Assembly (NCBI GenBank): GCA_035651995.1
Contig: DASRER010000020.1
Coordinates: forward strand, 62,001-126,000
Direction of reading: 5' to 3'
Length of the DNA: 64,000 bases
Source: Terriglobales bacterium
GTDB taxonomy: Bacteria; Acidobacteriota; Terriglobia; Terriglobales; Acidobacteriaceae
The position numbers were made by a program, and so were the translations under genes. Positions 1 through 64,000 of this stretch are shown piece by piece. How positions within the stretch are numbered: the stretch's first letter is position 1; each line of letters starts with the position of its first letter. Below the pieces are notes generated by a model, which saw only the letters and a program-made list of their open reading frames with translations, made no database searches and was not told where the DNA came from.

Positions 1-183
1 CGGGCTGATCAGGATCAGCAGGAAGAGCCACTTGTTGTGCCAGAAAAAATTCTTATCGAGCGGCTTGGTGCCGGGCGCGCCGCACTTCACGCAGAAGTTG
101 GGCAGCGTGGCGCCCTGCGGCACGCGCAGCTCGTCACCTTCAAACCCGAGTGAAACAAGAGGTGCTGCTTGCGGAGTAGCCAT
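1..183 (-). CDS. N-terminal part of a CxxC-containing membrane protein (runs off the window)
   Basis: This is a 61-codon open frame starting at an ATG on the minus strand and leaving the window at base 1. The protein begins MATPQAAPLVSLGFEGDEL, has a single CxxC pair (Cys31 and Cys34, in NFCVKCGAP), and then enters a hydrophobic run from about residue 52 (WLFLLILIS), which looks like the first membrane segment. A short zinc-ribbon-like or half-ribbon head before membrane helices is common in uncharacterised bacterial membrane proteins. It is divergent from the ATPase gene at 291. The function cannot be assigned from this fragment. Confidence 0.6.
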   Translation of the reverse strand, partial: MATPQAAPLVSLGFEGDELRVPQGATLPNFCVKCGAPGTKPLDKNFFWHNKWLFLLILISP

Positions 184-290
184 AGCGCGCGAAAGCATAC
201 TCCCGTGCGGCGGGAAGGCAAAAGGAATTTCGGGGTCCGGTTGTGTGGGTATTGCGGCTCCTTCTCTACGCCGTTAAACTCACTGCACGA

Positions 291-1433
291 ATGCTCGTTA
301 CACGTATCACTCTCAAGAACTGGCGGAACTTTCGACAGGTCGACGTCCCAGTTGGCAGCCGTGTTTTCTTGGTTGGTCCAAATGCCTCCGGCAAATCCAA
401 CTTCTTGGATGTATTTGTGTTCCTCAGGGACCTAGCAAAGGCCGGAGGCGGCCTTCAGAAGGCCGTCAGCGACCGTGGCGGAATTTCACGAATTCGTTGC
501 TTGGCGGCGCGGCAGGACCCGGATGTCGAGCTCCAAATCGAACTGGCAGGGGATGACTCGGACAAGTGGACCTATTCGGTTGGTATCAAGCAGGAATCGC
601 GAGGATACAGGCAGCCTTATCTCTCGTTCGAAAGAGTGACGCACAATGGCAGTGATGTCGTCAGTCGGCCAGACAAGAACGATCAACAAGATCCACTGCG
701 ACGCACGCAGACTTATCTGGAACAAATAAGTGCGAACTCACGCTTCCGACCGGTGGCACGCTTCTTTGAAGCGATCGATTATCTTCATCTTGTCCCACAG
801 TTGATCAAGCACCCGGAAGCATTTGTGGGCCCCGTTTTGCCTGGGGATCCTTACGGGAAGAGCTTTCTTGAAAGGGTTGCGAGAACGCCGGAGAAAACCC
901 GCCGCTCGCGACTTCGCCGTATTGAGGCCGCCTTGCGAATCGCGGTTCCTCAGTTGAGCGAACTCTCAGACGTGAAGGACGAGGCCGGCATTCCGCACTT
1001 GGAAGCCGTTTATCGGCATTGGCGGCCAAAAGGAGCGAAACAGCGAGAGGATCAGTTTTCAGATGGGACACTTCGACTCATCGGACTTCTATGGTCCCTG
1101 CTCGAGGGAAGTTCTTTGCTCCTGTTGGAGGAACCCGAGTTATCCCTGAACTCCGGCATTATTCGCAAGCTCCCAGCCTTAATGTACAGAATCCAGAGAC
1201 AGCGGGAACGTCAGCTTATCGTCAGTACCCACAGCCCAGATCTGCTGTCGGATCCAGGAATCGGCGGTGAAGAGATGTTGCTCCTGACACCTTCCGAAGA
1301 GGGCACACGGGTAGAGTTGGCTTCGTCTAATAGCGAAATCAGAGACTTGCTTGAGGGCGGAATGAGCCTCGCGGATGCTGCTATACCGAAGACTGCACCT
1401 GAGGGATTGCCCCAATTGGATCTGTTCCAGTAA
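291..1433 (+). CDS. AAA family ATPase (RecF/OLD-like), first gene of a two-gene cassette
   Basis: A 380-residue ATPase of the SMC/RecF/OLD type. The N-terminus (MLVTRITLKNWRNF) has the usual pattern of such proteins, with Walker A GPNASGKS at residues 29-36, a signature-like SDGTLR just before Walker B (LLLLEEPELSLN, about residue 277), and an H-loop STHSPD near residue 313. I chose the ATG at 291 because the family alignment begins there; an upstream ATG at 243 would add 16 unlikely residues. No OLD-type TOPRIM domain is fused to the C-terminus; a TOPRIM-like protein is instead encoded 2 bases downstream. ATPases of this class paired with a small nuclease-like partner are frequent in phage-defence modules. 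Codon choice is visibly less GC-biased than in the neighbouring gyrA, suggesting acquisition. The defence role is inference. Confidence 0.85.
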   Translation: MLVTRITLKNWRNFRQVDVPVGSRVFLVGPNASGKSNFLDVFVFLRDLAKAGGGLQKAVSDRGGISRIRCLAARQDPDVELQIELAGDDSDKWTYSVGIKQESRGYRQPYLSFERVTHNGSDVVSRPDKNDQQDPLRRTQTYLEQISANSRFRPVARFFEAIDYLHLVPQLIKHPEAFVGPVLPGDPYGKSFLERVARTPEKTRRSRLRRIEAALRIAVPQLSELSDVKDEAGIPHLEAVYRHWRPKGAKQREDQFSDGTLRLIGLLWSLLEGSSLLLLEEPELSLNSGIIRKLPALMYRIQRQRERQLIVSTHSPDLLSDPGIGGEEMLLLTPSEEGTRVELASSNSEIRDLLEGGMSLADAAIPKTAPEGLPQLDLFQ

Positions 1434-1435
1434 AG

Positions 1436-2044
1436 ATGCCGATTCCAGCTAATCTGGCTGTCGAGGACGCACTCAGTGAATCAGTAATCTCTCGCGTGCT
1501 CGCTTTCGTTGATCGAGACTACGCGGTTCGCACCATATACAGTCGTGGCGGGTACGGCTACCTCAAAAAGAACATCGGAGGATTCAATAATGCCGCAAAG
1601 AGTGTTCCTTACATAATTTTGACGGACCTGAACTCCTATGGCTGTCCGCCCGAACTGATTGAAGACTGGTTAAGAGCCCCTCTGAGTGCGAATCTTATCT
1701 TGCGGGTCGCGATCCGAGAGGTGGAAGCTTGGCTCTTAGCAGACCGGCAGGCGGCCTCAAGATTTCTCGGCGTGGGGCTGGCCGCGATTCCGGGAGATCC
1801 TGAAAGCATTCGCGATCCAAAGGAAAAGTTGATCGAAATTGCGCGCGGCTCCCGAAGAAGGCAGATTCGGGACGATATCTGTCCTCGTCCGGGAAGTACA
1901 AGCAAGATAGGTCCGAACTACAACGCTGCGTTGTCCCGATTTGTTGCGAGCGCCTGGAATCCCGGCCTCGCCAGTGCCAACTCGCCCAGCTTATCGAAAG
2001 CAATTCAGCGATTGCGCGAATTCGTACCGAGTTGGGCTCGATAA
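1436..2044 (+). CDS. DUF4276/TOPRIM-like partner of the upstream ATPase
   Basis: A 202-residue protein whose start lies 2 bases after the ATPase stop, so the two are almost certainly co-translated. It has an early acidic motif (VEDALSE, residues 9-15), a strand-plus-acid motif ILTDLN near residue 60, and a conserved-looking block REVEAWLLAD near residue 94. This arrangement, Glu first, then D-x-D/N, then E..EAWLLAD, is the pattern I associate with DUF4276-type TOPRIM-fold proteins that accompany AAA ATPases. The TOPRIM assignment is by motif only. In known ATPase/TOPRIM pairs such as PARIS the second protein is a toxic nuclease released on infection; whether this pair works that way is unknown. 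The C-terminal half is basic and has no motif I recognise. Confidence 0.65.
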   Translation: MPIPANLAVEDALSESVISRVLAFVDRDYAVRTIYSRGGYGYLKKNIGGFNNAAKSVPYIILTDLNSYGCPPELIEDWLRAPLSANLILRVAIREVEAWLLADRQAASRFLGVGLAAIPGDPESIRDPKEKLIEIARGSRRRQIRDDICPRPGSTSKIGPNYNAALSRFVASAWNPGLASANSPSLSKAIQRLREFVPSWAR

Positions 2045-2056
2045 TCCCTCTGTCGC

Positions 2057-4699
2057 CTACTGTATCAGCCCGCCGTTCTCTTCCTTCTCTTCCGGCGGGA
2101 TGACCACCGCCGCCGCCACCTTGTCGCCGGCATCGAGCGAGAGCAGGCGCACGCCCTGCGTCGAGCGGCCGGCTTCGCGAATGGACGCCGTGTTCATCCG
2201 GATGATCTTGCCGTAGTGGCTGATGACCATCGCTTCCGACTGCTCGTCCACCAGCATGATCGAGACCACGCGGCCGTTGCGCTCGGTGGTCTTCACGTTG
2301 ATCACGCCTTTGCCGCCGCGATGCGTCAGGCGGTACTCGTCCACCGGCGTGCGCTTGCCGTAGCCGTTTTCGGTGACGCTCAGGATCAGGTTGGCGTGCA
2401 CGGCCGCCTCGCCCTTGCCGCTGGCCTTGGCCGTCTCGGCCGCCTTGCCGTTCGTCGCGCCGGGACGCGGCGTAATCGCCATGCCAACCACGTAGTCGCC
2501 CTTCTCCAGGTCCATGCCGCGGACGCCGAACGCCGGCCGGCCCATGGGACGCGCTTCTTCTTCGTCGAAGCGCACCGCCATGCCCTCGTGCGAGGCGAGG
2601 AAGACGATCTGCCTGCCATCGGTGAGCGAAGCGGCGACCAGTTCATCGCCCGAATCAATGCCGATGGCGATAATGCCGCGCGACATCACGTTGCAGAAGT
2701 CGGTGAGCGGCGTTTTCTTCACGGTGCCATTGCGCGTGGCGAAGAAGACGTACTTGCCTTCCTCTTCCAGGTCGCGGACCGGCAGCATCGCCTTCACGCT
2801 CTCGCCCGGCTGCAGCGACACCAGGTTCGAAATGCTCTTGCCCTTGCCGGCCGCGCCGACGTCGGGAATTTCGTACACCTTGAGCCAGTACACCCGCCCC
2901 GTGTTGGTGAAGATGAGCAGGTAGGCGTGCGTCGAGGCGATGAACAGGTACTCGACGAAGTCCTCGTCGCGCGTTTTCATCCCTGTGCGCCCGGTGCCGC
3001 CGCGGCGCTGCTGCCGGTAGGTCGAGATCGGCGTGCGCTTCAGGTAGCCGGAGTGGCTCACCGTGATGGCCACTTCTTCGTCGGCGATCAGGTCTTCCAG
3101 CTTGATCTCGGCTGCTTCGTCGAGGATCTGCGTGCGGCGCTCGTCGCCGTAGTCTTTGCGGACCTGCTCCAGTTCTTTGATGATCACGCCGCGCAGCTTC
3201 TTCTCGCTGGCGAGGATGGCTTCGTATTCCTCGATGCGCTCGCGCACTTCCTTCAGCTCGTTCACGATCTCGTCGATGGAGAGCCGCGTGAGGCGGTGCA
3301 GTTGCAGTTCGAGGATGGCGTCAGCCTGCTTCGCCGTGAACGGATGGTCGAGCCTGGGCCGTCGCGTGGAGATGCCTTTCAGGTTGACGTCAATCGTCTT
3401 GCCGGCGAAGTATCCCACCAGGTTGTCGCGCGCCTCGCCGCGATTGGCGCTGCCGCGGATGATGGCGATGACCGCGTCAATGTGGTCGAGCGCGATCTTG
3501 TAGCCTTCCAGGATGTGCTCGCGTTCGCGCGCCCGCGCCAGCAGGAACGCCGTGCGTCGGCGCACCACGTCCACGCGATGATCGATGAAGTGCTGGATGG
3601 CCGCAATCAGGCCCATCTCGCGCGGCTGGCCGTTCACCACGGCCAGGAAGATCATGCTGAAGCTCTCCTGCATCTGGGTGTGCTTGTAGAGCTGGTTGAG
3701 CACGATCTGCGGCTCGGCGCCGCGCTTCAGCTCCACCACGATGCGCATGCCGTCGCGGTCGCTCTCGTCGCGCACGTCGCTGACGTCGTCGATTACTTTT
3801 TCGAGCACCAGGTCGGCGATGCGCTTGATGAGCGTCGATTTGTTCACCTGGTACGGAATCTCGGTGATGATCACCGCCTGGCGGTCTTTGCTGATGTTCT
3901 CGATCGCCGCCTTGGCGCGCATCACGAAGCGCCCGCGGCCCGATTTGTAAGCGTCGGCAATGCCCTGGCGCCCATAGATGAAAGCGCCCGTCGGAAAATC
4001 GGGGCCTTTGACGAACTTCAGCATCTCGCTGAGCGGCGCGCTGGGGTTGTTTACCAGGTGGATGGTCGCGTCGATGATCTCGGTCAGATTGTGCGGCGGA
4101 ATGTTGGTCGCCATGCCGACGGCGATTCCGTTCGACCCGTTGATCAGCAGGTTCGGGACCTTGGTCGGCAGCACCGTGGGCTCGGTCGTCGTGTTGTCGA
4201 AGTTGGCGACGAAGTCCACCGTGTCCTTGTCGATATCGGCCAGCAGCTCTTCCGCAATCCGCGTCATGCGGCATTCGGTGTACCGGTAGGCAGCCGGCGG
4301 ATCGCCGTCCACTGAACCGAAGTTGCCCTGCCCGTCCACCAGCGGATAGCGCAACGAGAAGTCCTGCGCCATGCGGACGAGCGCGTCGTACAGCGCCTCA
4401 GGATTGTGCGGGTGATACTTGCCCAGCGCCTCGCCCACCACCTTGGCGCACTTCAGGTGCTTGCGGTTGTGCAGCAGGCCCATTTCGTACATCGCGTAGA
4501 GCACGCGGCGATGCACCGGCTTCAGGCCGTCGTAAATGTCGGGCAGCGCGCGCCCGATGATCACCGACATCGAATAGTCGAGGTACGAGCGCCGCATCTC
4601 CTCTTCAATGTTGATGGGCTGCACATTGGTCGCACCCGGACCTTGTCCGTCGCCGCCGGGGGGATTCAGAGGGAGTTGGGGATTCTGTTCGTCAGCCAT
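2057..4699 (-). CDS. gyrA: DNA gyrase subunit A
   Basis: The 880-residue A subunit of DNA gyrase, which cuts and rejoins DNA during ATP-driven negative supercoiling. The breakage-reunion domain is intact: the active-site tyrosine is Tyr140 in RYTE, with the flanking [12 protein letters not shown] block. The C-terminal beta-pinwheel carries the GyrA box as QRRGGTG near residues 563-569, which separates it from ParC. Length is close to the E. coli protein (875). The quinolone-determining region is odd: the usual HPHGDS reads HPHNPE, so the position equivalent to E. coli Ser83 is Glu101, while the acidic residue equivalent to Asp87 is kept (Asp105). gyrB is not in the window. A TATAAT box lies about 160 bases upstream. 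It converges with the defence-like cassette, with only 12 bases between stops. Confidence 0.97.
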
Positions 4700-4702
4700 T
4701 GT

Positions 4703-4732
4703 CCGTTCTCGGTTCTCAGTTCTCCGTCTTCA
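4703..4732. repeat. Heptad array (GTTCTC type), single arm
   Basis: Directly upstream of the gyrA start there are four degenerate 7-base units (CGTTCTC, GGTTCTC, AGTTCTC, CGTCTTC). No inverted partner is evident nearby. The same unit appears in the inverted element at 31816-31888. Confidence 0.5.
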
Positions 4733-4857
4733 GCGAGCCGAAACGCGGGATCGATTCGCATACACCAAGCGCGTTCTTGCGGGCTGGATTTGAGGCGGGC
4801 GCAAGCGCGATAAGTGATTGCATTTACAGGATGTTAACCGCGTTATGAGCTGATGGA

Positions 4858-4887
4858 ATTATACCACGAGCAGCGCCTGTTTTCGAA
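4858..4887 (-). promoter_or_regulatory. Candidate sigma-70-type promoter of gyrA
   Basis: On the minus strand a perfect TATAAT is found at 4863-4858. Eighteen bases further upstream is TTCGAA, a poor match to the -35 hexamer. The predicted transcript would have a leader of about 150 bases before the gyrA ATG. The -10 is convincing, the -35 is weak. Confidence 0.5.
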
Positions 4888-5002
4888 GCGCTGGACCGTC
4901 AAACCGCGCAGACGCGGGGGCGCTTAGGAAACAGCATCTGATTTGAAAACAGGACCAGGGTAGCGAAGTTCCGCGTCTCGGCGCCTCCGCGGTTGCAAGC
5001 CC

Positions 5003-5830
5003 TTATCCCTTGGGCAGCGTAATGGGCGTGCCACGCTCGTCGTTGACCTTCGTGGTCGCGTCCAGGTCAATGTCGCTGAGCGGGATCTTGCGCGTCAGGT
5101 GGTCGGTCAGGTCCCAGAAGGTTTGTCCGACGATGACGTAGTTGTGTACTTCGCGGCGGCGCCCGTCTTTGTATACCAGCAGGACGTTGATGTCCGGTGA
5201 CGACTGGGCCTTGGCCGGCTCCTTCGTCGGCGGAACTTCCATCACTTCGGGACGCACTACCCGCGCTGAAGGCGTCTGGTCTTCTTCAGCTACATCCGAG
5301 CGCGGGCGGCGGCGTGGCTCGTCGCGGCGCGAATCTTCGCGGTCGTCGAGGTAGTGCTCGCCGTAGCGCTCATCGTCCTGCTGCTGCGAGTACACCGGCT
5401 GCTCGTAGCGGCTGGAATTCGACATTGTCCCGTACTGAACGACGCCGCCGGGCGCGACCACGGGATCGTCAATCGAGTGCGGCTGGTACACGAGCGGGTA
5501 GCCGCCGTAATATCCGCCGTACACAGGAACGTACACCGGCACCACAACCGGGAAGCGTCCGCGTCCGCGAAAGCCGCCGTGAAAGCCGCTCAGGCGCCCG
5601 TCGAAGCGCGGGTCCCTGATGATGACGTTGCCGCCGAACCCGCCCTTGGACCCGACAAAGCCGCCGAACGAATTGATCCCGGCGGGAACACCGGGAGCTC
5701 CAAAGCGTCCCGGCGTAACCGACGTAACCGAAGGCGGGATGCCGTGGAACGTCACCTGCGCCTGCGCGAGTGGAAGTGCGATGAACGAAATGCCGACGAC
5801 TAGGGATACAAAACTGATGACCCGGCGCAT
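5003..5830 (-). CDS. Secreted protein of unknown function
   Basis: A 275-residue exported protein with a clear signal peptide (MRRVISFVSLVVGISFIALPLAQAQ, given here as residues 1-25). The mature part has a Gly/Phe-rich low-complexity stretch (about residues 45-90), a Tyr/Pro/Val segment, a strongly charged Arg/Asp/Glu stretch (about 150-190), and a better ordered C-terminal module of some 60 residues containing LLVYKDGRRREVHNYVIVG. The C-terminal module resembles a short domain seen at the end of many secreted acidobacterial proteins, but I know no function for it. It is monocistronic as far as can be seen. Confidence 0.75.
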   Translation of the reverse strand: MRRVISFVSLVVGISFIALPLAQAQVTFHGIPPSVTSVTPGRFGAPGVPAGINSFGGFVGSKGGFGGNVIIRDPRFDGRLSGFHGGFRGRGRFPVVVPVYVPVYGGYYGGYPLVYQPHSIDDPVVAPGGVVQYGTMSNSSRYEQPVYSQQQDDERYGEHYLDDREDSRRDEPRRRPRSDVAEEDQTPSARVVRPEVMEVPPTKEPAKAQSSPDINVLLVYKDGRRREVHNYVIVGQTFWDLTDHLTRKIPLSDIDLDATTKVNDERGTPITLPKG

Positions 5831-5923
5831 GGCAGATTCTACTCCGCTTTTCTCTAACTAGTTGGATGTAAAAGAGACGCTGGCAGACGCCAAATCTTGC
5901 AGAGCAGCGTTCAGCACAGCTCG

Positions 5924-6015
5924 GCTGCCGAACCGCGGAATTGCCGGAGCGCCGAATAGACCAACGGTCGTGCCACTTGCGGGTTTCAATTCGGCCGTTC
6001 CGCAGTTCGGCAATT
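5924..6015. repeat. Inverted octad element (TTGCCGAA type)
   Basis: The left arm has 8-base units CTGCCGAA, CCGCGGAA, TTGCCGGA, GCGCCGAA. After about 35 bases, the right arm read on the minus strand gives TTGCCGAA, CTGCGGAA, CGGCCGAA. It ends 6 bases before the stop codon of the radical SAM gene. Confidence 0.75.
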
Positions 6016-6021
6016 AATCAG

Positions 6022-7068
6022 CTAGTTGGTTTCGATCTGCACAAGCTCCGGCTCGACCGCGGCGGGCGAGGGAGCAGCCGCCGGCTCCGGCGCCGGATGC
6101 TGCGGAGCGCGATACCAGTCCATGTAAGCGGTCTGGTGCGAGCACGAGATGGTGCACAGCGGCGCGCACGGCTTCTCGGTGAGGAACTCGCGGCGGATGT
6201 CCTCAACCGTGTACTCGGCAATCGGCTTGGCGGGATAGCCGCGCTGCTGCGAGCAGTAGTGCACCAGCCCGTCCTCGCAGATGTACAGGTACCGCGCGCC
6301 GGCGCGGCAGCGCCACTCATTCGGCAGGCCGCGCGCGATATTGTCCTGGAACTTGTTCAGGCGCGAGTAGCTCGACTTGTTCAGCCGCTTCATCTGCTCG
6401 TACACGGCGAACGACTCGGGATCAAGCGGGCGCAGCTTCCCGGTGCCGTCGTGAATGATGCCGACGGTCGAGGTGAAGCCCAGCTCGATGGCGCGGTTTC
6501 CGATCACCAGCGCGTCCTGCGGCGTCTTGATTCCGGCGCCGACCACCGAATTGATGTTCACGTGGAACTCGGCGTAGTCAGCCAGCAGTTGCAGCTTCTT
6601 GTCGAGCACCTTCAGGCTCTTCATCGAGACCTCGTCAGGTTGGACGTTGTCGATGGAGATCTGCAGGTGCTCCAGGCCCGCCCGGTTCAGCCGCTCGATC
6701 CGCTCGGCGGTGAGCAGGTAGCCGTTGGTGATCATCGCCGCCAGCATGCCGTGGCGCCGGATGCGGCGGATAATGTCGTCGAGCTCGGGATGCAGCAGCG
6801 GCTCGCCGCCGCTGACCACGATCAGCGTTGTTCCCAGCCGCGCCAGGTGGTCGATCCGGCGCAGCATCTCCTCCAGTGGCACGGGCTTGGAGACGTCGTC
6901 GTACTCGTTGCAGTAGGCGCAGCTCAGATTGCAGCGCCGCATGGGGACGATGTGCGCCTGCACGGGGTGGTCGGTTGAGGCGACCCCGCGAACGATCATC
7001 TTGAATTCACGCCAGCGTCGGCTCATGGCCAGCGCGTGGCGGCGCACTCTGGGGGACAGCTTCGCCAT
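6022..7068 (-). CDS. Radical SAM enzyme with Cys-rich C-terminal region
   Basis: A 348-residue radical S-adenosylmethionine protein. The 4Fe-4S cluster motif CNLSCAYC (Cys46, Cys50, Cys53) is preceded by the PMRR stretch typical of the fold, and the SAM-contact motif [10 protein letters not shown] and the later ITNGYLL follow. The C-terminal third carries more cysteines ([35 protein letters not shown]), which fits a SPASM-like auxiliary cluster region. A Pro/Ala-rich tail of about 35 residues ends the protein. Neighbours give no peptide substrate or pathway, so the reaction is unknown. Start at ATG 7068 gives a basic N-terminal helix ([16 protein letters not shown]) that could bind a membrane surface. 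Confidence 0.85.
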
Positions 7069-7148
7069 AGCTGAATTCAGGTATTAGAACACACGTTTTG
7101 GCCTGGAATGCAGGCCAAGTCGTTGACCGGCTGGTTTTTAAAGCCGAA

Positions 7149-7228
7149 CGGTAATAACGGTAATCGGGCGATCCAGCGCCGGACGGCCTTCCGCTCACCC
7201 GCGCGCCCGATCGCCCGACAACCCGATG
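7149..7228. repeat. Inverted octad element (ATCGGGCG type)
   Basis: The left arm contains TAATCGGG, CGATCCAG, CGCCGGAC. The right arm on the minus strand reads GCATCGGG, TTGTCGGG, CGATCGGG. It ends one base from the TAA of the DinB gene. Confidence 0.65.
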
Positions 7229-7229
7229 C

Positions 7230-7790
7230 TTACCTCCGCGGTTGCGCGCTGGGCGGCAGGATCCCGTTCAGCCGCAGGTACGTCGCCGCGGCGGCGTAGT
7301 GGTCGGCCAGGTCAACCGGCAGCTCCACCACGGCCTGCGCGCGAGGAACTTTGCGGCTTCCGCGCCAGTCCACCTGGTCGCCGAGCTTGGAGTCGTCCAC
7401 CTTGGCGAGCGCCTGCCCGCAGAAGTCGAACGACTGCTTGAGGGCGGCAACGAGCTTGTCCTTGCCGTCGCTGTCTTTCACCGCGTCGATCTCGGCGGGC
7501 GCCGTCAGGCCGTCGGCGAACTTCGAGCAAACGAAGGCATTCGACTTGGCCACGTGCTCCATCAGCTTGGCGAACGTAATGTGGCCGTCGGTTGGCTTGA
7601 AGTTGTACTTGTCGGCCGGCATCGCGTCTGCCGCGCCGGCCAGGTTGCCTTTCTGCCGGTCGAAGTAACGCTGCACGGTCGAAGTGACCGGGTTTTTGTC
7701 GGGCGCGGCCGCCGGTGCTGCGGCTTGCGCGAAGCTGGCAACAGGTACGGCGATCAATGCGGCAACTGCCATGAGACGTGCAACTTTCAT
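7230..7790 (-). CDS. Exported DinB-family protein
   Basis: A 186-residue protein with a signal peptide (MKVARLMAVAALIAVPVASFAQA) followed by a four-helix DinB/YfiT-type domain. The segment YNFKPTDGHITFAKLMEHVAKSNAF matches the family pattern of a helix carrying a metal-ligand histidine, and DLADHYAAAATYLRLNG supplies the C-terminal histidine. DinB superfamily proteins bind a divalent metal; some are thiol transferases, but no substrate can be read here. Exported DinB proteins are common in Acidobacteriota. The YIP1 gene lies just upstream on the same strand, separated by a heptad array. Confidence 0.8.
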   Translation of the reverse strand: MKVARLMAVAALIAVPVASFAQAAAPAAAPDKNPVTSTVQRYFDRQKGNLAGAADAMPADKYNFKPTDGHITFAKLMEHVAKSNAFVCSKFADGLTAPAEIDAVKDSDGKDKLVAALKQSFDFCGQALAKVDDSKLGDQVDWRGSRKVPRAQAVVELPVDLADHYAAAATYLRLNGILPPSAQPRR

Positions 7791-7812
7791 TCTTCCTCCG
7801 AACGCTTTCTGA

Positions 7813-7847
7813 GCTTAAGGCTTGAAACTCGAAACTTGAAACTGCCG
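7813..7847. repeat. Heptad array (CTTGAAA type), single arm
   Basis: Units CTTAAGG, CTTGAAA, CTCGAAA, CTTGAAA, CTGCCG end exactly at the stop codon of the YIP1 gene. The same unit occurs at 22894-22926 and, inverted, is related to the GTTTCA element at 24949-25040. Confidence 0.65.
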
Positions 7848-8588
7848 TTATGAGAACAGCGCCGCCATCCCCACGCCGATCAGCGTCCCGAACGCCCACC
7901 ATCCGAACACCATGGCCGTGGTGGTGGAGCGCTTCAGCCCGCTGATGCAGGCAAAGCCGATGCCGGCCAGGATCAGCGTCCAAAAGGTGAAAATGTCGAA
8001 CGCCGAGAGCAGCGCATAAAGCGGCGTCCCGACCTGCGCGAAGACGCCGGGATTCGTCGCGATCGGGTTCTGGAACGTGAAGCCTTCGATCCCTATCCCG
8101 AGGAACAGGAACACGATGGCAAGCAAGATCTTGACCAATCCCGGCAAGGCAGCGTACATGGTCACCGCCAGGCACTGGCCAAACTTCGCCTGCGCCGAGG
8201 CGCCAAAGTTCATGGTCGCCATCATGAGCAGCGCAATGATGGTCAGTACCACCAGCTGCACCAGCGGGAACAGGTACGAGATCCCCTTCGTCACCGTCAT
8301 CCCGATGCGCAACTGCCGCTCGCGCTGTTCGGGCGGCGCCTTTTCCAGCCGCTCCATCTGCTTGGGGTTCATCTTCATCTGGTTCATCTGGATGTCGTCC
8401 CAGCCGACCTTCTGCGCGGCGGTCGTGACGAATCCAAACGACACCACGGCCATCAGCAGCCACGCCGCCCACCAGCTCGCGCTGCGGCGAATGTCGTTGA
8501 AGGTCTTGCTGGGCGCGACGAACACATTGATGATGCGCTGCGCCTGCGACAGTGGCGCCTCGCCGGGAACGGCTGTTGCCGTGGCCAT
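7848..8588 (-). CDS. YIP1 family membrane protein
   Basis: A 246-residue polytopic membrane protein of the Yip1 type. The N-terminus (QRIINVFVAPSKTFNDIRRSASWWAAWLL) is the characteristic start of bacterial YIP1 proteins: an amphipathic stretch followed by the first membrane helix. A charged cytoplasmic loop of about 45 residues (KMNPKQMERLEKAPPEQRER) separates helix 1 from four further hydrophobic segments. The role of bacterial YIP1 proteins is unknown. It is in tandem with the DinB gene downstream and the membrane protein gene upstream. Confidence 0.85.
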   Translation of the reverse strand: MATATAVPGEAPLSQAQRIINVFVAPSKTFNDIRRSASWWAAWLLMAVVSFGFVTTAAQKVGWDDIQMNQMKMNPKQMERLEKAPPEQRERQLRIGMTVTKGISYLFPLVQLVVLTIIALLMMATMNFGASAQAKFGQCLAVTMYAALPGLVKILLAIVFLFLGIGIEGFTFQNPIATNPGVFAQVGTPLYALLSAFDIFTFWTLILAGIGFACISGLKRSTTTAMVFGWWAFGTLIGVGMAALFS

Positions 8589-8651
8589 GTCAGGTCTCCT
8601 GGTCTGCGGATGTCGGGGAAGTCGGCGGCGGCATTGTATCGCGAGTAGCGG

Positions 8652-9635
8652 CTAACCGAGCACGCCAATCGCCGCGTACGCCACCAGCAGCACGATAGTG
8701 CCGGCCGCCACTTGCTTGCGCCAGCGCGTCTCCAGCAGGTCGGCGAAGACGCCGGCGATGAACATGAACAGCATGGGAAGGGCTGGATTCCAAATTGTTG
8801 CTGACGGCGACCAGACGGACCACAAGTCGCGGTCCGCGAGCACGAATGCAAGCAGCAGGCCATAGGCCGCGAGCGCGAGCAGCGGAGCCGTGTTACCGAA
8901 GAAACGACTCCGACGCCGGCCGAGCCAAGCGGCTAGGGCGATCGCGGTCAGGGCCAGCAGCACTGGGTTCAGTTGTCCGAGATCGTCAGGGTGGCCGGAA
9001 CTCGGCAGCCGATTGAATAGCGCGACGTGGGGACCCAACCGTTGCATCACGATGAACACGATTGCGCCTGAGGCGCAGCCAACAAGCCAAAGGCCAGCTG
9101 CCTCGAGCCGCCTTCGCGGCGCCAGGAACAACATGAACACCAGCGCCAACGGCACTGCCAACGCAACCGCCGGCAGCGAATACGAACCTACGCCGAGCGC
9201 CAGACCGATCATCACTGGACGGCGAAAGCGCTGGCCGGGCGAGAGGACACCCGGAACGGCGTACAACGTGTGCGCGGCAGCCATCGCTACAAAGATTGCC
9301 CCGAAGAACCCCCAGCTCGCCAGGCCCATCCGCGCCGAGCCGGCGCCCTGCTGGATCATGCGCGGGGAAAAGCAGTACAGCGCGAGTGCGATCAACGCGC
9401 ACAATGGCCCGTAGAGTCGCCGTCCCACATACCAGATGGAAGCTCCCAGCAGAGTGCCGACCAGAAGGGCCCCGGCGCGCGGAACCAACGCCGACAAGCC
9501 GTCCGATTCCGAGGATGAATACCGCAGGATGGCCAGCAGGCACTGCGCTGCGAATGCCAGGAGCAGGAAGGCGGCGGCCAACCCCGGTTGTTTCACGCCT
9601 GAGTGCGCGGGTGCGGCGTCGGCAGTCTCAGCCAT
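8652..9635 (-). CDS. Polytopic membrane protein, possibly GT-C-like
   Basis: About 327 residues with roughly eight to nine hydrophobic segments. Internal motifs such as GRRLYGPLCALIALALYCFSP followed by a polar loop and then another membrane pair resemble dolichyl-phosphate-mannose-type (GT-C) glycosyltransferase membrane regions, but the first-loop acidic motif of real GT-C enzymes is not evident, so this is only a possibility. A start at 9656 would add seven residues; I prefer the ATG at 9635, without strong ribosome-binding evidence for either. The product is best called a conserved membrane protein. Confidence 0.65.
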   Translation of the reverse strand: MAETADAAPAHSGVKQPGLAAAFLLLAFAAQCLLAILRYSSSESDGLSALVPRAGALLVGTLLGASIWYVGRRLYGPLCALIALALYCFSPRMIQQGAGSARMGLASWGFFGAIFVAMAAAHTLYAVPGVLSPGQRFRRPVMIGLALGVGSYSLPAVALAVPLALVFMLFLAPRRRLEAAGLWLVGCASGAIVFIVMQRLGPHVALFNRLPSSGHPDDLGQLNPVLLALTAIALAAWLGRRRSRFFGNTAPLLALAAYGLLLAFVLADRDLWSVWSPSATIWNPALPMLFMFIAGVFADLLETRWRKQVAAGTIVLLVAYAAIGVLG

Positions 9636-9716
9636 TCGCGGGCTCACGCAGGACATTGTGTCGAGAGCAGGGCTCCCCCTTCGCTGCGCTCCTCGGGATG
9701 CAGTTCCAAAGCACGA

Positions 9717-9768
9717 AGCCCAATTCCTCCGCGTCCTCCGTGTCCTCTGCGGCTGGAAGTTCCGCGGA
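9717..9768. repeat. CTCCGCGTCCTC-type array
   Basis: CTCCGCGTCCTCCGTGTCCT followed by CTGCGGCTGG and CCGCGG lies upstream of the selenoprotein gene. It is a single arm of the CACCGCGGAG family, close to the arms at 20460-20490. Confidence 0.4.
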
Positions 9769-9795
9769 TTGTACTATTGAAGAGTTGGAGGCCCC

Positions 9796-10473
9796 ATGCC
9801 CCTGGAAATGTCCCGCAAGTCGGTCCCGTACACCCCGGTCACGAGCAAGGTCAGCGAGATGGCAATCGCGCTCGTCTCCTCCACCGGCGTTTACCTCGAA
9901 GGCCAGCCGCCCTTCTCGTCCAACAGCGACGAGAGCTATCGCGTCATTCCCGGCGACGCCGACCCTTCCGCACTGCGCTTCCAGCACGGCCACTACGACG
10001 AGAGCGACGCCCGCCGCGATCCCAACAGCGTTTTCCCGCTGGCGCTGCTGCGCGAACTCGCCGCGCAGGGCATGATCGGCAAGGTGTCCAACAAGCACAT
10101 CGGCTTCAAGGGTTTTTCCAGCGACCTCAAGGCGCAGTACGAAGTGCTGGCCCCGGCCATCGCGCACGAAATCGAGCGCTCGCAGGCAGACGCCGTCGTC
10201 CTCACCGGCGGTTGACCGGTCTGCCACCGCGTAATCGTTGCGGCGCAACGAGAGATCGAAGCAAAAGGAATCCCCACGGTCCTCATCACCGTCTCGCCGG
10301 AGGACTCACGCCCCATGCGTCCACCGCGCGCCATTTGTCCCGTCGGACACAAGATGGGACGCGTGCTCGGCCCGGCCGGGGACCACAAAACGCAACTGCG
10401 CGTGCTCAGCGAAGCGCTGCGCCAGTTCGAGCAGCTGCGCATGCCGGGTGAGATCGTGGAATTCCAGCCGTAG
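9796..10473 (+). CDS. GrdB/PrdB-like selenoprotein with in-frame UGA (Sec140)
   Basis: A 225-residue reading frame interrupted only by TGA at 10213-10215 (codon 140). Upstream it reads ADAVVLTGG and downstream, in the same frame, PVCHRVIVAAQREIEAKGIP, so the junction is GG-U-PVCH, a UxxC redox motif. This matches the glycine/sarcosine/betaine/D-proline reductase selenoprotein B family, where Sec sits after a hydrophobic strand. The downstream half keeps family-like sequence (CPVGHKMGRVLG, LSEALRQFEQLRMPGEIVEF) up to a TAG stop. A SECIS-like hairpin follows the TGA (10235-10251). GGAGG at 9787-9791 supports the ATG at 9796. It is a short stand-alone protein, without GrdE or PrdA subunits nearby, so the reaction is unknown. 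Alternatives are a nonsense mutation in a Cys homologue or a sequence error. Standard gene callers would truncate it at residue 139. Confidence 0.82.
10213..10251 (+). promoter_or_regulatory. Sec UGA codon and bacterial SECIS-like hairpin
   Basis: TGA is at 10213-10215. Downstream, TCGTTGC (10235-10241) pairs perfectly with GCAACGA (10245-10251) around the three-base loop GGC. The loop begins 26 bases after the TGA and has G in its first two positions. Bacterial SECIS elements usually place the apical loop 16-37 bases after the UGA with a G in the first two loop positions, so both criteria are met. Confidence 0.75.
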
Positions 10474-10588
10474 CAGTCAGCGCTCAGCCGTCAGCATTCA
10501 GCCCCTGAACGGCTTCAGCGAGGATGCGCGCCCTTAGCCGGGGAACGTGCAGGGGCTGAATGCTGAGTGCTGAATGCTGGGTGCTGCC
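10474..10588. repeat. Inverted heptad element, CAGCATTCAGCCCCTG family
   Basis: It starts right after the TAG of the selenoprotein gene. The left arm is CAGTCAG, CGCTCAG, CCGTCAG, CATTCAG, CCCCTGA. After about 40 bases the complement follows (CAGGGGC, TGAATGC, TGAGTGC, TGAATGC, TGGGTGC). It ends at the stop of lptD, so it fills the whole convergent gap and may act as a two-way terminator. Confidence 0.8.
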
Positions 10589-13072
10589 TTAGAACAATCT
10601 CTCCTGCCGCCTCATCGTCCCAAACGTCCCGATGTTCGCCAGCGAGAGCGAGAAGCGGAACTGGTTTTCATTGCGCACCGCGCCCAGCGCCAGCCGCCGG
10701 TATTCGAACGTCGCGCCGATGCAGTCCCAGTTGTAGCTGAGCTGGCCGACCGAGTACTGCAGGAAGTTCAGGTTGGTGTCGGCGCCGATGTTGCCGGCGA
10801 AGTTGAAGCCGCGCTTGTTGGGATGTCCCCAGCCGGCCAGCACGCGGAACTGGTTGAACAGGTCTGGACCGGGAATGGGATTGGTGGTGAAGATTTCGCC
10901 GGGAACGTGGAAATAGGCGTGGCTGCCGCCCACGAAAAACTCTCCGAAGCGCCACGCGGCAATCGCCGTTGACGCGTTGATCCGCCCTTTCTTGAAGTCG
11001 TAGTCCAGGGTCCATTGCAGGTCGGTGCTGGCGCTGGGGTGGATGCGCAGCCGCGACGCCAGCGGCGAGGTGTGGCGCGGCTCGGTGAGGAAGGCGATGC
11101 CGCTGAATTCGGCCGTGGTGGTCAGCACGTTGCGCCGCCCATTGACCACCGCGCCGCCGAAATCGGGATCGAAGAACGCCTTCTGCGCCAGCTCCCAGGT
11201 CACGATCTCGCGCGCGCTGCCGGCTTCGTAACACGGATTCCCCGCGGGCAGGTTCTCGTGCGTGTGGGCGAACTCGGGCGCTTCGGAATTCTGCGCCATC
11301 GGATCGCGAACCGGCTGGGCCGGCCCGCCGGCGGAGCAGTCTCCCGGGTTTGGCCGGCGCGCGTAGATCCGGTTCACCAGCGCGTACTCCAGCTCGTTGG
11401 TGTTGCTCAATATGTCTTTGGCGTCGAAGCGGATGATGCTGCTGAAGTTGTCCACGCCGCTCGTTAGCCGGTAGTTCAGCCTGGGTTCCACCACATGCTT
11501 CCATTGGCGGCCAAAGATCTGCCGGTCGAAGACCCGCGAAATCGCCGGTGGACGCGCCTCCGCGCCGATCTCGACCGCGCGGCGGTTCGCGTCAATGGGA
11601 ACCGGCGTGCCCAGCGACCCGTTCGGAACAACACGCTGCGTGTAGTAGGTCTCGTGCAGGACCAGCTCCGGCCTGAACGTCCAGCCCTTCAGGAACAGCG
11701 GGGCCGCAATCGAAGGCGTCAGGTCGAAGCGGCCGACCACCGGATCGGTCTCGAATCCCGGCTCGCGCCGCGAAACGCCTTCCGCCGCCGCGCCGTACGA
11801 GAACACGAAAGGCGTGCGCCGGATGCGCTTCTCCACGCTGCCCACTTCGAAGCTGGGGATGTGCAGGATGGAGACGTAGTCGCCCTTCGCGGTGCTCTCA
11901 AAGTTCTGGTAGCGGTTGCCGGACAGGTTGAAGAAGTATCCGTTCTGCGCCTTGCTGGCGAAGGCCAGCGAGCGGACTTCCGAGTTCACCGCCTGGGAAA
12001 AGGTTTCCGTAAATGCCTGGCGGAAGACGAACGAGCTGAGGTACTCGATGTCGGCCACCCCGCGTATGCCGAACGGGAACGTGGTTTCGCCGCTGCCGCG
12101 CACGTCTTCGCCGCCCTGGTCCATCTTGGTCGGTCCGAAGCCGCGGTCGAGCACGCCGAAGTAGCGGACCTCGAAATACGTCTTGTCGCTCGGCTTGCCG
12201 CGAAATTCGCCGTGCTGCGCCCAGCCGCGGTCGGAAAAGTATTCCGCGCCAATGGTCGTATCGAAGCTGCGATTGATCGCCCAGTAGAACGCGTCGCCCA
12301 GCACCGTGCCCTTGGTTGACGACTGTCCGACGGTCGGAATCAGGAACCCGCTCTGCCGTCCCAGCGCCTCGACCGGGTGCTGCACGTAGGGCAGGTAGAA
12401 CAGCGGGATGCGTCCAAGGCGAAACGTGGTGTGGTAGATCTGCGCGTTGTCGCCCACCTCAACCACCACGCGCTGCGCGCGAAAGCTCCACGCCGGCATC
12501 TCCGGGTTGTCGCACGAAGTGACCCAGCCATCGTGGACCACGAAGTGGTCCGGTCCGGTCTTGTCCACGCGCGAGCCGGCAAAGATGAACGGCCGCGACG
12601 AGGTCAGCTGCAGCCGATTGCCGCGCAAGCGGATGCCGGTAGTGCCCAGCACGTCGTAGAACGTGCCGCTCTCGCTTTGCAGGTTGTAGTGGCCGCGCGA
12701 GGCGTGCACGTCTTCGTCGTGCGGCCCGCCCAACAGCCGCACGTGGCCGGTGGCGGTGGCCTCGCCCGTGGCCTCGTTGTAGGTGATCTCGTCGGCGCTG
12801 AACGTGAGGTTCTTGTAGGTGATGCGCACGTCGCCGCTCAGCGTGAAGGCGTCACCCTGCTTCTGCTGCGTCTTCGCCTCGATCTTCACTGGTTCGCCCG
12901 GTTGCGTGCTTGGCGCCGGCGCCAGCGCCGTGGCGGTGGTCTGCGCGGGCGAGGCCGTCTGCCCAGGCGTGGTGGTCTGCTCGGCGCGCAACTGGCTGGT
13001 TAATAGCGGCGCTGCCACAAGCCCATGACAAAGCAGCGCTGCCGTGGTAACCAGTATTTTGCGGAGCGTCAT
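10589..13072 (-). CDS. lptD: LPS-assembly outer membrane protein LptD
   Basis: An 827-residue LptD (OstA/Imp), the outer-membrane translocon that receives lipopolysaccharide from the Lpt bridge and places it in the outer leaflet. There is a signal sequence (about residues 1-30), a Pro/Thr/Ala-rich linker, then a jellyroll OstA domain (about 60-170) with the repeats SGDVRITYKNLTFSADEITYNE and ATGHVRLLGG typical of LptA/LptD. The rest is a large beta-barrel ending in a terminal Phe (RRQERLF). Cysteines occur in TSCDNPEMP and in the barrel loops (GDCSAGG, NPCYEAG, WDCIGA); they may form the structural disulfides, though the E. coli spacing is not conserved. The partner lptE is not visible. It starts from ATG 13072, divergent from the RDD gene. 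Confidence 0.93.
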   Translation of the reverse strand: MTLRKILVTTAALLCHGLVAAPLLTSQLRAEQTTTPGQTASPAQTTATALAPAPSTQPGEPVKIEAKTQQKQGDAFTLSGDVRITYKNLTFSADEITYNEATGEATATGHVRLLGGPHDEDVHASRGHYNLQSESGTFYDVLGTTGIRLRGNRLQLTSSRPFIFAGSRVDKTGPDHFVVHDGWVTSCDNPEMPAWSFRAQRVVVEVGDNAQIYHTTFRLGRIPLFYLPYVQHPVEALGRQSGFLIPTVGQSSTKGTVLGDAFYWAINRSFDTTIGAEYFSDRGWAQHGEFRGKPSDKTYFEVRYFGVLDRGFGPTKMDQGGEDVRGSGETTFPFGIRGVADIEYLSSFVFRQAFTETFSQAVNSEVRSLAFASKAQNGYFFNLSGNRYQNFESTAKGDYVSILHIPSFEVGSVEKRIRRTPFVFSYGAAAEGVSRREPGFETDPVVGRFDLTPSIAAPLFLKGWTFRPELVLHETYYTQRVVPNGSLGTPVPIDANRRAVEIGAEARPPAISRVFDRQIFGRQWKHVVEPRLNYRLTSGVDNFSSIIRFDAKDILSNTNELEYALVNRIYARRPNPGDCSAGGPAQPVRDPMAQNSEAPEFAHTHENLPAGNPCYEAGSAREIVTWELAQKAFFDPDFGGAVVNGRRNVLTTTAEFSGIAFLTEPRHTSPLASRLRIHPSASTDLQWTLDYDFKKGRINASTAIAAWRFGEFFVGGSHAYFHVPGEIFTTNPIPGPDLFNQFRVLAGWGHPNKRGFNFAGNIGADTNLNFLQYSVGQLSYNWDCIGATFEYRRLALGAVRNENQFRFSLSLANIGTFGTMRRQERLF

Positions 13073-13239
13073 TGTCCGTTGACGGCCGTGTGTCTTCGCC
13101 TGCGCCGGATGGATGGCCTGTCGAAGGTAGCACGCGCTCTCGGGCGAGGTAAACGCCCGCGATGTCGGCCCCGTGAGTGCGGCTGCCTCTCATGAGGGAA
13201 GCCGCAGGCCGCTTGCTCTGGCGGTCCCACAACCGAACC

Positions 13240-14307
13240 ATGGCGTGTCCTCTGTGCGGTGAGGTCTGCCACTGCTCGTTCATCTCGTCCGCGTCGTCGG
13301 GCGCGGCGCGAGGCGCGTCGAGCACCGTCCTGGTTGATCCGGAGCGATACGACTCCAGCGAAGAACAGTTCGCCGCCTCTCTTCCCGGCAGCACCGTGGG
13401 GGACGCCGGCGGACCGCCGCGCGGCAAGACGCTCAGCGGCATCGAGCGCATAGCGCAGGAGATGGACGACCCGAACTTCACCGGGCCCGATCCGTTCTAT
13501 CGCAGCTGGCGTGAAGAGGTGACCTCGCGCGTGAACAACTACCGCGCCCGCCGCCGCCGTGGCTACGACCCCGAGTCCTCGCTCAGCTTCCCATTCGACA
13601 CGCGGCCCGCGCCGCCGCCACCGGCGCCGCCCATCCGGCCGCGTCCGCGGGTGACGCGCCATCTCGACGTGATCGCGCCCGCACCGGAGACCAAGGTGAT
13701 TACATTTCCGAAGCCCGAACCCAAACCCGACCCGCCCACCGACCTGCTGCCCTTCACCGCCGACGAACTGGCCGGCCCCGCGCCCGAAGTGCCGCGCATC
13801 CTCGACGCGCCCGAACTCGGCCCGCAAGTGGTTGTGCCGCAGTTGCCGGCGATTACGCTCGAGGCCGCGGAGGAATCCGCGAAAGACGATGACGTCACTC
13901 TCAATGCCGCCGCGCTGGTGAATCGCGCCTATGCGGCGGTGATCGACGCGGGCATCGTGATGATCGCGGCCGTAGTTTTCGCAGGGATCGTGGTGAAAAT
14001 CACGGGCGGCGTTCCCGAGGCGCGCGTCACCATTCCCGCGGCGCTGGCCGTCACCACCATGCTCTGGGCGCTTTACCAGTACCTGTTCCTCGTGCACGCC
14101 GCTACCACGCCGGGACTCGACCTCGCCGGCCTCGAGCCATGCAACTTCGCGGGCCAGCCGCTGGACGCGTCCGCGCGCCGCTACCGCGCGCTGGCAATGA
14201 TCATCGCTGCACTCCCCGCCGGCCTGGGCTTTGTGTGGGCCCTGCTCGACGAGGACACGCTCGGCTGGCACGACCGCATCAGCCGCAGCTACATGGTGCA
14301 GCGCTGA
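13240..14307 (+). CDS. RDD family membrane protein with Cys-rich head and Pro-rich linker
   Basis: About 355 residues. The chosen start (ATG 13240) gives MACPLCGEVCHCS, a small Cys cluster that may bind metal; an upstream ATG at 13177 is less likely. A long hydrophilic Pro/Arg-rich region (about residues 75-215, including PAPPPPAPPIRPRPR) links it to a C-terminal RDD domain of three membrane segments (from NAALVNRAYAAVIDAGIVM to TLGWHDRISRSYMV). The motif LGWHDRIS is diagnostic of the family. RDD proteins are proposed transporters or ion handlers; no substrate is evident. The gene is divergent from lptD, whose start is 167 bases away. Confidence 0.85.
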   Translation: MACPLCGEVCHCSFISSASSGAARGASSTVLVDPERYDSSEEQFAASLPGSTVGDAGGPPRGKTLSGIERIAQEMDDPNFTGPDPFYRSWREEVTSRVNNYRARRRRGYDPESSLSFPFDTRPAPPPPAPPIRPRPRVTRHLDVIAPAPETKVITFPKPEPKPDPPTDLLPFTADELAGPAPEVPRILDAPELGPQVVVPQLPAITLEAAEESAKDDDVTLNAAALVNRAYAAVIDAGIVMIAAVVFAGIVVKITGGVPEARVTIPAALAVTTMLWALYQYLFLVHAATTPGLDLAGLEPCNFAGQPLDASARRYRALAMIIAALPAGLGFVWALLDEDTLGWHDRISRSYMVQR

Positions 14308-14469
14308 TCTTGCGCCAACCATCGAGCCAAGCCGCAGCCGAACGCGAAGCGTCGGCGAGGCGAGTCGGACGACCCCCACTTAAACCGGGACCGCGGGGTC
14401 GGGTAAGAAAGGCTTCGACTTGACACGTGGCCTCGCTCCGGGTGGCCTCGAGATGGGCTGCATCTGGGT

Positions 14470-15783
14470 CTAAGCCGCGATTTTCTCCGGCCCGCGCTCC
14501 ACGACGGCAGCGTCGGCTGCTGACCCCTCCAGCAGCGGCCACCCTTTGCGCAGCACGAACTCCAGCCATGCGCCCGCCGCCTGCGAAGTGAGCACCGCGG
14601 TCAGAACGAGCGTGGTGTAGAACGGGGCGTTGATGATGCCCGCGTCGTAGGCGACACTGGCCAGCACGATGCCCGGGCCGCCGCGAGCGTTCAGCGCCAT
14701 GGAAAGGTTCACCGAGTCACGCCAGTTGAAGCCGGCAAAGCGCGCGCCCGCGCCGGCGGCAAGCAGCTTGACCGCGCAGGCCAGCGCCAGGAAAGCTGCC
14801 AGCATGCCGAACGAGAACCTCCTGCTCAGGTCGAGCTTGTAGCCCACCACCGCGAAGTAGACGGGAATGAAGACCGCAAAGGCCACCTTGTTGAGCGCGG
14901 CGATGGACTCGGCCAGCAGCTCGCGCTCGGCGACCACGGCGTATCCGGCGAGGAACGCGGCGAACACCAGGCTCACCTCGAGCGCCGCAGCAACGGCCGA
15001 ATAGGCCAGCAGAATAACGATCAGATAGGCGACCGGCGCCGAGCCGATCAGCACGTTCCAGCGCGCCCGGGTCACGTGGCGCAGGATGCGCGGCAGCAGC
15101 CACAGGCCCACGGCGAAGTACGCCAGCGACGCGGCCACGTGCAGCGCGATCTTGCCCGGCGGCGCCGTACCCGCGGCCGCCAGCGCCGTCGCGACCGCGA
15201 GGACCGCCCATAACGCGATGTCTTCCAGCACGGCCACGCCCAGCACCAGCCGCGCGAAGCGCGTGTGCAGGATGCGCAGGTCGTGCAGGATCTTCGAGAT
15301 CACCGGGATCGAGGTCACCGCCACCGCGATGCCCACCACCAGCAGCAGCGGCGTGCGCTCGCCGGCCGTGCCCATCAGGCGATCAAGCGGCATGAACGGC
15401 GCGGCGATCATGGCCAGCGCGAAGGGCAGCGCCGTGCCAACCGAGCCCAGCCACGCCACCTCGCGCCGGTCTTCGCGGTTGAACAGCCCGCGCGTCTCCG
15501 CGCCCGAAGCGAACATCAGCAGGATCAGCCCCAGGTTGTAGAGAAAGCCGAGGATCACGTCGTACTTGGCTGCTTCGGTCGAAACGCCCGCTGGCGGAAT
15601 CAGCGTGTTGGCGATCGTGGGCGCGAAGTGTCCCAGCAGCGACGGCCCCAGCAGCACGCCGGCCAGGATTTCGCCGACCACGCGCGGCTGCCGCAGCCGC
15701 GTAAACACATGTCCCAGCACATGCGCGGTGGCGACCAGCAAGAATAGGAGAAGAGTGAAGGAGCCGAATTCAGCGGCAGTCAT
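14470..15783 (-). CDS. Cation:proton antiporter (CPA2/Kef type)
   Basis: A 437-residue integral membrane protein with about 12 hydrophobic segments, of the monovalent cation:proton antiporter 2 family. Typical features are the early LRQPRVVGEILAGVLLGPSLLG, which is the first broken-helix region of KefB/GerN-type exchangers, and ARLVLGVAVLEDIALWAVLA, which carries the acidic pair region of the ion-binding site. There is no C-terminal RCK/TrkA-N domain, so it is not a full KefB or KefC. Expected role is exchange of Na+ or K+ for H+ across the inner membrane. It is divergent from gltX with a repeat-like gap. Confidence 0.9.
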   Translation of the reverse strand: MTAAEFGSFTLLLFLLVATAHVLGHVFTRLRQPRVVGEILAGVLLGPSLLGHFAPTIANTLIPPAGVSTEAAKYDVILGFLYNLGLILLMFASGAETRGLFNREDRREVAWLGSVGTALPFALAMIAAPFMPLDRLMGTAGERTPLLLVVGIAVAVTSIPVISKILHDLRILHTRFARLVLGVAVLEDIALWAVLAVATALAAAGTAPPGKIALHVAASLAYFAVGLWLLPRILRHVTRARWNVLIGSAPVAYLIVILLAYSAVAAALEVSLVFAAFLAGYAVVAERELLAESIAALNKVAFAVFIPVYFAVVGYKLDLSRRFSFGMLAAFLALACAVKLLAAGAGARFAGFNWRDSVNLSMALNARGGPGIVLASVAYDAGIINAPFYTTLVLTAVLTSQAAGAWLEFVLRKGWPLLEGSAADAAVVERGPEKIAA

Positions 15784-15855
15784 CGCAGATGGGCCCAGGC
15801 CCGGACAGCAAACGATTGGATGGCCTGTGCTGCTGCGGTGCTGCCCCTGAAATAG

Positions 15856-15947
15856 CGTTCACCGCCGAGATCGCGGGATCGCAGAGAATTCTTGATATTG
15901 GTTTCTCCGCGATTCCTGCGGTCACTGCGGCGAGAACGGTTTTGTTA
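15856..15947. repeat. Inverted CACCGC-GAG element
   Basis: The left side GTTCACCGCCGAGATCGCGG and the right side GCGGTCACTGCGGCGAGAAC lie between the antiporter and gltX. They belong to the same loose family as 20393-20490 and 35196-35300. Confidence 0.4.
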
Positions 15948-15957
15948 CCATCCAAGC

Positions 15958-17544
15958 GTGACCGCATCGTCCAACGTCCGCGTGCGCTTTGCGCCCTCGC
16001 CCACCGGGCATCTGCACGTGGGCAACGCGCGCACCGCGCTCTTCAACTGGCTGTTCGCGCGGCAATTGGGCGGAAAGTTCATCCTGCGCATCGAGGACAC
16101 AGACATCGAGCGCAGCGATCCGGCCCACGAGATGCAGCTGATCGCCGACCTCAAGTGGCTCGGGCTCGATTGGGACGAGGGTCCCGACTTCGAGCATCGC
16201 GACAAATGGATTGGCGAGTACGGTCCTTACCGCCAGTCGGACCGCCTTGCCATTTATCGCGAGCACGCCGAGCGCCTGCTGGCCGAGGGCAAGGCGTATC
16301 TGTGCTTCTGCACTCCGGAGGAGCTGGAGCGCGAGCGCCAGCGCGCCCAGCAGGAGCATCGCCAGCCGATCTATTCGGGAAAATGCCGGGCGGTTTCGAA
16401 AGAAGAAGCCCAACGCCGCCGCGCCGCGGGCGAGCAGGCGGCCATCCGCCTGCGCATCCCCGAGCACCCGATTCGCTTCCACGACATCGTCCACGGCGAC
16501 GTCGAGTTTTCCAGCGAGGTCGTCAGTGACCCGATCATCCTGCGCTCCTCGGGCATGCCGGTCTACAACTACGTGGTGGTGATCGACGACGCGCTCATGA
16601 AGATCACGCACGTCATCCGCGGCGACGACCACCTCTCCAACACGCCCAAGCAGGTCGCGCTCTATGAGGCCCTCGGCTGGCCCGCGCCGGAGTTCGCGCA
16701 CCTTTCGACAATCCTCGGCAGCGACCGCGAGCGGCTGAGCAAGCGCCACGGCGCCACTTCCATCGCCAGCTTCCGCGAGATGGGCGTGCTCCCCGAGGCG
16801 CTGGCGAACTACCTCGTGCTCCTCGGCTGGGCCCCGCCGGGCGGCGACCGCGAAATCTTCTCGCGCGACGAACTCGTTCAAGAGTTCGACCTGAAGCGCG
16901 TCACGCCGTCGCCCGCCGTGTTCGACTTCGAGAAGCTCTACTGGCTCAACCGGCACTACATCAAGCAGAAGACGTCGGATGAGCTGCTCCGGCTTTCAAT
17001 TCCATTCTTCGGCCGGGCTGGACTCTTGGGTGATGACCTGAAGCGTCTCTTCGACACCTATCCGAAAGATCGGCTGGTTCAAGTCAACGCAGGCGGTCCA
17101 TGGCTCGAGCGCGTCATCGAACTCTTCGCGCCCTCCGTCGATCGCCTCGAGCAGCTCCCCCAGCGCGCCGCGCTCATCTTCAACTTCGATCCGCAGGCCG
17201 CGATCGCGAGTCCAGACAACGCCGAAGTCCTCGCCTGGCCAAACACCAGGGCGGTGCTCTCGCGCTTTGCTGCCAAGCTCTTCGGCGACGTGGCCGACGA
17301 GGGCGACCCGCCGCTCACAGTCGAGCAGTTCAAAAAGCTCGTCAACGACGTGAAGGCCGAAACCGGCGCCAAGGGCAAAGAGCTGTTCCATCCCATCCGC
17401 CTGGCGATCACCGGCTCGCACTCCGGGCCGGAGTTCGACAAGCTGGTCCCACTGATCGAAGAGGGCGCGCGGCTCCGATTGCCTCGCCCCATCAAGAGCG
17501 TCCGCCAGCGTGTGCGCGAGTTCCTGGCGGCGTGGAACGGGTAG
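15958..17544 (+). CDS. gltX: Glutamate--tRNA ligase
   Basis: A class I aminoacyl-tRNA synthetase of 528 residues that charges tRNA-Glu (and possibly tRNA-Gln if the cell uses the amidotransferase route). The HIGH-type motif is in [12 protein letters not shown] near residue 12 and the KMSKS-type motif is ERLSKRHGA in the middle of the protein. I use the GTG at 15958 ([17 protein letters not shown]), because family proteins begin just before RFAPSPTG; the ATG at 15892 would add 22 residues unrelated to the family. The C-terminal anticodon-binding helices are complete (ending in REFLAAWNG). Only one GltX is in the window. Confidence 0.95.
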
Positions 17545-17569
17545 GGAACTCACCCTCTCCGCCCGCCTT

Positions 17570-17607
17570 CAATTCTGCAATTCCGCAGTTCTGCAATTCG
17601 GCAACTG
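17570..17607. repeat. Octad array (CAATTCTG type), single arm
   Basis: Five units: CAATTCTG, CAATTCCG, CAGTTCTG, CAATTCGG, CAACTGG. It lies 25 bases after the gltX stop and immediately before the -10 box for rel. The unit is related to the element at 5924-6015. Confidence 0.65.
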
Positions 17608-17617
17608 GAAGCAGGCA

Positions 17618-17623
17618 TATAAT
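17618..17623 (+). promoter_or_regulatory. Candidate -10 box for the rel gene
   Basis: A perfect TATAAT about 65 bases before the GTG start of the (p)ppGpp enzyme. No good -35 hexamer is seen; the region upstream is the octad array. Confidence 0.4.
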
Positions 17624-17688
17624 CAAGCATGGCGAGCCTGCGCCGGCAGCCGCGAGCAATACCCACGGGTCGGGGGTCCCGCTGACCC

Positions 17689-19893
17689 GTGGCCACACTG
17701 CGCCAGCAAATCGAAACCAACATCCTCACCGTCACCAAGTTTCGCGACCTGCTGCGCGAGGTGGAAAAGGCCCGCCCCGGCGAAGACCTGACGCTCATCC
17801 GCAAGGCCTACGAGTACTCACAGCGCAACCACGCCGGGCAGACGCGCGCCACCGGCGAGCCCTACCTGGTGCATCCGCTCGAGGTCGCGCTCGTCCTCGC
17901 CGAAATCAAGATGGACCCGGTCGCCATCGCCGCCGGCCTCCTGCACGACTCGGTGGAAGACACGTCGGTCACCATCGAAGACATCGCGCGCGAATTCGGC
18001 GAGCAGGTGGCGCACATCGTCGAGGGCGTCACCAAGATCAGCAAGATCGAATTTGCCAGCCGCGAAGAGCGCCAGGCCGAGAACGTCCGCAAGATGGTGC
18101 TGGCCATGGTGGACGACATTCGCGTCGTGCTCATCAAGCTGGCCGACCGGCTGCACAACATGCGCACGCTGGCGGCGCTGCCGCGCGAGCGCCAGGAAGT
18201 GATCGCGCGCGAAACGCTCGACATCTACGCGCCCATCGCGCACCGCCTCGGCATGGGCAAGATCCGCGGCGAACTCGAAGACCTTGCCTTCCACTACGTT
18301 GATCCGATCGGCTACCAGCAGATCAAGGACGCGGTCGAAGCGCGGCGCAAGACCGGCGACGCTTTCCTTGCCCAGGTCGTGGGCGTCATCCAGCAGAAGC
18401 TGAAGGAAAACGGAATCAACGCGGAGGTGAGCAGCCGCATCAAGCGGCTTTACAGCATTTATCAGAAGCTCCAGCGGCAGCGCATCGCGGTCGACCAGGT
18501 TTACGACCTGCTCGCCATCCGCATCATCACCGGTTCGGTCAAAGACTGTTACGGCGCGCTCGGCGCCATTCACAACCTCTGGCGGCCGGTGCCGGGACGC
18601 ATCAAGGACTTCATCGCCATGCCGCGGCCGAACTTCTATCAGTCGCTGCACACCACCGTGATCGCGGAAAACGGCGCGGCCTTCGAAGTCCAGATCCGCA
18701 CCGAAGAGATGCACAAGATGGCGGAAGAGGGCATCGCCGCGCACTGGAAGTACAAGGATGGCCCGGTCTCGGCCAAGGACGAACAGCGCCTGGCTTGGTT
18801 GCGCCAGGTGGTGGAATGGCAGCGCGACCTGAGCGATCCCAACGAGTTCCTCTCCACGCTGAAGATCGACCTCTATCCGGAAGAGGTTTACACCTTCACC
18901 CCCAAGGGCAAGGTCGTGATTCTTCCGCGCGACGCCACGCCGGTGGACTTCGCTTACAGTATCCACACCGAAGTCGGAAACACCTGCGTGGGCGCGCGCG
19001 TGAACGGACGCATGACGCCGCTGCGCCACAAACTGCGCTCCGGCGACATCGTGGAGATCATCACCCAGGCCGGTCATCATCCCAGCCGTGACTGGCTCGG
19101 CTTCATCAAATCGTCGCGCGCGCGGCAGAAAATCAAGCATTGGCTCAACGTGCACGAGCGCGAGCGCGCCATCGAAATCGGGCGCAAGCTCATCGAAAAG
19201 GAAGCCCGCAAGTACCGCGTGGCGCTGAAGAGCGTTGAAGAGAAGGAATTCCAGCGCGTCGCCGCCGACTACGGCCTCGGCCGTCCCGACGACCTGCTGG
19301 CCGGCATCGGCTACGGCAAGTTTTCCGCGCGCCAGGTGCTCGGCCGCCTCGTCCCCATGCAGGAGCAGCCCGAGCAGCCCGATGTGGATGAAACCAGGGG
19401 CGGGCTCACCAGCGTCGTTCGGCGCGTCTTCGGAACCGACAGTGCGGCCATCAAAGTCAAGGGCCACGACGACCTGCTCGTCTACCGCGCGCGATGTTGC
19501 AACCCGATCCGCGGCGAGGAGATCGTCGGCTACGTCACCCGAGGCAAGGGCGTGGCCGTCCACGCCAAGACGTGCCCCAACGTGCAGAACCTGATGTACG
19601 AAGTGGAGCGCCGCATCCCGGTCGAATGGGGCAAAGACCAGCTCCGCAAGCAAGGCTACCCGGTGCGCCTCACGCTCTTCACCGACGACCGCGCCGGCAT
19701 GCTCAAGCAGCTCACCGCCGTCATCAGCGATGGCGACACCAACATCCGCAACATCGAAGCCCGCACCGGCAACAGCCAGGCCACCATCGACGTGGTCATC
19801 GAGATTGAAGACCTCAAGCACCTGGAACGCATGGTCGCCGAGCTGCGCAAGATCCCCGGCGTGCACGACGTCCAGCGCGTGGCCAAGGGCTGA
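17689..19893 (+). CDS. rel: Bifunctional (p)ppGpp synthetase/hydrolase (Rel/SpoT)
   Basis: A 734-residue RelA/SpoT homologue that makes and destroys the alarmone (p)ppGpp. The HD hydrolase domain has HPLEVALVL and the metal motif HDSVED (His86 to Asp91). The synthetase domain contains RIKD near residues 304-307, the RxKD form associated with bifunctional enzymes rather than the ExDD of RelA, then NFYQSLHTTV and the pyrophosphokinase block EVQIRTEEMHKMAEEG. A TGS domain (VYTFTPKGKVVILPRDATPVD) and a C-terminal ACT domain (RLTLFTDDRAGMLKQLTAVI) follow. Start is GTG 17689. Both activities look intact, so this is probably the sole long Rel of the cell. The ridA gene follows on the same strand. 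Confidence 0.95.
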   Translation: MATLRQQIETNILTVTKFRDLLREVEKARPGEDLTLIRKAYEYSQRNHAGQTRATGEPYLVHPLEVALVLAEIKMDPVAIAAGLLHDSVEDTSVTIEDIAREFGEQVAHIVEGVTKISKIEFASREERQAENVRKMVLAMVDDIRVVLIKLADRLHNMRTLAALPRERQEVIARETLDIYAPIAHRLGMGKIRGELEDLAFHYVDPIGYQQIKDAVEARRKTGDAFLAQVVGVIQQKLKENGINAEVSSRIKRLYSIYQKLQRQRIAVDQVYDLLAIRIITGSVKDCYGALGAIHNLWRPVPGRIKDFIAMPRPNFYQSLHTTVIAENGAAFEVQIRTEEMHKMAEEGIAAHWKYKDGPVSAKDEQRLAWLRQVVEWQRDLSDPNEFLSTLKIDLYPEEVYTFTPKGKVVILPRDATPVDFAYSIHTEVGNTCVGARVNGRMTPLRHKLRSGDIVEIITQAGHHPSRDWLGFIKSSRARQKIKHWLNVHERERAIEIGRKLIEKEARKYRVALKSVEEKEFQRVAADYGLGRPDDLLAGIGYGKFSARQVLGRLVPMQEQPEQPDVDETRGGLTSVVRRVFGTDSAAIKVKGHDDLLVYRARCCNPIRGEEIVGYVTRGKGVAVHAKTCPNVQNLMYEVERRIPVEWGKDQLRKQGYPVRLTLFTDDRAGMLKQLTAVISDGDTNIRNIEARTGNSQATIDVVIEIEDLKHLERMVAELRKIPGVHDVQRVAKG

Positions 19894-19899
19894 AACTTC

Positions 19900-19980
19900 C
19901 ACCACAGGGACACAGGGGCGCAGAGAAGTCCAAAGCATCTGTTATTGTGCCGAAGGTTTTTCCGGTCCTCTGTGTCTGGG
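19900..19980. repeat. Inverted CACAGRGACACAG element
   Basis: CCACCACAGGGACACAGGGG is matched in inverted order by CCTCTGTGTCTGGGTGG, with about 45 bases between. It fills most of the gap from rel to ridA. Sequences of this type (CACAGAGACACAGAG and its complement) recur in many bacterial genomes. Confidence 0.55.
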
Positions 19981-20009
19981 TGGTAGAGGTTCACTTCAGG
20001 AGGAAACGA

Positions 20010-20387
20010 ATGCGTGATGTCATCTCCACTGCCGATTCGCCGGCGGCCATAGGGCCGTACTCGCAGGCCATCCGTGCCAACGGCTTCGTCTTCATCTCAG
20101 GACAGATTCCGCTCGACCCGGCGACGAAGGACCTGGTCGAAGGTGACATCCGCGCGCAGACCGAGCGCGTGCTCAAGAACCTGGGCGCCATCCTGGCCGC
20201 GGCAGGCTCGAGCCTGGAGAAGGTGGTGAAAACCACGGTGTTTCTTAAGAGTATGAATGACTTTGCGGCTATGAACGAGGTCTACGCCACGTATTTCAAA
20301 ACCGCGCCCCCGGCACGCTCCACGGTGGAAGCGGCCGCGCTGCCGCGCGGCGTCGCCGTGGAGATCGACGTCATCGCGCTGGCGTAA
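20010..20387 (+). CDS. ridA: RidA family enamine/imine deaminase
   Basis: A 125-residue RidA/YjgF/UK114 protein, a trimeric enzyme that hydrolyses reactive 2-aminoacrylate and related enamines. Family blocks are present in order: PAAIGPYSQAIRANGFVFISGQIP, the mid helix ERVLKNLGAILAAAGSS, and the catalytic-site region ARSTVEAAALPRGVAVEIDVIA, including the carboxylate-binding Arg. The ATG at 20010 is preceded at the right spacing by AGGAGG (19998-20003); an upstream ATG at 19947 is not the start. It follows rel and may be cotranscribed, although an inverted repeat separates them. Confidence 0.93.
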   Translation: MRDVISTADSPAAIGPYSQAIRANGFVFISGQIPLDPATKDLVEGDIRAQTERVLKNLGAILAAAGSSLEKVVKTTVFLKSMNDFAAMNEVYATYFKTAPPARSTVEAAALPRGVAVEIDVIALA

Positions 20388-20392
20388 AAGCG

Positions 20393-20490
20393 TTCACCGC
20401 GGAGGCGCGGAGAACGCTGAGAAATCCCCCTTCACGGAGAAAGAAGAAAAAGGAAGTTCCTCTGCGCCCTCTGCGTCTCTGCGGTGAAAA
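20393..20490. repeat. Inverted CACCGCGGAG element
   Basis: TTCACCGCGGAGGCGCGGAG is matched by CTCTGCGTCTCTGCGGTGAA near the other end. It fills the convergent gap between ridA and rpmB, so a termination role is possible. Confidence 0.6.
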
Positions 20491-20495
20491 GGCTT

Positions 20496-20684
20496 CTAGG
20501 CTTTTACCACCTTGCCGCTGCGCAGGCAGCCGGTGCACACGCGGATGCGCTTGGCGGCGCCGTTGATGCGGGCGCGCACCGGGCGCAGGTTGATGTTCCA
20601 GCGCCGTTTGGTCACGTTGTGCGCGTGACTGATATTGTTCCCCGACTGCGGCTTCTTGCCGCAGACATCACAAACCTGTGCCAT
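20496..20684 (-). CDS. rpmB: 50S ribosomal protein L28
   Basis: A 62-residue L28 of the large ribosomal subunit. The sequence [20 protein letters not shown] and the mid-part [14 protein letters not shown] are diagnostic. Two Cys pairs (CDVC near the start, CTGC near the end) make it the zinc-binding C+ form. It stands alone, convergent with ridA. The coding segment is short but complete and starts at an ATG. Confidence 0.95.
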
Positions 20685-20780
20685 GACGGAAGACTCCAGA
20701 AAAGTTCAGAACTTGTGGGCCAAAAGATAGATTTTACAGCAGTTCCCGCGGATTCGCCACCCGGCGGGCCCTTCCAGGTT

Positions 20781-20808
20781 GTAGCGGCGGGCGCCCTCGC
20801 CCGCCGGC
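20781..20808 (-). repeat. Short interspersed hairpin repeat, copy 1
   Basis: On the minus strand it reads GCCGGCGGGCGAGGGCGCCC followed by GCCGCTAC. The core GGCGGGCG and CGCCCGCC can pair around a short loop. Copies 2 and 3 are at 34263 and 36730. Confidence 0.6.
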
Positions 20809-20968
20809 ACGCCACGGACCGTGTGGACGCGGGCGGCCGCGCGCTCGGGGCTTGAAGGGGCGCGGCTTCCCGCCGCGACTGACAAAAGCCGCCAAGCATT
20901 CGCCGTTGGCCGCTGACGTATTCCTCGCCGCTGCGCCGTACGCGCTTCCAGGCGCAAAGACGTTGCTT

Positions 20969-20974
20969 GCTATA
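20969..20974 (+). promoter_or_regulatory. Candidate -10 box for the amidohydrolase gene
   Basis: A perfect TATAAT lies 35 bases before the ATG at 21010, with GGAAGGG (20999-21005) as a possible ribosome-binding site. No clear -35 hexamer is seen. Confidence 0.45.
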
Positions 20975-21009
20975 ATCGCGCGCCTTCGATTCATTTTGGA
21001 AGGGATGCA

Positions 21010-22278
21010 ATGAAAAGACTCCTCGCATTGATGTGTCTGCTGTTCTGCCCGCTCGCTGGACTTGCCCAAACCACTCCCACCCGCACCGTCGTCATTCCCG
21101 GCCGCATCCTCGACGTCAAGACCGGCCGCTACCTCACCGGCCAGGCCATCACCATCGAAGGCGAAAAGATCACCGCCATCGGCCCCGAAGCGGCCGTCGC
21201 GGCAGCCCAGGTCATCCGCTTGCCGAACCTCACCGTGCTGCCGGGTCTGATCGACGCGCACACGCACATCACCATGGACCCGTACCACTTCGGTTACGCG
21301 GAGCTTGGCGTCTCGACGCCGCGCGAGGCGCTGAACGGCGCCGTGAACGCCCGCACCACGCTGGAGGCCGGGTTCACCACCATCCGCAACGTTGGCGCCG
21401 GCGGCTATACCGACGTCGCCTTGCGTGACGTAATCAACGAAGGCTCGCTGCCCGGCCCGCGTATGCTGGTGAGCGGCCCGGCGATGAGCATCACCGGCGG
21501 ACACTGCGACAACAACCTGCTGCCCTTCGAGTATCACCATGAGGCCGAGGGCGTGGCCAACGGCATCGAGTCGGTGCAGCACAAGGTGCGCGAAATCATC
21601 AAGTACGGCGCCGACGTGGTCAAGATCTGCGCCACCGGCGGCGTGCTCTCCAAGGGCGACGATCCGCGCGCCTCGCAGTACACCCTGGAAGAAATGAAGG
21701 CCATCGTGGCCGACGCGCACCGCCTCGGCCGCAAGGTCGCCGCCCACGCCCACGGCGGTGACGGCATCAAGCTCGCCGTCGAGGCCGGCGTGGATTCGAT
21801 CGAGCATGGCTCCTACATCGACGACGAGGGCATCGCGCTCATGAAGCAGCGCGGCGCCTACCTGGTGCCGACGCTCTACCTTGGCGACTGGTTCCTGGAG
21901 AACGCGCAGCGCATCCACGCGCCTGAGTTCTACCTGAGCAAGGCCCGCGAGGTGATGCCCGCCGCCCGCCGCAACCTCGCAAAGGCGTTCGCCGCTGGCG
22001 TGAAGGTCGCATTCGGCACCGACGCCGCCGTCTATCCCCACGGCCTGAACGCGCGCGAGTTCGCCGTCATGGTCAAGCTCGGGATGTCGCCGCTCGCCGC
22101 CATCCAGTCGGCCACTATCAACGACGCCGACCTGCTCGGCTGGAGCGACCGCATCGGCAGCATCGAGCCCGGCAAGTTCGCCGATCTGATCGGCGTCTCG
22201 GGCGACCCGCTCCAGGACGTGACCGTGCTCGAGCACGTTCAGTTCGTGATGAAGGGCGGCAAGGTGGTGAAGCAGTAG
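21010..22278 (+). CDS. Exported metal-dependent amidohydrolase (Xaa-Pro dipeptidase-like)
   Basis: A 422-residue amidohydrolase with a signal peptide ([20 protein letters not shown]). The TIM-barrel metal site is visible: DAHTH after the first strand ([14 protein letters not shown]), the Lys of [10 protein letters not shown], which is the usual carbamylated lysine, [20 protein letters not shown], and the late Asp in [11 protein letters not shown]. This order matches the imidazolonepropionase-like/prolidase branch (Sgx9260-type) that hydrolyses Xaa-Pro dipeptides or N-acyl amino acids. The exported location points to peptide scavenging in the periplasm. The exact substrate cannot be told from sequence. 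It is monocistronic and convergent with the HU gene. Confidence 0.9.
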
Positions 22279-22310
22279 CCACGAATCGGATGCTCCGATG
22301 GGAAAACACA

Positions 22311-22334
22311 AAGGCCGGCTTCGCAGCCGGCCTT
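22311..22334. terminator. Bidirectional intrinsic-terminator-like hairpin
   Basis: AAGGCCGGCT (22311-22320) and AGCCGGCCTT (22325-22334) form a perfect 10-base-pair stem with loop TCGC, between the convergent amidohydrolase and HU genes. On the minus strand the stem is followed by TGTGTTTT, so it fits the HU gene better. Confidence 0.7.
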
Positions 22335-22411
22335 CGTGCACCAGGGGGACGTTGCGGGCCCCGTTCGTCCCACTCTGCTCGAAGGGACGAACTCACGCCA
22401 CGCAATGGCAA

Positions 22412-22702
22412 CTACTTCTTGGGGGCGATGGAATCCTTCACGGCCTTGGCCAGGTAGAACTTCGCCGTGGTCTTGGCTGGAATCTTGATGGGTTCGCCCG
22501 TCTGCGGGTTGCGGCCCATGCGCGCCTTGCGGTTCACCTTCTTCAGCCGGCCCAGGCCGGGGAGAATGAAGACGCCGCCTTTCTTGGTCTCTTTCACAGC
22601 CGTGTCAACCAGCGTTTCCAGGAACGCTGCCGCGGTCTTGTTGCTGGTCTCGAGCTTGCCAGCCAGATGGCGGACCAGCTGTGTCTTTGTCATGCCTGCC
22701 AT
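22412..22702 (-). CDS. hup: HU family DNA-binding protein
   Basis: A 96-residue HU/IHF-type nucleoid protein. It has the helical N-terminal dimerisation region (MTKTQLVRHLAGKLETSNKTAAAFLETL), the strand GGVFILPGLGRLKKVNR, and the DNA-binding arm RKARMGRNPQTGEPIKIPAKTTAKF, with the Pro at the arm tip conserved. The ATG at 22702 is preceded by AAGGAGG at proper spacing. It differs slightly from typical HU (ILPGLGRLKK in place of the usual GFGTF region), a variant seen in several soil phyla. It is monocistronic and is followed by a good hairpin. Confidence 0.95.
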   Translation of the reverse strand: MAGMTKTQLVRHLAGKLETSNKTAAAFLETLVDTAVKETKKGGVFILPGLGRLKKVNRKARMGRNPQTGEPIKIPAKTTAKFYLAKAVKDSIAPKK

Positions 22703-22893
22703 GAATCCTCCTTGAATTAACTCCGTTTGCTGGGCAAACGCGCGTATCTTACAACAGCATCAAGAACCTTAGAAGCGCCGGAACCGCATTTTTCGCGGCT
22801 TTTTCACACTTTCTTGTGCAAAACCCCAGAAAAATCGCCGCTTCTGGCGTCTAAGGACCGGGAGCTAGGGTGCTGGCCCCGCCGGCAGCTCCA

Positions 22894-22926
22894 GCTTGAA
22901 ACTTGAAACCGGAAACTTGAAACTGG
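22894..22926. repeat. Heptad array (CTTGAAA type), single arm
   Basis: Units CTTGAAA, CTTGAAA, CCGGAAA, CTTGAAA, CTGG end just before the start of the Cys-rich protein. The preceding GGAGCTAGGG and GGCAGCTCC pair loosely but do not form an opposite heptad array. Confidence 0.6.
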
Positions 22927-22931
22927 TTGGA

Positions 22932-23591
22932 ATGCCTTGTCCCGTCTGCAACCTGCGCAAGGAGAAGCGCTTCTGCCCGGCGCTGCATGACCGCATCTGC
23001 GCCATCTGCTGCGGCCAGGAGCGCGAGGTCACGCTCGATTGCCCATCCGACTGTCCCTACCTGCGCCAGGCCCGCGAGCACGAGCGCCCGCGCACGCCGG
23101 AGGAGCTGATCGCCGCCGGCGCCGAGCTGTTCCCCGAAGTCGAAGTGGGACAGGGATTCGTCTACGAGCGCGAGCCGCTGATCGCCGGGCTGAGCTTCGC
23201 CCTGGCCAGGGCCGCACGCGCCGACCGCGAAGTCCGCGACCGCGACCTGATCGCCGCCCTCACCGAAAGCGCCAAGACATGGCAGCGCCGGGCGTCTTCA
23301 GGACTCGAATACCAGGCGGCAACCAACCCCGTGCAGCAGTCCATCTCGGCGGAGCTGGAGCGCATGGCCGCCGAGTACGCCGACGCCGAGCGCAAGCACA
23401 TGGGCTACACCACGGTCCGCGACTCCCACGTCCTGCGCGCCCTGGTGTTCCTCCTACGTTTGGCGCACTCCCGCTCTTCAGGCCGCCCGCGCTCACGCGC
23501 CTTCGTTGAGTTCCTGTTGAATCAGTTCCCAGAGAAGAAGGAATCAGTCATCGCTTCGGCGAGCGAGGGGAGCAGGATCATCATTCCCTAA
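22932..23591 (+). CDS. Cys-rich protein of unknown function
   Basis: About 219 residues beginning MPCPVCNLRKEKRFCPALHD, with eight cysteines in the first 41 residues (3, 6, 15, 23, 26, 27, 37, 41), which is consistent with two structural zinc sites (CxxC, C, CxxCC, CxxxC). The rest is mostly helical and charged with no membrane segment. The ATG at 22932 follows the heptad array at 22894-22926; there is a longer frame to 22896 but its first residues are encoded by the repeat. I recognise the type from acidobacterial proteomes as a hypothetical conserved protein, without a known role. Confidence 0.75.
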   Translation: MPCPVCNLRKEKRFCPALHDRICAICCGQEREVTLDCPSDCPYLRQAREHERPRTPEELIAAGAELFPEVEVGQGFVYEREPLIAGLSFALARAARADREVRDRDLIAALTESAKTWQRRASSGLEYQAATNPVQQSISAELERMAAEYADAERKHMGYTTVRDSHVLRALVFLLRLAHSRSSGRPRSRAFVEFLLNQFPEKKESVIASASEGSRIIIP

Positions 23592-23660
23592 GACCGCGCC
23601 TTGACCGCGGGGCCCGCGGAGGGGACAGAAGCACGTCGCCAGCCGACGCCGGGATGGCAA

Positions 23661-23686
23661 GCTGGGCCGGGCTGCGCCGGCCCAGC
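23661..23686. terminator. Perfect 10-bp hairpin after the Cys-rich peptide gene
   Basis: GCTGGGCCGG (23661-23670) and CCGGCCCAGC (23677-23686) pair around GCTGCG. On the minus strand it begins six bases after the stop of the 38-residue peptide. No strong T tract follows, so it may stabilise the mRNA end. Confidence 0.55.
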
Positions 23687-23692
23687 GCTGCT

Positions 23693-23809
23693 TCATCGGC
23701 AAAGCGGACAGCCCGGCGGACAGCAGCCCGCCGTCTTGGCCAGCAACGGGGCGGCGCTAGCCGCCAGCGCGCCGAACAGCACCATCGCGAGCGTGATCAG
23801 TTTGCGCAT
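23693..23809 (-). CDS. Small Cys-rich secreted peptide (38 residues)
   Basis: A short open frame with a good ribosome-binding site (AAAGGAG, 8 bases before the ATG). It codes for a signal-peptide-like stretch, MRKLITLAMVLFGALAAS, then APLLAKTAGCCPPGCPLCR with four cysteines among the last ten residues. It overlaps the 3-prime end of the MerR gene by 53 bases in another frame, which suggests translational coupling, and it is followed by a hairpin. The Cys-rich mature part could bind a thiophilic metal. It is too short to be found by ordinary gene prediction. The product is unproven; the ribosome-binding site and signal-like N-terminus are the main support. Confidence 0.55.
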   Translation of the reverse strand: MRKLITLAMVLFGALAASAAPLLAKTAGCCPPGCPLCR

Positions 23810-24254
23810 GAACGATTTCTCCTTTCTTCGGGGAATGCGGCAGATCGCTGACCAGGAAACACCTGCCCTTCGCGCAGCAATCGCTCTGCGCGCAGTTCCG
23901 GCGCGAACCGGACCGCGCCACCGACATCACGCGCCGCCGCAGCCTTTGCAGCGCCCGGATTTGCCGTTCCAGTTCCTGGGTCTTCTCGCCCATCCAGAGG
24001 CACACCTCAGGACACGGGTCCTGACCTCGCCGTACCAGCGTCAGCACCCGTTTCATTTGCGCCAGTGAAAGGCCGACGCTCCTGGACTTGCCGATGAACT
24101 CCACGTAACGAAGCGCATCCGGCGAGAAAAGCCGGTGCCCGGTGTGGCTCCTCGCCGCGCGCGGCAGCAGGTCAAGACGCTCCCAGTAACGCAGCGCCCT
24201 GGCGGATGCGCCGGTGCGACGGGCCACCTCGGTGATCGTGAGTCCGCCGGTCAT
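23757..24254 (-). CDS. MerR family regulator, probably metal-responsive
   Basis: About 165 residues with an N-terminal MerR winged helix (LTITEVARRTGASARALRYWERLDLLPRAARS), the conserved GHRLFSPDALRYVEFI wing, and a dimerisation coiled coil. The effector end is rich in cysteine: CPEVCLW near residue 85 and NCAQSDCCAKGRCF near residue 125, fitting a site for a soft metal such as Cu, Zn, Cd or Hg. The start is the ATG at 24254 (MTGGLTI); an upstream ATG at 24338 is less likely. The end overlaps the gene of a Cys-rich exported peptide, which is a plausible target. The exact metal is unknown. Confidence 0.85.
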   Translation of the reverse strand: MTGGLTITEVARRTGASARALRYWERLDLLPRAARSHTGHRLFSPDALRYVEFIGKSRSVGLSLAQMKRVLTLVRRGQDPCPEVCLWMGEKTQELERQIRALQRLRRRVMSVARSGSRRNCAQSDCCAKGRCFLVSDLPHSPKKGEIVHAQTDHARDGAVRRAGG

Positions 24255-24423
24255 GAATCTGCCTGTCCGCAGGCTACGACCTGCCGCAGCGTAAGGCTGC
24301 AACACTCTTTTTTGGGCCGGCACACGTCCAGCCATCAATCCTCCCCACCCGGCCGGAGTTCGCTGACCGCAGGATAGGGGACCGCCGGCGCCCTCGACCG
24401 GCTCTGCGTCCTCTGCGGCCGGC

Positions 24424-24942
24424 CTAGAGCCTCCTTACCGTCCCCCCGCCCGCCCCCAGCGCGTCCCTCAGCTCACGCACCGTTTTTTTCAGCACCGGAT
24501 GCCGCGCCTCGGGCGCAATCTCGGCCAGCGGCTCCAGCACGAACCGCCGCTGCGACATCGCCGGATGCGGCACCTTGATCCCGGGTATGTTTAGCACCGA
24601 GCGGCCGAAAAAGATGATGTCGATGTCAATCGTGCGCGGGCCCTTCACGCGCGCTGCGTTCTCCGGCGTGCGCTTCAGCGCCGCCGGCGGACGCCGCCGT
24701 CCCATCTCCTGCTCGATCCCCAGCAGCGCCGCCATCAATTGCTTCGGCATCTTCTCGGTCTCGAGCGCCACTGCGATGTTCAGGAAGTCGGGCTGCTGCG
24801 TGAACTCCACCGGGGCCGTCTCGTAGAACGACGAAACACCTTTCACGTCGCCCAGCGCGCGCAGCTTCTCAACCGCGTGTTCCAGGTTCGCGCGCCGGTC
24901 GCCCAGGTTGGAGCCGAGCGAAAGGTAAACCAGTTTCTTCAT
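24424..24942 (-). CDS. folK: 2-amino-4-hydroxy-6-hydroxymethyldihydropteridine pyrophosphokinase
   Basis: A 172-residue HPPK that transfers pyrophosphate from ATP to 6-hydroxymethyl-7,8-dihydropterin in folate synthesis. The N-terminal YLSLGSNLGDR and the central GRRR...KGPRTIDIDIIFFG, with PHPAMSQRRFVLEPLAEIAP after it, are diagnostic, including the Asp pair in the IDIDI motif that binds Mg. I start at ATG 24942, which gives MKKLVYLSLGSNLGDR; the upstream ATG at 24963 lies in the heptad element. It is in a minus-strand run with def and aroC, separated by repeat elements. Confidence 0.95.
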   Translation of the reverse strand: MKKLVYLSLGSNLGDRRANLEHAVEKLRALGDVKGVSSFYETAPVEFTQQPDFLNIAVALETEKMPKQLMAALLGIEQEMGRRRPPAALKRTPENAARVKGPRTIDIDIIFFGRSVLNIPGIKVPHPAMSQRRFVLEPLAEIAPEARHPVLKKTVRELRDALGAGGGTVRRL

Positions 24943-24948
24943 GCCGGG

Positions 24949-25040
24949 CGTTTCACGTTTCAAGTTTCATGTTTCACGAAGTTTCATGTTTCACGAGGCT
25001 TTGGTCGCGTTCGTGGAACGTGAAACGGGAAACGTGGAAC
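24949..25040. repeat. Inverted heptad element (GTTTCA type)
   Basis: The left array CGTTTCA, CGTTTCA, AGTTTCA, TGTTTCA, then AGTTTCA, TGTTTCA, faces the right array GTGGAAC, GTGAAAC, GGGAAAC, GTGGAAC. It fills the gap between def and folK, ending 7 bases from the def stop. Confidence 0.8.
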
Positions 25041-25047
25041 CGGTTTT

Positions 25048-25557
25048 CTACCACTCCCCCGCCTTCGCCAGTTTCCTGATCTTGCGCTTCATCAGGTCGC
25101 GCTTCAGCGCGCTGATGTGCGCGATGTAAAGCCGGCCGTCGAGATGGTCGGTCTCGTGCAGAAAGGCGCGCGCCAGCAGGTCTTCGCCGGTGTGCTCGAA
25201 AAACTTTCCGTGCTCGTCCTGCGCCCGCACGGTCACGCGCCGTGGCCGCGTGACCATTTCGCGAAAGTCGGGCAGGCTCAGGCAGCCTTCATTCGACCGC
25301 TGCCGGCCCTCGGTGTGCACGATCACCGGATTCACCATGACCAGCTTTGCGCCGGGGTCTTCTTTGAATGTGACGTCCACCACCGCGACGCGCTTCGAGA
25401 TGCCGATCTGCGGCGCCGCCAGCCCCACACCGTGCGCCGCGTACATGGACTCGAACATGTCGGCAACCAGCTTGCGCAGTTCCTCGTCGAAGTGCGTCAC
25501 CGCGGCGGCGCGTTGCTCCAGGACCGGGTCGCCGTATTTGACGATGGGATAGATCAT
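25048..25557 (-). CDS. def: Peptide deformylase
   Basis: A 169-residue metalloenzyme that removes the N-formyl group from new proteins. All three active-site motifs are present: GVGLAAPQ (residues 43-50), EGCLSLP with metal ligand Cys92, and HETDHLDG with His134, Glu135 and His138. I start at ATG 25557 (MIYPIVKYGDP), as in other deformylases; five more residues would be added by the ATG at 25572. The longer-than-usual LAAPQ to EGCL spacing is normal for type I enzymes. fmt is not adjacent. Confidence 0.96.
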   Translation of the reverse strand: MIYPIVKYGDPVLEQRAAAVTHFDEELRKLVADMFESMYAAHGVGLAAPQIGISKRVAVVDVTFKEDPGAKLVMVNPVIVHTEGRQRSNEGCLSLPDFREMVTRPRRVTVRAQDEHGKFFEHTGEDLLARAFLHETDHLDGRLYIAHISALKRDLMKRKIRKLAKAGEW

Positions 25558-25561
25558 TGAA

Positions 25562-25631
25562 CATCGGGCCATCGGGCCATCGGCTCATTGGGCCGGTTCG
25601 TGCAATGGCCCGATGACCCGATTCCCGATGA
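25562..25631. repeat. Inverted octad element (CATCGGGC type)
   Basis: The left arm is CATCGGGC, CATCGGGC, CATCGGCT, CATTGGGC. The right arm read on the minus strand is CATCGGGA, ATCGGGTC, ATCGGGCC, ATTGC. It fills the gap between the aroC stop and the def start. Confidence 0.75.
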
Positions 25632-26810
25632 TCAATATTTTCTTAACTGCTCCTTATACCCCTCAAAATTTCTCTTCGTCTCGTCGATGCTGTCGCCGCC
25701 GAACTTTTCCAGCGCGCAGCGCGCGAGCGTCAGCGCGACCATCGCTTCGGCGCCCACCCCCGCCGCCGGCACCACGCACACGTCCGAGCGCTCGTACGCC
25801 GCCTTCACCGGCTCGCGCGTGGCGAAATCCACCGACTCCAGAGGACGCCGCAGCGTCGAGATCGGCTTCAGGTAGCCGCGCACCACAACGTCTTCGCCGT
25901 TCGAGATGCCGCCCTCGATGCCGCCGGCTCGATTCGCCGCCCGCGTGAAGCCGGTAAAGCCGCCGCTCGACTTGTGGTATCCGATGCTGTCATGCACCGC
26001 CGAGCCCATCGAGCCGGCCGCCGTCACGCCCGCGCCGATCTCCACCGCCTTCACCGCCTGCAATGACATCACCGCGCCGGCCAGCAGCGCATCGAGCCGC
26101 TCGTCCCAGTTGGCATAGGTGCCCAGCCCCGGCGGCACCCCGTGCGCCACGACTTCGAAAACGCCGCCAACCGAATCGCCCGTCTTGAGCGCCGCGTCCA
26201 CTTCCGCCTTCATGCGCTGTTCGGATTCGCGGTCGCCACAGTTCAGCAGGACCTCGTCGCGCTTGGCCAGCTCGCGCAGCGTGTCGAACGAAACCTCCTG
26301 CTGCGAGGTTGCCGCCCCACCCACGGCGACCACGTGGCTCAGGACTTCGATGCCGAGTTCGGCGAGGAACTGCTTGGCGATTGCGCCCGCCGCCACGCGC
26401 GCCGCGCTCTCGCGTGCCGACGCCCGCTCCAGCACGTACCGCGCCTCGGCAAAGTTGTACTTCAGCGCGCCGGCCAGGTCGGCGTGTCCGGGACGCGGCG
26501 ACGCCACCTTCTTATGCTTCGCCTGGTCGCCCGGCCCCACCGGCAGCGACTCCTGCCAGTTTTTCCAGTCGCGGTTCTCCAGCAACAGCGCGATGGGCGA
26601 GCCGATCGTCTGCCCATGGCGCACGCCGGAGAGAATCCGCGCCCGGTCCTGCTCGATCTTCATTCGCCCGCCGCGGCCGTAGCCCTGCTGCCGCCGCCAC
26701 AGCTCGCGGTCGATGACCGTCTGGTCCACCCGCAATCCGGCAGGCAAGCCTGACAGCCAGGCCACCAGCGCCTCGCCATGCGATTCCCCGGCGGTAACGA
26801 AACGTAACAT
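25632..26810 (-). CDS. aroC: Chorismate synthase
   Basis: A 392-residue enzyme that converts 5-enolpyruvylshikimate-3-phosphate to chorismate using reduced FMN, the last common step of aromatic synthesis. The start (MLRFVTAGESHGEALVAWLSG) is the classical first motif; the second, GRMKIEQDRARILSGVRHG, and the later RPGHADLAGALKYNF follow, as do the Arg-rich FMN region (RASARESAARVAAG) and the C-terminal DVCVVPAAGVGAEAMVALTLA. It heads the minus-strand run aroC, def, folK. It is a monofunctional bacterial type with no flavin reductase domain. Confidence 0.97.
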   Translation of the reverse strand: MLRFVTAGESHGEALVAWLSGLPAGLRVDQTVIDRELWRRQQGYGRGGRMKIEQDRARILSGVRHGQTIGSPIALLLENRDWKNWQESLPVGPGDQAKHKKVASPRPGHADLAGALKYNFAEARYVLERASARESAARVAAGAIAKQFLAELGIEVLSHVVAVGGAATSQQEVSFDTLRELAKRDEVLLNCGDRESEQRMKAEVDAALKTGDSVGGVFEVVAHGVPPGLGTYANWDERLDALLAGAVMSLQAVKAVEIGAGVTAAGSMGSAVHDSIGYHKSSGGFTGFTRAANRAGGIEGGISNGEDVVVRGYLKPISTLRRPLESVDFATREPVKAAYERSDVCVVPAAGVGAEAMVALTLARCALEKFGGDSIDETKRNFEGYKEQLRKY

Positions 26811-27250
26811 CTGCTTTTATCGGAAGCGGCGCGCAACGCGCCCGCAAAACAGGTGATTGTATCTGAACCGCTTCCCGCCTCCGCCTTCCCCTTTCCGATC
26901 TCGCCCTTCTCCCCTTTCCGCTATAAGCGAACCTGGAAACGCCGAGCGCGGGGCCACCTGCCTGGTCTTAAGTTTTTGCATGTTTCATTTTGCGTCTTGC
27001 ATTGATTTTTTCCGCTGCTCCGCGGTCGCCTTGTACCGGATCGCGCGTACATGTCCCCGAACGAATGAAGTACTAAGCCTTTCGGCTTAGTACCACACAG
27101 GTAAACATATCAACTCCGTTCTGGACTCGCCTGAGAAAAACTCGTAAAATGGCCAGTAATCCAGCCACTTCGCCGTTAACTGTGTAGTAATCTGCGCTCG
27201 GCACGTACGCAGATTTTCTGCACACCTCATATCAAACACCTGGGAGCCCG
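26811..27250. other. Intergenic region upstream of the histidine kinase gene
   Basis: About 440 bases, more AT-rich than the coding parts, separating divergent aroC and the sensor kinase gene. It contains a perfect hairpin (27070-27093) and a ribosome-binding site GGGAG just before 27251. No ORF here is convincing, and no riboswitch family is recognised. Confidence 0.5.
27070..27093. other. Perfect hairpin GTACTAAGCC-TTTC-GGCTTAGTAC
   Basis: GTACTAAGCC (27070-27079) and GGCTTAGTAC (27084-27093) form a 10-base-pair stem around TTTC. It lies 158 bases before the kinase start and 260 bases from aroC; no T tract follows. It could be an operator dyad, a regulatory RNA hairpin or part of a repeat. 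Confidence 0.6.
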
Positions 27251-28927
27251 ATGTCCCCCGCTTTGCCCCTGAAAGAAAGTGCGCGTCAACTCATCAGCGA
27301 GGTCGCACGCGCGCTGGAGCCGCGGTTCGGACAAATCACCGAGAGCTGGCGCGAGCAGGTGGTTCGCGAGTTCGGTTTCGACCCGCGCACGGTGGCGGCG
27401 CTCAAGCGCGTCACCATCGATACCGGCGCCTCGTACTTTCGCGCGGGCGATTTCGCCTCCTTCTTCGAGAACGTGCACTACTTCGGCACGCGCCTGTCAA
27501 AACTCGACGTCGACACCCGCGCCGTCGACCGCTGCCTGGAGATTTACCAGAACCTGTGCGAGCCCTGGCTGACCGAGTCCTTCGGCGAGCGCCGCGCCGA
27601 TGCCGTCGGCGCGCTCGACATGCTTTCCTCGGCCACGTTCGTCGCCGTCTCCGGCGCCTACTTCGATTCCAAGTCCGCCGAGTCGGCCGCGCTGCTCGCC
27701 GTCCTCGAAGCCGAACTTTCCGCGTCCGATCTGAACACGCTGCTGCACGACACCCTGCTCTACACCGCGCGTACCTTCGATGCCGCGTTTGGCGTGCTGC
27801 TGCTGCTCGATGAGGAAGCCGCCGCGCTCACCATTTCCGGCGTGACCGGCACGGCCGTGGCCGAGATGGGCAACACGGTCCCGCTGTCCGATCCGCTGGC
27901 CGGACAGATCGCGCAGAGCCGCGAAGCGCAGATCGTGCTCGATACCACCGCCGACCAGCGCGTGACCACGCCCGCGCTCCGGCAGAAGCCGCACAGCCTC
28001 TGGGCGGTGCCGCTCAAGGACACGCGCGACCGGCTCGCCGGCGTCCTCCTGCTCGGCTTCGACAAGACCTATTACGAATGGCTGCCGCGCGAGCGCCAGC
28101 TCATGCAGGCCATGGGCGACCGCATTGCGCTCGCCATGGAGCGCGCCCGCATGACCGACGCGCTGCGCGAGCGCGAAGCGCTGATCGCGCGCCTTTCCGC
28201 GCACCTGTTGACCGCGCAGGAAGAGGAGCGCAAGCGCATCAGCCGCGAACTGCACGACGAAACCGGCCAGGCGCTCATGGTGATCCGGCTGTATCTCAGC
28301 ATGCTCGACGGCATCGTCAAGCCGCAGCCGGCGCACAGCAAGATCCGTGAAACCGTCGACGTGGTGGACCGCACCATCGAGGGCATCCGCCGCATCATCG
28401 CCAAGCTCTCGCCGTTGCTGCTGGAGGAGCTCGGGCTCGTCGCCGCCATCCGCAAGGAAGCCAAGGAGCTCACCAAGAACACCGGCGTCCGCGCGCGCGT
28501 GGTGGTGGGCGACGAAATCGGCCGCCTTCCCGCGGGCATGGAAGCGGCCATTTACCGAATCGTGCAGGAAGCGCTGCACAACGTGGCCAAGCACGCCCAG
28601 GCCCGCACCGTCACCGTGCAGATGTGGCGTGAGAACAACGGCCTCCGGCTGCTGATTGACGACGACGGTATCGGCATGGCCGCGGCGTCACAAAAGAGCA
28701 GCTCTCGCGGCCACTCCTTCGGAGTGGCTGGTATCAAAGAAAGAGTCAACCTGATGGGAGGCGCGCTGCGCATCACCTCAGGCAAAGGCAAAGGTACAAG
28801 AATAGAAATCACACTCCCCACGGCGCAACCGCTCCGCGCGCTGAAGGCGGCTTCCCCGGCAGTTGCCGCGGCCGCATTGGCGCTGGGCGCGGGGGCGACG
28901 CAAGGTACAGCGAATGCCAAAAATTAA
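27251..28927 (+). CDS. Sensor histidine kinase (GAF plus HisKA_3, NarX-type)
   Basis: A 558-residue soluble-looking sensor kinase. An N-terminal helical region of about 150 residues is followed by a GAF-like sensor domain (about 155-300) and then by the HisKA_3 dimerisation helix EEERKRISRELHDETGQALM with the phospho-acceptor His335. The ATPase domain is complete: IYRIVQEALHNVAKHAQA (N box), DDDGIGM (G1), and GVAGIKERVNLMGG. No membrane segment is visible, so the signal is probably cytoplasmic. The C-terminal 30 residues are Ala-rich and may be dispensable. It overlaps the response regulator gene by 14 bases. Confidence 0.93.
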   Translation: MSPALPLKESARQLISEVARALEPRFGQITESWREQVVREFGFDPRTVAALKRVTIDTGASYFRAGDFASFFENVHYFGTRLSKLDVDTRAVDRCLEIYQNLCEPWLTESFGERRADAVGALDMLSSATFVAVSGAYFDSKSAESAALLAVLEAELSASDLNTLLHDTLLYTARTFDAAFGVLLLLDEEAAALTISGVTGTAVAEMGNTVPLSDPLAGQIAQSREAQIVLDTTADQRVTTPALRQKPHSLWAVPLKDTRDRLAGVLLLGFDKTYYEWLPRERQLMQAMGDRIALAMERARMTDALREREALIARLSAHLLTAQEEERKRISRELHDETGQALMVIRLYLSMLDGIVKPQPAHSKIRETVDVVDRTIEGIRRIIAKLSPLLLEELGLVAAIRKEAKELTKNTGVRARVVVGDEIGRLPAGMEAAIYRIVQEALHNVAKHAQARTVTVQMWRENNGLRLLIDDDGIGMAAASQKSSSRGHSFGVAGIKERVNLMGGALRITSGKGKGTRIEITLPTAQPLRALKAASPAVAAAALALGAGATQGTANAKN

Positions 28928-29579
28928 ATGTCTTCTGGTGGATGATCACACATTGTTCCGGCAGGGCGTTCGTCGCCTGCTGGAAAGCGAAAGCGACTTT
29001 GAGGTGGTTGGCGAAGCGCCCGACGCGGGCGAAGCGGTGGAGAAGGCGCGCGATCTGCGCCCCGACATCGTGCTCATGGACATCGGCATGCCCGGCCTCT
29101 CGTCATTCGAAGCGGCGCGCCACATCCGCAAGAACCGGCCCGAAACCAAGGTCCTGTTCCTCACCATGTACGAAGACGAGGACTACCTCGTCCAGTGCCT
29201 CGAAGTCGGCGCCGCCGGCTACGTGCTCAAGGACACGCCCGCGCCGCAGTTGGTCACCGCCGTGCGCGACGTCTACCGCGGCGGCAAATACCTCAGCTCG
29301 CAGGTGCTCGGCAAACTTGTCGAAGACTTCCGCGCGCGCGTGCGCGATGCGCGCATGCGTCCGCGGATTTCGACCCTCACTCCCCGTGAGCGCGAAATCC
29401 TCAAGCTGCTCGCCGAAGGCAATTCGGTGAAGGAAATCGCCGTGCTGCTGGGCCTGAGCGTGAAGACCGTGGAAGCGCACAAGTTCAACCTGATGCGCAA
29501 GCTCGACATCCACAACAAGGCGCAGCTGGTGACTTACGCCATCCAGAAGAAGATCATCAAGATTCCCGTGAACCAGTAA
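28914..29579 (+). CDS. LuxR/NarL family response regulator
   Basis: A 221-residue response regulator. The receiver domain has the acidic pair DD (10-11), the phosphorylation site Asp56 (VLMDIGMPG) and the switch Thr/Lys further on (LFLTMYED, LKDTPAP). The LuxR-type helix-turn-helix near the end reads LTPREREILKLLAEGNSVKE followed by IAVLLGLSVKTVEAHKFNLM. The ATG at 28914 overlaps the kinase stop by 14 bases, so both are translated together as one two-component pair. The target genes are unknown; none adjacent shows a clear link. Confidence 0.93.
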   Translation: MPKIKCLLVDDHTLFRQGVRRLLESESDFEVVGEAPDAGEAVEKARDLRPDIVLMDIGMPGLSSFEAARHIRKNRPETKVLFLTMYEDEDYLVQCLEVGAAGYVLKDTPAPQLVTAVRDVYRGGKYLSSQVLGKLVEDFRARVRDARMRPRISTLTPREREILKLLAEGNSVKEIAVLLGLSVKTVEAHKFNLMRKLDIHNKAQLVTYAIQKKIIKIPVNQ

Positions 29580-29592
29580 GCGCGACCGTGCT

Positions 29593-29630
29593 CCACGTTC
29601 CGCGCCGCGTTCGTTGCGGCGCCAGCGTGG
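29593..29630. terminator. Hairpin between convergent genes
   Basis: CCACG with GCGCCGC on one side pairs with GCGGCGC and CGTGG on the other, around GTTCGTT. It is between the response regulator and rhomboid genes and has no T tract; a termination role is likely but unproven. Confidence 0.4.
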
Positions 29631-29636
29631 GGTTCG

Positions 29637-31049
29637 TCATTGCGCGGTGGAAGTCTGCTTTCGCGGCGCTGTAAGCTTTTCGCGCAGCTCCATGCTGCGC
29701 TCCAGCGCCTGCTGCGCTTCCAACTGCATTCCTTTTCCCTTGTAGGCCTGCGCGATGCCGAAGTGCGCGTCCGGATTCTCCGGCTGGAGCTGCGCCCATT
29801 CCTGGTAGGTGCGCAGCGCGTCGTCATATTTGCGCGCACCCAGATACGCGGCGCCAAGAAAGCTGTACGTAAGCGGGTAACTCCGATCCAGCGCCTGCGC
29901 GCGCTTGTAAGCTTCGATCGCTCCGTCGGTATCGCCCGTGCGGGCCAGCGCAACGCCGAGATTGATTTGCGCCGGCACAAAGTTGGGTGCGAGCGTGGCA
30001 ACCCGGCGATACGCGTCCAGCGCCTCCGCGACTTTGTCCTGCGCCAGGTAGATTTCGCCCAGCGCGGTCCAGCCCTCCACGGAGCTGGCGTCAAGCTCGG
30101 TCCCGCGCTTCAGCGCGGCCAGCGCCGGTTCCGGCTGTGCGTTCATCGCATACGCGCGCCCCAACTTCACCCAGTACGCGGCGGTGTTGGGCCGCGCCTT
30201 CACCACTTCCCGCAGTTCGTCGATCGCCAGCGCGCGCTGGTTGCGCGACTCGGCCCGCAGCGCCCGGTCGAGATGAATGACGTATGCCTCAACCCGCCGC
30301 ACCGTGAGGAACACCGCGACGAGCGCCACGCCGAGCAGCGCCATGTCGCGCCGCCGCGCTGAAGGACTGCCGCGCTCGGTGGCGCGGTTCATCAGCGCGC
30401 CAATCAGCGCGCCCGAGAGCAGGCCGCCAAGGTGCGCGGCATTGTCAACCCCGCCACGGACCGCGCCGAAGATCACGTTGAACAGCGTGAAGGCGGTCAG
30501 GCTGCTCAGCACCGGCTTCACCACTTCGTGCGGCAGCTCGAGCTTGCCGAACTTGAACGTTACCAGCAGCGCGCCGACCACGCCGAAGATCGCGCCCGAA
30601 GCGCCGGCGCTCGGCGTGAACGGATGCCACGCGGCGCTGGCCACGCTCCCGGCAGCGCCGGTGAACAGGTACAGGAACAGGTACGTCGCACGCCCGTAGA
30701 TATGTTCCGCGAGCTGGCCGGCGTTCCACAGCGACCACATGTTCACCGCGATGTGGACAACGCCGATGTGCACGAAGACGCTGGCCAACAGCCGCCACCA
30801 ATCGCGGTCCAGCGTCAGCGTGCCCAGGTTCGCGCCCCAGCGCAGCAGCTGCTGCGCGGTGGGCTGCGTCAGCGAGACGCCGCGCGCCATCATCAGCAGG
30901 AATACCAGCACGTTGATCGCGATCAGCGCCCTGGTGACGGGAAACGAAGCCGCGTGTGCCTGAGCTGTGGCCGGTTCACTGCACGCCGCGCAGATGTTGA
31001 TGGGCGAGCCGGCGGCAAGCTCTCGCCCGCAGTTCAGGCAATTGGGCAT
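29637..31049 (-). CDS. Rhomboid protease with N-terminal zinc ribbon and C-terminal TPR repeats
   Basis: A 470-residue three-part protein. The head is a zinc ribbon (CLNCGRE...INICAAC, residues 4-23). The rhomboid intramembrane protease domain follows, with the HIAVNMW region (His99, Asn103), catalytic Ser151 in GASGA and catalytic His206 in DNAAHLGG. About five TPR-type helical pairs follow from residue 275 (for example AAYWVKLGRAYAMNAQPEPA). Catalytic residues are intact, so it is an active serine protease that cuts membrane proteins. TPR repeats after a rhomboid core may recruit substrates; this fusion is found in several soil bacteria. Substrates are unknown. Confidence 0.93.
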   Translation of the reverse strand: MPNCLNCGRELAAGSPINICAACSEPATAQAHAASFPVTRALIAINVLVFLLMMARGVSLTQPTAQQLLRWGANLGTLTLDRDWWRLLASVFVHIGVVHIAVNMWSLWNAGQLAEHIYGRATYLFLYLFTGAAGSVASAAWHPFTPSAGASGAIFGVVGALLVTFKFGKLELPHEVVKPVLSSLTAFTLFNVIFGAVRGGVDNAAHLGGLLSGALIGALMNRATERGSPSARRRDMALLGVALVAVFLTVRRVEAYVIHLDRALRAESRNQRALAIDELREVVKARPNTAAYWVKLGRAYAMNAQPEPALAALKRGTELDASSVEGWTALGEIYLAQDKVAEALDAYRRVATLAPNFVPAQINLGVALARTGDTDGAIEAYKRAQALDRSYPLTYSFLGAAYLGARKYDDALRTYQEWAQLQPENPDAHFGIAQAYKGKGMQLEAQQALERSMELREKLTAPRKQTSTAQ

Positions 31050-31105
31050 AAAGCGCGGGACGCGCCGCGCACATGTCGATTGAACCAGAAAGCCGGTGGT
31101 GAATG

Positions 31106-31813
31106 CTACCGCTCAGTGCCGGCGTTTTCCGGCACGGCCAGTTCGGCGAGCGTGGCGAGGTCGCGAACTTCCAGGTCGAAGCGTGCGCTGGCAGGCGGCG
31201 CGCCGTCAGGCTGTCCCTTGCGGCGGTTCACCCACACGGTGGTGAAGCCCATCGCCTTCGCCGGCGCGTGATCGTGGTAGAGGCTGCGCGCCACGTGCAG
31301 GATTTCCTCCTTCGGCAGCGCGAGCCGCCGCAGCGCCAGCTCGAAGTTGTTGCGCGAGGGCTTGTAGCTTCCCGCCTGCTGCGCCGTGATCACGTCTTTG
31401 AACGGCACTTCCAGCAGGCGCGCCGAATGCGCGAACAGGTCATCGTCGATGTTCGAGATCACGGCCAGCGCGAAGCGCGCGTGCAGCCGGCGCAGCGCCG
31501 CGACCGTATCGGGAAACGGCTGCCAGCGCGCGATCGATTCCGCCAGCGACGCGCGCTCCGCCTCCGTCGGTGTAAAGCCGAGCCGCGCGCCGAAACCTGC
31601 GACGACGCCGCCCAGGATTTCGCGGTAGCGGCGATAGTTGCCGCGCTCGGCCTCGCTCTCCAGTTCGGCGTACAGCCGCAGGATTGCGGCGTCGTCGAGC
31701 TGCTTGCCGTGCGCGGCGAGAATGGGCCGCAGCGCGCCGAGAATGCCGCTCTCCCAGTCGATCAGCGTGCCGTAGCAGTCGAAGGTGAGGATGCGAAAAC
31801 GGGAAAAGTTCAC
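31106..31813 (-). CDS. HAD-superfamily hydrolase (haloacid dehalogenase type II-like)
   Basis: A 235-residue HAD-like hydrolase. Motif I is LTFDCYGTLIDW with nucleophile Asp and acid Asp replaced by Tyr in the +2 position (DCYGT), which is the form seen in 2-haloacid dehalogenase-like enzymes. Motif II is VISNID, motif III the conserved Lys in YKPSRNNF, and motif IV the acidic YHDHAPAKAMGF. The start is placed at a GTG (31813, reads MNFSRFRIL) because the ATG at 31834 lies inside the repeat element and adds only repeat-coded residues. Whether it is a dehalogenase or a phosphatase cannot be decided. Confidence 0.85.
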   Translation of the reverse strand: MNFSRFRILTFDCYGTLIDWESGILGALRPILAAHGKQLDDAAILRLYAELESEAERGNYRRYREILGGVVAGFGARLGFTPTEAERASLAESIARWQPFPDTVAALRRLHARFALAVISNIDDDLFAHSARLLEVPFKDVITAQQAGSYKPSRNNFELALRRLALPKEEILHVARSLYHDHAPAKAMGFTTVWVNRRKGQPDGAPPASARFDLEVRDLATLAELAVPENAGTER

Positions 31814-31815
31814 AG

Positions 31816-31888
31816 TTCTCAGTCTACAGTTCACGGTGAAACCCGTGAACCATGGGCCGTGAAACCGTGGACCGAGAACTGAGAACTA
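31816..31888. repeat. Inverted heptad element (CAGTTCT type)
   Basis: The left array CAGTTCT, CAGTCTA, CAGTTCA, CGGTGAA faces CCGTGGA, CCGAGAA, CTGAGAA, CTAC. The TAG stop codon of the next minus-strand gene (31886-31888) lies inside the right array. Confidence 0.7.
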
Positions 31889-32560
31889 CTTCTTGATCTC
31901 CACCGGCGCGCCCAGCTTGAAGCTGAGGGCCGACTCAGCGGGCAGCACGATGTCTTTGTTGTCGGTGAAGGCCGAGCCCGCCGTTCCGGCGCCCGCGCCC
32001 GCCACCGCGCCGATGGCCGCGCCCTTGCCGCCGCCGGCGAGTCCGCCAATCAGAGCGCCCAGGCCGGCGCCGCCGCCAATCAGCGTCGCCGTGCGCTTGC
32101 CCTTTCCTTTCATCGCGCGGGAAATCGTGCCCGCCTGGATGGGATATGTCGTGCCGTCCACCACGATGGACTTCATGGCGATCTGGAGCGAGGCCGCGCC
32201 CTTGAAGCGTCCGCGGGCCTTGGCGCTGACCACTTCGCCGTTCACCGTCGCATCTTTCGGGATCGCCACCTTGCCGTCAACTTCCACCGGCTGCTCGACG
32301 TTCGCGGTGAACGAGTCGCCGGCGTTGCTGGTCTTCGATCCCAGTGACTGGTTCAGGCGCACGGTGATCACCGTGCCCGCGGGAACGGTGAGCTTGCTGC
32401 TGGTGAGCCGTTCCAGAACTCCCGGCTTGCTGGCGCTGCTTCCGCCCGCGGCGCCCGCTGACGACGAGGACGCGCTCTGGTCTTCCGGGGCCTTGCTGCA
32501 AGCGACGCCAACGGCCAGCGCCAGCAGCGCGATGAACAGGACTGCGCGACGAGTCTGCAT
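31886..32560 (-). CDS. Lipoprotein-like exported protein with Gly-rich 17-kDa-antigen-type region
   Basis: About 224 residues. The N-terminus (MQTRRAVLFIALLALAVGVACSK) is a lipoprotein-type signal, with Cys in GVACSK, although the -3 residue is Gly rather than Leu/Val. A Ser/Ala-rich linker follows, then a beta-rich region (TVPAGTVITVRLNQSLGSKT) and, near the C-terminus, a Gly-rich segment LIGGGAGLGALIGGLAGGGK of the 17-kDa surface-antigen type, where a hairpin of glycine-zipper repeats can insert in membranes. It is likely in the outer membrane or periplasm. I know no specific function. Confidence 0.75.
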   Translation of the reverse strand: MQTRRAVLFIALLALAVGVACSKAPEDQSASSSSAGAAGGSSASKPGVLERLTSSKLTVPAGTVITVRLNQSLGSKTSNAGDSFTANVEQPVEVDGKVAIPKDATVNGEVVSAKARGRFKGAASLQIAMKSIVVDGTTYPIQAGTISRAMKGKGKRTATLIGGGAGLGALIGGLAGGGKGAAIGAVAGAGAGTAGSAFTDNKDIVLPAESALSFKLGAPVEIKK

Positions 32561-32670
32561 ATCTTCCTCCCCCAAAATGAAGGCGAAGCAGCGTGACTTT
32601 GGGTTGTATCAGAAGCTCGCGATTCGGGCAATGTGATGGGGACATGAACCGGCGGGATCTCCGCACTGAG

Positions 32671-32746
32671 CGTTTTGGCGCTTGGCACTTGGCCGCCAAC
32701 GGCAATGCCCAAGGGCCAGATGCTGAGTGCCAATTGCCGACCGCCG
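32671..32746. repeat. Inverted heptad element (CACTTGG type)
   Basis: The left array CGTTTTGG, CGCTTGG, CACTTGG faces, on the minus strand, CGGTCGG, CAATTGG, CACTCAG around a 30-base middle. It precedes the aldo/keto reductase start. Confidence 0.55.
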
Positions 32747-32761
32747 TCTTACACTGGCGCG

Positions 32762-33886
32762 ATGCTCACCGGTTTCGCCACCTCGGACGGCACGGCGCGC
32801 TACGCGGCGCGATTTCCCCGGCTGCGCGACGCGGGCCACTTCCGCCGCGCGCAGCATGTTCCCGGCGCGGGCGAGTTGTGGCTGCCTTCCATCGGGCTCG
32901 GCACCTACCTTGGCGAGCCGACCGACGCGGCCGACGCGCAGTATGAAGCCGCTATCGCCGCCGCGCTCGCCGCCGGCGTCAACCTGCTTGATTCGGCCAT
33001 CAACTACCGGCACCAGCGCTCGGAGCGCAACATCGGCGCGGTGCTGGCACGGCAGATCAAGTCCGGCGAACTGGGCCGCGATGAGGTCGTGGTCTGCACC
33101 AAAGCGGGCTTCCTCAACTTCGACGGCGCGATGCCTGCCGATCCACGCGGATACCTCCGGCGCGAGTACGTCGAGACGGGCGTGCTCGATCCCGGAGAAC
33201 TCGCCGGCGGCATGCATTGCATGTCGCCCAGCTACATTGCGAACCAGTTGGAGCGCTCGCGGCACAACCTGGGACTGGAGACCATTGACGTTTTCTACGT
33301 CCACAATCCCGAGTCGCAGTTGGGAGAAGTGCCGCGCGAAGAGTTCTTCGATCGCCTGCGGCGCGCGTTCGTCTTCCTGGAAGGGGCCGTCGCCGAAGGA
33401 AAAATCCGCTGGTACGGCACGGCGACGTGGAACGCCTTCCGGGTGGCGCCGGAGGCCCGCGACTTCATCAACCTGGCCGACGTGCTGCGGGCGGCGCGCG
33501 CGGCCGGGGGCGACCGCCATCACTTCCGCTTCGTGCAGCTGCCCTTCAATCTCGGTCTGGCCGAGGCCTGGGGCCGCGCCAGCCACGACGCCGGCGATGG
33601 CGCTGTATCAGCCCTGGAATTCGCAAAGCGCGAGGGCATCGCGATTGTCGGCAGCGCGACGCTGATGCAGGGCAAACTGGCCGGCGGCCTGCCCGAATTC
33701 GTGCGCCGGAAACTGAAGACGAAGACCGATGCCGAAGCCGCCATACAGTTTTCCCGCTCGACCCCGGGCATGGCGACGGCGCTCATCGGCATGGGAACCC
33801 CGGCGCATGTGGCGTCAAACCTGGCCGTGGCCGGGATGCCGTTGGCCGCCGAGGCGGACTGGCGCAGCCTGTTCGATGGCCGCTGA
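32762..33886 (+). CDS. Aldo/keto reductase
   Basis: A 374-residue NADPH-dependent oxidoreductase with the TIM-barrel aldo/keto reductase fold. Clear parts are the N-terminal strand LPSIGLGTYLGEPTD, the catalytic Asp and Tyr in LLDSAINYRHQRSERNIG, the Lys in VVVCTKAGFLNF, the His in VFYVHNPESQLGE, and a C-terminal NADP region (IVGSATLMQGKLAG). There is an insertion of about 40 residues after VVCTKAGF (FDGAMPADPRGYLRREYVET). Start at ATG 32762, with a longer frame to 32675 unlikely. It stands alone between repeat elements; substrate unknown. Confidence 0.9.
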   Translation: MLTGFATSDGTARYAARFPRLRDAGHFRRAQHVPGAGELWLPSIGLGTYLGEPTDAADAQYEAAIAAALAAGVNLLDSAINYRHQRSERNIGAVLARQIKSGELGRDEVVVCTKAGFLNFDGAMPADPRGYLRREYVETGVLDPGELAGGMHCMSPSYIANQLERSRHNLGLETIDVFYVHNPESQLGEVPREEFFDRLRRAFVFLEGAVAEGKIRWYGTATWNAFRVAPEARDFINLADVLRAARAAGGDRHHFRFVQLPFNLGLAEAWGRASHDAGDGAVSALEFAKREGIAIVGSATLMQGKLAGGLPEFVRRKLKTKTDAEAAIQFSRSTPGMATALIGMGTPAHVASNLAVAGMPLAAEADWRSLFDGR

Positions 33887-34025
33887 CCTATACCCCTCCC
33901 CCTCGTCGGTAATGGAATGTTTGGGTTAGCGGTGGGGATCCGTCGGTGGTCCGTTGATCTAAAGGACTTACACGTAAGATCCGTTGTCCAAAGGAGTTAG
34001 CCGCGCGGACTTGTCAAAGAACGAA

Positions 34026-34089
34026 CCCAGCCTGTTGCAACCGCCCCAATGCAGTCAGTACCGGCATCGAGGGCAGACAACAGGCTGGG
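34026..34089. repeat. 12-bp inverted repeat with 40-base loop
   Basis: CCCAGCCTGTTG (34026-34037) and CAACAGGCTGGG (34078-34089) are exact complements. The loop contains no ORF. It may be a MITE-like remnant or a structured RNA. Confidence 0.5.
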
Positions 34090-34262
34090 CTGCTTCAAGG
34101 GTAGCAGTTTGGGTGGGGAGAATGGGAAGGCTGGCGGAATCTTTCTTGCGCGTGTTTGGAATGAGTTGCGTGGAATTTCGAGTTTGGGGGGCTTGACAGA
34201 TCTTCGTGCCGCCTCCTCTTTACGGTCCCTCTTTCACTGGCCTTGCAGCGCCTGAATGCCAT

Positions 34263-34291
34263 GCCGACGGGCGAGTGCGCCCGTCGCTACA
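34263..34291 (+). repeat. Short interspersed hairpin repeat, copy 2
   Basis: Reads GCCGACGGGCGAGTGCGCCC then GTCGCTACA. One base in the loop differs from copy 3 (36730). Confidence 0.6.
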
Positions 34292-34349
34292 CAATCGGGA
34301 TTCCGCGGGCGAAGTGACAAATCTCGACCACACACCGCGGGAGCTGTGC

Positions 34350-35111
34350 TTATCGCGCGCCGATGGGTGTGGGCGGCTGCGGCTGGCCGAGGGCGGCGAG
34401 GCGCTGGTTGGCGACCTCGGCGGCCGGGCCTTTGGGCTCGTCCTTCTTGATGTCCTGGTAGATCTTCACCGCGTCCTGCGTCTGGCGCTTCTGCTCGTAG
34501 ATGGCGCCGAGTTCCAGCTGGGCCGTGCTCTTGGCGACGGTCGAGGCGGGATGGTCGATGAGCTCTTTGTATTCCCTGATGGCGTCGCCGTCGCGCTGCA
34601 TGCCGGCGTAGAGCGAGGCCAGCGCGTAGTGCGCCAGGGCGGCAATGTCGCGGTTGCCCGAGTTGGCGACCTCGCGAAGCTGCTTCTCCGCTTCCGCGTT
34701 CTTGCCCTGGTCCTTGAGCGTGACCCCGACGAAGTAGCGGGCCATGCGACCGGCGTCGGTCATGTGGTACTTGCCGGCGATGGCCTCGAATTCCTTCTGC
34801 GCGGCGGCGGAGCGCTCGGCGGCGCTCAAATAGCCGGGCTGCGACGGGTCAACGACGGGCTGGTCGGGCGTGCGCAGCGGCGCCGAGTAGGTGCGAAGGG
34901 CGTGGCTGAGCTCGCCGGCGGCGGCTTCCGAGCGCTGGTTGTGCCAGAACATGAGCCCGGCGGCGATGATGAGCGCGCCGGCCAAGACGGAGATGATCCA
35001 CACCGCGCGATTGCGGTGTTCGCTGGCCCAGGTGAGCGTGCCGGCGGCAGTGCCGGCCACGGCATGGGCAAATCTGTCCTGCTTAAGTTGATGTCTGGCT
35101 TCAGCTCGCAC
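34350..35111 (-). CDS. Single-pass membrane protein with TPR-like periplasmic domain (YfgM-like)
   Basis: About 253 residues. A short cytoplasmic N-terminus (EARHQLKQDRFAHAVAG) leads to one membrane helix (AVWIISVLAGALIIAAGLMFW) and then to a periplasmic-side TPR-like helical domain (for example YFVGVTLKDQGKNAEAEKQLREVAN, YALASLYAGMQRDGDAIREYKEL). This is the architecture of YfgM/PF09976 proteins, which assist outer-membrane protein assembly in E. coli. I take the GTG at 35111 as start because family members begin near EARHQLKQD; the ATG at 35171 would add an unusual Cys-containing head. It lies beside a POTRA-domain protein, which fits a role in outer-membrane biogenesis. Confidence 0.8.
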   Translation of the reverse strand: MRAEARHQLKQDRFAHAVAGTAAGTLTWASEHRNRAVWIISVLAGALIIAAGLMFWHNQRSEAAAGELSHALRTYSAPLRTPDQPVVDPSQPGYLSAAERSAAAQKEFEAIAGKYHMTDAGRMARYFVGVTLKDQGKNAEAEKQLREVANSGNRDIAALAHYALASLYAGMQRDGDAIREYKELIDHPASTVAKSTAQLELGAIYEQKRQTQDAVKIYQDIKKDEPKGPAAEVANQRLAALGQPQPPTPIGAR

Positions 35112-35195
35112 GTGGGCTCTTCGGCTAGGAAATGGCTGGTAACAACAAGTAACCAGTTTAGCAACGGGCATTCGACAGCGTCAAACGGAGACGCA

Positions 35196-35300
35196 AAGGC
35201 CTTCACCGCCGAGACGCAGAGGACGCAGAGGGTTTCAGGTCCCTCGCTCCGCGCGGGATGACATCCTGAACTCTGCGTCTTCTGCGACCCGGGCTGAAGG
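35196..35300. repeat. Inverted CACCGC-GAGACGCAGAG element
   Basis: TTCACCGCCGAGACGCAGAG on the left is matched by CTCTGCGTCTTCTGCG on the right, with about 45 bases between. It lies between the TPR and POTRA genes. Confidence 0.55.
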
Positions 35301-35304
35301 TTTG

Positions 35305-36558
35305 TCACGGCGCGAAGATGAGCAGCACGTTGACGCTCCGGTCGGGATTGATCTGGGTGCTGGTTTTCAGGCGCATGCGGGAGAGGCTGACGGGAATCTT
35401 GGTAGAGTTTTCGCGCAGGAAGCGGAGCGAGTAAGTGGCATCGTAGGGATCGCCTTCGCGCATGCGCCAGGCGGCGAGGACGCGTCCGGCGGCGTCGCCA
35501 TCGATGCCCGAAACCTCGATGCGTCCCATGTGGTACTGCTCGCCTTCGCTGACGCGGAAGTCGTAGGCGACGGTGCGTGTGGCGTCGTCGTAGCTGGGCA
35601 CCGGCTCGATGGCGGCGCGCAGGTAGCCGCGGCTGCCGTAGAGTTCGGTCAGCTTCTCCAAGTCGGCGGAGAGCTGCACGGCGTCGGCGGTTTGTCCGCG
35701 CGCAAGGTGCAGCTTGCCGCTGAGTTCTGCAGCGGACAGCGCGGCGTTGCCCGACCAGCGCACGTCGCCGGCTTTGTATTCCAGGCCTTCCACGACGGGA
35801 ACGGTCACGCTCACCGCGCCGTCGGCGAAGCGAGCTTGCGGCTCGCCGAACGTGGCGCGGAGATATCCGCGGCGCAGGTAAATGGGAACCAGATTGTTGG
35901 CGACGAAGCTCTCGACGACCGAGGCGTGATAGTTGCCGCCGACCAGGGGCTTGATCGCGTCCTGCAGCAGCGGTTCGGCGAAGGGAGAAGCGCCGGTGAC
36001 GGCGATGTCGCGCACCGGGATGCTGGCGCCCTGCACGACGAAGACGACCGCATCGATGGGCGCGCCGAGTTTGCGCTGGTGCAGCAGGTAGTCCACCGAG
36101 GCTTCGATCTTGCGCTCGGCGAGCAACTGCCTGAGCGCGTCAGAGACGCGGGCGGTCATCTTGCCGGCGGTGGAGACGGCGCCGTCGAAGAACGGCACGC
36201 GTGTGCGCAGCTCGGCGAGCAGGTCGGCCGCGGGAAGCCACACGAAGTTGTCGAAGCGGCAGGGCAGGAACTCGGGACTGTCTTGCACCTCGAAGTCCAC
36301 CGTCATGCCGCCCGGCCCGGTGCGGTACTGAAAGGTGACCTGCGCGAAGGCGCCGCTCTCGGCCATGCGGTTGGCCACCTCCTCCAGCATGGGCTCGGTG
36401 GTCGCGGCGCCCAGCTTGAGGCCGCTGGCGCGGATAATGTCGGCTTCCGGGTAGTGCTTCGAGCCCTTCACGTGAACGCCGACGAGGCGGTAGGCGGGCG
36501 CGGCGAGCGCATGCACAGCAAGAACAATGAACGCGCTGAGGATGAGTGGCCGGCGCAT
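35305..36558 (-). CDS. Exported protein made of POTRA repeats, without a beta-barrel
   Basis: A 417-residue exported protein (signal MRRPLILSAFIVLAVHALAAPA) consisting of POTRA-like modules. Each has the pattern of a strand, helix, then glycine turn, for instance YRLVGVHVKGSKHYPEADII, IPVRDIAVTGASPFAEPLLQ, AGDVRWSGNAALSAAELSGKL, and YHMGRIEVSGIDGDAAGRVL. The protein ends where BamA would start its barrel, with no aromatic-ending transmembrane strands. So it may be a stand-alone periplasmic chaperone or scaffold for barrel proteins, or a soluble partner of a BamA encoded elsewhere. Neighbouring YfgM-like and DksA-like genes give no more specific clue. Confidence 0.8.
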   Translation of the reverse strand: MRRPLILSAFIVLAVHALAAPAYRLVGVHVKGSKHYPEADIIRASGLKLGAATTEPMLEEVANRMAESGAFAQVTFQYRTGPGGMTVDFEVQDSPEFLPCRFDNFVWLPAADLLAELRTRVPFFDGAVSTAGKMTARVSDALRQLLAERKIEASVDYLLHQRKLGAPIDAVVFVVQGASIPVRDIAVTGASPFAEPLLQDAIKPLVGGNYHASVVESFVANNLVPIYLRRGYLRATFGEPQARFADGAVSVTVPVVEGLEYKAGDVRWSGNAALSAAELSGKLHLARGQTADAVQLSADLEKLTELYGSRGYLRAAIEPVPSYDDATRTVAYDFRVSEGEQYHMGRIEVSGIDGDAAGRVLAAWRMREGDPYDATYSLRFLRENSTKIPVSLSRMRLKTSTQINPDRSVNVLLIFAP

Positions 36559-36729
36559 GCGGGGCGAGATTTTAGACGAGAGCAGCTGATGCCGGCTGAA
36601 GTGACGCGAGATGGCGCATGTGGAAGCGGGCGCGTCACGCGTTCGAACGAATACCTCAGCGGCTAAAGCCGAAGTTGGATCGGGCCCATACGGCGCGGGT
36701 GAAGCCGCGCCCCTCCGAGATTGTCCCGC

Positions 36730-36757
36730 GCCGACGGGCGAGGGCGCCCGTCGCTAC
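36730..36757 (+). repeat. Short interspersed hairpin repeat, copy 3
   Basis: Reads GCCGACGGGCGAGGGCGCCC then GTCGCTAC. It is preceded, as is copy 1 (on the other strand), by GTGAAGCCGCGCCCCT-like sequence, so the repeat unit is longer than the hairpin. Confidence 0.6.
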
Positions 36758-36838
36758 ATCGTGGAGGACCGCGCGTTGAAAGGGCGTACGAGCGCCACAG
36801 CCATCAGATGACCAAGCCGCAAAATCACCGAATGAGCG

Positions 36839-37207
36839 TCAGCCGCTGGCGCGCTCGAGCTGGCCTTTTTCCATTTTTTCCTGGCAGCCGATGCAGTAGC
36901 GGGTCCAGGGAACGGCTTCAAGGCGCTTGGGGTTGATCTCGTCGCCGCAGGAGATGCACTGGCCGAAAACGCCTTCGCGGATGCGGTCGAGCGCGCCCTC
37001 CACCATTTGCAGGAGCTGGCGCTCGTTGTTGCTCTGGTGGAAGAGGAACTCCTTGTTATAGGAGCTGGCGGCGCGGTCGGCGATGTCCTGCGCCGACTCC
37101 AGATCGGTGGCGCGGCCATCCTGCTCGGTGCGGGCCACGGTCTTGCGCAGATCGTGCTGCCGCGTTTCCAGCTTCTTCTTGAAGTACTCGACCTTCTTCT
37201 TGTCCAT
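36839..37207 (-). CDS. DksA/TraR-type zinc finger protein
   Basis: A 122-residue regulator of RNA polymerase with a coiled-coil N-terminal part (VEYFKKKLETRQHDLRKTVA) and a four-Cys zinc finger: CISC (Cys84, Cys87) and CIGC (Cys105, Cys108), with the intervening RLEAVPWTRY of the DksA/TraR C4 family. DksA coil tips normally carry acidic residues; here DLESAQDIAD has them at the appropriate place. Proteins of this type act in the secondary channel, often with ppGpp, and the cell has a full Rel (17689). Exact function is not fixed since several paralogues occur in such genomes. Confidence 0.9.
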   Translation of the reverse strand: MDKKKVEYFKKKLETRQHDLRKTVARTEQDGRATDLESAQDIADRAASSYNKEFLFHQSNNERQLLQMVEGALDRIREGVFGQCISCGDEINPKRLEAVPWTRYCIGCQEKMEKGQLERASG

Positions 37208-37373
37208 GGACTTCGCCTATCTGTCTGTCATCGGAGAAGCCCAGACAGGGCCAGCAAACTCTAAATCATAAGCACGCTTTCGAAAGAGCGTCAACAGGCG
37301 ACGAACCAGTGCCGCACTCCCGGTGCAGGCGCTGAAAGCGCACCAAGCTTGGATGCGCGATGGGGAGGAAAAG

Positions 37374-37505
37374 CACTCAGCACTCAGCATTCAGCACTCA
37401 GCAGTCAGCTCTCGGCATGCAGCCCTTGGACGGTCCCGGCAAGCCAAGTGCGTCCTGGCTGAAGCCGCACGGGGCTGAATGCTAAGGCCGTGCGCTGAAT
37501 GCTGC
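37374..37505. repeat. Inverted heptad element, CAGCATTCAGCCCCTG family
   Basis: The left array GCACTCA, GCACTCA, GCATTCA, GCACTCA, GCAGTCA, GCTCTCG, GCATGCA faces GGGGCTGAATGCTAAGG and GCGCTGAATGCTGCC on the right. The middle keeps GGACGGTCCCGG, as in the copy at 46594. It is adjacent to a terminator. Confidence 0.8.
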
Positions 37506-37510
37506 CGTCA

Positions 37511-37545
37511 CGAAAAAAAACGGCCCCGGTTTTCACCGGGGCCGT
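37511..37545 (-). terminator. Intrinsic terminator for the sigma-54 regulator gene
   Basis: ACGGCCCCGG (37520-37529) and CCGGGGCCGT (37536-37545) form a perfect 10-base-pair stem with loop TTTTCA; on the minus strand it is followed by eight T. It is about 300 bases after the regulator stop, so the mRNA has a long tail, or it terminates a small transcript. Confidence 0.85.
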
Positions 37546-37852
37546 CGAAAGAGGCAAGGGAGGGAGGGAATTCAGGGAAGGCGATGCAAGGCGTCGTTCC
37601 CCATGAGGGAACGCTCAGAATGGATACGTCGAAATCGAGGGAAGAGAAACGGAGTCACTTGTGGCCTCTTTTGGTGACGTGCTGAATTGCACTCGCCCAA
37701 CCAAAAATCCCCAGGGCGATGCGCCGATTTCAGCCAACGACGAACCGCTTTTGCCCTCAAGCTGTTAACCGATGGTGAAAGGAGATTTCCACATCCGGGA
37801 ACCGCCCGGGCAGCAGAGGGAGACCAGCCAGAGTGGAATCGGGATACCACTG

Positions 37853-39319
37853 CTAGGCAGAACGCTGCTTAGTTTGCACCTGGTCCTGCTCTTCGATGAT
37901 CTTGAGCTTGTTCAGCAATGCTTTGTAGCTGATTTTCAGGATCTTGGCGGCCTGGCGGCGGTTCCAGCGCGTCTGGGCCAGGACGCGCTCAATGGCTTCG
38001 CGCTCGGCCTGCATGGCGGCGCGCTTGCCGATCTCGAGCAGCGACGGCATCTCGCCGTTGCCGTTGCCCACACTGGCGGGCGCCTGCTCGCCAGCGGGCC
38101 CCGCTGCCGGCGCGCGCGACGGCGTGCTGATGGACGACAGGATGGGCTTGTGGGTGGAGAGCTCGCGGATGATCTGCGCCTCGTTGCCCACGATCACGTA
38201 GCGCTTCACCAGGTTTTCCAGCTCGCGGATGTTGCCCGGCCAGGCGTACTCCATCATGCGGCCGACGGCGTAGTCGCCGAAGGGAGGCGGCTGCTTGCCA
38301 TAGTACTCGCTGTACTTGCGCTGGAAGAAATCGAGCAGGATGGGAATCTCTTCGCGGCGCTCGCGCAGCGGCGGGATGTGAATGCTCACCACGTTCAGGC
38401 GATAGAACAGGTCTTCGCGGAACAGTCCGTCTTCCACGGCGCGCTCCAGCGGCTTGTTGGTGGCGGCCAGGACGCGAACATCCACCGAGATGTCGCGCTT
38501 TCCGCCCAGGCGTGCGAATTCGCCGTCCTGCAGGACGTGCAGGAGCTTGGCCTGGAGCGCCGGGTGCATCTCGCTGATTTCGTCGAGAAAGATGGTGCCG
38601 GCGTGGGCCTGGTCGAATTTGCCCAGCTTTTGCCGGCTGGCGCCGGTGAAGGCGCCGGGCTCGTATCCGAACAGCTCGCTCTCCAGCAGTTCGTGCGGGA
38701 TGGCGGCGCAGTTCACCTTCACGAACGGCTTTTCGCGACGGGTGGACTGGGCGTAGATCATGCGCGCCACAACTTCCTTGCCCGTGCCGCTTTCGCCGCG
38801 GATGAGGACGGTGGCGGTGGTGTCGGCCACCTGCTCGATCGTCATCTTCACCTCTTCCATCTTCGGGCTGGTCCCGAACAGGAGGGTGAAGTCGCTCTGG
38901 CGGCGGACCTGCTCGCGCAACTGGTTCACTTCGCTGACCAGGCGCTGGCGGTCGAGCACCTTGGCGATGCGCACTTCGAGTTCTTTGGGCTCGAAGGGCT
39001 TGGAGATGTAGTCGTCGGCGCCGAGCTTGCTCGCCTTGAAGATGAGTTCGGGATCGTTCTGCCCGGAAAGCATGATGACGGCAACTTCCGGCTTGATCTG
39101 CTTGATGCGCTCCAGGGTCTCGATGCCGCTGAGCCCGGGCATGGCGACATCGAGCAGGACCAGCGCGGGATCGTAGACGCGGAACATGCGAAGCGCTTCT
39201 TCGCCGCTGGTGGCGCTGGAAACCTCGAAGTTGTGGCGCACCAGGTATGCGTCCAGGTATTTGGCCATCGAACCGTCGTCGTCAACGATGAGCACCCGCG
39301 TCTTGGGGTTCGACAGCAT
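37853..39319 (-). CDS. Sigma-54-dependent response regulator (NtrC family)
   Basis: A 488-residue transcription activator with a receiver domain (phosphorylation site Asp57, LLDVAMPG), a AAA+ domain and a C-terminal Fis-type helix-turn-helix. The AAA+ domain has Walker A GESGTGKE, the sigma-54 contact loop GAFTGA in ELFGYEPGAFTGASRQKLG, Walker B TIFLDEISEM and the arginine finger region (FREDLFYRLNVVSI). The DNA-binding end reads RNRRQAAKILKISYKALLNK-like (WNRRQAAKILKISYKALLNK). The linker between them is long and Pro/Ala/Gly-rich. It would activate genes with -24/-12 promoters; none was clearly found in this window. The hybrid kinase upstream is on the same strand, so the two may form a pair. 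Confidence 0.95.
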   Translation of the reverse strand: MLSNPKTRVLIVDDDGSMAKYLDAYLVRHNFEVSSATSGEEALRMFRVYDPALVLLDVAMPGLSGIETLERIKQIKPEVAVIMLSGQNDPELIFKASKLGADDYISKPFEPKELEVRIAKVLDRQRLVSEVNQLREQVRRQSDFTLLFGTSPKMEEVKMTIEQVADTTATVLIRGESGTGKEVVARMIYAQSTRREKPFVKVNCAAIPHELLESELFGYEPGAFTGASRQKLGKFDQAHAGTIFLDEISEMHPALQAKLLHVLQDGEFARLGGKRDISVDVRVLAATNKPLERAVEDGLFREDLFYRLNVVSIHIPPLRERREEIPILLDFFQRKYSEYYGKQPPPFGDYAVGRMMEYAWPGNIRELENLVKRYVIVGNEAQIIRELSTHKPILSSISTPSRAPAAGPAGEQAPASVGNGNGEMPSLLEIGKRAAMQAEREAIERVLAQTRWNRRQAAKILKISYKALLNKLKIIEEQDQVQTKQRSA

Positions 39320-39601
39320 CCTGGAATCCCTCCTGGGCTCGAAAACAGCAGTGGTCTAGCAAAGCAGCATCGGCGTGCGAATGTTTAGAATCCGAATGTC
39401 CTTCTCGGGATGCCGCAGCGCATCCACAGGCCAGTTCCGCCGCAAACCTGCTTTGTTTCAATCCGTTACACGGCCCGACCAGCCTTGAACCTCAGCCACC
39501 GGGGCTGGTTTCCCCCCGCTTAGCTGGGCTTTGTGGTGGCACGCATTGTATCCGAATTCCAACTTGTGGAACACAGGTTCCGCAAGCCTTGGTGAAGTGT
39601 A

Positions 39602-41266
39602 TCAAGCTGAGATTGCGTTGATGGCGGCGGCGGCCTGCTGGAGCGGCAAGGTGAAGCGGAAAGTGCTGCCGCGGCCCGGCTCGCTGGAGACGGTGATGCT
39701 GCCGCCATGCGCCTCAAGGATGCGCTTGGCGATGGCCAGTCCGAGGCCGGAGCCTTCGCGCTGGCGGCACTCGGCCTGGCGGCGGATCTGCGCGAACTCG
39801 TCGAAGATGAGCGCCTGGTCTTCCGGCGCGATGCCCACGCCGGTGTCCGCGACGGCGATCTCGATTTCGCCGGAAGAGGCGCGGTGGCGCAGGCTGACGG
39901 TTACTGATCCGCCGGCGGGCGTGAACTTCATGGCGTTGCCGATCAGGTTGGTCAGCACCTGCTGGAGGCGCTCCGGGTCGGCCTCCATGCGCGGCAGTCG
40001 CGAGGGCAGCTCGACGCGGAGCTTGAGCTTGCGCTCGCGCGCGTCGTGCTGGAACAGGGCCACCGCCGCGTTGACCACGTGCCGCAGGTCGGTGGGCACG
40101 AAGCTCATCTGCATTTTGCCGGACTCGATCTGGGTGATGTCGAGCATGGAGTTCACCAGGCGGATGAGGCGCTTGCAGGCGGAGGAGGAAGCGCGCAGGG
40201 TTTCCTGCTCCTCGCCGCTGAGGCGGTCCTGGAGCGATTCGGCGAGCATGCTGTTGTAGCCGAGAATGATGCTCAGCGGTGTGCGCAGCTCGTGGGTGGC
40301 GACGCTGAGGAACTGCGACTTCAGGCGATCGAGTTCACGCAGCTTCTGGTTGGCCTCGGCGAGGTCGTCGTTGTTGCGCTTGAGTTCGGCGATGAGCGCG
40401 GCATTTTCCAGCGCGAGCGCGGCCTGTCCGGCAAGCCCGCGCAGGAAGCGGCGCGAAGAGGCGTGAAATTCGTAGGTGCGCTCGCCGTCGTGCGCCCAGA
40501 GCACGCAGGCCAAGCGCCCCATGGAGAAGCCGGGAACGAGGGCGAACGAAGCGATGTCGTGCTGCGCCGCCCAGGCGGTGAGCGGCGGCGGCGCGCTGGC
40601 CGCGGTCAGAATCGGATCGAGCTGCAGGCGCTCGCGCACGATGGGGCCGCTGAGCGCCTCAGCCAGCGCCGCGATGGACGCGGGTCCGGCGGCCTCCGTG
40701 CTCGCGATGTTCGCAAGTGTGACGATGCCGGCGTGCTCGACGTGGAGCACGCGGCGGGCGGTCTCGCTCACTTCGGCGACGATCTGCTGCGCGTCGGTGG
40801 CGGTGGCCAGCGCATTGCCCACGCGATAGAGACTGTCGATTTCCGAAAGCCGCTTGCGCTCGAGCGAGCGCTTCACCGAAAGCTTGAGCTGCGGCACCTC
40901 GGTCGGCTTGAGCAGGTATTCGAAGGCGCCGAGCTGCACCGCTTCGATGGCCGAGTCCATGGAGGCGTAGCCGGTCATCATGATGGTCACGGTGGAGGGC
41001 GAGCAGTTGCGGACCTCGGCAAGGATCTGCAGGCCGTCAACACCGGGCATCTTCAAATCGGTGAGGACCAGGTCGTAGGTGTGGTCGCGCAGCGCCTGCA
41101 AGGCTTCGGCGCCGTCGCTGAACGCGTCCACGCTGTAACCCTCCTGCTGCAGGATGGCGGCGACGGTGATGAGCACGCTGTGTTCGTCATCGACGACTAG
41201 AATTTTCGCCTTGGGGGCTTCGGCGGCAGTGATGCGGGCCGGGGCGCTGCTGACTGGGGTCGCCAT
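39602..41266 (-). CDS. Hybrid response regulator/histidine kinase
   Basis: A 554-residue protein starting with a receiver domain (Asp70 in VLTDLKMPG), followed by a GAF-like middle region (about residues 150-290), a coiled-coil linker, then a HisKA dimerisation helix ([20 protein letters not shown], His325) and a complete HATPase_c domain ([44 protein letters not shown]). The order REC then kinase is reversed from typical hybrids, so it takes input phosphate from another kinase. It has no membrane segment. The gene is next to the sigma-54 regulator. Confidence 0.95.
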
Positions 41267-41422
41267 AAGGAGGTGCTGCTTGGGTTGGATGCAGGTTCGA
41301 GGAAAAACGTCTAAGGCGAGATGCGATCAGTGTGCGCCTTGTTGCGCCACCGGAGCGGGAAAAAAGGAAGGCGCGCGGCGGGGCGCGCCCGGTCCGTTTG
41401 AACCGGGGTAAAAGCCGGCGGC

Positions 41423-42151
41423 CTAGCTGATGATCCGCAGTTTGCCGGGCATGAAGTGATACGGCGGCCAGGGACCGGAGAGCATGAGTTCGCAGCCCTT
41501 GAGCTGGCGCATGGCGCTGTTGTAGCGATTCTGGTACTTCTCGATGCTCTGGTGGTCGATGAGGTGGGCGATGTCGATGAGCATGCCGCCGGAATCCACG
41601 CGCTTGCAGCTGACTTCTTCTTCCAGCGGATTAAACAGCTTGTGCACCTGGACGGAGAGCGTGCGCGCCTTGCTCTGGTGCTCGCGATCCCGCACCGCTT
41701 TTTCGCGCAGCTTGTTCAGGTAGGCGACGCTGCTGGTGGCCGGGATCGCGCTGTCGAACACGCGGCGCTCGAGCACGCCGTCGCGCACCAGGAGCTTGAG
41801 GTGCATCTCGGCCTTGCCGCGCAGGCGCGCCACGGTTTCGGTGAACGCCTTGCGGTTGGCGCGGACCGCCTTGCGCAGGGCTTCATCGGAATCGAAGATC
41901 GTGCCGAAGCGGAAGGGAAGCACGGTGGAGTTGCGGAAGCACTCGCTGACCACGCGGGCGTGGTCGAGGATGGCCTTCTGGTCGAGCGGCGTGCCGTTGT
42001 GCTCGCTCACGATCACGGAAAATTCGGCGGTGGGATAGCCGAAGACCGGCGCATCGCCGATGCCGCGCATTTTTTCAATAAGAAAAGGGCGGCGCGTCCG
42101 CCCGCCCTGAAAGGCTCCCTGCTCCGTAATGCAATATGCGTACCAAGCCAT
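41423..42151 (-). CDS. Orphan GvpL/GvpF family protein
   Basis: A 242-residue protein of the gas vesicle GvpL/GvpF family. Diagnostic parts are the N-terminal YAYCITEQ, the central HARVVSECFRNSTVLPFRFGTIFDSDEALRKAV, which matches the LPLRFGT-type core, and the C-terminal end LMLSGPWPPYHFM, corresponding to the LTGPWPPYSF motif. I use ATG 42151 (MAWYAYCITEQ), since the longer frame to 42403 adds no family sequence. There is no gvpA or other gas vesicle gene in the window, so a role in flotation is unlikely here; the family may also have been recruited for other tasks. No operon partner is obvious. Confidence 0.85.
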   Translation of the reverse strand: MAWYAYCITEQGAFQGGRTRRPFLIEKMRGIGDAPVFGYPTAEFSVIVSEHNGTPLDQKAILDHARVVSECFRNSTVLPFRFGTIFDSDEALRKAVRANRKAFTETVARLRGKAEMHLKLLVRDGVLERRVFDSAIPATSSVAYLNKLREKAVRDREHQSKARTLSVQVHKLFNPLEEEVSCKRVDSGGMLIDIAHLIDHQSIEKYQNRYNSAMRQLKGCELMLSGPWPPYHFMPGKLRIIS

Positions 42152-42927
42152 GTCCCGCCTCTTTCGCAAGCACCGGCGCTCGGCAAAGCCGCGCCAGGAA
42201 GTGGCACAAAACCGTCTTTGACAGTCGGACTCTAGGGCTGGGCTTGGTTGCGTCACACCGGCAACTTCGCCCGGTACAGCGATGAGGGCGAACGCGGCAC
42301 AGCGCTCGCTCAGAAACATCCTACCTCTTACCTCCACGGCAGCGCAACTGTTCCTGTGCAATCGAGCCAGGCGCCGCCCGGAAAGCGCGCCAGGCCGCGG
42401 CACACAGCAATGCGCGCTGTGGAAATGTTCGGACCCGCGACCGGAAAACCGGGATTACTGACTCGTTAGCTCAGGCACGGTCTCGAACGCCGATCGAGCC
42501 TCCTGTGGAAATCTCGGCGCAGCCCAAGCGCTTGTGCTGGTTACGGGTTTTGACAGGGTGCGGCAGCGGGCGCGGACGCGCCCCTGTCGCTTGGGTTGGC
42601 GCATTCTGGCGTGGGCAGCGATACCGATTACGGAAAGGTAAATGCCTCCGCGCCCCCCTTGGTCACAGGCCGGGCGTTGGATAGGGCATGGGGATGCCGC
42701 GTTGCGGACCCTGGCTACCCAGTTGAGGCAATTCGTGCTCTGCAAAAACGTAGATTCCGGCCCTGGTGCTCTCCGGAATTCAGCGACGAGGCGGTTCTTT
42801 CCTTCAAAACGCAGGCACGGTAGCAGAATTCGCGGAACCCTGATGTGCTCTGCGCCTGGTGGAATTCGTCTTGCTTTGAGCAAGGGGAAACACGGCCTTG
42901 CCGAGGACTGCCGGGCCGTTGGTGTCC
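42152..42927. other. Large gap between GvpL/F and diguanylate cyclase genes
   Basis: About 775 bases in a divergent gap with no gene I can support. It contains a nested inverted-repeat region (42523-42595) and several short palindromes. ORFs in it (for instance one minus-strand frame at 42455-42964) have no domain or ribosome-binding site. Confidence 0.5.
42523..42595 (+). ncRNA. Candidate structured RNA or leader element
   Basis: CCCAAGC (42523-42529) pairs with GCTTGGG (42589-42595), and immediately inside it GACAGGG (42552-42558) pairs with CCCTGTC (42582-42588); CAAGCGCTTG (42525-42534) is a competing palindrome. The pairing is coaxial. No known riboswitch is recognised, including the c-di-GMP class I consensus. 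It is 330 bases before the cyclase start. Confidence 0.25.
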
Positions 42928-44040
42928 ATGTCGGTACCGCAGCCCAGCTTCGAAGCATACCCACCGGAGCAGTTCGTGGTGGAGGTGTGTTCGGAGCTGC
43001 CCGAGGAGCTGACGCGGCAGCGCTGGCGCCATGTGAACGTGGTGTTGCGGCTGAGCATGCTGGCCGGCCTGGAAATGCAACTGGAAGCCACGCTGAACCT
43101 GCTCTGCGACTTTGCCTCCGAGATCGTGCCGCACGATGGCGCCCTCGTTTATTTCTGGAACGAAAATGAAGAGCAGGTGCAGGCGCGGGTGTCGCGCGGA
43201 CTGGAGCGGCTGGTCCCGGAAAGCTTCTGCCGGGGCAACCTGCTGAATTACTGGGCGGCGCGCTATGCGCGTCCGCTGCTGATCAACCGCGGGCAGAATC
43301 CGCAGGCCGATGCGTGCCTTGACCTGCTGCGCTCGGCGTCGGCGCTGGTGCTGCCGCTGTTCGTGCAAAACCGGGTGGTCGGCACGGTGCAGCTCTTCTC
43401 GCGGCGTTGGAACGCCTTCTGCCAGGCCGACGCGCAACTGCTGTGGGTACTCGCGCTGGTGTCGGAGAGCCTGCTGACGCGGCAGTACGCCAACGAAGGC
43501 CTGATCCGCTACGCCTTCACCGACTTCCTCACCGGGCTGAAGACGCGCGGCTACTTCGAACAGCAGCTGGAGATGGAGATCAAGCGCTCGGAGCGCAAGA
43601 AGCAGCAGCTGGCGCTGCTGATGATCGACATTGATCACTTCAAGCCGCTGAACGACAACTACGGGCACCACATCGGCGACCAGGTCTTGCGCGACGTGGC
43701 GGCGCTGCTGGTGAAGGACATGCGCGAGGTGGACACGGTGGCGCGCTACGGCGGCGAGGAGTTCGTCATCGTGCTGCCGGAGACCGGCGGACAGGGCGCG
43801 CTGCTGGTGGCCGACCGCCTGCGCCGGTCGGTGGAGCAGGCCCGCTTCTTCGCCGGCGCGCCCAAGGCGGTGGAGCGGCTCACCATCAGCGTGGGCATCG
43901 CCGTGTTCGATTCCGACGCGCAGTTCAAGAGCGAGCTGATCCAGCGGGCCGATACCGCGCTGTACGCCGCCAAGGCCGAGGGCCGGAACCGCTCCAAGCT
44001 CTACAGCGACGTAGCGCGCCAGCGCCGGGAAGCCTCGTGA
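42928..44040 (+). CDS. Diguanylate cyclase with GAF-like sensor domain
   Basis: A 370-residue protein with a GAF-like sensor region (about residues 40-190) and a C-terminal GGDEF domain that makes cyclic di-GMP. The domain begins TDFLTGLKTRGYFEQQLE, includes LLMIDIDHFKPLNDNYGHHIGD with metal-binding Asp, and the active-site signature GGEEF, with the end ADTALYAAKAEGRNR. The sequence allows activity; an upstream RxxD inhibitory site is not obvious. Start at ATG 42928 (MSVPQPSFEAYPPEQFV). Its stop overlaps the next start by 4 bases (GTGA), so c-di-GMP synthesis and the glycosyltransferase-like product are made together. Confidence 0.95.
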   Translation: MSVPQPSFEAYPPEQFVVEVCSELPEELTRQRWRHVNVVLRLSMLAGLEMQLEATLNLLCDFASEIVPHDGALVYFWNENEEQVQARVSRGLERLVPESFCRGNLLNYWAARYARPLLINRGQNPQADACLDLLRSASALVLPLFVQNRVVGTVQLFSRRWNAFCQADAQLLWVLALVSESLLTRQYANEGLIRYAFTDFLTGLKTRGYFEQQLEMEIKRSERKKQQLALLMIDIDHFKPLNDNYGHHIGDQVLRDVAALLVKDMREVDTVARYGGEEFVIVLPETGGQGALLVADRLRRSVEQARFFAGAPKAVERLTISVGIAVFDSDAQFKSELIQRADTALYAAKAEGRNRSKLYSDVARQRREAS

Positions 44041-45251
44041 AGGTGAAGCACGGCCATCGCGCGATGCCGCACGCCGACCCGGCGCGCACGCCTGCAAGCC
44101 ATGTGCGGCCCTGGCGGGTGTTGCACGCCTGCGGCCGGCTGGCCGACGTTGCCGCGCTGGTAGACGGCGAGAGCGCCGCCGGCATGTTTCCCCAGGTGGT
44201 GGCCGGATGGCGCGCCGGCGAGAGCGCGCATGCGTCGCCGGGGCTGATGACGGCGTGGCACGACGTGCGGCGCTGGCGCGCTCTGCTGGACGAAGCCGAT
44301 CCGATGGGAGTGAGCGAGGTGCTGCACGCGCACTCTTTTTCCGCCGGCATGGCGGCGGTACGGCGAGTGCCGGTCGTGGTCTACGACATTTCCAGCTTCG
44401 TAGAAGACGTGGACAACGGCGCAGAGGCGCCGGGCGCATGGGTCTCACGCTCGTTCCAGGTGGCCGAGCAGTTCGTGATCAGCCGCGCCGGGGCGACGGT
44501 GGTGCGCGGACTGGCGGCGCGCGAGCGCGCCCTGGCGCGAGGAGCACAGCCGGAGCATCTTTTCGTGGCGCCGCAGCCGCTCAGCGCGCAGCAACTCCAG
44601 ATCACGGCCGCGGGCTCGAACCCGAGCGATGGCGGCGATGGTGTTTGCTTCTATTGCGCGGGGGTACCGCTGCTGGCCGGCGGCCGGCTGACGCCGGAGT
44701 TGCTGTCGCTGCTGCGGGCGATGGCGGCGGTGGCTGCCGAAGTCGAAGGCGTGCGGCTCAGCCTGGAACTGGACGACGCCGCCAGCGAAGCACAGGTCCG
44801 CGGAGAGCTGGTGGAGTTGGGCGTAGGGCTGCCGGTGACGCTGGTGGCGGCGCCCATGCGCTCGGGGCGGTTGCAGGCTGCGGACGTAGTGCTGCTCCAG
44901 GATGCATGGGCCGGGTCTTTCGCGCTTGGACTGGAGGCGATGCTGCACGCGCGGGCGCTGCTGGCGGCCGATACGCCCGCGCATCGCGACCTGAGCCGGC
45001 AGGGGCGGGGCTGCGTCTGGTTCCGCCCGGGCGACCTGCGCGACCTGGCGTGCCGCGCCGCGTTCCTGGCGCGCAACCAGGATTTTCTGCGCAGCCTCGG
45101 AGCCGCCGGTTGCCGGCATGCGCTCGCCACGCGCTCGCCCGCGGCGGTCGCCGAAACCTACGATCCGATCTATCGCCACGCCGTGCAACGCCAGCGCAAC
45201 CGGCCCGACGTGCCATGGACAGGGCTGCAACTGGCCCGAGCGTGTATCTAG
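44037..45251 (+). CDS. Glycosyltransferase-like protein (GT-B fold)
   Basis: A 404-residue protein resembling family-4-type glycosyltransferases. The N-terminal half includes VLHACGRLADVAALVDGESAAG, and VLHAHSFSAGMAAVRRVPVVVYD is the type of strand-loop-strand that leads to the acceptor site. The second half has a Rossmann-like order with GLEAMLHARALLAADTPAHRDLS, close to the donor-site EA..M..G.P pattern, but the usual E(x7)E is degenerate. Start is a GTG at 44037, overlapping the cyclase TGA. Cotranslation with a c-di-GMP enzyme suggests control of surface polysaccharide. The substrate is unknown. Confidence 0.75.
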   Translation: MKVKHGHRAMPHADPARTPASHVRPWRVLHACGRLADVAALVDGESAAGMFPQVVAGWRAGESAHASPGLMTAWHDVRRWRALLDEADPMGVSEVLHAHSFSAGMAAVRRVPVVVYDISSFVEDVDNGAEAPGAWVSRSFQVAEQFVISRAGATVVRGLAARERALARGAQPEHLFVAPQPLSAQQLQITAAGSNPSDGGDGVCFYCAGVPLLAGGRLTPELLSLLRAMAAVAAEVEGVRLSLELDDAASEAQVRGELVELGVGLPVTLVAAPMRSGRLQAADVVLLQDAWAGSFALGLEAMLHARALLAADTPAHRDLSRQGRGCVWFRPGDLRDLACRAAFLARNQDFLRSLGAAGCRHALATRSPAAVAETYDPIYRHAVQRQRNRPDVPWTGLQLARACI

Positions 45252-45252
45252 C

Positions 45253-45377
45253 GGAGAGTGGAACGTGCATAGTGGTGAGTTGGCGCCCCGCGATCGCCGG
45301 CCTTTACCTCCTCCCGCATAGGTTGATCTTCCGCGGGCCTCAACTGTTCACTTTCCGCTATCCACCATTCACTGCAG
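45253..45377. repeat. Inverted heptad element (GAGAGTG type)
   Basis: Left units GAGAGTG, GAACGTG, CATAGTG, GTGAGTT; right units CTGTTCA, CTTTCCG, CTATCCA, CCATTCA, CTGCAG. It begins right after the stop of the glycosyltransferase-like gene, ends at the -10 box of the next gene, and has a spacer of 60 bases. Confidence 0.65.
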
Positions 45378-45383
45378 TATGAT
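45378..45383 (+). promoter_or_regulatory. -10 box close to the phosphoribosyltransferase start
   Basis: TATGAT is only 6 bases before the ATG at 45390. If used, transcription would begin at or near that ATG, giving a leaderless mRNA; there is no ribosome-binding site upstream to suggest otherwise. A -35 box is not clear. Confidence 0.4.
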
Positions 45384-45389
45384 TTCCGG

Positions 45390-46046
45390 ATGATTTTCCG
45401 CGACCGCACCGACGCCGGACGTCAGCTGGCGGAAGCGCTGAAGCCGCTGACCGGCCGGCCGGATGTGCTGGTGCTGGCGCTGCCGCGCGGCGGCGTGCCG
45501 GTTGCTTACGCCGTGGCCGAGGCGCTGGGCGAGCCGCTCGACGTCTTCCTGGTGCGCAAGCTGGGAATGCCCGGCCAGCCGGAGCTGGCGATGGGAGCGG
45601 TCGCATCGAATGGTTCGCGCGTACTGAACCAGGACGTGCTGCGACAGTTCGACATTCCCGAAGCAGTGATCGAGGCAGTCACGCGCGATGAACTGCGCGA
45701 GCTGGAGCGCCGCGACGCGCTGTTTCGCGGCAACCGTCCCCATCTGGAGGTCGCCGGCAAGACCGTGGTGCTGGTGGACGACGGGCTGGCGACGGGGTCG
45801 ACCATGCGGGCGGCGGCACGCGCCCTGCTGCAGCAGCATCCGGCGCGGCTCATCATCGCCGTGCCCGTGGCGGCGACACAGACGTGCGAGGAACTCCAGC
45901 GCGAGTTCCGCGACCTTGTCTGCCTCTACACTCCTGAGCCGTTTTATGCCGTCGGGCAGTGGTACCAGGACTTCAACCAGACCAGCGACGACGAAGTCCG
46001 CGAGCTGCTGGAGCGGGCTCGGCGGCCGGAGAAGATGGCATCGTAG
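45390..46046 (+). CDS. Phosphoribosyltransferase
   Basis: A 218-residue type I phosphoribosyltransferase. The PRPP-binding loop is VVLVDDGLATGSTMRAA, and the early LALPRGGVPVAYAVAEALGEPLDVFLVRKLGMPGQPELAMGAVA is the pattern of the broad-specificity or ComF-like group of stand-alone PRTases, not of a clear hypoxanthine or uracil enzyme. The acceptor base is not known. It lies directly ahead of the nucleoside salvage operon, from which an octad element separates it. The start is the ATG at 45390. Confidence 0.9.
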   Translation: MIFRDRTDAGRQLAEALKPLTGRPDVLVLALPRGGVPVAYAVAEALGEPLDVFLVRKLGMPGQPELAMGAVASNGSRVLNQDVLRQFDIPEAVIEAVTRDELRELERRDALFRGNRPHLEVAGKTVVLVDDGLATGSTMRAAARALLQQHPARLIIAVPVAATQTCEELQREFRDLVCLYTPEPFYAVGQWYQDFNQTSDDEVRELLERARRPEKMAS

Positions 46047-46049
46047 GAC

Positions 46050-46121
46050 CTGGCGATCGGGCCGTCTGGCGATCCGGCGGTCGCACCGGATCGTCCGACG
46101 ACCAGGTGACCATCTCGCCAG
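46050..46121. repeat. Inverted octad element (CTGGCGAT type)
   Basis: Left units CTGGCGAT, CGGGCCGT, CTGGCGAT, CCGGCGGT; right units on the minus strand CTGGCGAG, ATGGTCAC, CTGGTCGT, CGGACGAT, CCGGTGCG. It begins three bases after the phosphoribosyltransferase stop. Confidence 0.75.
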
Positions 46122-46182
46122 ATTCGCTTGACGTCAGCGGAACGCCTCGCCTTTAATGCCCTTTATTTCAGATCACCCAGCC

Positions 46183-46593
46183 ATGGCACACCAGTCTCTC
46201 TCCCAGGAAGAGCAGCAGCGCCTGATTGCGGCCGCCGAAGCGGCCATGCAGCGGGCTTACGCGCCTTACTCCAAGTTTCGCGTGGGCGCCGCCGTGCTCA
46301 CCACCAGCGGCAAGGTTTATGCCGGCTGCAACGTGGAAAACGCCTCCTACGGCCTGACCAATTGCGCCGAGCGCACCGCCATCTTCAGCGCGGTTGCCGC
46401 CGAGGGCGAAGACCTGAAAGTGCGCGCTGTGGCGGTGAGCAACGCGAACCGGGTGGCATGTTCGCCGTGCGGCGCCTGCCGGCAGGTGATCTTCGAGTTC
46501 GGGCCGGAGGCGACCGTCATCTTCCAGGGGACGAGGGGATACGTAACAAAGCAGGCGAGCGAATTGCTGCCCGCGGGATTCAGTTTGCTCTAG
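46183..46593 (+). CDS. cdd: Cytidine deaminase
   Basis: A 136-residue zinc enzyme that deaminates cytidine and deoxycytidine to uridine and deoxyuridine. The zinc and proton-transfer motifs are CNVENASYGLTNCAERTA (Cys and catalytic Glu) and CSPCGACRQV. The N-terminal AYAPYSKFRVGAAVLT is the usual substrate region. The first gene of a nucleoside salvage operon with deoA, a CNT transporter and a purine nucleoside phosphorylase. I use the ATG at 46183 (MAHQSLSQEEQQR); an ATG at 46156 would add nine residues. Confidence 0.95.
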   Translation: MAHQSLSQEEQQRLIAAAEAAMQRAYAPYSKFRVGAAVLTTSGKVYAGCNVENASYGLTNCAERTAIFSAVAAEGEDLKVRAVAVSNANRVACSPCGACRQVIFEFGPEATVIFQGTRGYVTKQASELLPAGFSLL

Positions 46594-46697
46594 CACTCAG
46601 CACTCAGCAATCGGCATTCAGCCCCTGAGCGGTCCCGAACATGGCTGAATGGCCGAGTGCCCGCGGGCTGAATGCTGAGTGCGGAGTGCTGAACGCT
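46594..46697. repeat. Inverted heptad element, CAGCATTCAGCCCCTG family
   Basis: CACTCAG, CACTCAG, CAATCGG, CATTCAG, CCCCTGA starts right after the cdd stop; GCTGAAT, GCTGAGT, GCGGAGT, GCTGAAC ends right before the deoA start. The whole gap is the element. Confidence 0.85.
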
Positions 46698-48017
46698 ATG
46701 AGAATCGTTGACCTCATCCGAAAAAAGCGCGACGGCGCCGAGCTGGAGCGCGGCGAGATCGAAGCCATCGTGGGCGGATACACGCGCGGCGACGTGGCCG
46801 ATTACCAGATGTCGGCGTGGCTGATGGCGACGCTGCTGCGCGGTATGAGTGGCGGCGAGCTGGCGGCATTGACCGAGACCATGCTGCACTCGGGCGAGGT
46901 GCTGGATTTCTCGTCGCTGCCCGCGCCCAAGGTCGACAAGCACTCGACCGGCGGCGTGGGCGACAAGACGTCGCTGGTGCTGGCGCCGCTGGTGGCCGCC
47001 GGAGGCGTGTTCGTGCCGATGATCAGCGGCCGCGGCCTCGGCCACACCGGCGGCACGCTCGACAAGCTGGAGTCCATTCCGGGATTCAACGTCAACCTGA
47101 CGCTCACCGAATTCCGCCGCATTCTTGAAACCACCGGCTGCGCCATGATCGGGCAAACGGCGGAGATCGCGCCGGCGGACAAGAAGATTTACGCGCTGCG
47201 CGATGTGACGGGCACGGTGGAGAGCCCGTACCTGATCTGCGCTTCGATCATGAGCAAGAAGATGGCCGAGGGGCTGGACGCGCTGGTGCTCGATGTGAAG
47301 ACCGGCTCGGGCGCGTTCATGAAAAAAGAAGACGACGCCGTCTATCTGGCCCAGCTCATGGTGGAAACCGGACTGCGCATGGGCAAGAAGATGGTGGCGC
47401 TGATCACCGACATGGACCAGCCGCTGGGCAACCTGGTGGGAAATTCGCTCGAGGTCATCGAGTGCATTGACGTGCTCAAAGGAGAAGGCCCTCAGGACCT
47501 GCGCGATCTTTGCCTGGAGCTGGCGGCGTGGATGTTCTATCTGAGCGGGAAATCGAAGACGGTGGCGGACGGGCGCAAGCTGAGCGAGGATTTGATCGCG
47601 AACGGCGCCGCGATGAAGAAATTTCGCGAGATGGTCCGCGTGCAGGGCGGCGACGAGGGCGTGGTGGACGACGTCAAACGGCTGCCTGCCGCAAAAAGCA
47701 AGGTGGACGTCACCAGTCCGGCCGCCGGCTATGTCACGGCGATCATGAACGAGAAGCTGGGCACCGCCACCGTGGTGCTGGGCGGCGGGCGCGAGAAGAA
47801 GGAAGACCGGGTTGATCCGGCGGTGGGCCTTGTAGTCCACAACAAAATCGGGGACCGCGTATTTCAGGGTGAAGCTCTGGTCACGGTGCACTACAATGCC
47901 GACGCCCGGTTGCGGGAAGCCACACAACTGATCGCGTCGGCTTACAAGATTGAGCCGGAGCCGCCCGCGGGGGCGCGCCCGCTGGTGAAGCGCGTCATCG
48001 AGAGCGGCGGAGCGTAA
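46698..48017 (+). CDS. deoA: Thymidine/pyrimidine-nucleoside phosphorylase
   Basis: A 439-residue phosphorylase that cleaves thymidine (or uridine too, as in PyNP) with phosphate. It has the signature SGRGLGHTGGTLDKLESI, the phosphate-binding KHSTGGVGDKTSL, and the DVKTGSGAFMK motif of the active site. The length and the ends (MRIVDLIRKKRDGAELE at the start) match family members. Whether it is deoA or a pyrimidine-nucleoside phosphorylase (pdp) is not certain from sequence. It follows cdd and precedes a nucleoside transporter. Confidence 0.95.
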   Translation: MRIVDLIRKKRDGAELERGEIEAIVGGYTRGDVADYQMSAWLMATLLRGMSGGELAALTETMLHSGEVLDFSSLPAPKVDKHSTGGVGDKTSLVLAPLVAAGGVFVPMISGRGLGHTGGTLDKLESIPGFNVNLTLTEFRRILETTGCAMIGQTAEIAPADKKIYALRDVTGTVESPYLICASIMSKKMAEGLDALVLDVKTGSGAFMKKEDDAVYLAQLMVETGLRMGKKMVALITDMDQPLGNLVGNSLEVIECIDVLKGEGPQDLRDLCLELAAWMFYLSGKSKTVADGRKLSEDLIANGAAMKKFREMVRVQGGDEGVVDDVKRLPAAKSKVDVTSPAAGYVTAIMNEKLGTATVVLGGGREKKEDRVDPAVGLVVHNKIGDRVFQGEALVTVHYNADARLREATQLIASAYKIEPEPPAGARPLVKRVIESGGA

Positions 48018-48100
48018 GGTCCGGCTGCCGGGCGCGAAAAATTCGCGGAGGGCGCCCTCTTGCACAACCCACATTGCTCGGCTGTGCGGCGCGAGACGCT

Positions 48101-49324
48101 ATGCATCTGACCGGGCTGCTCGGCATTTTCTTTATATTGGGCGCTGCCTACGCCTTCTCCTCCAACCGCAAGGCCGTGAACCTGCGCGTGATCGCGTGGG
48201 GCATTGGCCTGCAATTGCTGTTTGCCTGGATCGTGCTGCGCTTCAGCTTCGGGCAGCGCTTCATGCAGGCGGCGGGCGACAAGGTGAACCAGCTGCTCGG
48301 CTATGCCGACGTCGGCTCGGCGTTCGTCTTCGGCTCGCTGGCCAGCCCGGCCGGGCCGGCGGGGTTTGTGTTCGCCTTCAAGGTGCTGCCGACCATCATC
48401 TTTATCTCGGCGCTGTTCGCGATGCTCTACTTTCTGGGAATCATGCAGATCATCATCCGCGGCGCAGCTTGGGTGATGACGCGGCTGATGGGCGTAAGCG
48501 GCGCCGAGTCGCTGGACGTGGCCGCTTCGATCTTCATGGGACAGACGGAAGCGCCCCTGACGATCCGTCCCTTCATCAGCAAGCTGACCGAGTCGGAGCT
48601 GATGACGGTGATGACTGCCGGCATGGCGCACGTCTCCGGCGGCATCATGGCGGCGTACATCGCTCAGGGCGTCGAGGCCAAGCACCTGCTCGGCGCGGTC
48701 ATCATGACGGCGCCCGGAACGCTGCTGATCGCCAAGACGCTCGCCCCCGAAACTGGAACACCGGTGAGCGGGCGCAACGTGCGCATCGCCGAAGTTGACG
48801 CCGATCGCGACCCGAATTTGCTTGGCGCGATCGCTCGCGGCACCATCGACGGGCTGAACCTTTCCATCAACGTGGCCGCCATGCTGATCGCCTTCCTGGC
48901 GCTGATCGCGCTGCTGAACGGGATCATGCTCGGCATTCACGGTCGCGTGCCGCTCTTCCCCGAAAGTTTGCAGCAGGTGCTGGGCTGGATCTTCGCGCCG
49001 GTGGCGTGGCTGATCGGAATTCCCTGGCACGACGCGGGGCGCATCGGCAGCATGCTGGGCATCCGCATGGCCGCCAACGAGCTGGTTGCGTTCCAGCAGC
49101 TCGGGCAGATCAAGGGCCAGCTCGATCCGCGCTCGTTCACCATCGCCACCTACGCGCTCTGCGGCTTCGCCAACTTGAGTTCCATCGGAATCCAGATTGG
49201 CGGCATCGGGGCGCTGGCGCCGGAGCGGCGCGGCGACCTGGCGCGGCTGGGATTCCGCGCCATGCTGGCGGGCACGGCGGCCAACCTGATCTCGGCCAGC
49301 ATCGTGGGGCTGCTCATCCAATGA
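48101..49324 (+). CDS. Concentrative nucleoside transporter (NupC type)
   Basis: A 407-residue CNT family transporter for uptake of nucleosides with H+ or Na+. Ten or so hydrophobic segments are seen. Signature parts are FGSLASP then GFVFAFKVLPTIIFISALFA, SLDVAASIFMGQTEAPLTIR, with the nucleoside-site Gln, Thr and Glu, and the later GMLGIRMAANELVAFQQLG with the conserved Asn/Glu. The gene is cotranscribed with deoA and overlaps the purine nucleoside phosphorylase start by 4 bases. I take the ATG at 48101; a TTG at 48074 is another option. Confidence 0.93.
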   Translation: MHLTGLLGIFFILGAAYAFSSNRKAVNLRVIAWGIGLQLLFAWIVLRFSFGQRFMQAAGDKVNQLLGYADVGSAFVFGSLASPAGPAGFVFAFKVLPTIIFISALFAMLYFLGIMQIIIRGAAWVMTRLMGVSGAESLDVAASIFMGQTEAPLTIRPFISKLTESELMTVMTAGMAHVSGGIMAAYIAQGVEAKHLLGAVIMTAPGTLLIAKTLAPETGTPVSGRNVRIAEVDADRDPNLLGAIARGTIDGLNLSINVAAMLIAFLALIALLNGIMLGIHGRVPLFPESLQQVLGWIFAPVAWLIGIPWHDAGRIGSMLGIRMAANELVAFQQLGQIKGQLDPRSFTIATYALCGFANLSSIGIQIGGIGALAPERRGDLARLGFRAMLAGTAANLISASIVGLLIQ

Positions 49325-50187
49325 CGCCGATGATGCAGCAGGCCCGCAATCACGACGACTTCTCACGCGCGGAAACGGCCGCGGAATTCGTGCTGGCGCG
49401 GACGCGGCATCGCCCGCGCATCGCGCTGGTCCTCGGCTCAGGCCTGGGCGGCTTTGCCGATTCACTCAAGGACGCCACAGGCATTCCCTATGCCGATATT
49501 CCCGGATTTCCGCAAACGTCGGCCATCGGGCACGCCGGGCGCCTGGTGATCGGCACATCGGCGGGCGTGGCGCTGGCCGCGATGCAGGGGCGCGCGCACT
49601 TCTACGAAGGCCATCCCATGCGCGATATCACGTTTCCCATGCGCGTCTTCGGACGGATGGGCGTGGGCGCAGTGGTCCTGACGAACGCCGCCGGCGGCAT
49701 CAACTTGAACTACGGGCAGGGCGCGCTGGTGGTGATGAGCGACCACATCAACCTGCAAGGCACGTCGCCGCTCGTCGGCCCGAACGACGAGCGCTTCGGC
49801 CCGCGCTTTCCCGACATGTCGCAGGCCTACGACCGCAATTACCGCCGCTTCGCGCAGGAAGAAGGCCGGCGGCTGGGGATGGAGATCCATGAGGGCGTCT
49901 ACGCGGCCCTGCACGGGCCGCAATACGAGACGCCGGCCGAGATCCGCTTTCTGCGCACCATCGGCGCCGACCTGGTGGGCATGAGCACGGTGCCGGAGGT
50001 GATCGTGGCGCGGCACATGGGCATGAAGGTGCTGGCCATTTCGTGCGTCACCAACATGGCCGCCGGAATTCTCGACCAGCCGCTGAACCATGAAGAGGTG
50101 CTGGAGACCGGACGGCGCGTGCAGGCACAGTTCGTGGCGCTGCTCGAAGCGGTGATCCCGCGGATCGCGGCGGATGTCGGCAATTAG
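49321..50187 (+). CDS. Purine-nucleoside phosphorylase (trimeric, PNP type)
   Basis: A 288-residue enzyme that phosphorolyses purine nucleosides. The phosphate site ALVLGSGLGGFAD, the segment VVLTNAAGGINLNYGQG and the base-site PQYETPAEIRFLRTIGADLV, with Glu and Asn, are diagnostic of the mammalian/Mycobacterium-like trimeric class, with the late ISCVTNMAAGI. The ATG at 49321 overlaps the transporter stop (ATGA). It ends the operon of four; the stop is within a heptad array. Confidence 0.95.
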   Translation: MTPMMQQARNHDDFSRAETAAEFVLARTRHRPRIALVLGSGLGGFADSLKDATGIPYADIPGFPQTSAIGHAGRLVIGTSAGVALAAMQGRAHFYEGHPMRDITFPMRVFGRMGVGAVVLTNAAGGINLNYGQGALVVMSDHINLQGTSPLVGPNDERFGPRFPDMSQAYDRNYRRFAQEEGRRLGMEIHEGVYAALHGPQYETPAEIRFLRTIGADLVGMSTVPEVIVARHMGMKVLAISCVTNMAAGILDQPLNHEEVLETGRRVQAQFVALLEAVIPRIAADVGN

Positions 50188-50229
50188 CGCTTAGCAGTTG
50201 GCATTTGGCCGCTGGACAGTGCGCGCTAA
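50181..50229. repeat. Heptad array (CAATTAG type), single arm
   Basis: Units CAATTAG, CGCTTAG, CAGTTGG, CATTTGG, CCGCTGG. The first unit contains the TAG stop of the purine nucleoside phosphorylase. Confidence 0.7.
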
Positions 50230-50321
50230 GTACGTGGGATGGTGCAAGGCCGGTTCACACGCAGGACACAAAAAACACACGAAGTCCGATCGTGAACAGT
50301 GATCTGTACCGGGAGGGCTGG

Positions 50322-53210
50322 TTGAAGATCCGACGAACGATCTGGTTCGCGATGATCGCAGGCATACTGCTAGCTGGGGCCCAGTCGCAGCAGACGACAC
50401 CGGCGCGGAAGGCTTCGGTGCAAGGCGCGAAGTCCGCCAGGTCAGAGGCCGCACCCGCGGCGAGCGCGAAGCGTCGCGTCAATCTTTCGACGTCGAAGAT
50501 CCTGCTCGATCCGGCGCCCGGCGCGGCGCAGAGCGTGAACAGCCTGCCGCTCACGCTGGCGGTAAGCCCTGACGGGCGCTGGGTGGCGTCGCTGAACAAC
50601 GGCTACGGCACGCGCGAGTCGGGATTGCGGCAGTCCATCACCATCCTGGACCGCCAGAGCGGCACGGTCACCGACTTTCCCGACGCGCGGCTCGGCAACA
50701 AGGCGAAGCAGACCTACTTCCTCGGGCTCACCTTCAGCCGCGACGGCAGCAGGCTCTACGCTTCGATCGGCTCGCTGACCGATCCGAAGGGCGAGAAGAA
50801 AGGCGACACCGGGAACGGCATTGCCGTGTACAGCTTCAACCACGGCACGCTGGCGCCGGAAAGCTTCATTCCCATCGCGCCGCAGAAGCTCGCTCCCGGG
50901 CGGCGGCCGGCGCTCGCCTTCAGGGACCTGACGCCCGGCGCCGTGGCGCCGTTCCCCGCCGGGATCGCCCTGCTGGCCGACGGCACAATGCTGGTGGCGA
51001 ACAACCTGAGCGACAACGCCGTGCGGCTGCACCTGGCGGACGGCGCTCAGCAACAAGCGTTCGATCTGAGCTCCCCCGGCACCATTCCCGCCGCATTCCC
51101 TTACGCGGTGGTGGCGACGCGCAACGGCGCCCGCGCCTGGGTGAGCCTGTGGAACGCCTCAGCGGTGGCGGAGCTTGATCTGCGCAGCGGACAGGTCGCG
51201 CGCCGCATTGCGCTGCTCGGTCCGGCGACGAAGACCAGTCCGGGCTCTCATCCCACGGCGCTGCTGCTGACGCCCGACGAAAAATATCTGTACGTGACGC
51301 TGGCCACGCGCGACGCGGTGGCGGTGATCGAAACGGCGAGCGGACGCATGGTCCGCCTGCTTTCCACCCAGCTGCCGGGGCAGAAGTACGGCGGCCTGTA
51401 TCCCTCGGCGCTGGCGCAGACCAACGACGGAAAACGGCTGTTCGTCGTCAACTCTTCGGCCGATGCGGTGGCCGTCTTTGACACCTCGGCGCTGGACCGC
51501 GGCGGGGCGGCCACCATGCCGCGCACGGCGATGGGCTTTATCCCCACCGAGTGGTATCCCACGGCGCTGGCCGTGGTGGGCGATGAGCTGGTGATCGCGA
51601 CCGGCAAGGGCAAGGGCGCGGGGCCGAACAACCAGACGATCCCGGGCAAGGACCCGGCGGCCCGCACCTGGTTCGGTCCCGAGAAGCAGTTCGGACACCC
51701 GTACATCCTCTCGCTCCAGGGCGGCTCGATTGCGCGCGTGAACATCGCCGAGGCGCAGCGCGACCTGAAGCGGCTCACGGCGGAGGTGCTGGAGAGCAAC
51801 CTGATGAGCGGCCGCGCCGGGCGCATCGAGATTCCCGGCGGCGGCAAGATCAGGCACGTAATCTACATGATCAAAGAGAACCGCACATACGACCAGGTGT
51901 TCGGCGACATCGCCGGCGCCGACGGCGATCCCAGCCTGGTGATGTACGGCGAGCAGATCACGCCGAACCAGCACAAGCTGGCGCGGCAGTTCGGCGTTCT
52001 CGACAACTTCTACGACTCGGGCGAAATCTCCGGCAACGGGCACGTGTGGTCGAACGCGGCCATCACCAGCGACTACAACGAAAAGATCGTCCACCTGAAC
52101 TATCGCGGCAAGGAGCGCAACTACGACTTCGAGGGCGTGGTGATGTTCGAAGTCCCCATGGAGCATGAGATCCCGGACGTCAACGAGCCCGGCACCGGTT
52201 ACCTGTGGACGCACGCCGCCCGGCACGGGCTTACGCACCGCAACTACGGCGAGTTCACCAACACGATTTACTGCGCCAAGACCGAGGAATGGGACGCGGG
52301 CCCGCCCCCGCCGGAGAACACGCCCGCCTGTCCGCGAAAAGTGGTGCGCAAAGGCGAGCCGCTGCCGCCGCACTTAGGCGATCCGCCGGGCGGCCCGAGC
52401 CCTTATCCCTGGGACGTGCCGCTGATCGCCTGGACGAAGCCGCTCAAGCCGGAGCTGAGGAACCACTACGATCCGAATTATCCATATTTCAACCTCAGCA
52501 TCCCCGACCAGTTGCGCGCCGATGAGTTCCTGGCCGAGTTTCGCGGGTTCGTGCGCGCGCGTGAAACGGGCAAGGGCACGGAATTGCCGCAGCTCATCGT
52601 CATGCAACTGCCCAACGACCACACACGCGGCACGCAGGCGGGCTCGCCGCGTCCGGCGGCCATGGTGGCCGACAACGACCTGGCGCTGGGACGGATCGTG
52701 GAGGCGGTGTCGCACAGCCCGTACTGGGACGATACCGCGATCCTGGTTCTGGAAGACGACGCGCAGGACGGCGCCGACCACGTGGACGCGCATCGCAGCA
52801 TAGCGCTGGTCATCAGCAAGTACGCGCCGCGCGCGACCGGCGAGATGCCGGTGGTGCATCACCAGTTCTATACCACGGTGAACATGGTGCGCACCGTCGA
52901 GGCGCTGCTCGGCCTGCCGCCCATGAACAACAACGACGCGCAGGCGGCGGTCATGGCGCCGCTGTTCTCCGGCGCGGGCGACCAGCCGCCGTTCAAGGCG
53001 GACTGGCGCAACCGCGACAACGGCCTGCTCTACCAGATGAATCCGCCGAAGGCGCCGGGCTCGATGGAATCGGCCGCGATGGACTGGTCGCGTCCCGACG
53101 CGGCGGATTCGGAGAAGCTGAACGCCATCCTGTGGCGCGAGGCCAAGGGCGATGTGCCGATGCCGGAGCCGATCTACGCCGTGGTCCCCAAGCGCGGCGG
53201 CCGGGACTAG
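50322..53210 (+). CDS. Exported YncE-like beta-propeller fused to a phosphoesterase
   Basis: About 962 residues. A signal peptide-like start (LKIRRTIWFAMIAGILLAGAQS) is followed by a beta-propeller of the YncE/40-residue YVTN type (from about residue 65 to 480; for example LLTPDEKYLYVTLATRDAVAV, QTNDGKRLFVVNSSADAVAVF), then a phosphoesterase domain (PF04185-like; IRHVIYMIKENRTYDQVFGD, FGVLDNFYDSGEISGNGHVW, NDLALGRIVEAVS), with a C-terminal acid-rich metal motif DDAQDGADHVDAHR. I choose the TTG at 50322, preceded by GGGAGG; a GTG at 50292 is possible. The product would act outside the inner membrane on phospholipid or another phosphate ester; the propeller may bind it or the cell surface. This fusion is found in many acidobacterial genomes. 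Confidence 0.9.
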   Translation: MKIRRTIWFAMIAGILLAGAQSQQTTPARKASVQGAKSARSEAAPAASAKRRVNLSTSKILLDPAPGAAQSVNSLPLTLAVSPDGRWVASLNNGYGTRESGLRQSITILDRQSGTVTDFPDARLGNKAKQTYFLGLTFSRDGSRLYASIGSLTDPKGEKKGDTGNGIAVYSFNHGTLAPESFIPIAPQKLAPGRRPALAFRDLTPGAVAPFPAGIALLADGTMLVANNLSDNAVRLHLADGAQQQAFDLSSPGTIPAAFPYAVVATRNGARAWVSLWNASAVAELDLRSGQVARRIALLGPATKTSPGSHPTALLLTPDEKYLYVTLATRDAVAVIETASGRMVRLLSTQLPGQKYGGLYPSALAQTNDGKRLFVVNSSADAVAVFDTSALDRGGAATMPRTAMGFIPTEWYPTALAVVGDELVIATGKGKGAGPNNQTIPGKDPAARTWFGPEKQFGHPYILSLQGGSIARVNIAEAQRDLKRLTAEVLESNLMSGRAGRIEIPGGGKIRHVIYMIKENRTYDQVFGDIAGADGDPSLVMYGEQITPNQHKLARQFGVLDNFYDSGEISGNGHVWSNAAITSDYNEKIVHLNYRGKERNYDFEGVVMFEVPMEHEIPDVNEPGTGYLWTHAARHGLTHRNYGEFTNTIYCAKTEEWDAGPPPPENTPACPRKVVRKGEPLPPHLGDPPGGPSPYPWDVPLIAWTKPLKPELRNHYDPNYPYFNLSIPDQLRADEFLAEFRGFVRARETGKGTELPQLIVMQLPNDHTRGTQAGSPRPAAMVADNDLALGRIVEAVSHSPYWDDTAILVLEDDAQDGADHVDAHRSIALVISKYAPRATGEMPVVHHQFYTTVNMVRTVEALLGLPPMNNNDAQAAVMAPLFSGAGDQPPFKADWRNRDNGLLYQMNPPKAPGSMESAAMDWSRPDAADSEKLNAILWREAKGDVPMPEPIYAVVPKRGGRD

Positions 53211-53350
53211 GCGCGCTGCCGGCGCGCCCGTTGCCGCGCCGCGCAGGCCGCCACCGTGCCGCGGTTGCCGCAGAACTGCACGCCGCACCAGGGGCGCGCG
53301 CCCTTCTTGCTGACATCGAGGAAGTGCGCAGTTTGCTCAAACCAGCGCGC
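53207..53350 (-). pseudogene. C-terminal remnant of a CGNR zinc-finger regulator
   Basis: A minus-strand frame of about 47 codons reads ARWFEQTAHFLDVSKKGARP followed by WCGVQFCGNRGTVAACAARQ, ending with a TAG. The CGNR motif and its flanks match the zinc finger at the end of CGNR/ABATE-domain regulators. The longer frame upstream (to 53578) shows no ABATE domain, and the first Cys of the zinc finger seems to have been lost (WFEQT in place of a Cys position). So it is probably a decayed gene. Its stop codon shares bases with the stop of the phosphoesterase on the other strand (CTAG). Confidence 0.6.
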
Positions 53351-53394
53351 CGTGCTGGCATGATTTCCCGCCCTCAGCCGCGTGGGCGCCCTGC

Positions 53395-53428
53395 AAAAAA
53401 CGACGGCAGCGCTTTGGACGCTGCCGTC
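53395..53428 (-). terminator. Intrinsic terminator for the TonB-dependent receptor gene
   Basis: GACGGCAGCG (53402-53411) and CGCTGCCGTC (53419-53428) pair in a 10-base-pair stem with loop CTTTGGA; on the minus strand six T follow. It is 26 bases after the receptor stop. Confidence 0.85.
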
Positions 53429-53454
53429 TGGCCGTGGCCCGGGTTCCGTTCTTC

Positions 53455-56400
53455 TTAGAAGTGGAACCGAGCCGCGAACTGGATCTGGCGCTCCTTGAGC
53501 AGCGTGTTGCTGGCCGCCGTGACGGTCCCGACGCTGGGAACGAAGGTGAGCGTCGGCGCCGTGTTGGTGCCGCCCCAACTGTAGATGTTGGTGAGGATGG
53601 CGGTGCCGTTCACGTGGTTCGCCAGGTTGAAGGCTTCGGCAAGGAACTCCAGGTTCATGCCTTCCTTGATCCTGACCCGGCGCGAGAGGCGCAGGTCGAG
53701 GTTCCAGGGGTTGGGCATGTGCAGGAAGTTGCGGGCCAGGCCGGGGACGCGGCTGCCGCCGCCGGTGGGGCCGGCGCCGTTCACGCCGCCCGCCTGCGTG
53801 CCGGTGATCGGGTTCGTGCCCGTCACCGTGCCGTTGCGGTTGCGCCCGGTCTGCGTGTTGAAGATCGGGGCCATCGTCCAGTCGTTCAGCAGGCCGCGCA
53901 CGAAGCGGTTCTCAAACTTCGCCGTGGGCGACCAGACGATGCTGGTCACGAAGCGGTGCCGCACGTCGAAGCTGGAGTTGCCCTTTTCGCCGCTCAGGTC
54001 GAAGGGATTGAGGGCGTTGTTGCCTGTGCTGAAGGTCTGCGAGTCCTGGCCGGTGTCGAGCGCGTGCGAGAAGGTATAGCTGGTCTGGAACTGCAGGCCG
54101 CCGCTGAAGCGCCGGTTCAGCTGGATGACGCCGGCGTTGTAGTTGGAGTCCACCTTGCTGCTGATGGCAGTCATGCGGCCAAAGCCCGCGTTGGGGCGCG
54201 TGCCGCGGAAGACGGCCATCGAAATCACCTTTCCATCCAGCGGCCCGCCGATGTAAGTGATCGGCACCGTTTCGGTCGGCGCGGTCAGGTTGGTATCGAG
54301 GAAGATGGGCAGGTTGGTGCCCTTGCTGAACAGCCACGACGCCGAGAGCACTGTGTTGCGCGCCACTTCCTGCTCCAGGACCAGGTCGGCCTCGTGGATC
54401 ATGGGCAGGTTGAAGTCCTTGGCGAAGAAGATCACATCACCCGCGCTGCCGCTGCCGCTGGTGACCGGCGCGGCGGAGAGCACGTTGGGATAGGTGGGCG
54501 CGCCCGTCGCCGTGGGAAACACGGTAAACGACTTCTGCGCGTTCGCCGTGCCGGTGTTGGTGATGGCGTTGGAGATGGTGGAGTTGATCACCCGGCCGTA
54601 GTAGATGCCGTAGCCGCCGCGAAGCGCCGTTTTGCCGTTGCCGGAGACGTCGAGCGCGAAACCCAGCCGCGGGCCGAGGTTGTTGTTGTCGGAGGGGAAG
54701 CTGCTGCTGAGCGGCAGCAGCGGGTTTGGGTTCTGCGGATCAGGCAATTGCTCGTACTCATAGCGCATGCCGAGGTTCAGCGTGAGGCGGCTGTTGACCC
54801 GGAAGTCGTCCTGCACGAAGAAGTTGTAATCGTTGGTGGTCAGAATTGAAGAGCGTGGCCCGAAGCCCTGCTGATAGCCGGAATACCGCCGGTTCTGCGG
54901 CTGGGAAAAGTCAATCACCCAGTCCACCAGGTTCGTGTAGTTGTACTCGCCGCCCTCCAGGAACAGGTTGTCGAGCAGGTCCCACACGTGGTTGTAATCC
55001 ACACCCACCTTGAACAGGTGCCGCCCGGCCGCGATGGTGAAGCTGTCGGCAACCTGGTTGCGCTTTTCGTACGGGTTGGCATAGCGCTCCAGGAACTCCG
55101 GCTTGCCGATGCGGATGCCGGCGTTGTTGAAGCTGCCGCTGCTGGAGCATCCGATGCAGGCCTGCGGGGGCAGTCCGCCCGGGCCGGTCGTCGGCTCGCC
55201 TGCCAGGGGCGCCTGGCTGAATTGCGGCTCCTTATCACGTCCCCATTGGTAGCGGAACTCGTTGGAGAACCGGGAACCGAAGGACGAAGTCAGGCGCGCC
55301 TGTACTGAATCCACGAAGACGAAATCGTTGCCGAAGGCGCTGCGACCGCGCGCCACCACCGCGCCGGTCTGCACCCCGGCGGGCGAGTTCCAGCGCATGC
55401 GGTTGTAGCTCAGGAACAGGCGGTGATTGCGCCCCAGATTGAAGTCGAACTTGGGGAACGCCAGGTATTGGTCGCCCTTGCGCGGAACCAAGCCCTGCTG
55501 ATTCAGCAGGTAGGCGATGGCCGCGTCGGCCTGCGCCTGGCTCACGCCGCACACTGCCAGCTGCTGGCCGGCGGTCAGGCCGGACAGGCCGGAATTGGTG
55601 CAGGTACGTCCCGCCACCGGAGCGGCCACGGTAAACGGCGTGATGAAGCGCGGGTCGGAGGTCGCGGCCACGCCGGGGAAATTGTTCTTCTGCTGGTCGT
55701 AGTTGAAGAAGAAGAAAATCTTGTCCTTGATGATCGGCCCGCCGATGTCGCCGCCGAACTGGTGGCGCACGTTTTCCGGCTTGATGGGCTGCGTCACCAC
55801 CACGCCGTTCACCAGCGTGGACTGCCGCGTGAACGGGTTCGTCGCCCCCAGTTCGTTGTTGCGGTTGTAGTAGAAAACGTCGCCGTGCAGGCGGTTGGTG
55901 CCGCTCTTGGTGACCGCGTTGACCACCCCGCCGGCCGCCCGTCCGTACTCAGCCGAGAAGTTCGAGGTGTTGATCTGGAATTCGCGGATGGCGGTCTGGC
56001 TCACCGAATACGGGCTCCGGGTGCGGCCGCGCTCCTCGGAGAAGAACGCCTGGTTGTTGTCGCCGCCGTCCACCGTGTTGTTGTTCAGCAGGCCGGAGAT
56101 CCCGCGGAAGCTGATCAGGCCGAAGTCGCCGTCCGGCGAAGTGCCGGGCGTGAGCAGCGCGTACTGCGACCAGCGGCGGCCATTGATGGGCAGCTCGTTC
56201 AGCGAGACCTGGTTGATGTTGGAGTTGAAGTCGTGCTGCTCGGTCTGGATGACCGGCGTTTCGGCCCTCACTTCCACCACTTCGGTCTTGCCGGTGATGG
56301 CCAGGGCAACATCGAGTCCGGTCACCCGGCCGACTTCCACCACCACATTTTCCTGCTTGTAGGCGGCGAAACCGGCGGCGGTAACGCTGACCGTGTATGT

Positions 56401-56646
56401 CGCCGGCTGGAGATGGATCACGCGGAAGCGGCCGGCGGCGTCGCTGGTGGCGGTGTCTTCGCGGTTCGTCCCGTTGTTGTGTACGGTGATGGTGGCGTTG
56501 GGAACCACCGCGCTCTGCGGGTCGGTGATTACGCCGCCGATGGCGCCTTCGGTCGTCGACTGGGCTGCGACGGTAAGGCACAGCCCGAGGCATGTAAGGG
56601 CCAACAGAACAATGCGGACCAAGCGTCCGGCAAGGCCAGAACTCAT
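53455..56646 (-). CDS. Oar-like TonB-dependent receptor with carboxypeptidase-regulatory domain
   Basis: A 1063-residue outer-membrane receptor. The N-terminus is a signal sequence (ending near residue 28), then a carboxypeptidase-regulatory-like beta-sandwich (AIGGVITDPQSAVVPNATITVHN), a plug-like segment with Asn-rich SLNELPINGRRWSQYALLTPG, and a large barrel of Asn/Gly-rich strands. The last residues AARFHF end in Phe, the usual signal for barrel insertion. Motifs such as GISGLLNNNTVDGGDNNQAF and AGGVVNAVTKSGTNRLHGDVF are typical of the Oar group of Acidobacteriota. It may take up large oligosaccharides or peptides. Its neighbour at 56991 is divergent and of the same family. The terminator at 53395 is well formed. 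Confidence 0.95.
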   Translation of the reverse strand: MSSGLAGRLVRIVLLALTCLGLCLTVAAQSTTEGAIGGVITDPQSAVVPNATITVHNNGTNREDTATSDAAGRFRVIHLQPATYTVSVTAAGFAAYKQENVVVEVGRVTGLDVALAITGKTEVVEVRAETPVIQTEQHDFNSNINQVSLNELPINGRRWSQYALLTPGTSPDGDFGLISFRGISGLLNNNTVDGGDNNQAFFSEERGRTRSPYSVSQTAIREFQINTSNFSAEYGRAAGGVVNAVTKSGTNRLHGDVFYYNRNNELGATNPFTRQSTLVNGVVVTQPIKPENVRHQFGGDIGGPIIKDKIFFFFNYDQQKNNFPGVAATSDPRFITPFTVAAPVAGRTCTNSGLSGLTAGQQLAVCGVSQAQADAAIAYLLNQQGLVPRKGDQYLAFPKFDFNLGRNHRLFLSYNRMRWNSPAGVQTGAVVARGRSAFGNDFVFVDSVQARLTSSFGSRFSNEFRYQWGRDKEPQFSQAPLAGEPTTGPGGLPPQACIGCSSSGSFNNAGIRIGKPEFLERYANPYEKRNQVADSFTIAAGRHLFKVGVDYNHVWDLLDNLFLEGGEYNYTNLVDWVIDFSQPQNRRYSGYQQGFGPRSSILTTNDYNFFVQDDFRVNSRLTLNLGMRYEYEQLPDPQNPNPLLPLSSSFPSDNNNLGPRLGFALDVSGNGKTALRGGYGIYYGRVINSTISNAITNTGTANAQKSFTVFPTATGAPTYPNVLSAAPVTSGSGSAGDVIFFAKDFNLPMIHEADLVLEQEVARNTVLSASWLFSKGTNLPIFLDTNLTAPTETVPITYIGGPLDGKVISMAVFRGTRPNAGFGRMTAISSKVDSNYNAGVIQLNRRFSGGLQFQTSYTFSHALDTGQDSQTFSTGNNALNPFDLSGEKGNSSFDVRHRFVTSIVWSPTAKFENRFVRGLLNDWTMAPIFNTQTGRNRNGTVTGTNPITGTQAGGVNGAGPTGGGSRVPGLARNFLHMPNPWNLDLRLSRRVRIKEGMNLEFLAEAFNLANHVNGTAILTNIYSWGGTNTAPTLTFVPSVGTVTAASNTLLKERQIQFAARFHF

Positions 56647-56990
56647 GACCTACACTCCTGTACTCAGTTGAGCTTTTCCTGGGAACTCAGGCCGGGAAAT
56701 TAAATCACGCAACTCTGAATCCGGCCATTGAAAATTTCATGAATTTACGTGCAGTTCCGGAGGATTTTTGTCTTAGCACGCGCCGCAAACCTTCCTATGA
56801 AAAACCGTAGCGCTTCGCACCAAGAATGATGCACACGGTTCGCCCGCAGCGCAGGTTAAGGAATGATTAGGAAGCTTGTCGCGAACCCATCCGCTGCACT
56901 AGGATTTCAGCGCACTCCAACTCACAATTCGATGAGCTCGGCTTAGGAAACTCTGGCCCTCATCTGCACGTGTTCTCAAGGAGAAGTTGT
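56647..56990. other. Divergent promoter region of the two receptor genes
   Basis: About 340 bases, AT-richer than the flanking genes, with both receptor genes reading away from it. AAGGAGA (56979-56985) is the ribosome-binding site of the gene at 56991. I see no firm -10/-35 pair and no repeat element. A shared regulator site is likely but not located. Confidence 0.45.
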
Positions 56991-59900
56991 ATGAAGATGC
57001 GCTCCCCCGTGGTGGTGATCTCATTCGTCCTGCTGTTTGCGGCGTGCGCGCTGGCGCAGCTTGGCAACCAGGGCACATTGCAAGGCACAGTTACAGACCC
57101 GTCGGGCGCGGTGGTGCCCGGCGCCAGGCTGACGGCGACCAACACCGCCACCGGGCTGAGCGTGACCACCGAATCGGGCGGCGAAGGCTATTACCTGTTC
57201 GCGGTGCTGCCGGTGGGATCGTATGAGGTGCGCGCCGAAAAGGCCGGCTTCAGCCCGACGGTGCAGAAAAACGTGGTCATCAGCGTGGGCGCCAAGCTCT
57301 CGCTCGACCTCAAGCTTGGCGTGGCCGGCGCGACCGAAACGGTGAACGTCACCGCGGAAACGCCGCTGGTGGAAACCACGCGCACGCAGTTCAGCTCGGC
57401 GGTGGACGCCAACTCGGTGGCCAACCTGCCGGTGAACGGGCGCAACTTCATCGACTTCGTCCTGCTCACGCCCGGCGTTACGCGTGACAACGCGCGCTCG
57501 GGCGACATCAGCTTCGGCGGCCTGCGCGGCACGCTGAACTCGCTGACGGTGGACGGCGCCGACGACAACAACACCTTCTTCGGCCAGACCTCGGGCCGCA
57601 CCGGCTCGGGCCGCGCGCCTTACCAGTTCAGCCAGGACGCGGTGCAGGAATTCCAGGTGAACTCCAACGGCTATTCGGCCGAGCTGGGCCGGGCCGGCGG
57701 CGCGGTGATCAACGTGATCACCAAGAGCGGCACCAACCAGCTCCACGGGACCGTGTTCGAGTTCTATCGCGATCGCGGGCTGGCGGCGAACGACCCGATC
57801 ACCAAGCTCAACCACGCGTTCAACTCGGCGCTTTCGACACGCAAGCCGCCCTACCACTTCCATCAGTTCGGCGGGAACATCGGCGGGCCGGTGATCAAGA
57901 ACCGCGCGTTCTTCTTCTTCGACTACGACGGCCAGCGCAACACGCAGCCCAACATCATCGATCCGTTCCCGGCGTCGGCGATTCCCGCCGCGCCCGACGC
58001 TTTTCAGGCAGCCGCGCTGGCGTACCTGAGCGCGCGAAATGGTAACTGGAGCCGCACCCTCAACCAGGACACGTACCTGGTGAAGGGCGATGTGACGATC
58101 AACTCCAGCAATCAGTTTTCCGGACGTTGGAACCGGCAGAACTTCACCGGAGCGGGATTCGAGAACGGCGGCAGCACGCAGTCGAGCGAGCACACCGGCG
58201 CCTCGAAGGTGAACTCCGATTCGGTGCTGGGCACGCTGACTTCGACGTTGCGTCCCACTCTGATCAACGTTTTCCGCTACAACTACCAGCAGGACAACGA
58301 GCCCGGGGAGGCCAACAGCGACAACCCCGAGGCCACGGTCCGCAACAACGGCCTGACGTTCCTGATCGTGGGACGCAATTCCTTCAGCCCGCGGTTCACG
58401 AACATCGAGCGCAACCAGTTTGCCGACACGTTGACCTGGACCAGGGGCCGGCACACGCTGAAGTTCGGCTTCGACTACCAGCACGACGCGATCGCCAACT
58501 TCTTCCCCGGCAACTTCTCCGGCGTGTACTCGTTCAACAGCCTGGAGAACTTCGGCCGCAGCCTGGCGGGCCAGCCGCTGATTACGACGGCGCCCGGCGC
58601 CGCCGGCGACAGCTACTCGCAGGCATTTGCCGGTCCCGGCACCTCCGGTCCGACGACGCACCCGAACATCAATGAGTACTCCTGGTTCGCGCAGGACGAC
58701 TGGCGCGTGCGCAGCAACCTGACGCTCAACATCGGCCTGCGCTGGGACCTGCAGGACACGGCCAAGCCGCCGGTCACCAATCCCGTCGCCCTGGCCGCCG
58801 GCATCAACACCGGCCAATTGAACCTGGACACGAACAACTACGGCCCGCGTCTCGGCTTCGCCTGGCAGCCGTGGAACACGAGCACGACCGTGGTCCGCGG
58901 CGGCTACGGCGTCTTTTACGGGCGCACGCCGTCCATCATGATCGGCACGGCGCATTCCAACAACGGCATTAACGTGCAGACCAAGACGTTCACCGGCGCC
59001 GACATTCCGGCGTATCCGAACACCAAGTGCGGAGCGCCGGTCCCAGCGCCGAATTGCGCCGCGCCGGCCACCGGCACCGCCGCTGCACCTTCGATTTTCG
59101 TGATGCAGCCGGGCTTCCAGGAGCCGATCGTGCAGCAGGCCAATCTGAACCTGGAGCACCAGCTCGGGCGCGACTATTCGCTCACCGTGGGCTGGCAGAT
59201 GGTGAAGGGCAACCACCTGCAGCGCACGCGCGACATCAACCTGGGCACGCCGACGCCGGTCACGTTCACGATTGCCGGAACTGGACAGGCCGTGGTGGTG
59301 AACCAGTACCCGGCGGCGCGTCCCATCGCCGCCTTCGCCCGCATCGAACAGTTCGAGAGCTCGGCGAACTCGCTCTACCACGGCGGCTTCGTACAGCTGC
59401 GCAAGCGTTTTGCCAGCAACTTCCAAGGAATGGTGTCGTACACCTTCAGCCACGTGATTGACGACGCCCCGGATGCCACCTCGGTGGTGCCGTTCAGCTC
59501 GGGCGACGACGGCAAGATGCTGTTCGATCCCAAGTGCGCCCGCTGCGACCGCGCCAACAGCGTGACCGACCAGCGGCACCGCTTCGTGCTCAGCGGCATC
59601 TGGCAGCTGAACTACGCCAACGGGCTGAATCCGGCAGGCAAGGCGTTCCTGGGCGGATGGGAAGTTTCCACCATCTTCACCGCGCAGAGCGGACAGCCCT
59701 ACACCGGCAAGGTAAACAGCGACATCAACGGCGATAGCAACAACCAGACGGATCGCGCTCCCATCTTCGGCCGCAACGCCTTTACTTTGCCCGCCAACTG
59801 GAGCCTGGATCCCCGCTTCACCAAGAACATCAACTTCAACGAACGCGCCAAGATGCAGCTGTTCGTGGAGGCGTTCAACATCTTCAACCACACCAACACC

Positions 59901-60068
59901 TACGCCGTGAAGACCACGCAGTTCTCGCGCAGCGGCACGACGCTCACCCCGGTGAACACCGGCGTGGGCGCGTTCGGGTTGCTGGCGGCGGCGCCCTCGG
60001 GTTCGATCTACAACATCAACCTGAACGGCGCGCGCGTGTTCCAGCTGGGAGCGAAAGTCACTTTCTAG
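56991..60068 (+). CDS. Oar-like TonB-dependent receptor with carboxypeptidase-regulatory domain
   Basis: A 1025-residue protein of the same type as the divergent gene. The signal peptide MKMRSPVVVISFVLLFAACA ends near residue 23 (ALAQ), followed by the regulatory beta-sandwich (GTLQGTVTDPSGAVVPGARL), a plug-like region with NSVANLPVNGRNFIDFVLLT, AGGAVINVITKSGTNQLHGT, then a barrel with many Asn/Gly strands, ending in GAKVTF. The ATG at 56991 has a good ribosome-binding site (AAGGAGA). Both receptors probably depend on ExbB/D-TonB encoded elsewhere. Divergent regulation with the other gene is likely. The two proteins share architecture, but their barrels are clearly different, so their ligands may differ too. 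Confidence 0.95.
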   Translation: MKMRSPVVVISFVLLFAACALAQLGNQGTLQGTVTDPSGAVVPGARLTATNTATGLSVTTESGGEGYYLFAVLPVGSYEVRAEKAGFSPTVQKNVVISVGAKLSLDLKLGVAGATETVNVTAETPLVETTRTQFSSAVDANSVANLPVNGRNFIDFVLLTPGVTRDNARSGDISFGGLRGTLNSLTVDGADDNNTFFGQTSGRTGSGRAPYQFSQDAVQEFQVNSNGYSAELGRAGGAVINVITKSGTNQLHGTVFEFYRDRGLAANDPITKLNHAFNSALSTRKPPYHFHQFGGNIGGPVIKNRAFFFFDYDGQRNTQPNIIDPFPASAIPAAPDAFQAAALAYLSARNGNWSRTLNQDTYLVKGDVTINSSNQFSGRWNRQNFTGAGFENGGSTQSSEHTGASKVNSDSVLGTLTSTLRPTLINVFRYNYQQDNEPGEANSDNPEATVRNNGLTFLIVGRNSFSPRFTNIERNQFADTLTWTRGRHTLKFGFDYQHDAIANFFPGNFSGVYSFNSLENFGRSLAGQPLITTAPGAAGDSYSQAFAGPGTSGPTTHPNINEYSWFAQDDWRVRSNLTLNIGLRWDLQDTAKPPVTNPVALAAGINTGQLNLDTNNYGPRLGFAWQPWNTSTTVVRGGYGVFYGRTPSIMIGTAHSNNGINVQTKTFTGADIPAYPNTKCGAPVPAPNCAAPATGTAAAPSIFVMQPGFQEPIVQQANLNLEHQLGRDYSLTVGWQMVKGNHLQRTRDINLGTPTPVTFTIAGTGQAVVVNQYPAARPIAAFARIEQFESSANSLYHGGFVQLRKRFASNFQGMVSYTFSHVIDDAPDATSVVPFSSGDDGKMLFDPKCARCDRANSVTDQRHRFVLSGIWQLNYANGLNPAGKAFLGGWEVSTIFTAQSGQPYTGKVNSDINGDSNNQTDRAPIFGRNAFTLPANWSLDPRFTKNINFNERAKMQLFVEAFNIFNHTNTYAVKTTQFSRSGTTLTPVNTGVGAFGLLAAAPSGSIYNINLNGARVFQLGAKVTF

Positions 60069-60104
60069 CTGCTCGCTGCTACGCTGTTGGCTGCTGAAAA
60101 GCTG

Positions 60105-60137
60105 ATCGGGGCCGGGATGTTCCCAGCCCCGATTTTT
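60105..60137 (+). terminator. Intrinsic terminator for the second receptor gene
   Basis: ATCGGGGC plus GGGA pair with TCCC plus GCCCCGAT (one C-A mismatch), loop TGT, and TTTTT follows on the plus strand. It is about 35 bases after the stop at 60068. Confidence 0.8.
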
Positions 60138-60147
60138 CTGTTCATGT

Positions 60148-60267
60148 TTGAGTGTCACCCTGGGCGAATCCCGCGAAGCGGGAGAGTCGAAGGGTCCCTG
60201 CGCGCGACACGGACCGTGGTGAGGTAGGCAGGCTTCGACTCGCGCCGCGCGCTCGCTCAGAATGACG
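60148..60267. repeat. TGTCACCCTG...CTCAGAATGAC interspersed repeat
   Basis: It begins GTGTCACCCTGGGCGAA, contains TCGAAGGGTCCCTG and GGCTTCGACTCGCGCCGC, and ends GCTCAGAATGAC. Repeats with these borders are known from many bacteria; the ends are imperfect inverted copies. It lies between convergent genes. Confidence 0.6.
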
Positions 60268-60284
60268 GCGGCACGCGGCGGTGG

Positions 60285-61676
<1,392 letters not shown>

Positions 61677-61757
61677 GAAGGGTGCTCCTGGAGTTGAGCG
61701 GGCGAAAGCGCATTCTATGCTACACTCCGCCGTTTACGCGATGTTGCCGGAGGTCTC

Positions 61758-62768
61758 ATGCAGTTCGGCATCACTCTGAAACCCGATCTCTCCGTGGAGC
61801 GCATCGCCGGGCTCGCGCGTCAGGCCGAGGGCGCAGGGTTCGAGTACGGATGGATTTTCGACTCGCACGTTCTCTGGAAAGAATGCACGCCGCTGATGAC
61901 CCTGATGGCCACCTCGACCAAACGCATGCGCATCGGGCCTTGCGTCACCAATCCCGCGGTGCGCGACGTGACCGTGGAAGCCAGCGTCTTCGCCACGCTC
62001 AACATCGTGAGCGGCGGACGGATGGAGCTGGGCATCGGGCGCGGCGACAGTTCGCGCCGCGTGCTCGGCAAGAAGCCCGCCACGCTGGAGCGCATGGAAG
62101 AGTTCATCAATGAATTTCGCGCCCTGACTTCGGGAAAGGAAATCACCTACGACGGCAAGCCGACCCGGTTTCCCTGGGCCGAGGGCGCGTCTCCGCGCGT
62201 GTGGGTGGCCGGCTACGGGCCCAGGGCGCTGAACCTGGCGGGCCGCGTGGGCGACGGCGTGATCCTGCAATTCGCCGATCCTGACCTGATCGAGTGGTGC
62301 TGCGGCTTCGTGAAGGAAGGCGCGCAGCAGGCCGGGCGCGACTACTCGAAGATCGAGATCATGGCGGCGGCGCCGGTGTGGGTGTCTGACGACATGAAGG
62401 TCGCGCGCGAGCGCGTCCGCTGGTTCCCGGCGCTGGTGTCGAACCACGTGATGGACCTGATCTCGCGCTACAAGCCGGAGGAGTTGCCGCCGTCGCTGAC
62501 ATCCTATGTGCGCAACCGCGGCGGCTACGACTACCAGCACCACGCCGAAGTGGGCTCGGCGAACGCGCAGTTCGTCACCGATGAAGTCGTGGACCGCTTC
62601 TGCGTGCTCGGCTCGGCGCAGAAGCAGATCGCCAAGATCGAGCGCCTGGCGAAGGCCGGCGCGACGCAGTTCAACATCTATTTAATGTGCGGCGACGAAG
62701 AGCAGACGCTCGACGACTACCAGCACGGGGTGCTGCCGCACTTCCAGAAGGGTGTGGGCGCAAGGTAG
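61758..62768 (+). CDS. LLM-class F420-dependent oxidoreductase (TIGR03842-like)
   Basis: A 336-residue luciferase-like monooxygenase-fold protein, the branch that uses deazaflavin F420. Family parts are MQFGITLKPDLSVERIAGLA, YGWIFDSHVLWKECTPLMTL, IGPCVTNPAVRDVTVEASV, GRMELGIGRGDSSRRVLGKK, and VWVAGYGPRALNLAGRVGDG. F420 use is inferred from family; the genome would also need F420 synthesis genes, which are not in the window. It is divergent from the dihydropyrimidinase gene, with about 80 bases between, so common control in pyrimidine catabolism is likely. Start ATG 61758 with GGAGG (61750-61754). Confidence 0.9.
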   Translation: MQFGITLKPDLSVERIAGLARQAEGAGFEYGWIFDSHVLWKECTPLMTLMATSTKRMRIGPCVTNPAVRDVTVEASVFATLNIVSGGRMELGIGRGDSSRRVLGKKPATLERMEEFINEFRALTSGKEITYDGKPTRFPWAEGASPRVWVAGYGPRALNLAGRVGDGVILQFADPDLIEWCCGFVKEGAQQAGRDYSKIEIMAAAPVWVSDDMKVARERVRWFPALVSNHVMDLISRYKPEELPPSLTSYVRNRGGYDYQHHAEVGSANAQFVTDEVVDRFCVLGSAQKQIAKIERLAKAGATQFNIYLMCGDEEQTLDDYQHGVLPHFQKGVGAR

Positions 62769-62771
62769 ACC

Positions 62772-62859
62772 GCGCTGAGCGCCTGGCGGTTAGCCGTTGG
62801 CCATGCACGCGCGGGGCCCGCCGAGCAAGCGGCAACGGCTGAGCGCGAAATGCGGCTCA
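62772..62859. repeat. Inverted heptad element (CGCTGAG type)
   Basis: Left units CGCTGAG, CGCCTGG, CGGTTAG, CCGTTGG; right region on the minus strand CTGAGCCGCAT and CGCTCAGCCGTTGCCG. The TGA stop of the O-antigen-ligase-like gene (62857-62859) is within the right arm. Confidence 0.55.
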
Positions 62860-64000
62860 GGGCGCGAGGCCCAACTCGCGCGTAATCTCCACCACATCGG
62901 CGTAGAGCTGCCCTTCCCACGGCCGTCGCGCAAAGCCTTCCGCGGCCTCGCGCAGCGCAAGCGGGTAGTTGTGCTGCGCGCGCAGGATCGCAACTCGCAG
63001 AATGATGACCGTGTCTTCGTCCATCCAGCGGGAGGTCTGGTAGGACGTGGCAAGCGCGGCGGAAAGGTCTCCGCTCTTGGCCAGGGTGCGCGTCAGATTG
63101 AACCACGGCGTGCCGTTGGTGGGATCGAGCGCGACCGAGCGCCGGTAGTCGGCAACAGCGTCGGCGTAGCGGTTGGCGAACTCGCGCTGCTCGCCGCGCT
63201 GCGCCAGGTAGCTGGCCTCGATTTGGCGCGCGCCGAACCAGCCCGACAGCGCGATGGCGGCAAGAGCTGCAGTCCAACCCAGAAAGAAAATCGGTTTCGA
63301 AGTTTCTAGGTTTCGAGGTTGCGAAAACCTCTGCGCTTCCTCGAAACCTCGAATTTTTGAAGGCTCGAAACCTGCTACTGGCAGCGCCAGCCAGAGCCAC
63401 AGCAGCATCCAGATTTCGGCGCGCTGCATGGGTCCTTCGGCGAGCGCGGCGACGCAGATCGCGGCCACTCCGCCGGCTGCGGCGGCCGCGATGGCAGCGG
63501 GCTGGAAGTCGTCGTTTGGCGCGCGCGCGACGCCGGTCACAAAGCGTCCCCAGACAGCGAGCAGCGCGAGCAGCGTGAAAAGCCCGGGCCAGCCGGTCTC
63601 GACGATGGCCTGCACGAAATCGTTGTTCGCAGTTCGTTCGTAGGTAACAAAGCGGCGCTGCGTGGGATCGTTCAGCGCGATGTAGTAAGGACTGACGCGG
63701 CGGCCGTAGACGTACGCCAGGGTGCCCGGCCCGGTCCCGAGCGGGCGGCGCCGCGCGTCATCCGAGAGTGCGACCCGCCACACGAACACGCGCGCCTTGC
63801 CGGCGAGTCCGAAGTCGTGCTCGTTGCGGCTGAGCACCAGGAACGTCGAGGCGGCGGCCAGCAGCGCCATCCAGAGCACGAGGCGCGGGCGGAGCCAGTG
63901 ACGCGGCGGGCGCCGCAGGTTGCGCATGAGCAGCGTCACCGCGGCCCCGGCGAGTGCGGCGGCGAGGCCGGTGCGGCATCCCGTGCCGATGATCGCCACC
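62857..64000 (-). CDS. O-antigen ligase-like membrane protein with TPR-type tail (5-prime end missing)
   Basis: The C-terminal 381 or so codons of a polytopic membrane protein of the Wzy/WaaL (O-antigen ligase) type; the start is beyond the window edge. Visible features are several membrane helices, the ligase-like loop FVWRVALSDDARRRPLGTGP and TLAYVYGRRVSPYYIAL, then NDFVQAIVETGWPGLFTLLAL, and a TPR-like C-terminal domain (ADAVADYRRSVALDPTNGTP). One stretch between two membrane regions (about 27 codons, GFEPSKIRGFEEAQRFSQPR onward) is encoded by an octad repeat element inserted in frame. It is convergent with the F420-type oxidoreductase gene. Confidence 0.8.
   Translation of the reverse strand, partial: VAIIGTGCRTGLAAALAGAAVTLLMRNLRRPPRHWLRPRLVLWMALLAAASTFLVLSRNEHDFGLAGKARVFVWRVALSDDARRRPLGTGPGTLAYVYGRRVSPYYIALNDPTQRRFVTYERTANNDFVQAIVETGWPGLFTLLALLAVWGRFVTGVARAPNDDFQPAAIAAAAAGGVAAICVAALAEGPMQRAEIWMLLWLWLALPVAGFEPSKIRGFEEAQRFSQPRNLETSKPIFFLGWTAALAAIALSGWFGARQIEASYLAQRGEQREFANRYADAVADYRRSVALDPTNGTPWFNLTRTLAKSGDLSAALATSYQTSRWMDEDTVIILRVAILRAQHNYPLALREAAEGFARRPWEGQLYADVVEITRELGLAP
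63293..63373. repeat. Inverted octad element inside a coding sequence
   Basis: Read on the minus strand: GTTTCGAG, CCTTCAAA, AATTCGAG, GTTTCGAG, GAAG, then CTCGAAAC, CTAGAAAC, TTCGAAAC. It is 81 bases long, a multiple of three, and keeps the O-antigen-ligase-like frame open. Confidence 0.7.

Follow-up and report, generated by a model that had tools for sequence, protein, structure and literature searches.

A stand-alone PrdB-like selenoprotein of Acidobacteriota and its possible link to a one-selenocysteine peroxiredoxin

The stretch of 64,000 nucleotides analysed here, referred to below as the window, contains an open frame that is broken by a single TGA and then continues in the same register to a TAG. 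Is this TGA read as selenocysteine (Sec), and if so, what could a selenoprotein of the glycine/proline reductase type do when its gene stands alone? Direct reading confirmed the frame described in a first-pass annotation of the sequence: on the forward strand, an ATG at 9796 is followed by 139 codons, the TGA (codon 140, 10213-10215), 85 further codons and the TAG at 10471-10473. The gene (9796-10473) thus encodes 225 residues with Sec140, and frame reading, profile matches and a tree identify it as that of a PrdB-like selenoprotein. GGAGG (9787-9791, + strand), 4 bases 5' of the ATG, is a likely ribosome-binding site. The TGA lies in DAVVLTGG-U-PVCHRVIVA, and the frame and aligned homologues show the TGC of codon 143 (10222-10224) to be the Cys of the UxxC motif proposed earlier. 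When a gene caller treats the TGA as a stop, the protein is truncated at residue 139.

The earlier statement that the gene stands alone was equally borne out, as both of its neighbours in the window are on the opposite strand: a divergent upstream gene with a weak PMT_2 match below the gathering score (8652-9656) and the convergent downstream gene of LptD (10589-13072), both outside the system considered here. The interval between the two convergent genes (10471-10587) holds a long imperfect inverted repeat, which is perhaps a terminator shared by the selenoprotein gene and lptD. It matches microRNA models far under their gathering scores, which we read as no more than an indication of a hairpin.

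An open frame beyond the TGA is not rare by itself. In this G+C-rich DNA the 85 codons stayed open in 2352 of 20000 base shuffles (about 12%), and the proof must therefore come from conservation. Besides the TGA itself, this figure is all that speaks for a genuine stop or an error in the sequence, which would make the gene a pseudogene or a gene for a Cys protein. Comparison of the window gene with three homologues gave synonymous/non-synonymous counts of differing codons of 28/19 (L060), 28/25 (L031) and 20/26 (L061) among the 85 codons after the TGA, and of 32/36, 33/40 and 34/35, respectively, among 135 codons before it, which indicates that constraint after the TGA is about equal to that before. 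Among the matches listed, no residue but Sec or Cys was found at position 140 of the 45 distinct loci (the window counted), codon 140 being TGA in 36 and TGC or TGT in nine; three of the Sec rows (L070, L072, L073) do not differ from one another in the 60 bases counted from the TGA, and a short fragment from genome G097 (L029, the same as L075), which stops before codon 140, is outside the 45. The nine close members (67-100% identity, G188 and L076 counted as one locus) are divided into five with TGA (the window, G144, G188, G157 and G042) and four with Cys (G580, G619, G587 and G089). Apart from the window, the same codon is thus TGA in four close genomes (68-75% identity) from three genus groups and, over all matches listed, in 35 of 44 loci. 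This conservation already contradicts a stop or an error, an explanation that is scarcely credible and against which the Sec machinery and the hairpin described below also count. As to the identity of these relatives, L076 comes from an Acidobacteriota MAG named Candidatus Korobacter versatilis, and the closest relative to bear a name is an Acidobacteriota MAG whose name includes 'groundwater'.

The assembly that holds the window (G000; 3.66 Mb, 99% complete) carries all four components of Sec synthesis and decoding that were looked for: selA (552 bits), selB (353 bits), selC, present as one tRNA with the anticodon TCA that ARAGORN names tRNA-SeC, and selD (367 bits). The latter is itself of the Sec type, with its own in-frame TGA in AAG-U-ASK (G000:C25:28861-29790, which corresponds to L018 1501-2430 on the minus strand). 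SelB scored above the cut-off in 14/14 genomes with a TGA-bearing clade member, 36 genomes being tested. At least seven changes between Sec and Cys are needed on the tree over the 38 rows with a state; L074, a Sec row to which the pattern assigned no state, was left out of this count. We also considered whether the Cys forms mark a loss of Sec decoding. For the close clade this was ruled out by the presence of SelB above the cut-off in all four Cys genomes; G383 and G481, which also have a homologue with a codon other than TGA, gave no SelB match at that level.

A further sign of Sec decoding is found just past the TGA. The sequence TCGTTGC-GGY-GCAACGA, which can form 7/7 Watson-Crick pairs, is present in each of the five close Sec members, 22-38 bases downstream of the T of the TGA. 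In the window this putative SECIS hairpin, assigned by stem comparison, is TCGTTGC-GGC-GCAACGA (10235-10251, + strand), with 7 bp and a loop of 3. The four close Cys members have 3-4 Watson-Crick pairs, two wobbles and 1-2 broken pairs at this place. A perfect stem of such length arose in 0/300 synonymous recodings for each of the five close Sec members, and it is built with rarer codons: in eight genes of the window, 18 of 119 Gln codons are CAA and 12 of 300 Arg codons are CGA. RNAalifold recovers the stem from the close Sec rows, among which it is invariant and therefore offers no covariation. Fold energy was tried as a test for SECIS elements and rejected, because the minimum hairpin energy does not distinguish Sec from Cys rows and 42-69 of 100 synonymous recodings of the five close Sec rows fold at least equally well; perfect stem length alone separates the two. 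None of the Rfam SECIS families matched at threshold, the match to SECIS_4 at 10236-10251 being sub-threshold (19.6 bits, gathering 38). The Sec members whose genes adjoin a peroxiredoxin gene (see below) have stems of 3-5 bp, none both long and perfect, and RNAalifold gave no trustworthy common stem in these sets. Taken together with the conserved codon and the machinery, the hairpin leads us to regard the window gene as almost certainly a selenoprotein gene, in which SelB, guided by the small hairpin 22-38 bases past the TGA, would insert Sec140.

A perfect 8-bp stem loop past the TGA was also observed in 10 of the 12 rows of a distant Sec group with the motif VPV-U-PVCHQSVGL (L045-L049, L051-L056 and L059), where it arose in at most 1/300 recodings.

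The placement of the protein in the GrdB/PrdB group, made earlier from the sequence alone, is supported by matches to PF07355 (46.2 bits, gathering 22) and to TIGR04483 (152.8 bits). GrdB (glycine-betaine-sarcosine-D-proline reductase selenoprotein B; PF07355, TIGR01918) resembles it in the Pfam domain, found above the gathering score, but only the C-terminal half of the GrdB models of about 430 positions is matched, and 52.7 bits against TIGR01918 is below the cut-off of 65.45. The likeness to PrdB (TIGR04483) of Clostridia, Enterococcus and Ligilactobacillus is closer and extends to length, Sec or Cys in a UxxC motif, and an alignment over 93-95% of the window protein at about 36-42% identity. 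PrdB is the best NCBIfam model (1e-44), and together with the UxxC motif this favours a true PrdB, i.e. a D-proline reductase subunit of an amino-acid fermenter. Nevertheless, the score is about half of the equivalog cut-off of 300, whereas L098, a prdA-linked control, reached 354.8 bits. The gene has no prd operon around it, and the PrdD profile TIGR04482, which detects both prdD and prdA on a plasmid used as the positive control (W01), gave 0 matches in G000. Of 11 relatives searched with the same profile, 10 gave no match and G536 gave two of 21 bits, on another contig than its PrdB-like gene.

The tree and the motif also set the window protein apart from PrdB. In a tree of 39 rows it falls into a clade of 22 (support 100/99), whereas five Bacillota PrdB proteins form a separate clade (support 100/100); prdA is annotated beside two of the five (L098 and L146) and not beside L147 or L097, and the source record of L145 has no annotation there. 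The window protein has UPVCHR as its motif, versus UGTCHR in the Bacillota clade (CGTCHR in L147), and U/C-x-x-x-C spacing replaces UxxC in 10 of the 22 clade members. As no PrdA-type partner was found in G000, we regard the protein as a free-standing member of its clade and not, we are confident, as a subunit of D-proline reductase; the opposite reading is largely contradicted already and highly improbable. The window protein is, then, a PrdB-like selenoprotein with a GRDB domain, and it does not pass tests for PrdB proper. Among the Bacillota rows, L097 (5944-6657, on a plasmid of Peptoclostridium acidaminophilum) carries the annotation prdB, has no annotated prdA less than 6 kb away and reaches 294 bits against the TIGR04483 cut-off of 300; it is perhaps another stand-alone form.

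Structure prediction with AlphaFold2 from two sequences only gave a mean pLDDT of 59.7, and Foldseek found no match to the predicted structure in the PDB at E <= 0.001. A sequence search of the PDB returned one short match to an anti-sigma factor (E 0.016), which was taken as chance; no conclusion is based on these results.

What the protein might do instead is indicated by the gene neighbourhoods of its more distant relatives. In 13/13 clade members outside the window's family, which represent eight family groups, a peroxiredoxin gene lies directly upstream on the same strand, with 18-265 bp between the aligned ends. Twelve of these pairs were read in sequence with wide flanks (L085-L096), and the thirteenth, G267 (one TGA), was placed by coordinates. 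The peroxiredoxin is an AhpC-TSA protein of about 154 residues whose peroxidatic site, TPV-U, is encoded by TGA in 11 of the 12 read; with G267, it is Sec in 12 of 13 and Cys in one. As the TGA cuts the gene in 11 of 12, ordinary ORF calls miss it, and a longest-ORF neighbour map was misled by antisense ORFs in the G+C-rich DNA, so that the gene stayed hidden until a map based on third-position G+C was combined with tblastn. The exception, G207, has Cys both in the peroxiredoxin and in the adjoining PrdB-like protein; in G238, G406 and G226 a Sec-peroxiredoxin is paired with a Cys PrdB-like protein. Apart from the peroxiredoxin, no neighbour common to the distant members was found. This adjacency suggests a role in peroxide defence and not in proline breakdown. 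The redox role, which the first-pass annotation had left open, is narrowed to that of a peroxiredoxin-associated PrdB-like clade.

Co-occurrence in the phylum sample points in the same direction, all counts being made without regard to relatedness. Among 396 genomes of the phylum (by handle and tally, the same draw for both proteins) a close PrdB-like protein was present in 15 (E <= 1.1e-45) and the peroxiredoxin subfamily in 18 (E <= 1e-46, a threshold picked after the list was seen). Fifteen genomes carry both and three the peroxiredoxin alone (G431 with TGA, G324 and G284 without), which gives a Fisher value of 1.5e-24 if kinship is ignored. In 42 genomes chosen by hand, all 22 with a clade member have the peroxiredoxin at >= 52% identity. 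Of the seven whose PrdB-like proteins are all distant, G097 and G553 have a Sec-peroxiredoxin at 53%. G306 and G281, the two genomes of the VPV-U-PVCHQSVGL group that were tested, gave no peroxiredoxin match above 38% identity. None of the 13 genomes without a PrdB-like match reached 50%, G012 having 49%, with TGA; but the G012 protein is 66% identical to the peroxiredoxin of the window genome, also with TGA, and the 0/13 control is therefore query-dependent and fails inside the family.

The window's own family shows a looser arrangement. No peroxiredoxin was found by tblastn in the 64-kb window; the Sec-peroxiredoxin of its genome (G000:C35:38804-39277, one TGA, TPV-U-AAQ) is unlinked to the PrdB-like gene. 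All nine family genomes with a close PrdB-like gene have a peroxiredoxin with TGA, adjacent in 0/9: the two genes are on different contigs in six and more than 100 kb apart in three. Across 398 family genomes the peroxiredoxin (E <= 1e-35) occurs in 86 and a close PrdB-like gene in nine, all within the 86. The presence of the peroxiredoxin without a close PrdB-like gene in 77 of the 398, and in G431, G324 and G284 of the phylum sample, rules out a strict mutual partnership; the dependence, if real, is one-way, with the PrdB-like protein accompanied by the peroxiredoxin and not the reverse. The nearest model for the proposed partner, a different protein from the PrdB-like one, is the Sec-peroxiredoxin PrxU (TxxU; NF040737), against which the G000 protein scores 75.5 bits with a cut-off of 270; this is the best of 12 NCBIfam models matched, and with every one of them the protein stays under the cut-off. 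A second, distant peroxiredoxin-like match in G000 (G000:C47:21795-22217) has 34% identity and one in-frame TGA.

Other genes were observed near the PrdB-like gene in its close relatives. A gene for an FlK-type (PF22636) thioesterase is upstream and co-directional in six of eight (L078, L079 and L081-L084), within about 420 bp in five and at about 1.65 kb in L079, and members of the tgt, yajC, secD and secF families occur nearby in several.

One-Cys and one-Sec peroxiredoxins depend on an outside reductant. Among the 21 peroxiredoxins read here, the peroxidatic residue is Sec in 20 and Cys in one; 11 contain no further Cys, and none of the additional Cys positions is common to all. Encoded next to such a one-Sec peroxiredoxin, a protein that has a Sec/Cys pair is therefore a natural candidate for its reductant, and the UxxxC or CxxxC spacing of 10 of the 22 clade members implies that the two residues are not necessarily arranged in the manner of thioredoxin-like motifs. 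We propose that the peroxiredoxin reduces peroxide, which would leave its Sec oxidised; a resolving Cys is not conserved in this protein. Sec140 of the PrdB-like protein may then attack the oxidised peroxiredoxin and Cys143 release it, the oxidation being taken over as an internal Se-S bond in the PrdB-like protein, which a cellular thiol system would finally re-reduce. We give a probability of roughly 0.45 to the explanation as a whole, i.e. that the window protein is a selenoprotein of the PrdB-like clade, is not a proline reductase and serves a one-Sec peroxiredoxin. That the PrdB-like protein acts specifically as a selenol/thiol oxidoreductase partner of that peroxiredoxin is, judged from gene order and motifs, plausible at somewhat less than even odds.

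Several observations weigh against such a partnership: the genes are apart in every one of the nine family genomes, the family peroxiredoxin mostly occurs without a close PrdB-like gene, Sec-peroxiredoxins are present in G097 and G553, which have a distant PrdB-like protein only, and in G012, which has none, the UxxC spacing is absent from 10 of 22 clade members, and an FlK-type thioesterase precedes the gene in most close relatives. The last point would fit the main competing explanation, in which the protein is a stand-alone selenol reductase that cleaves a C-N, C-S or C-halogen bond of a small molecule and the peroxiredoxin is only its protector or operon mate. Homology to GrdB and PrdB, which act on amino-acid substrates according to the accessible part of a review (PMC13188914), agrees with this, as do the polar residues D45, R49, D75, N77, E155 and R178, which, in addition to the Sec site, are invariant in 30 aligned rows and could line a substrate pocket. 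On the other hand, G000 has no PrdA/PrdD-type partner, and the peroxiredoxin is the only neighbour found in common among distant members, which leaves a small-molecule reductase a doubtful, if serious, possibility. It is also conceivable that the two proteins share only a regulon or a demand, for selenium or under oxidative stress, without direct redox contact. The family data are what one would then expect, the peroxiredoxin being far commoner than the PrdB-like gene and never adjacent to it; nonetheless, tight adjacency in all 13 members outside the family, across eight family groups, and the retention of the pair in G207, with Cys in both proteins, make this explanation unlikely.

Selenoproteins named PrdB have been known since 2005. 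The accessible parts of two ocean metagenome studies give 42 'PrdB' UxxC selenoprotein sequences beside 43 of Prx (2005; PMC1088965) and 235 of 'PrdB' and 253 of Prx (2008; PMC2398784), and 'PrdB' or proline reductase is ranked with the bacterial selenoproteins of widest distribution or greatest abundance in what is accessible of PMC9312934, PMC5029168 and PMC2398784. The marine proteins resemble the window protein in the UxxC motif, in name and in being among the commonest marine selenoproteins; they are called proline reductase, with no peroxiredoxin neighbour named in those parts, and the comparison is one of description, not of sequence. Reviews, as far as accessible, give TIGR04483 with UxxC (PMC13188914, PMC9312934), and the selenoprotein operons in the former pair Prx with a SELENOW-like protein, a Prx-like protein with an AhpD-like one, and PrdB only with PrdC. 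A 2006 survey lists, in its accessible part, three selenoprotein families in Acidobacteria (PMC1794560). Our literature search found no paper that combines PrdB, selenoproteins and Acidobacteria, and no description of the PrdB-peroxiredoxin pair; subscription papers were thinly covered, and a report may exist. The link between this clade and peroxiredoxin was thus not found in print among the sources accessible to us.

The label 'PrdB' or proline reductase is very likely wrong for the window's clade, and the link to the peroxiredoxin offers a testable role for its stand-alone form, all the more as Sec and Cys versions in sister species can be compared. Tentatively, Acidobacteriota may run a peroxide-removal pair of two selenoproteins, in which a one-Sec peroxiredoxin without a resolving Cys is served by a PrdB-like protein, a former reductase subunit that has become its dedicated Sec/Cys reductant. 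If this is true, the amino-acid-reductase family would count among its members a reductase of peroxiredoxin that has no relation to thioredoxin, glutaredoxin, AhpF or AhpD, and the pair could explain part of the 'PrdB' and 'Prx' selenoproteins that are so common in ocean surveys.
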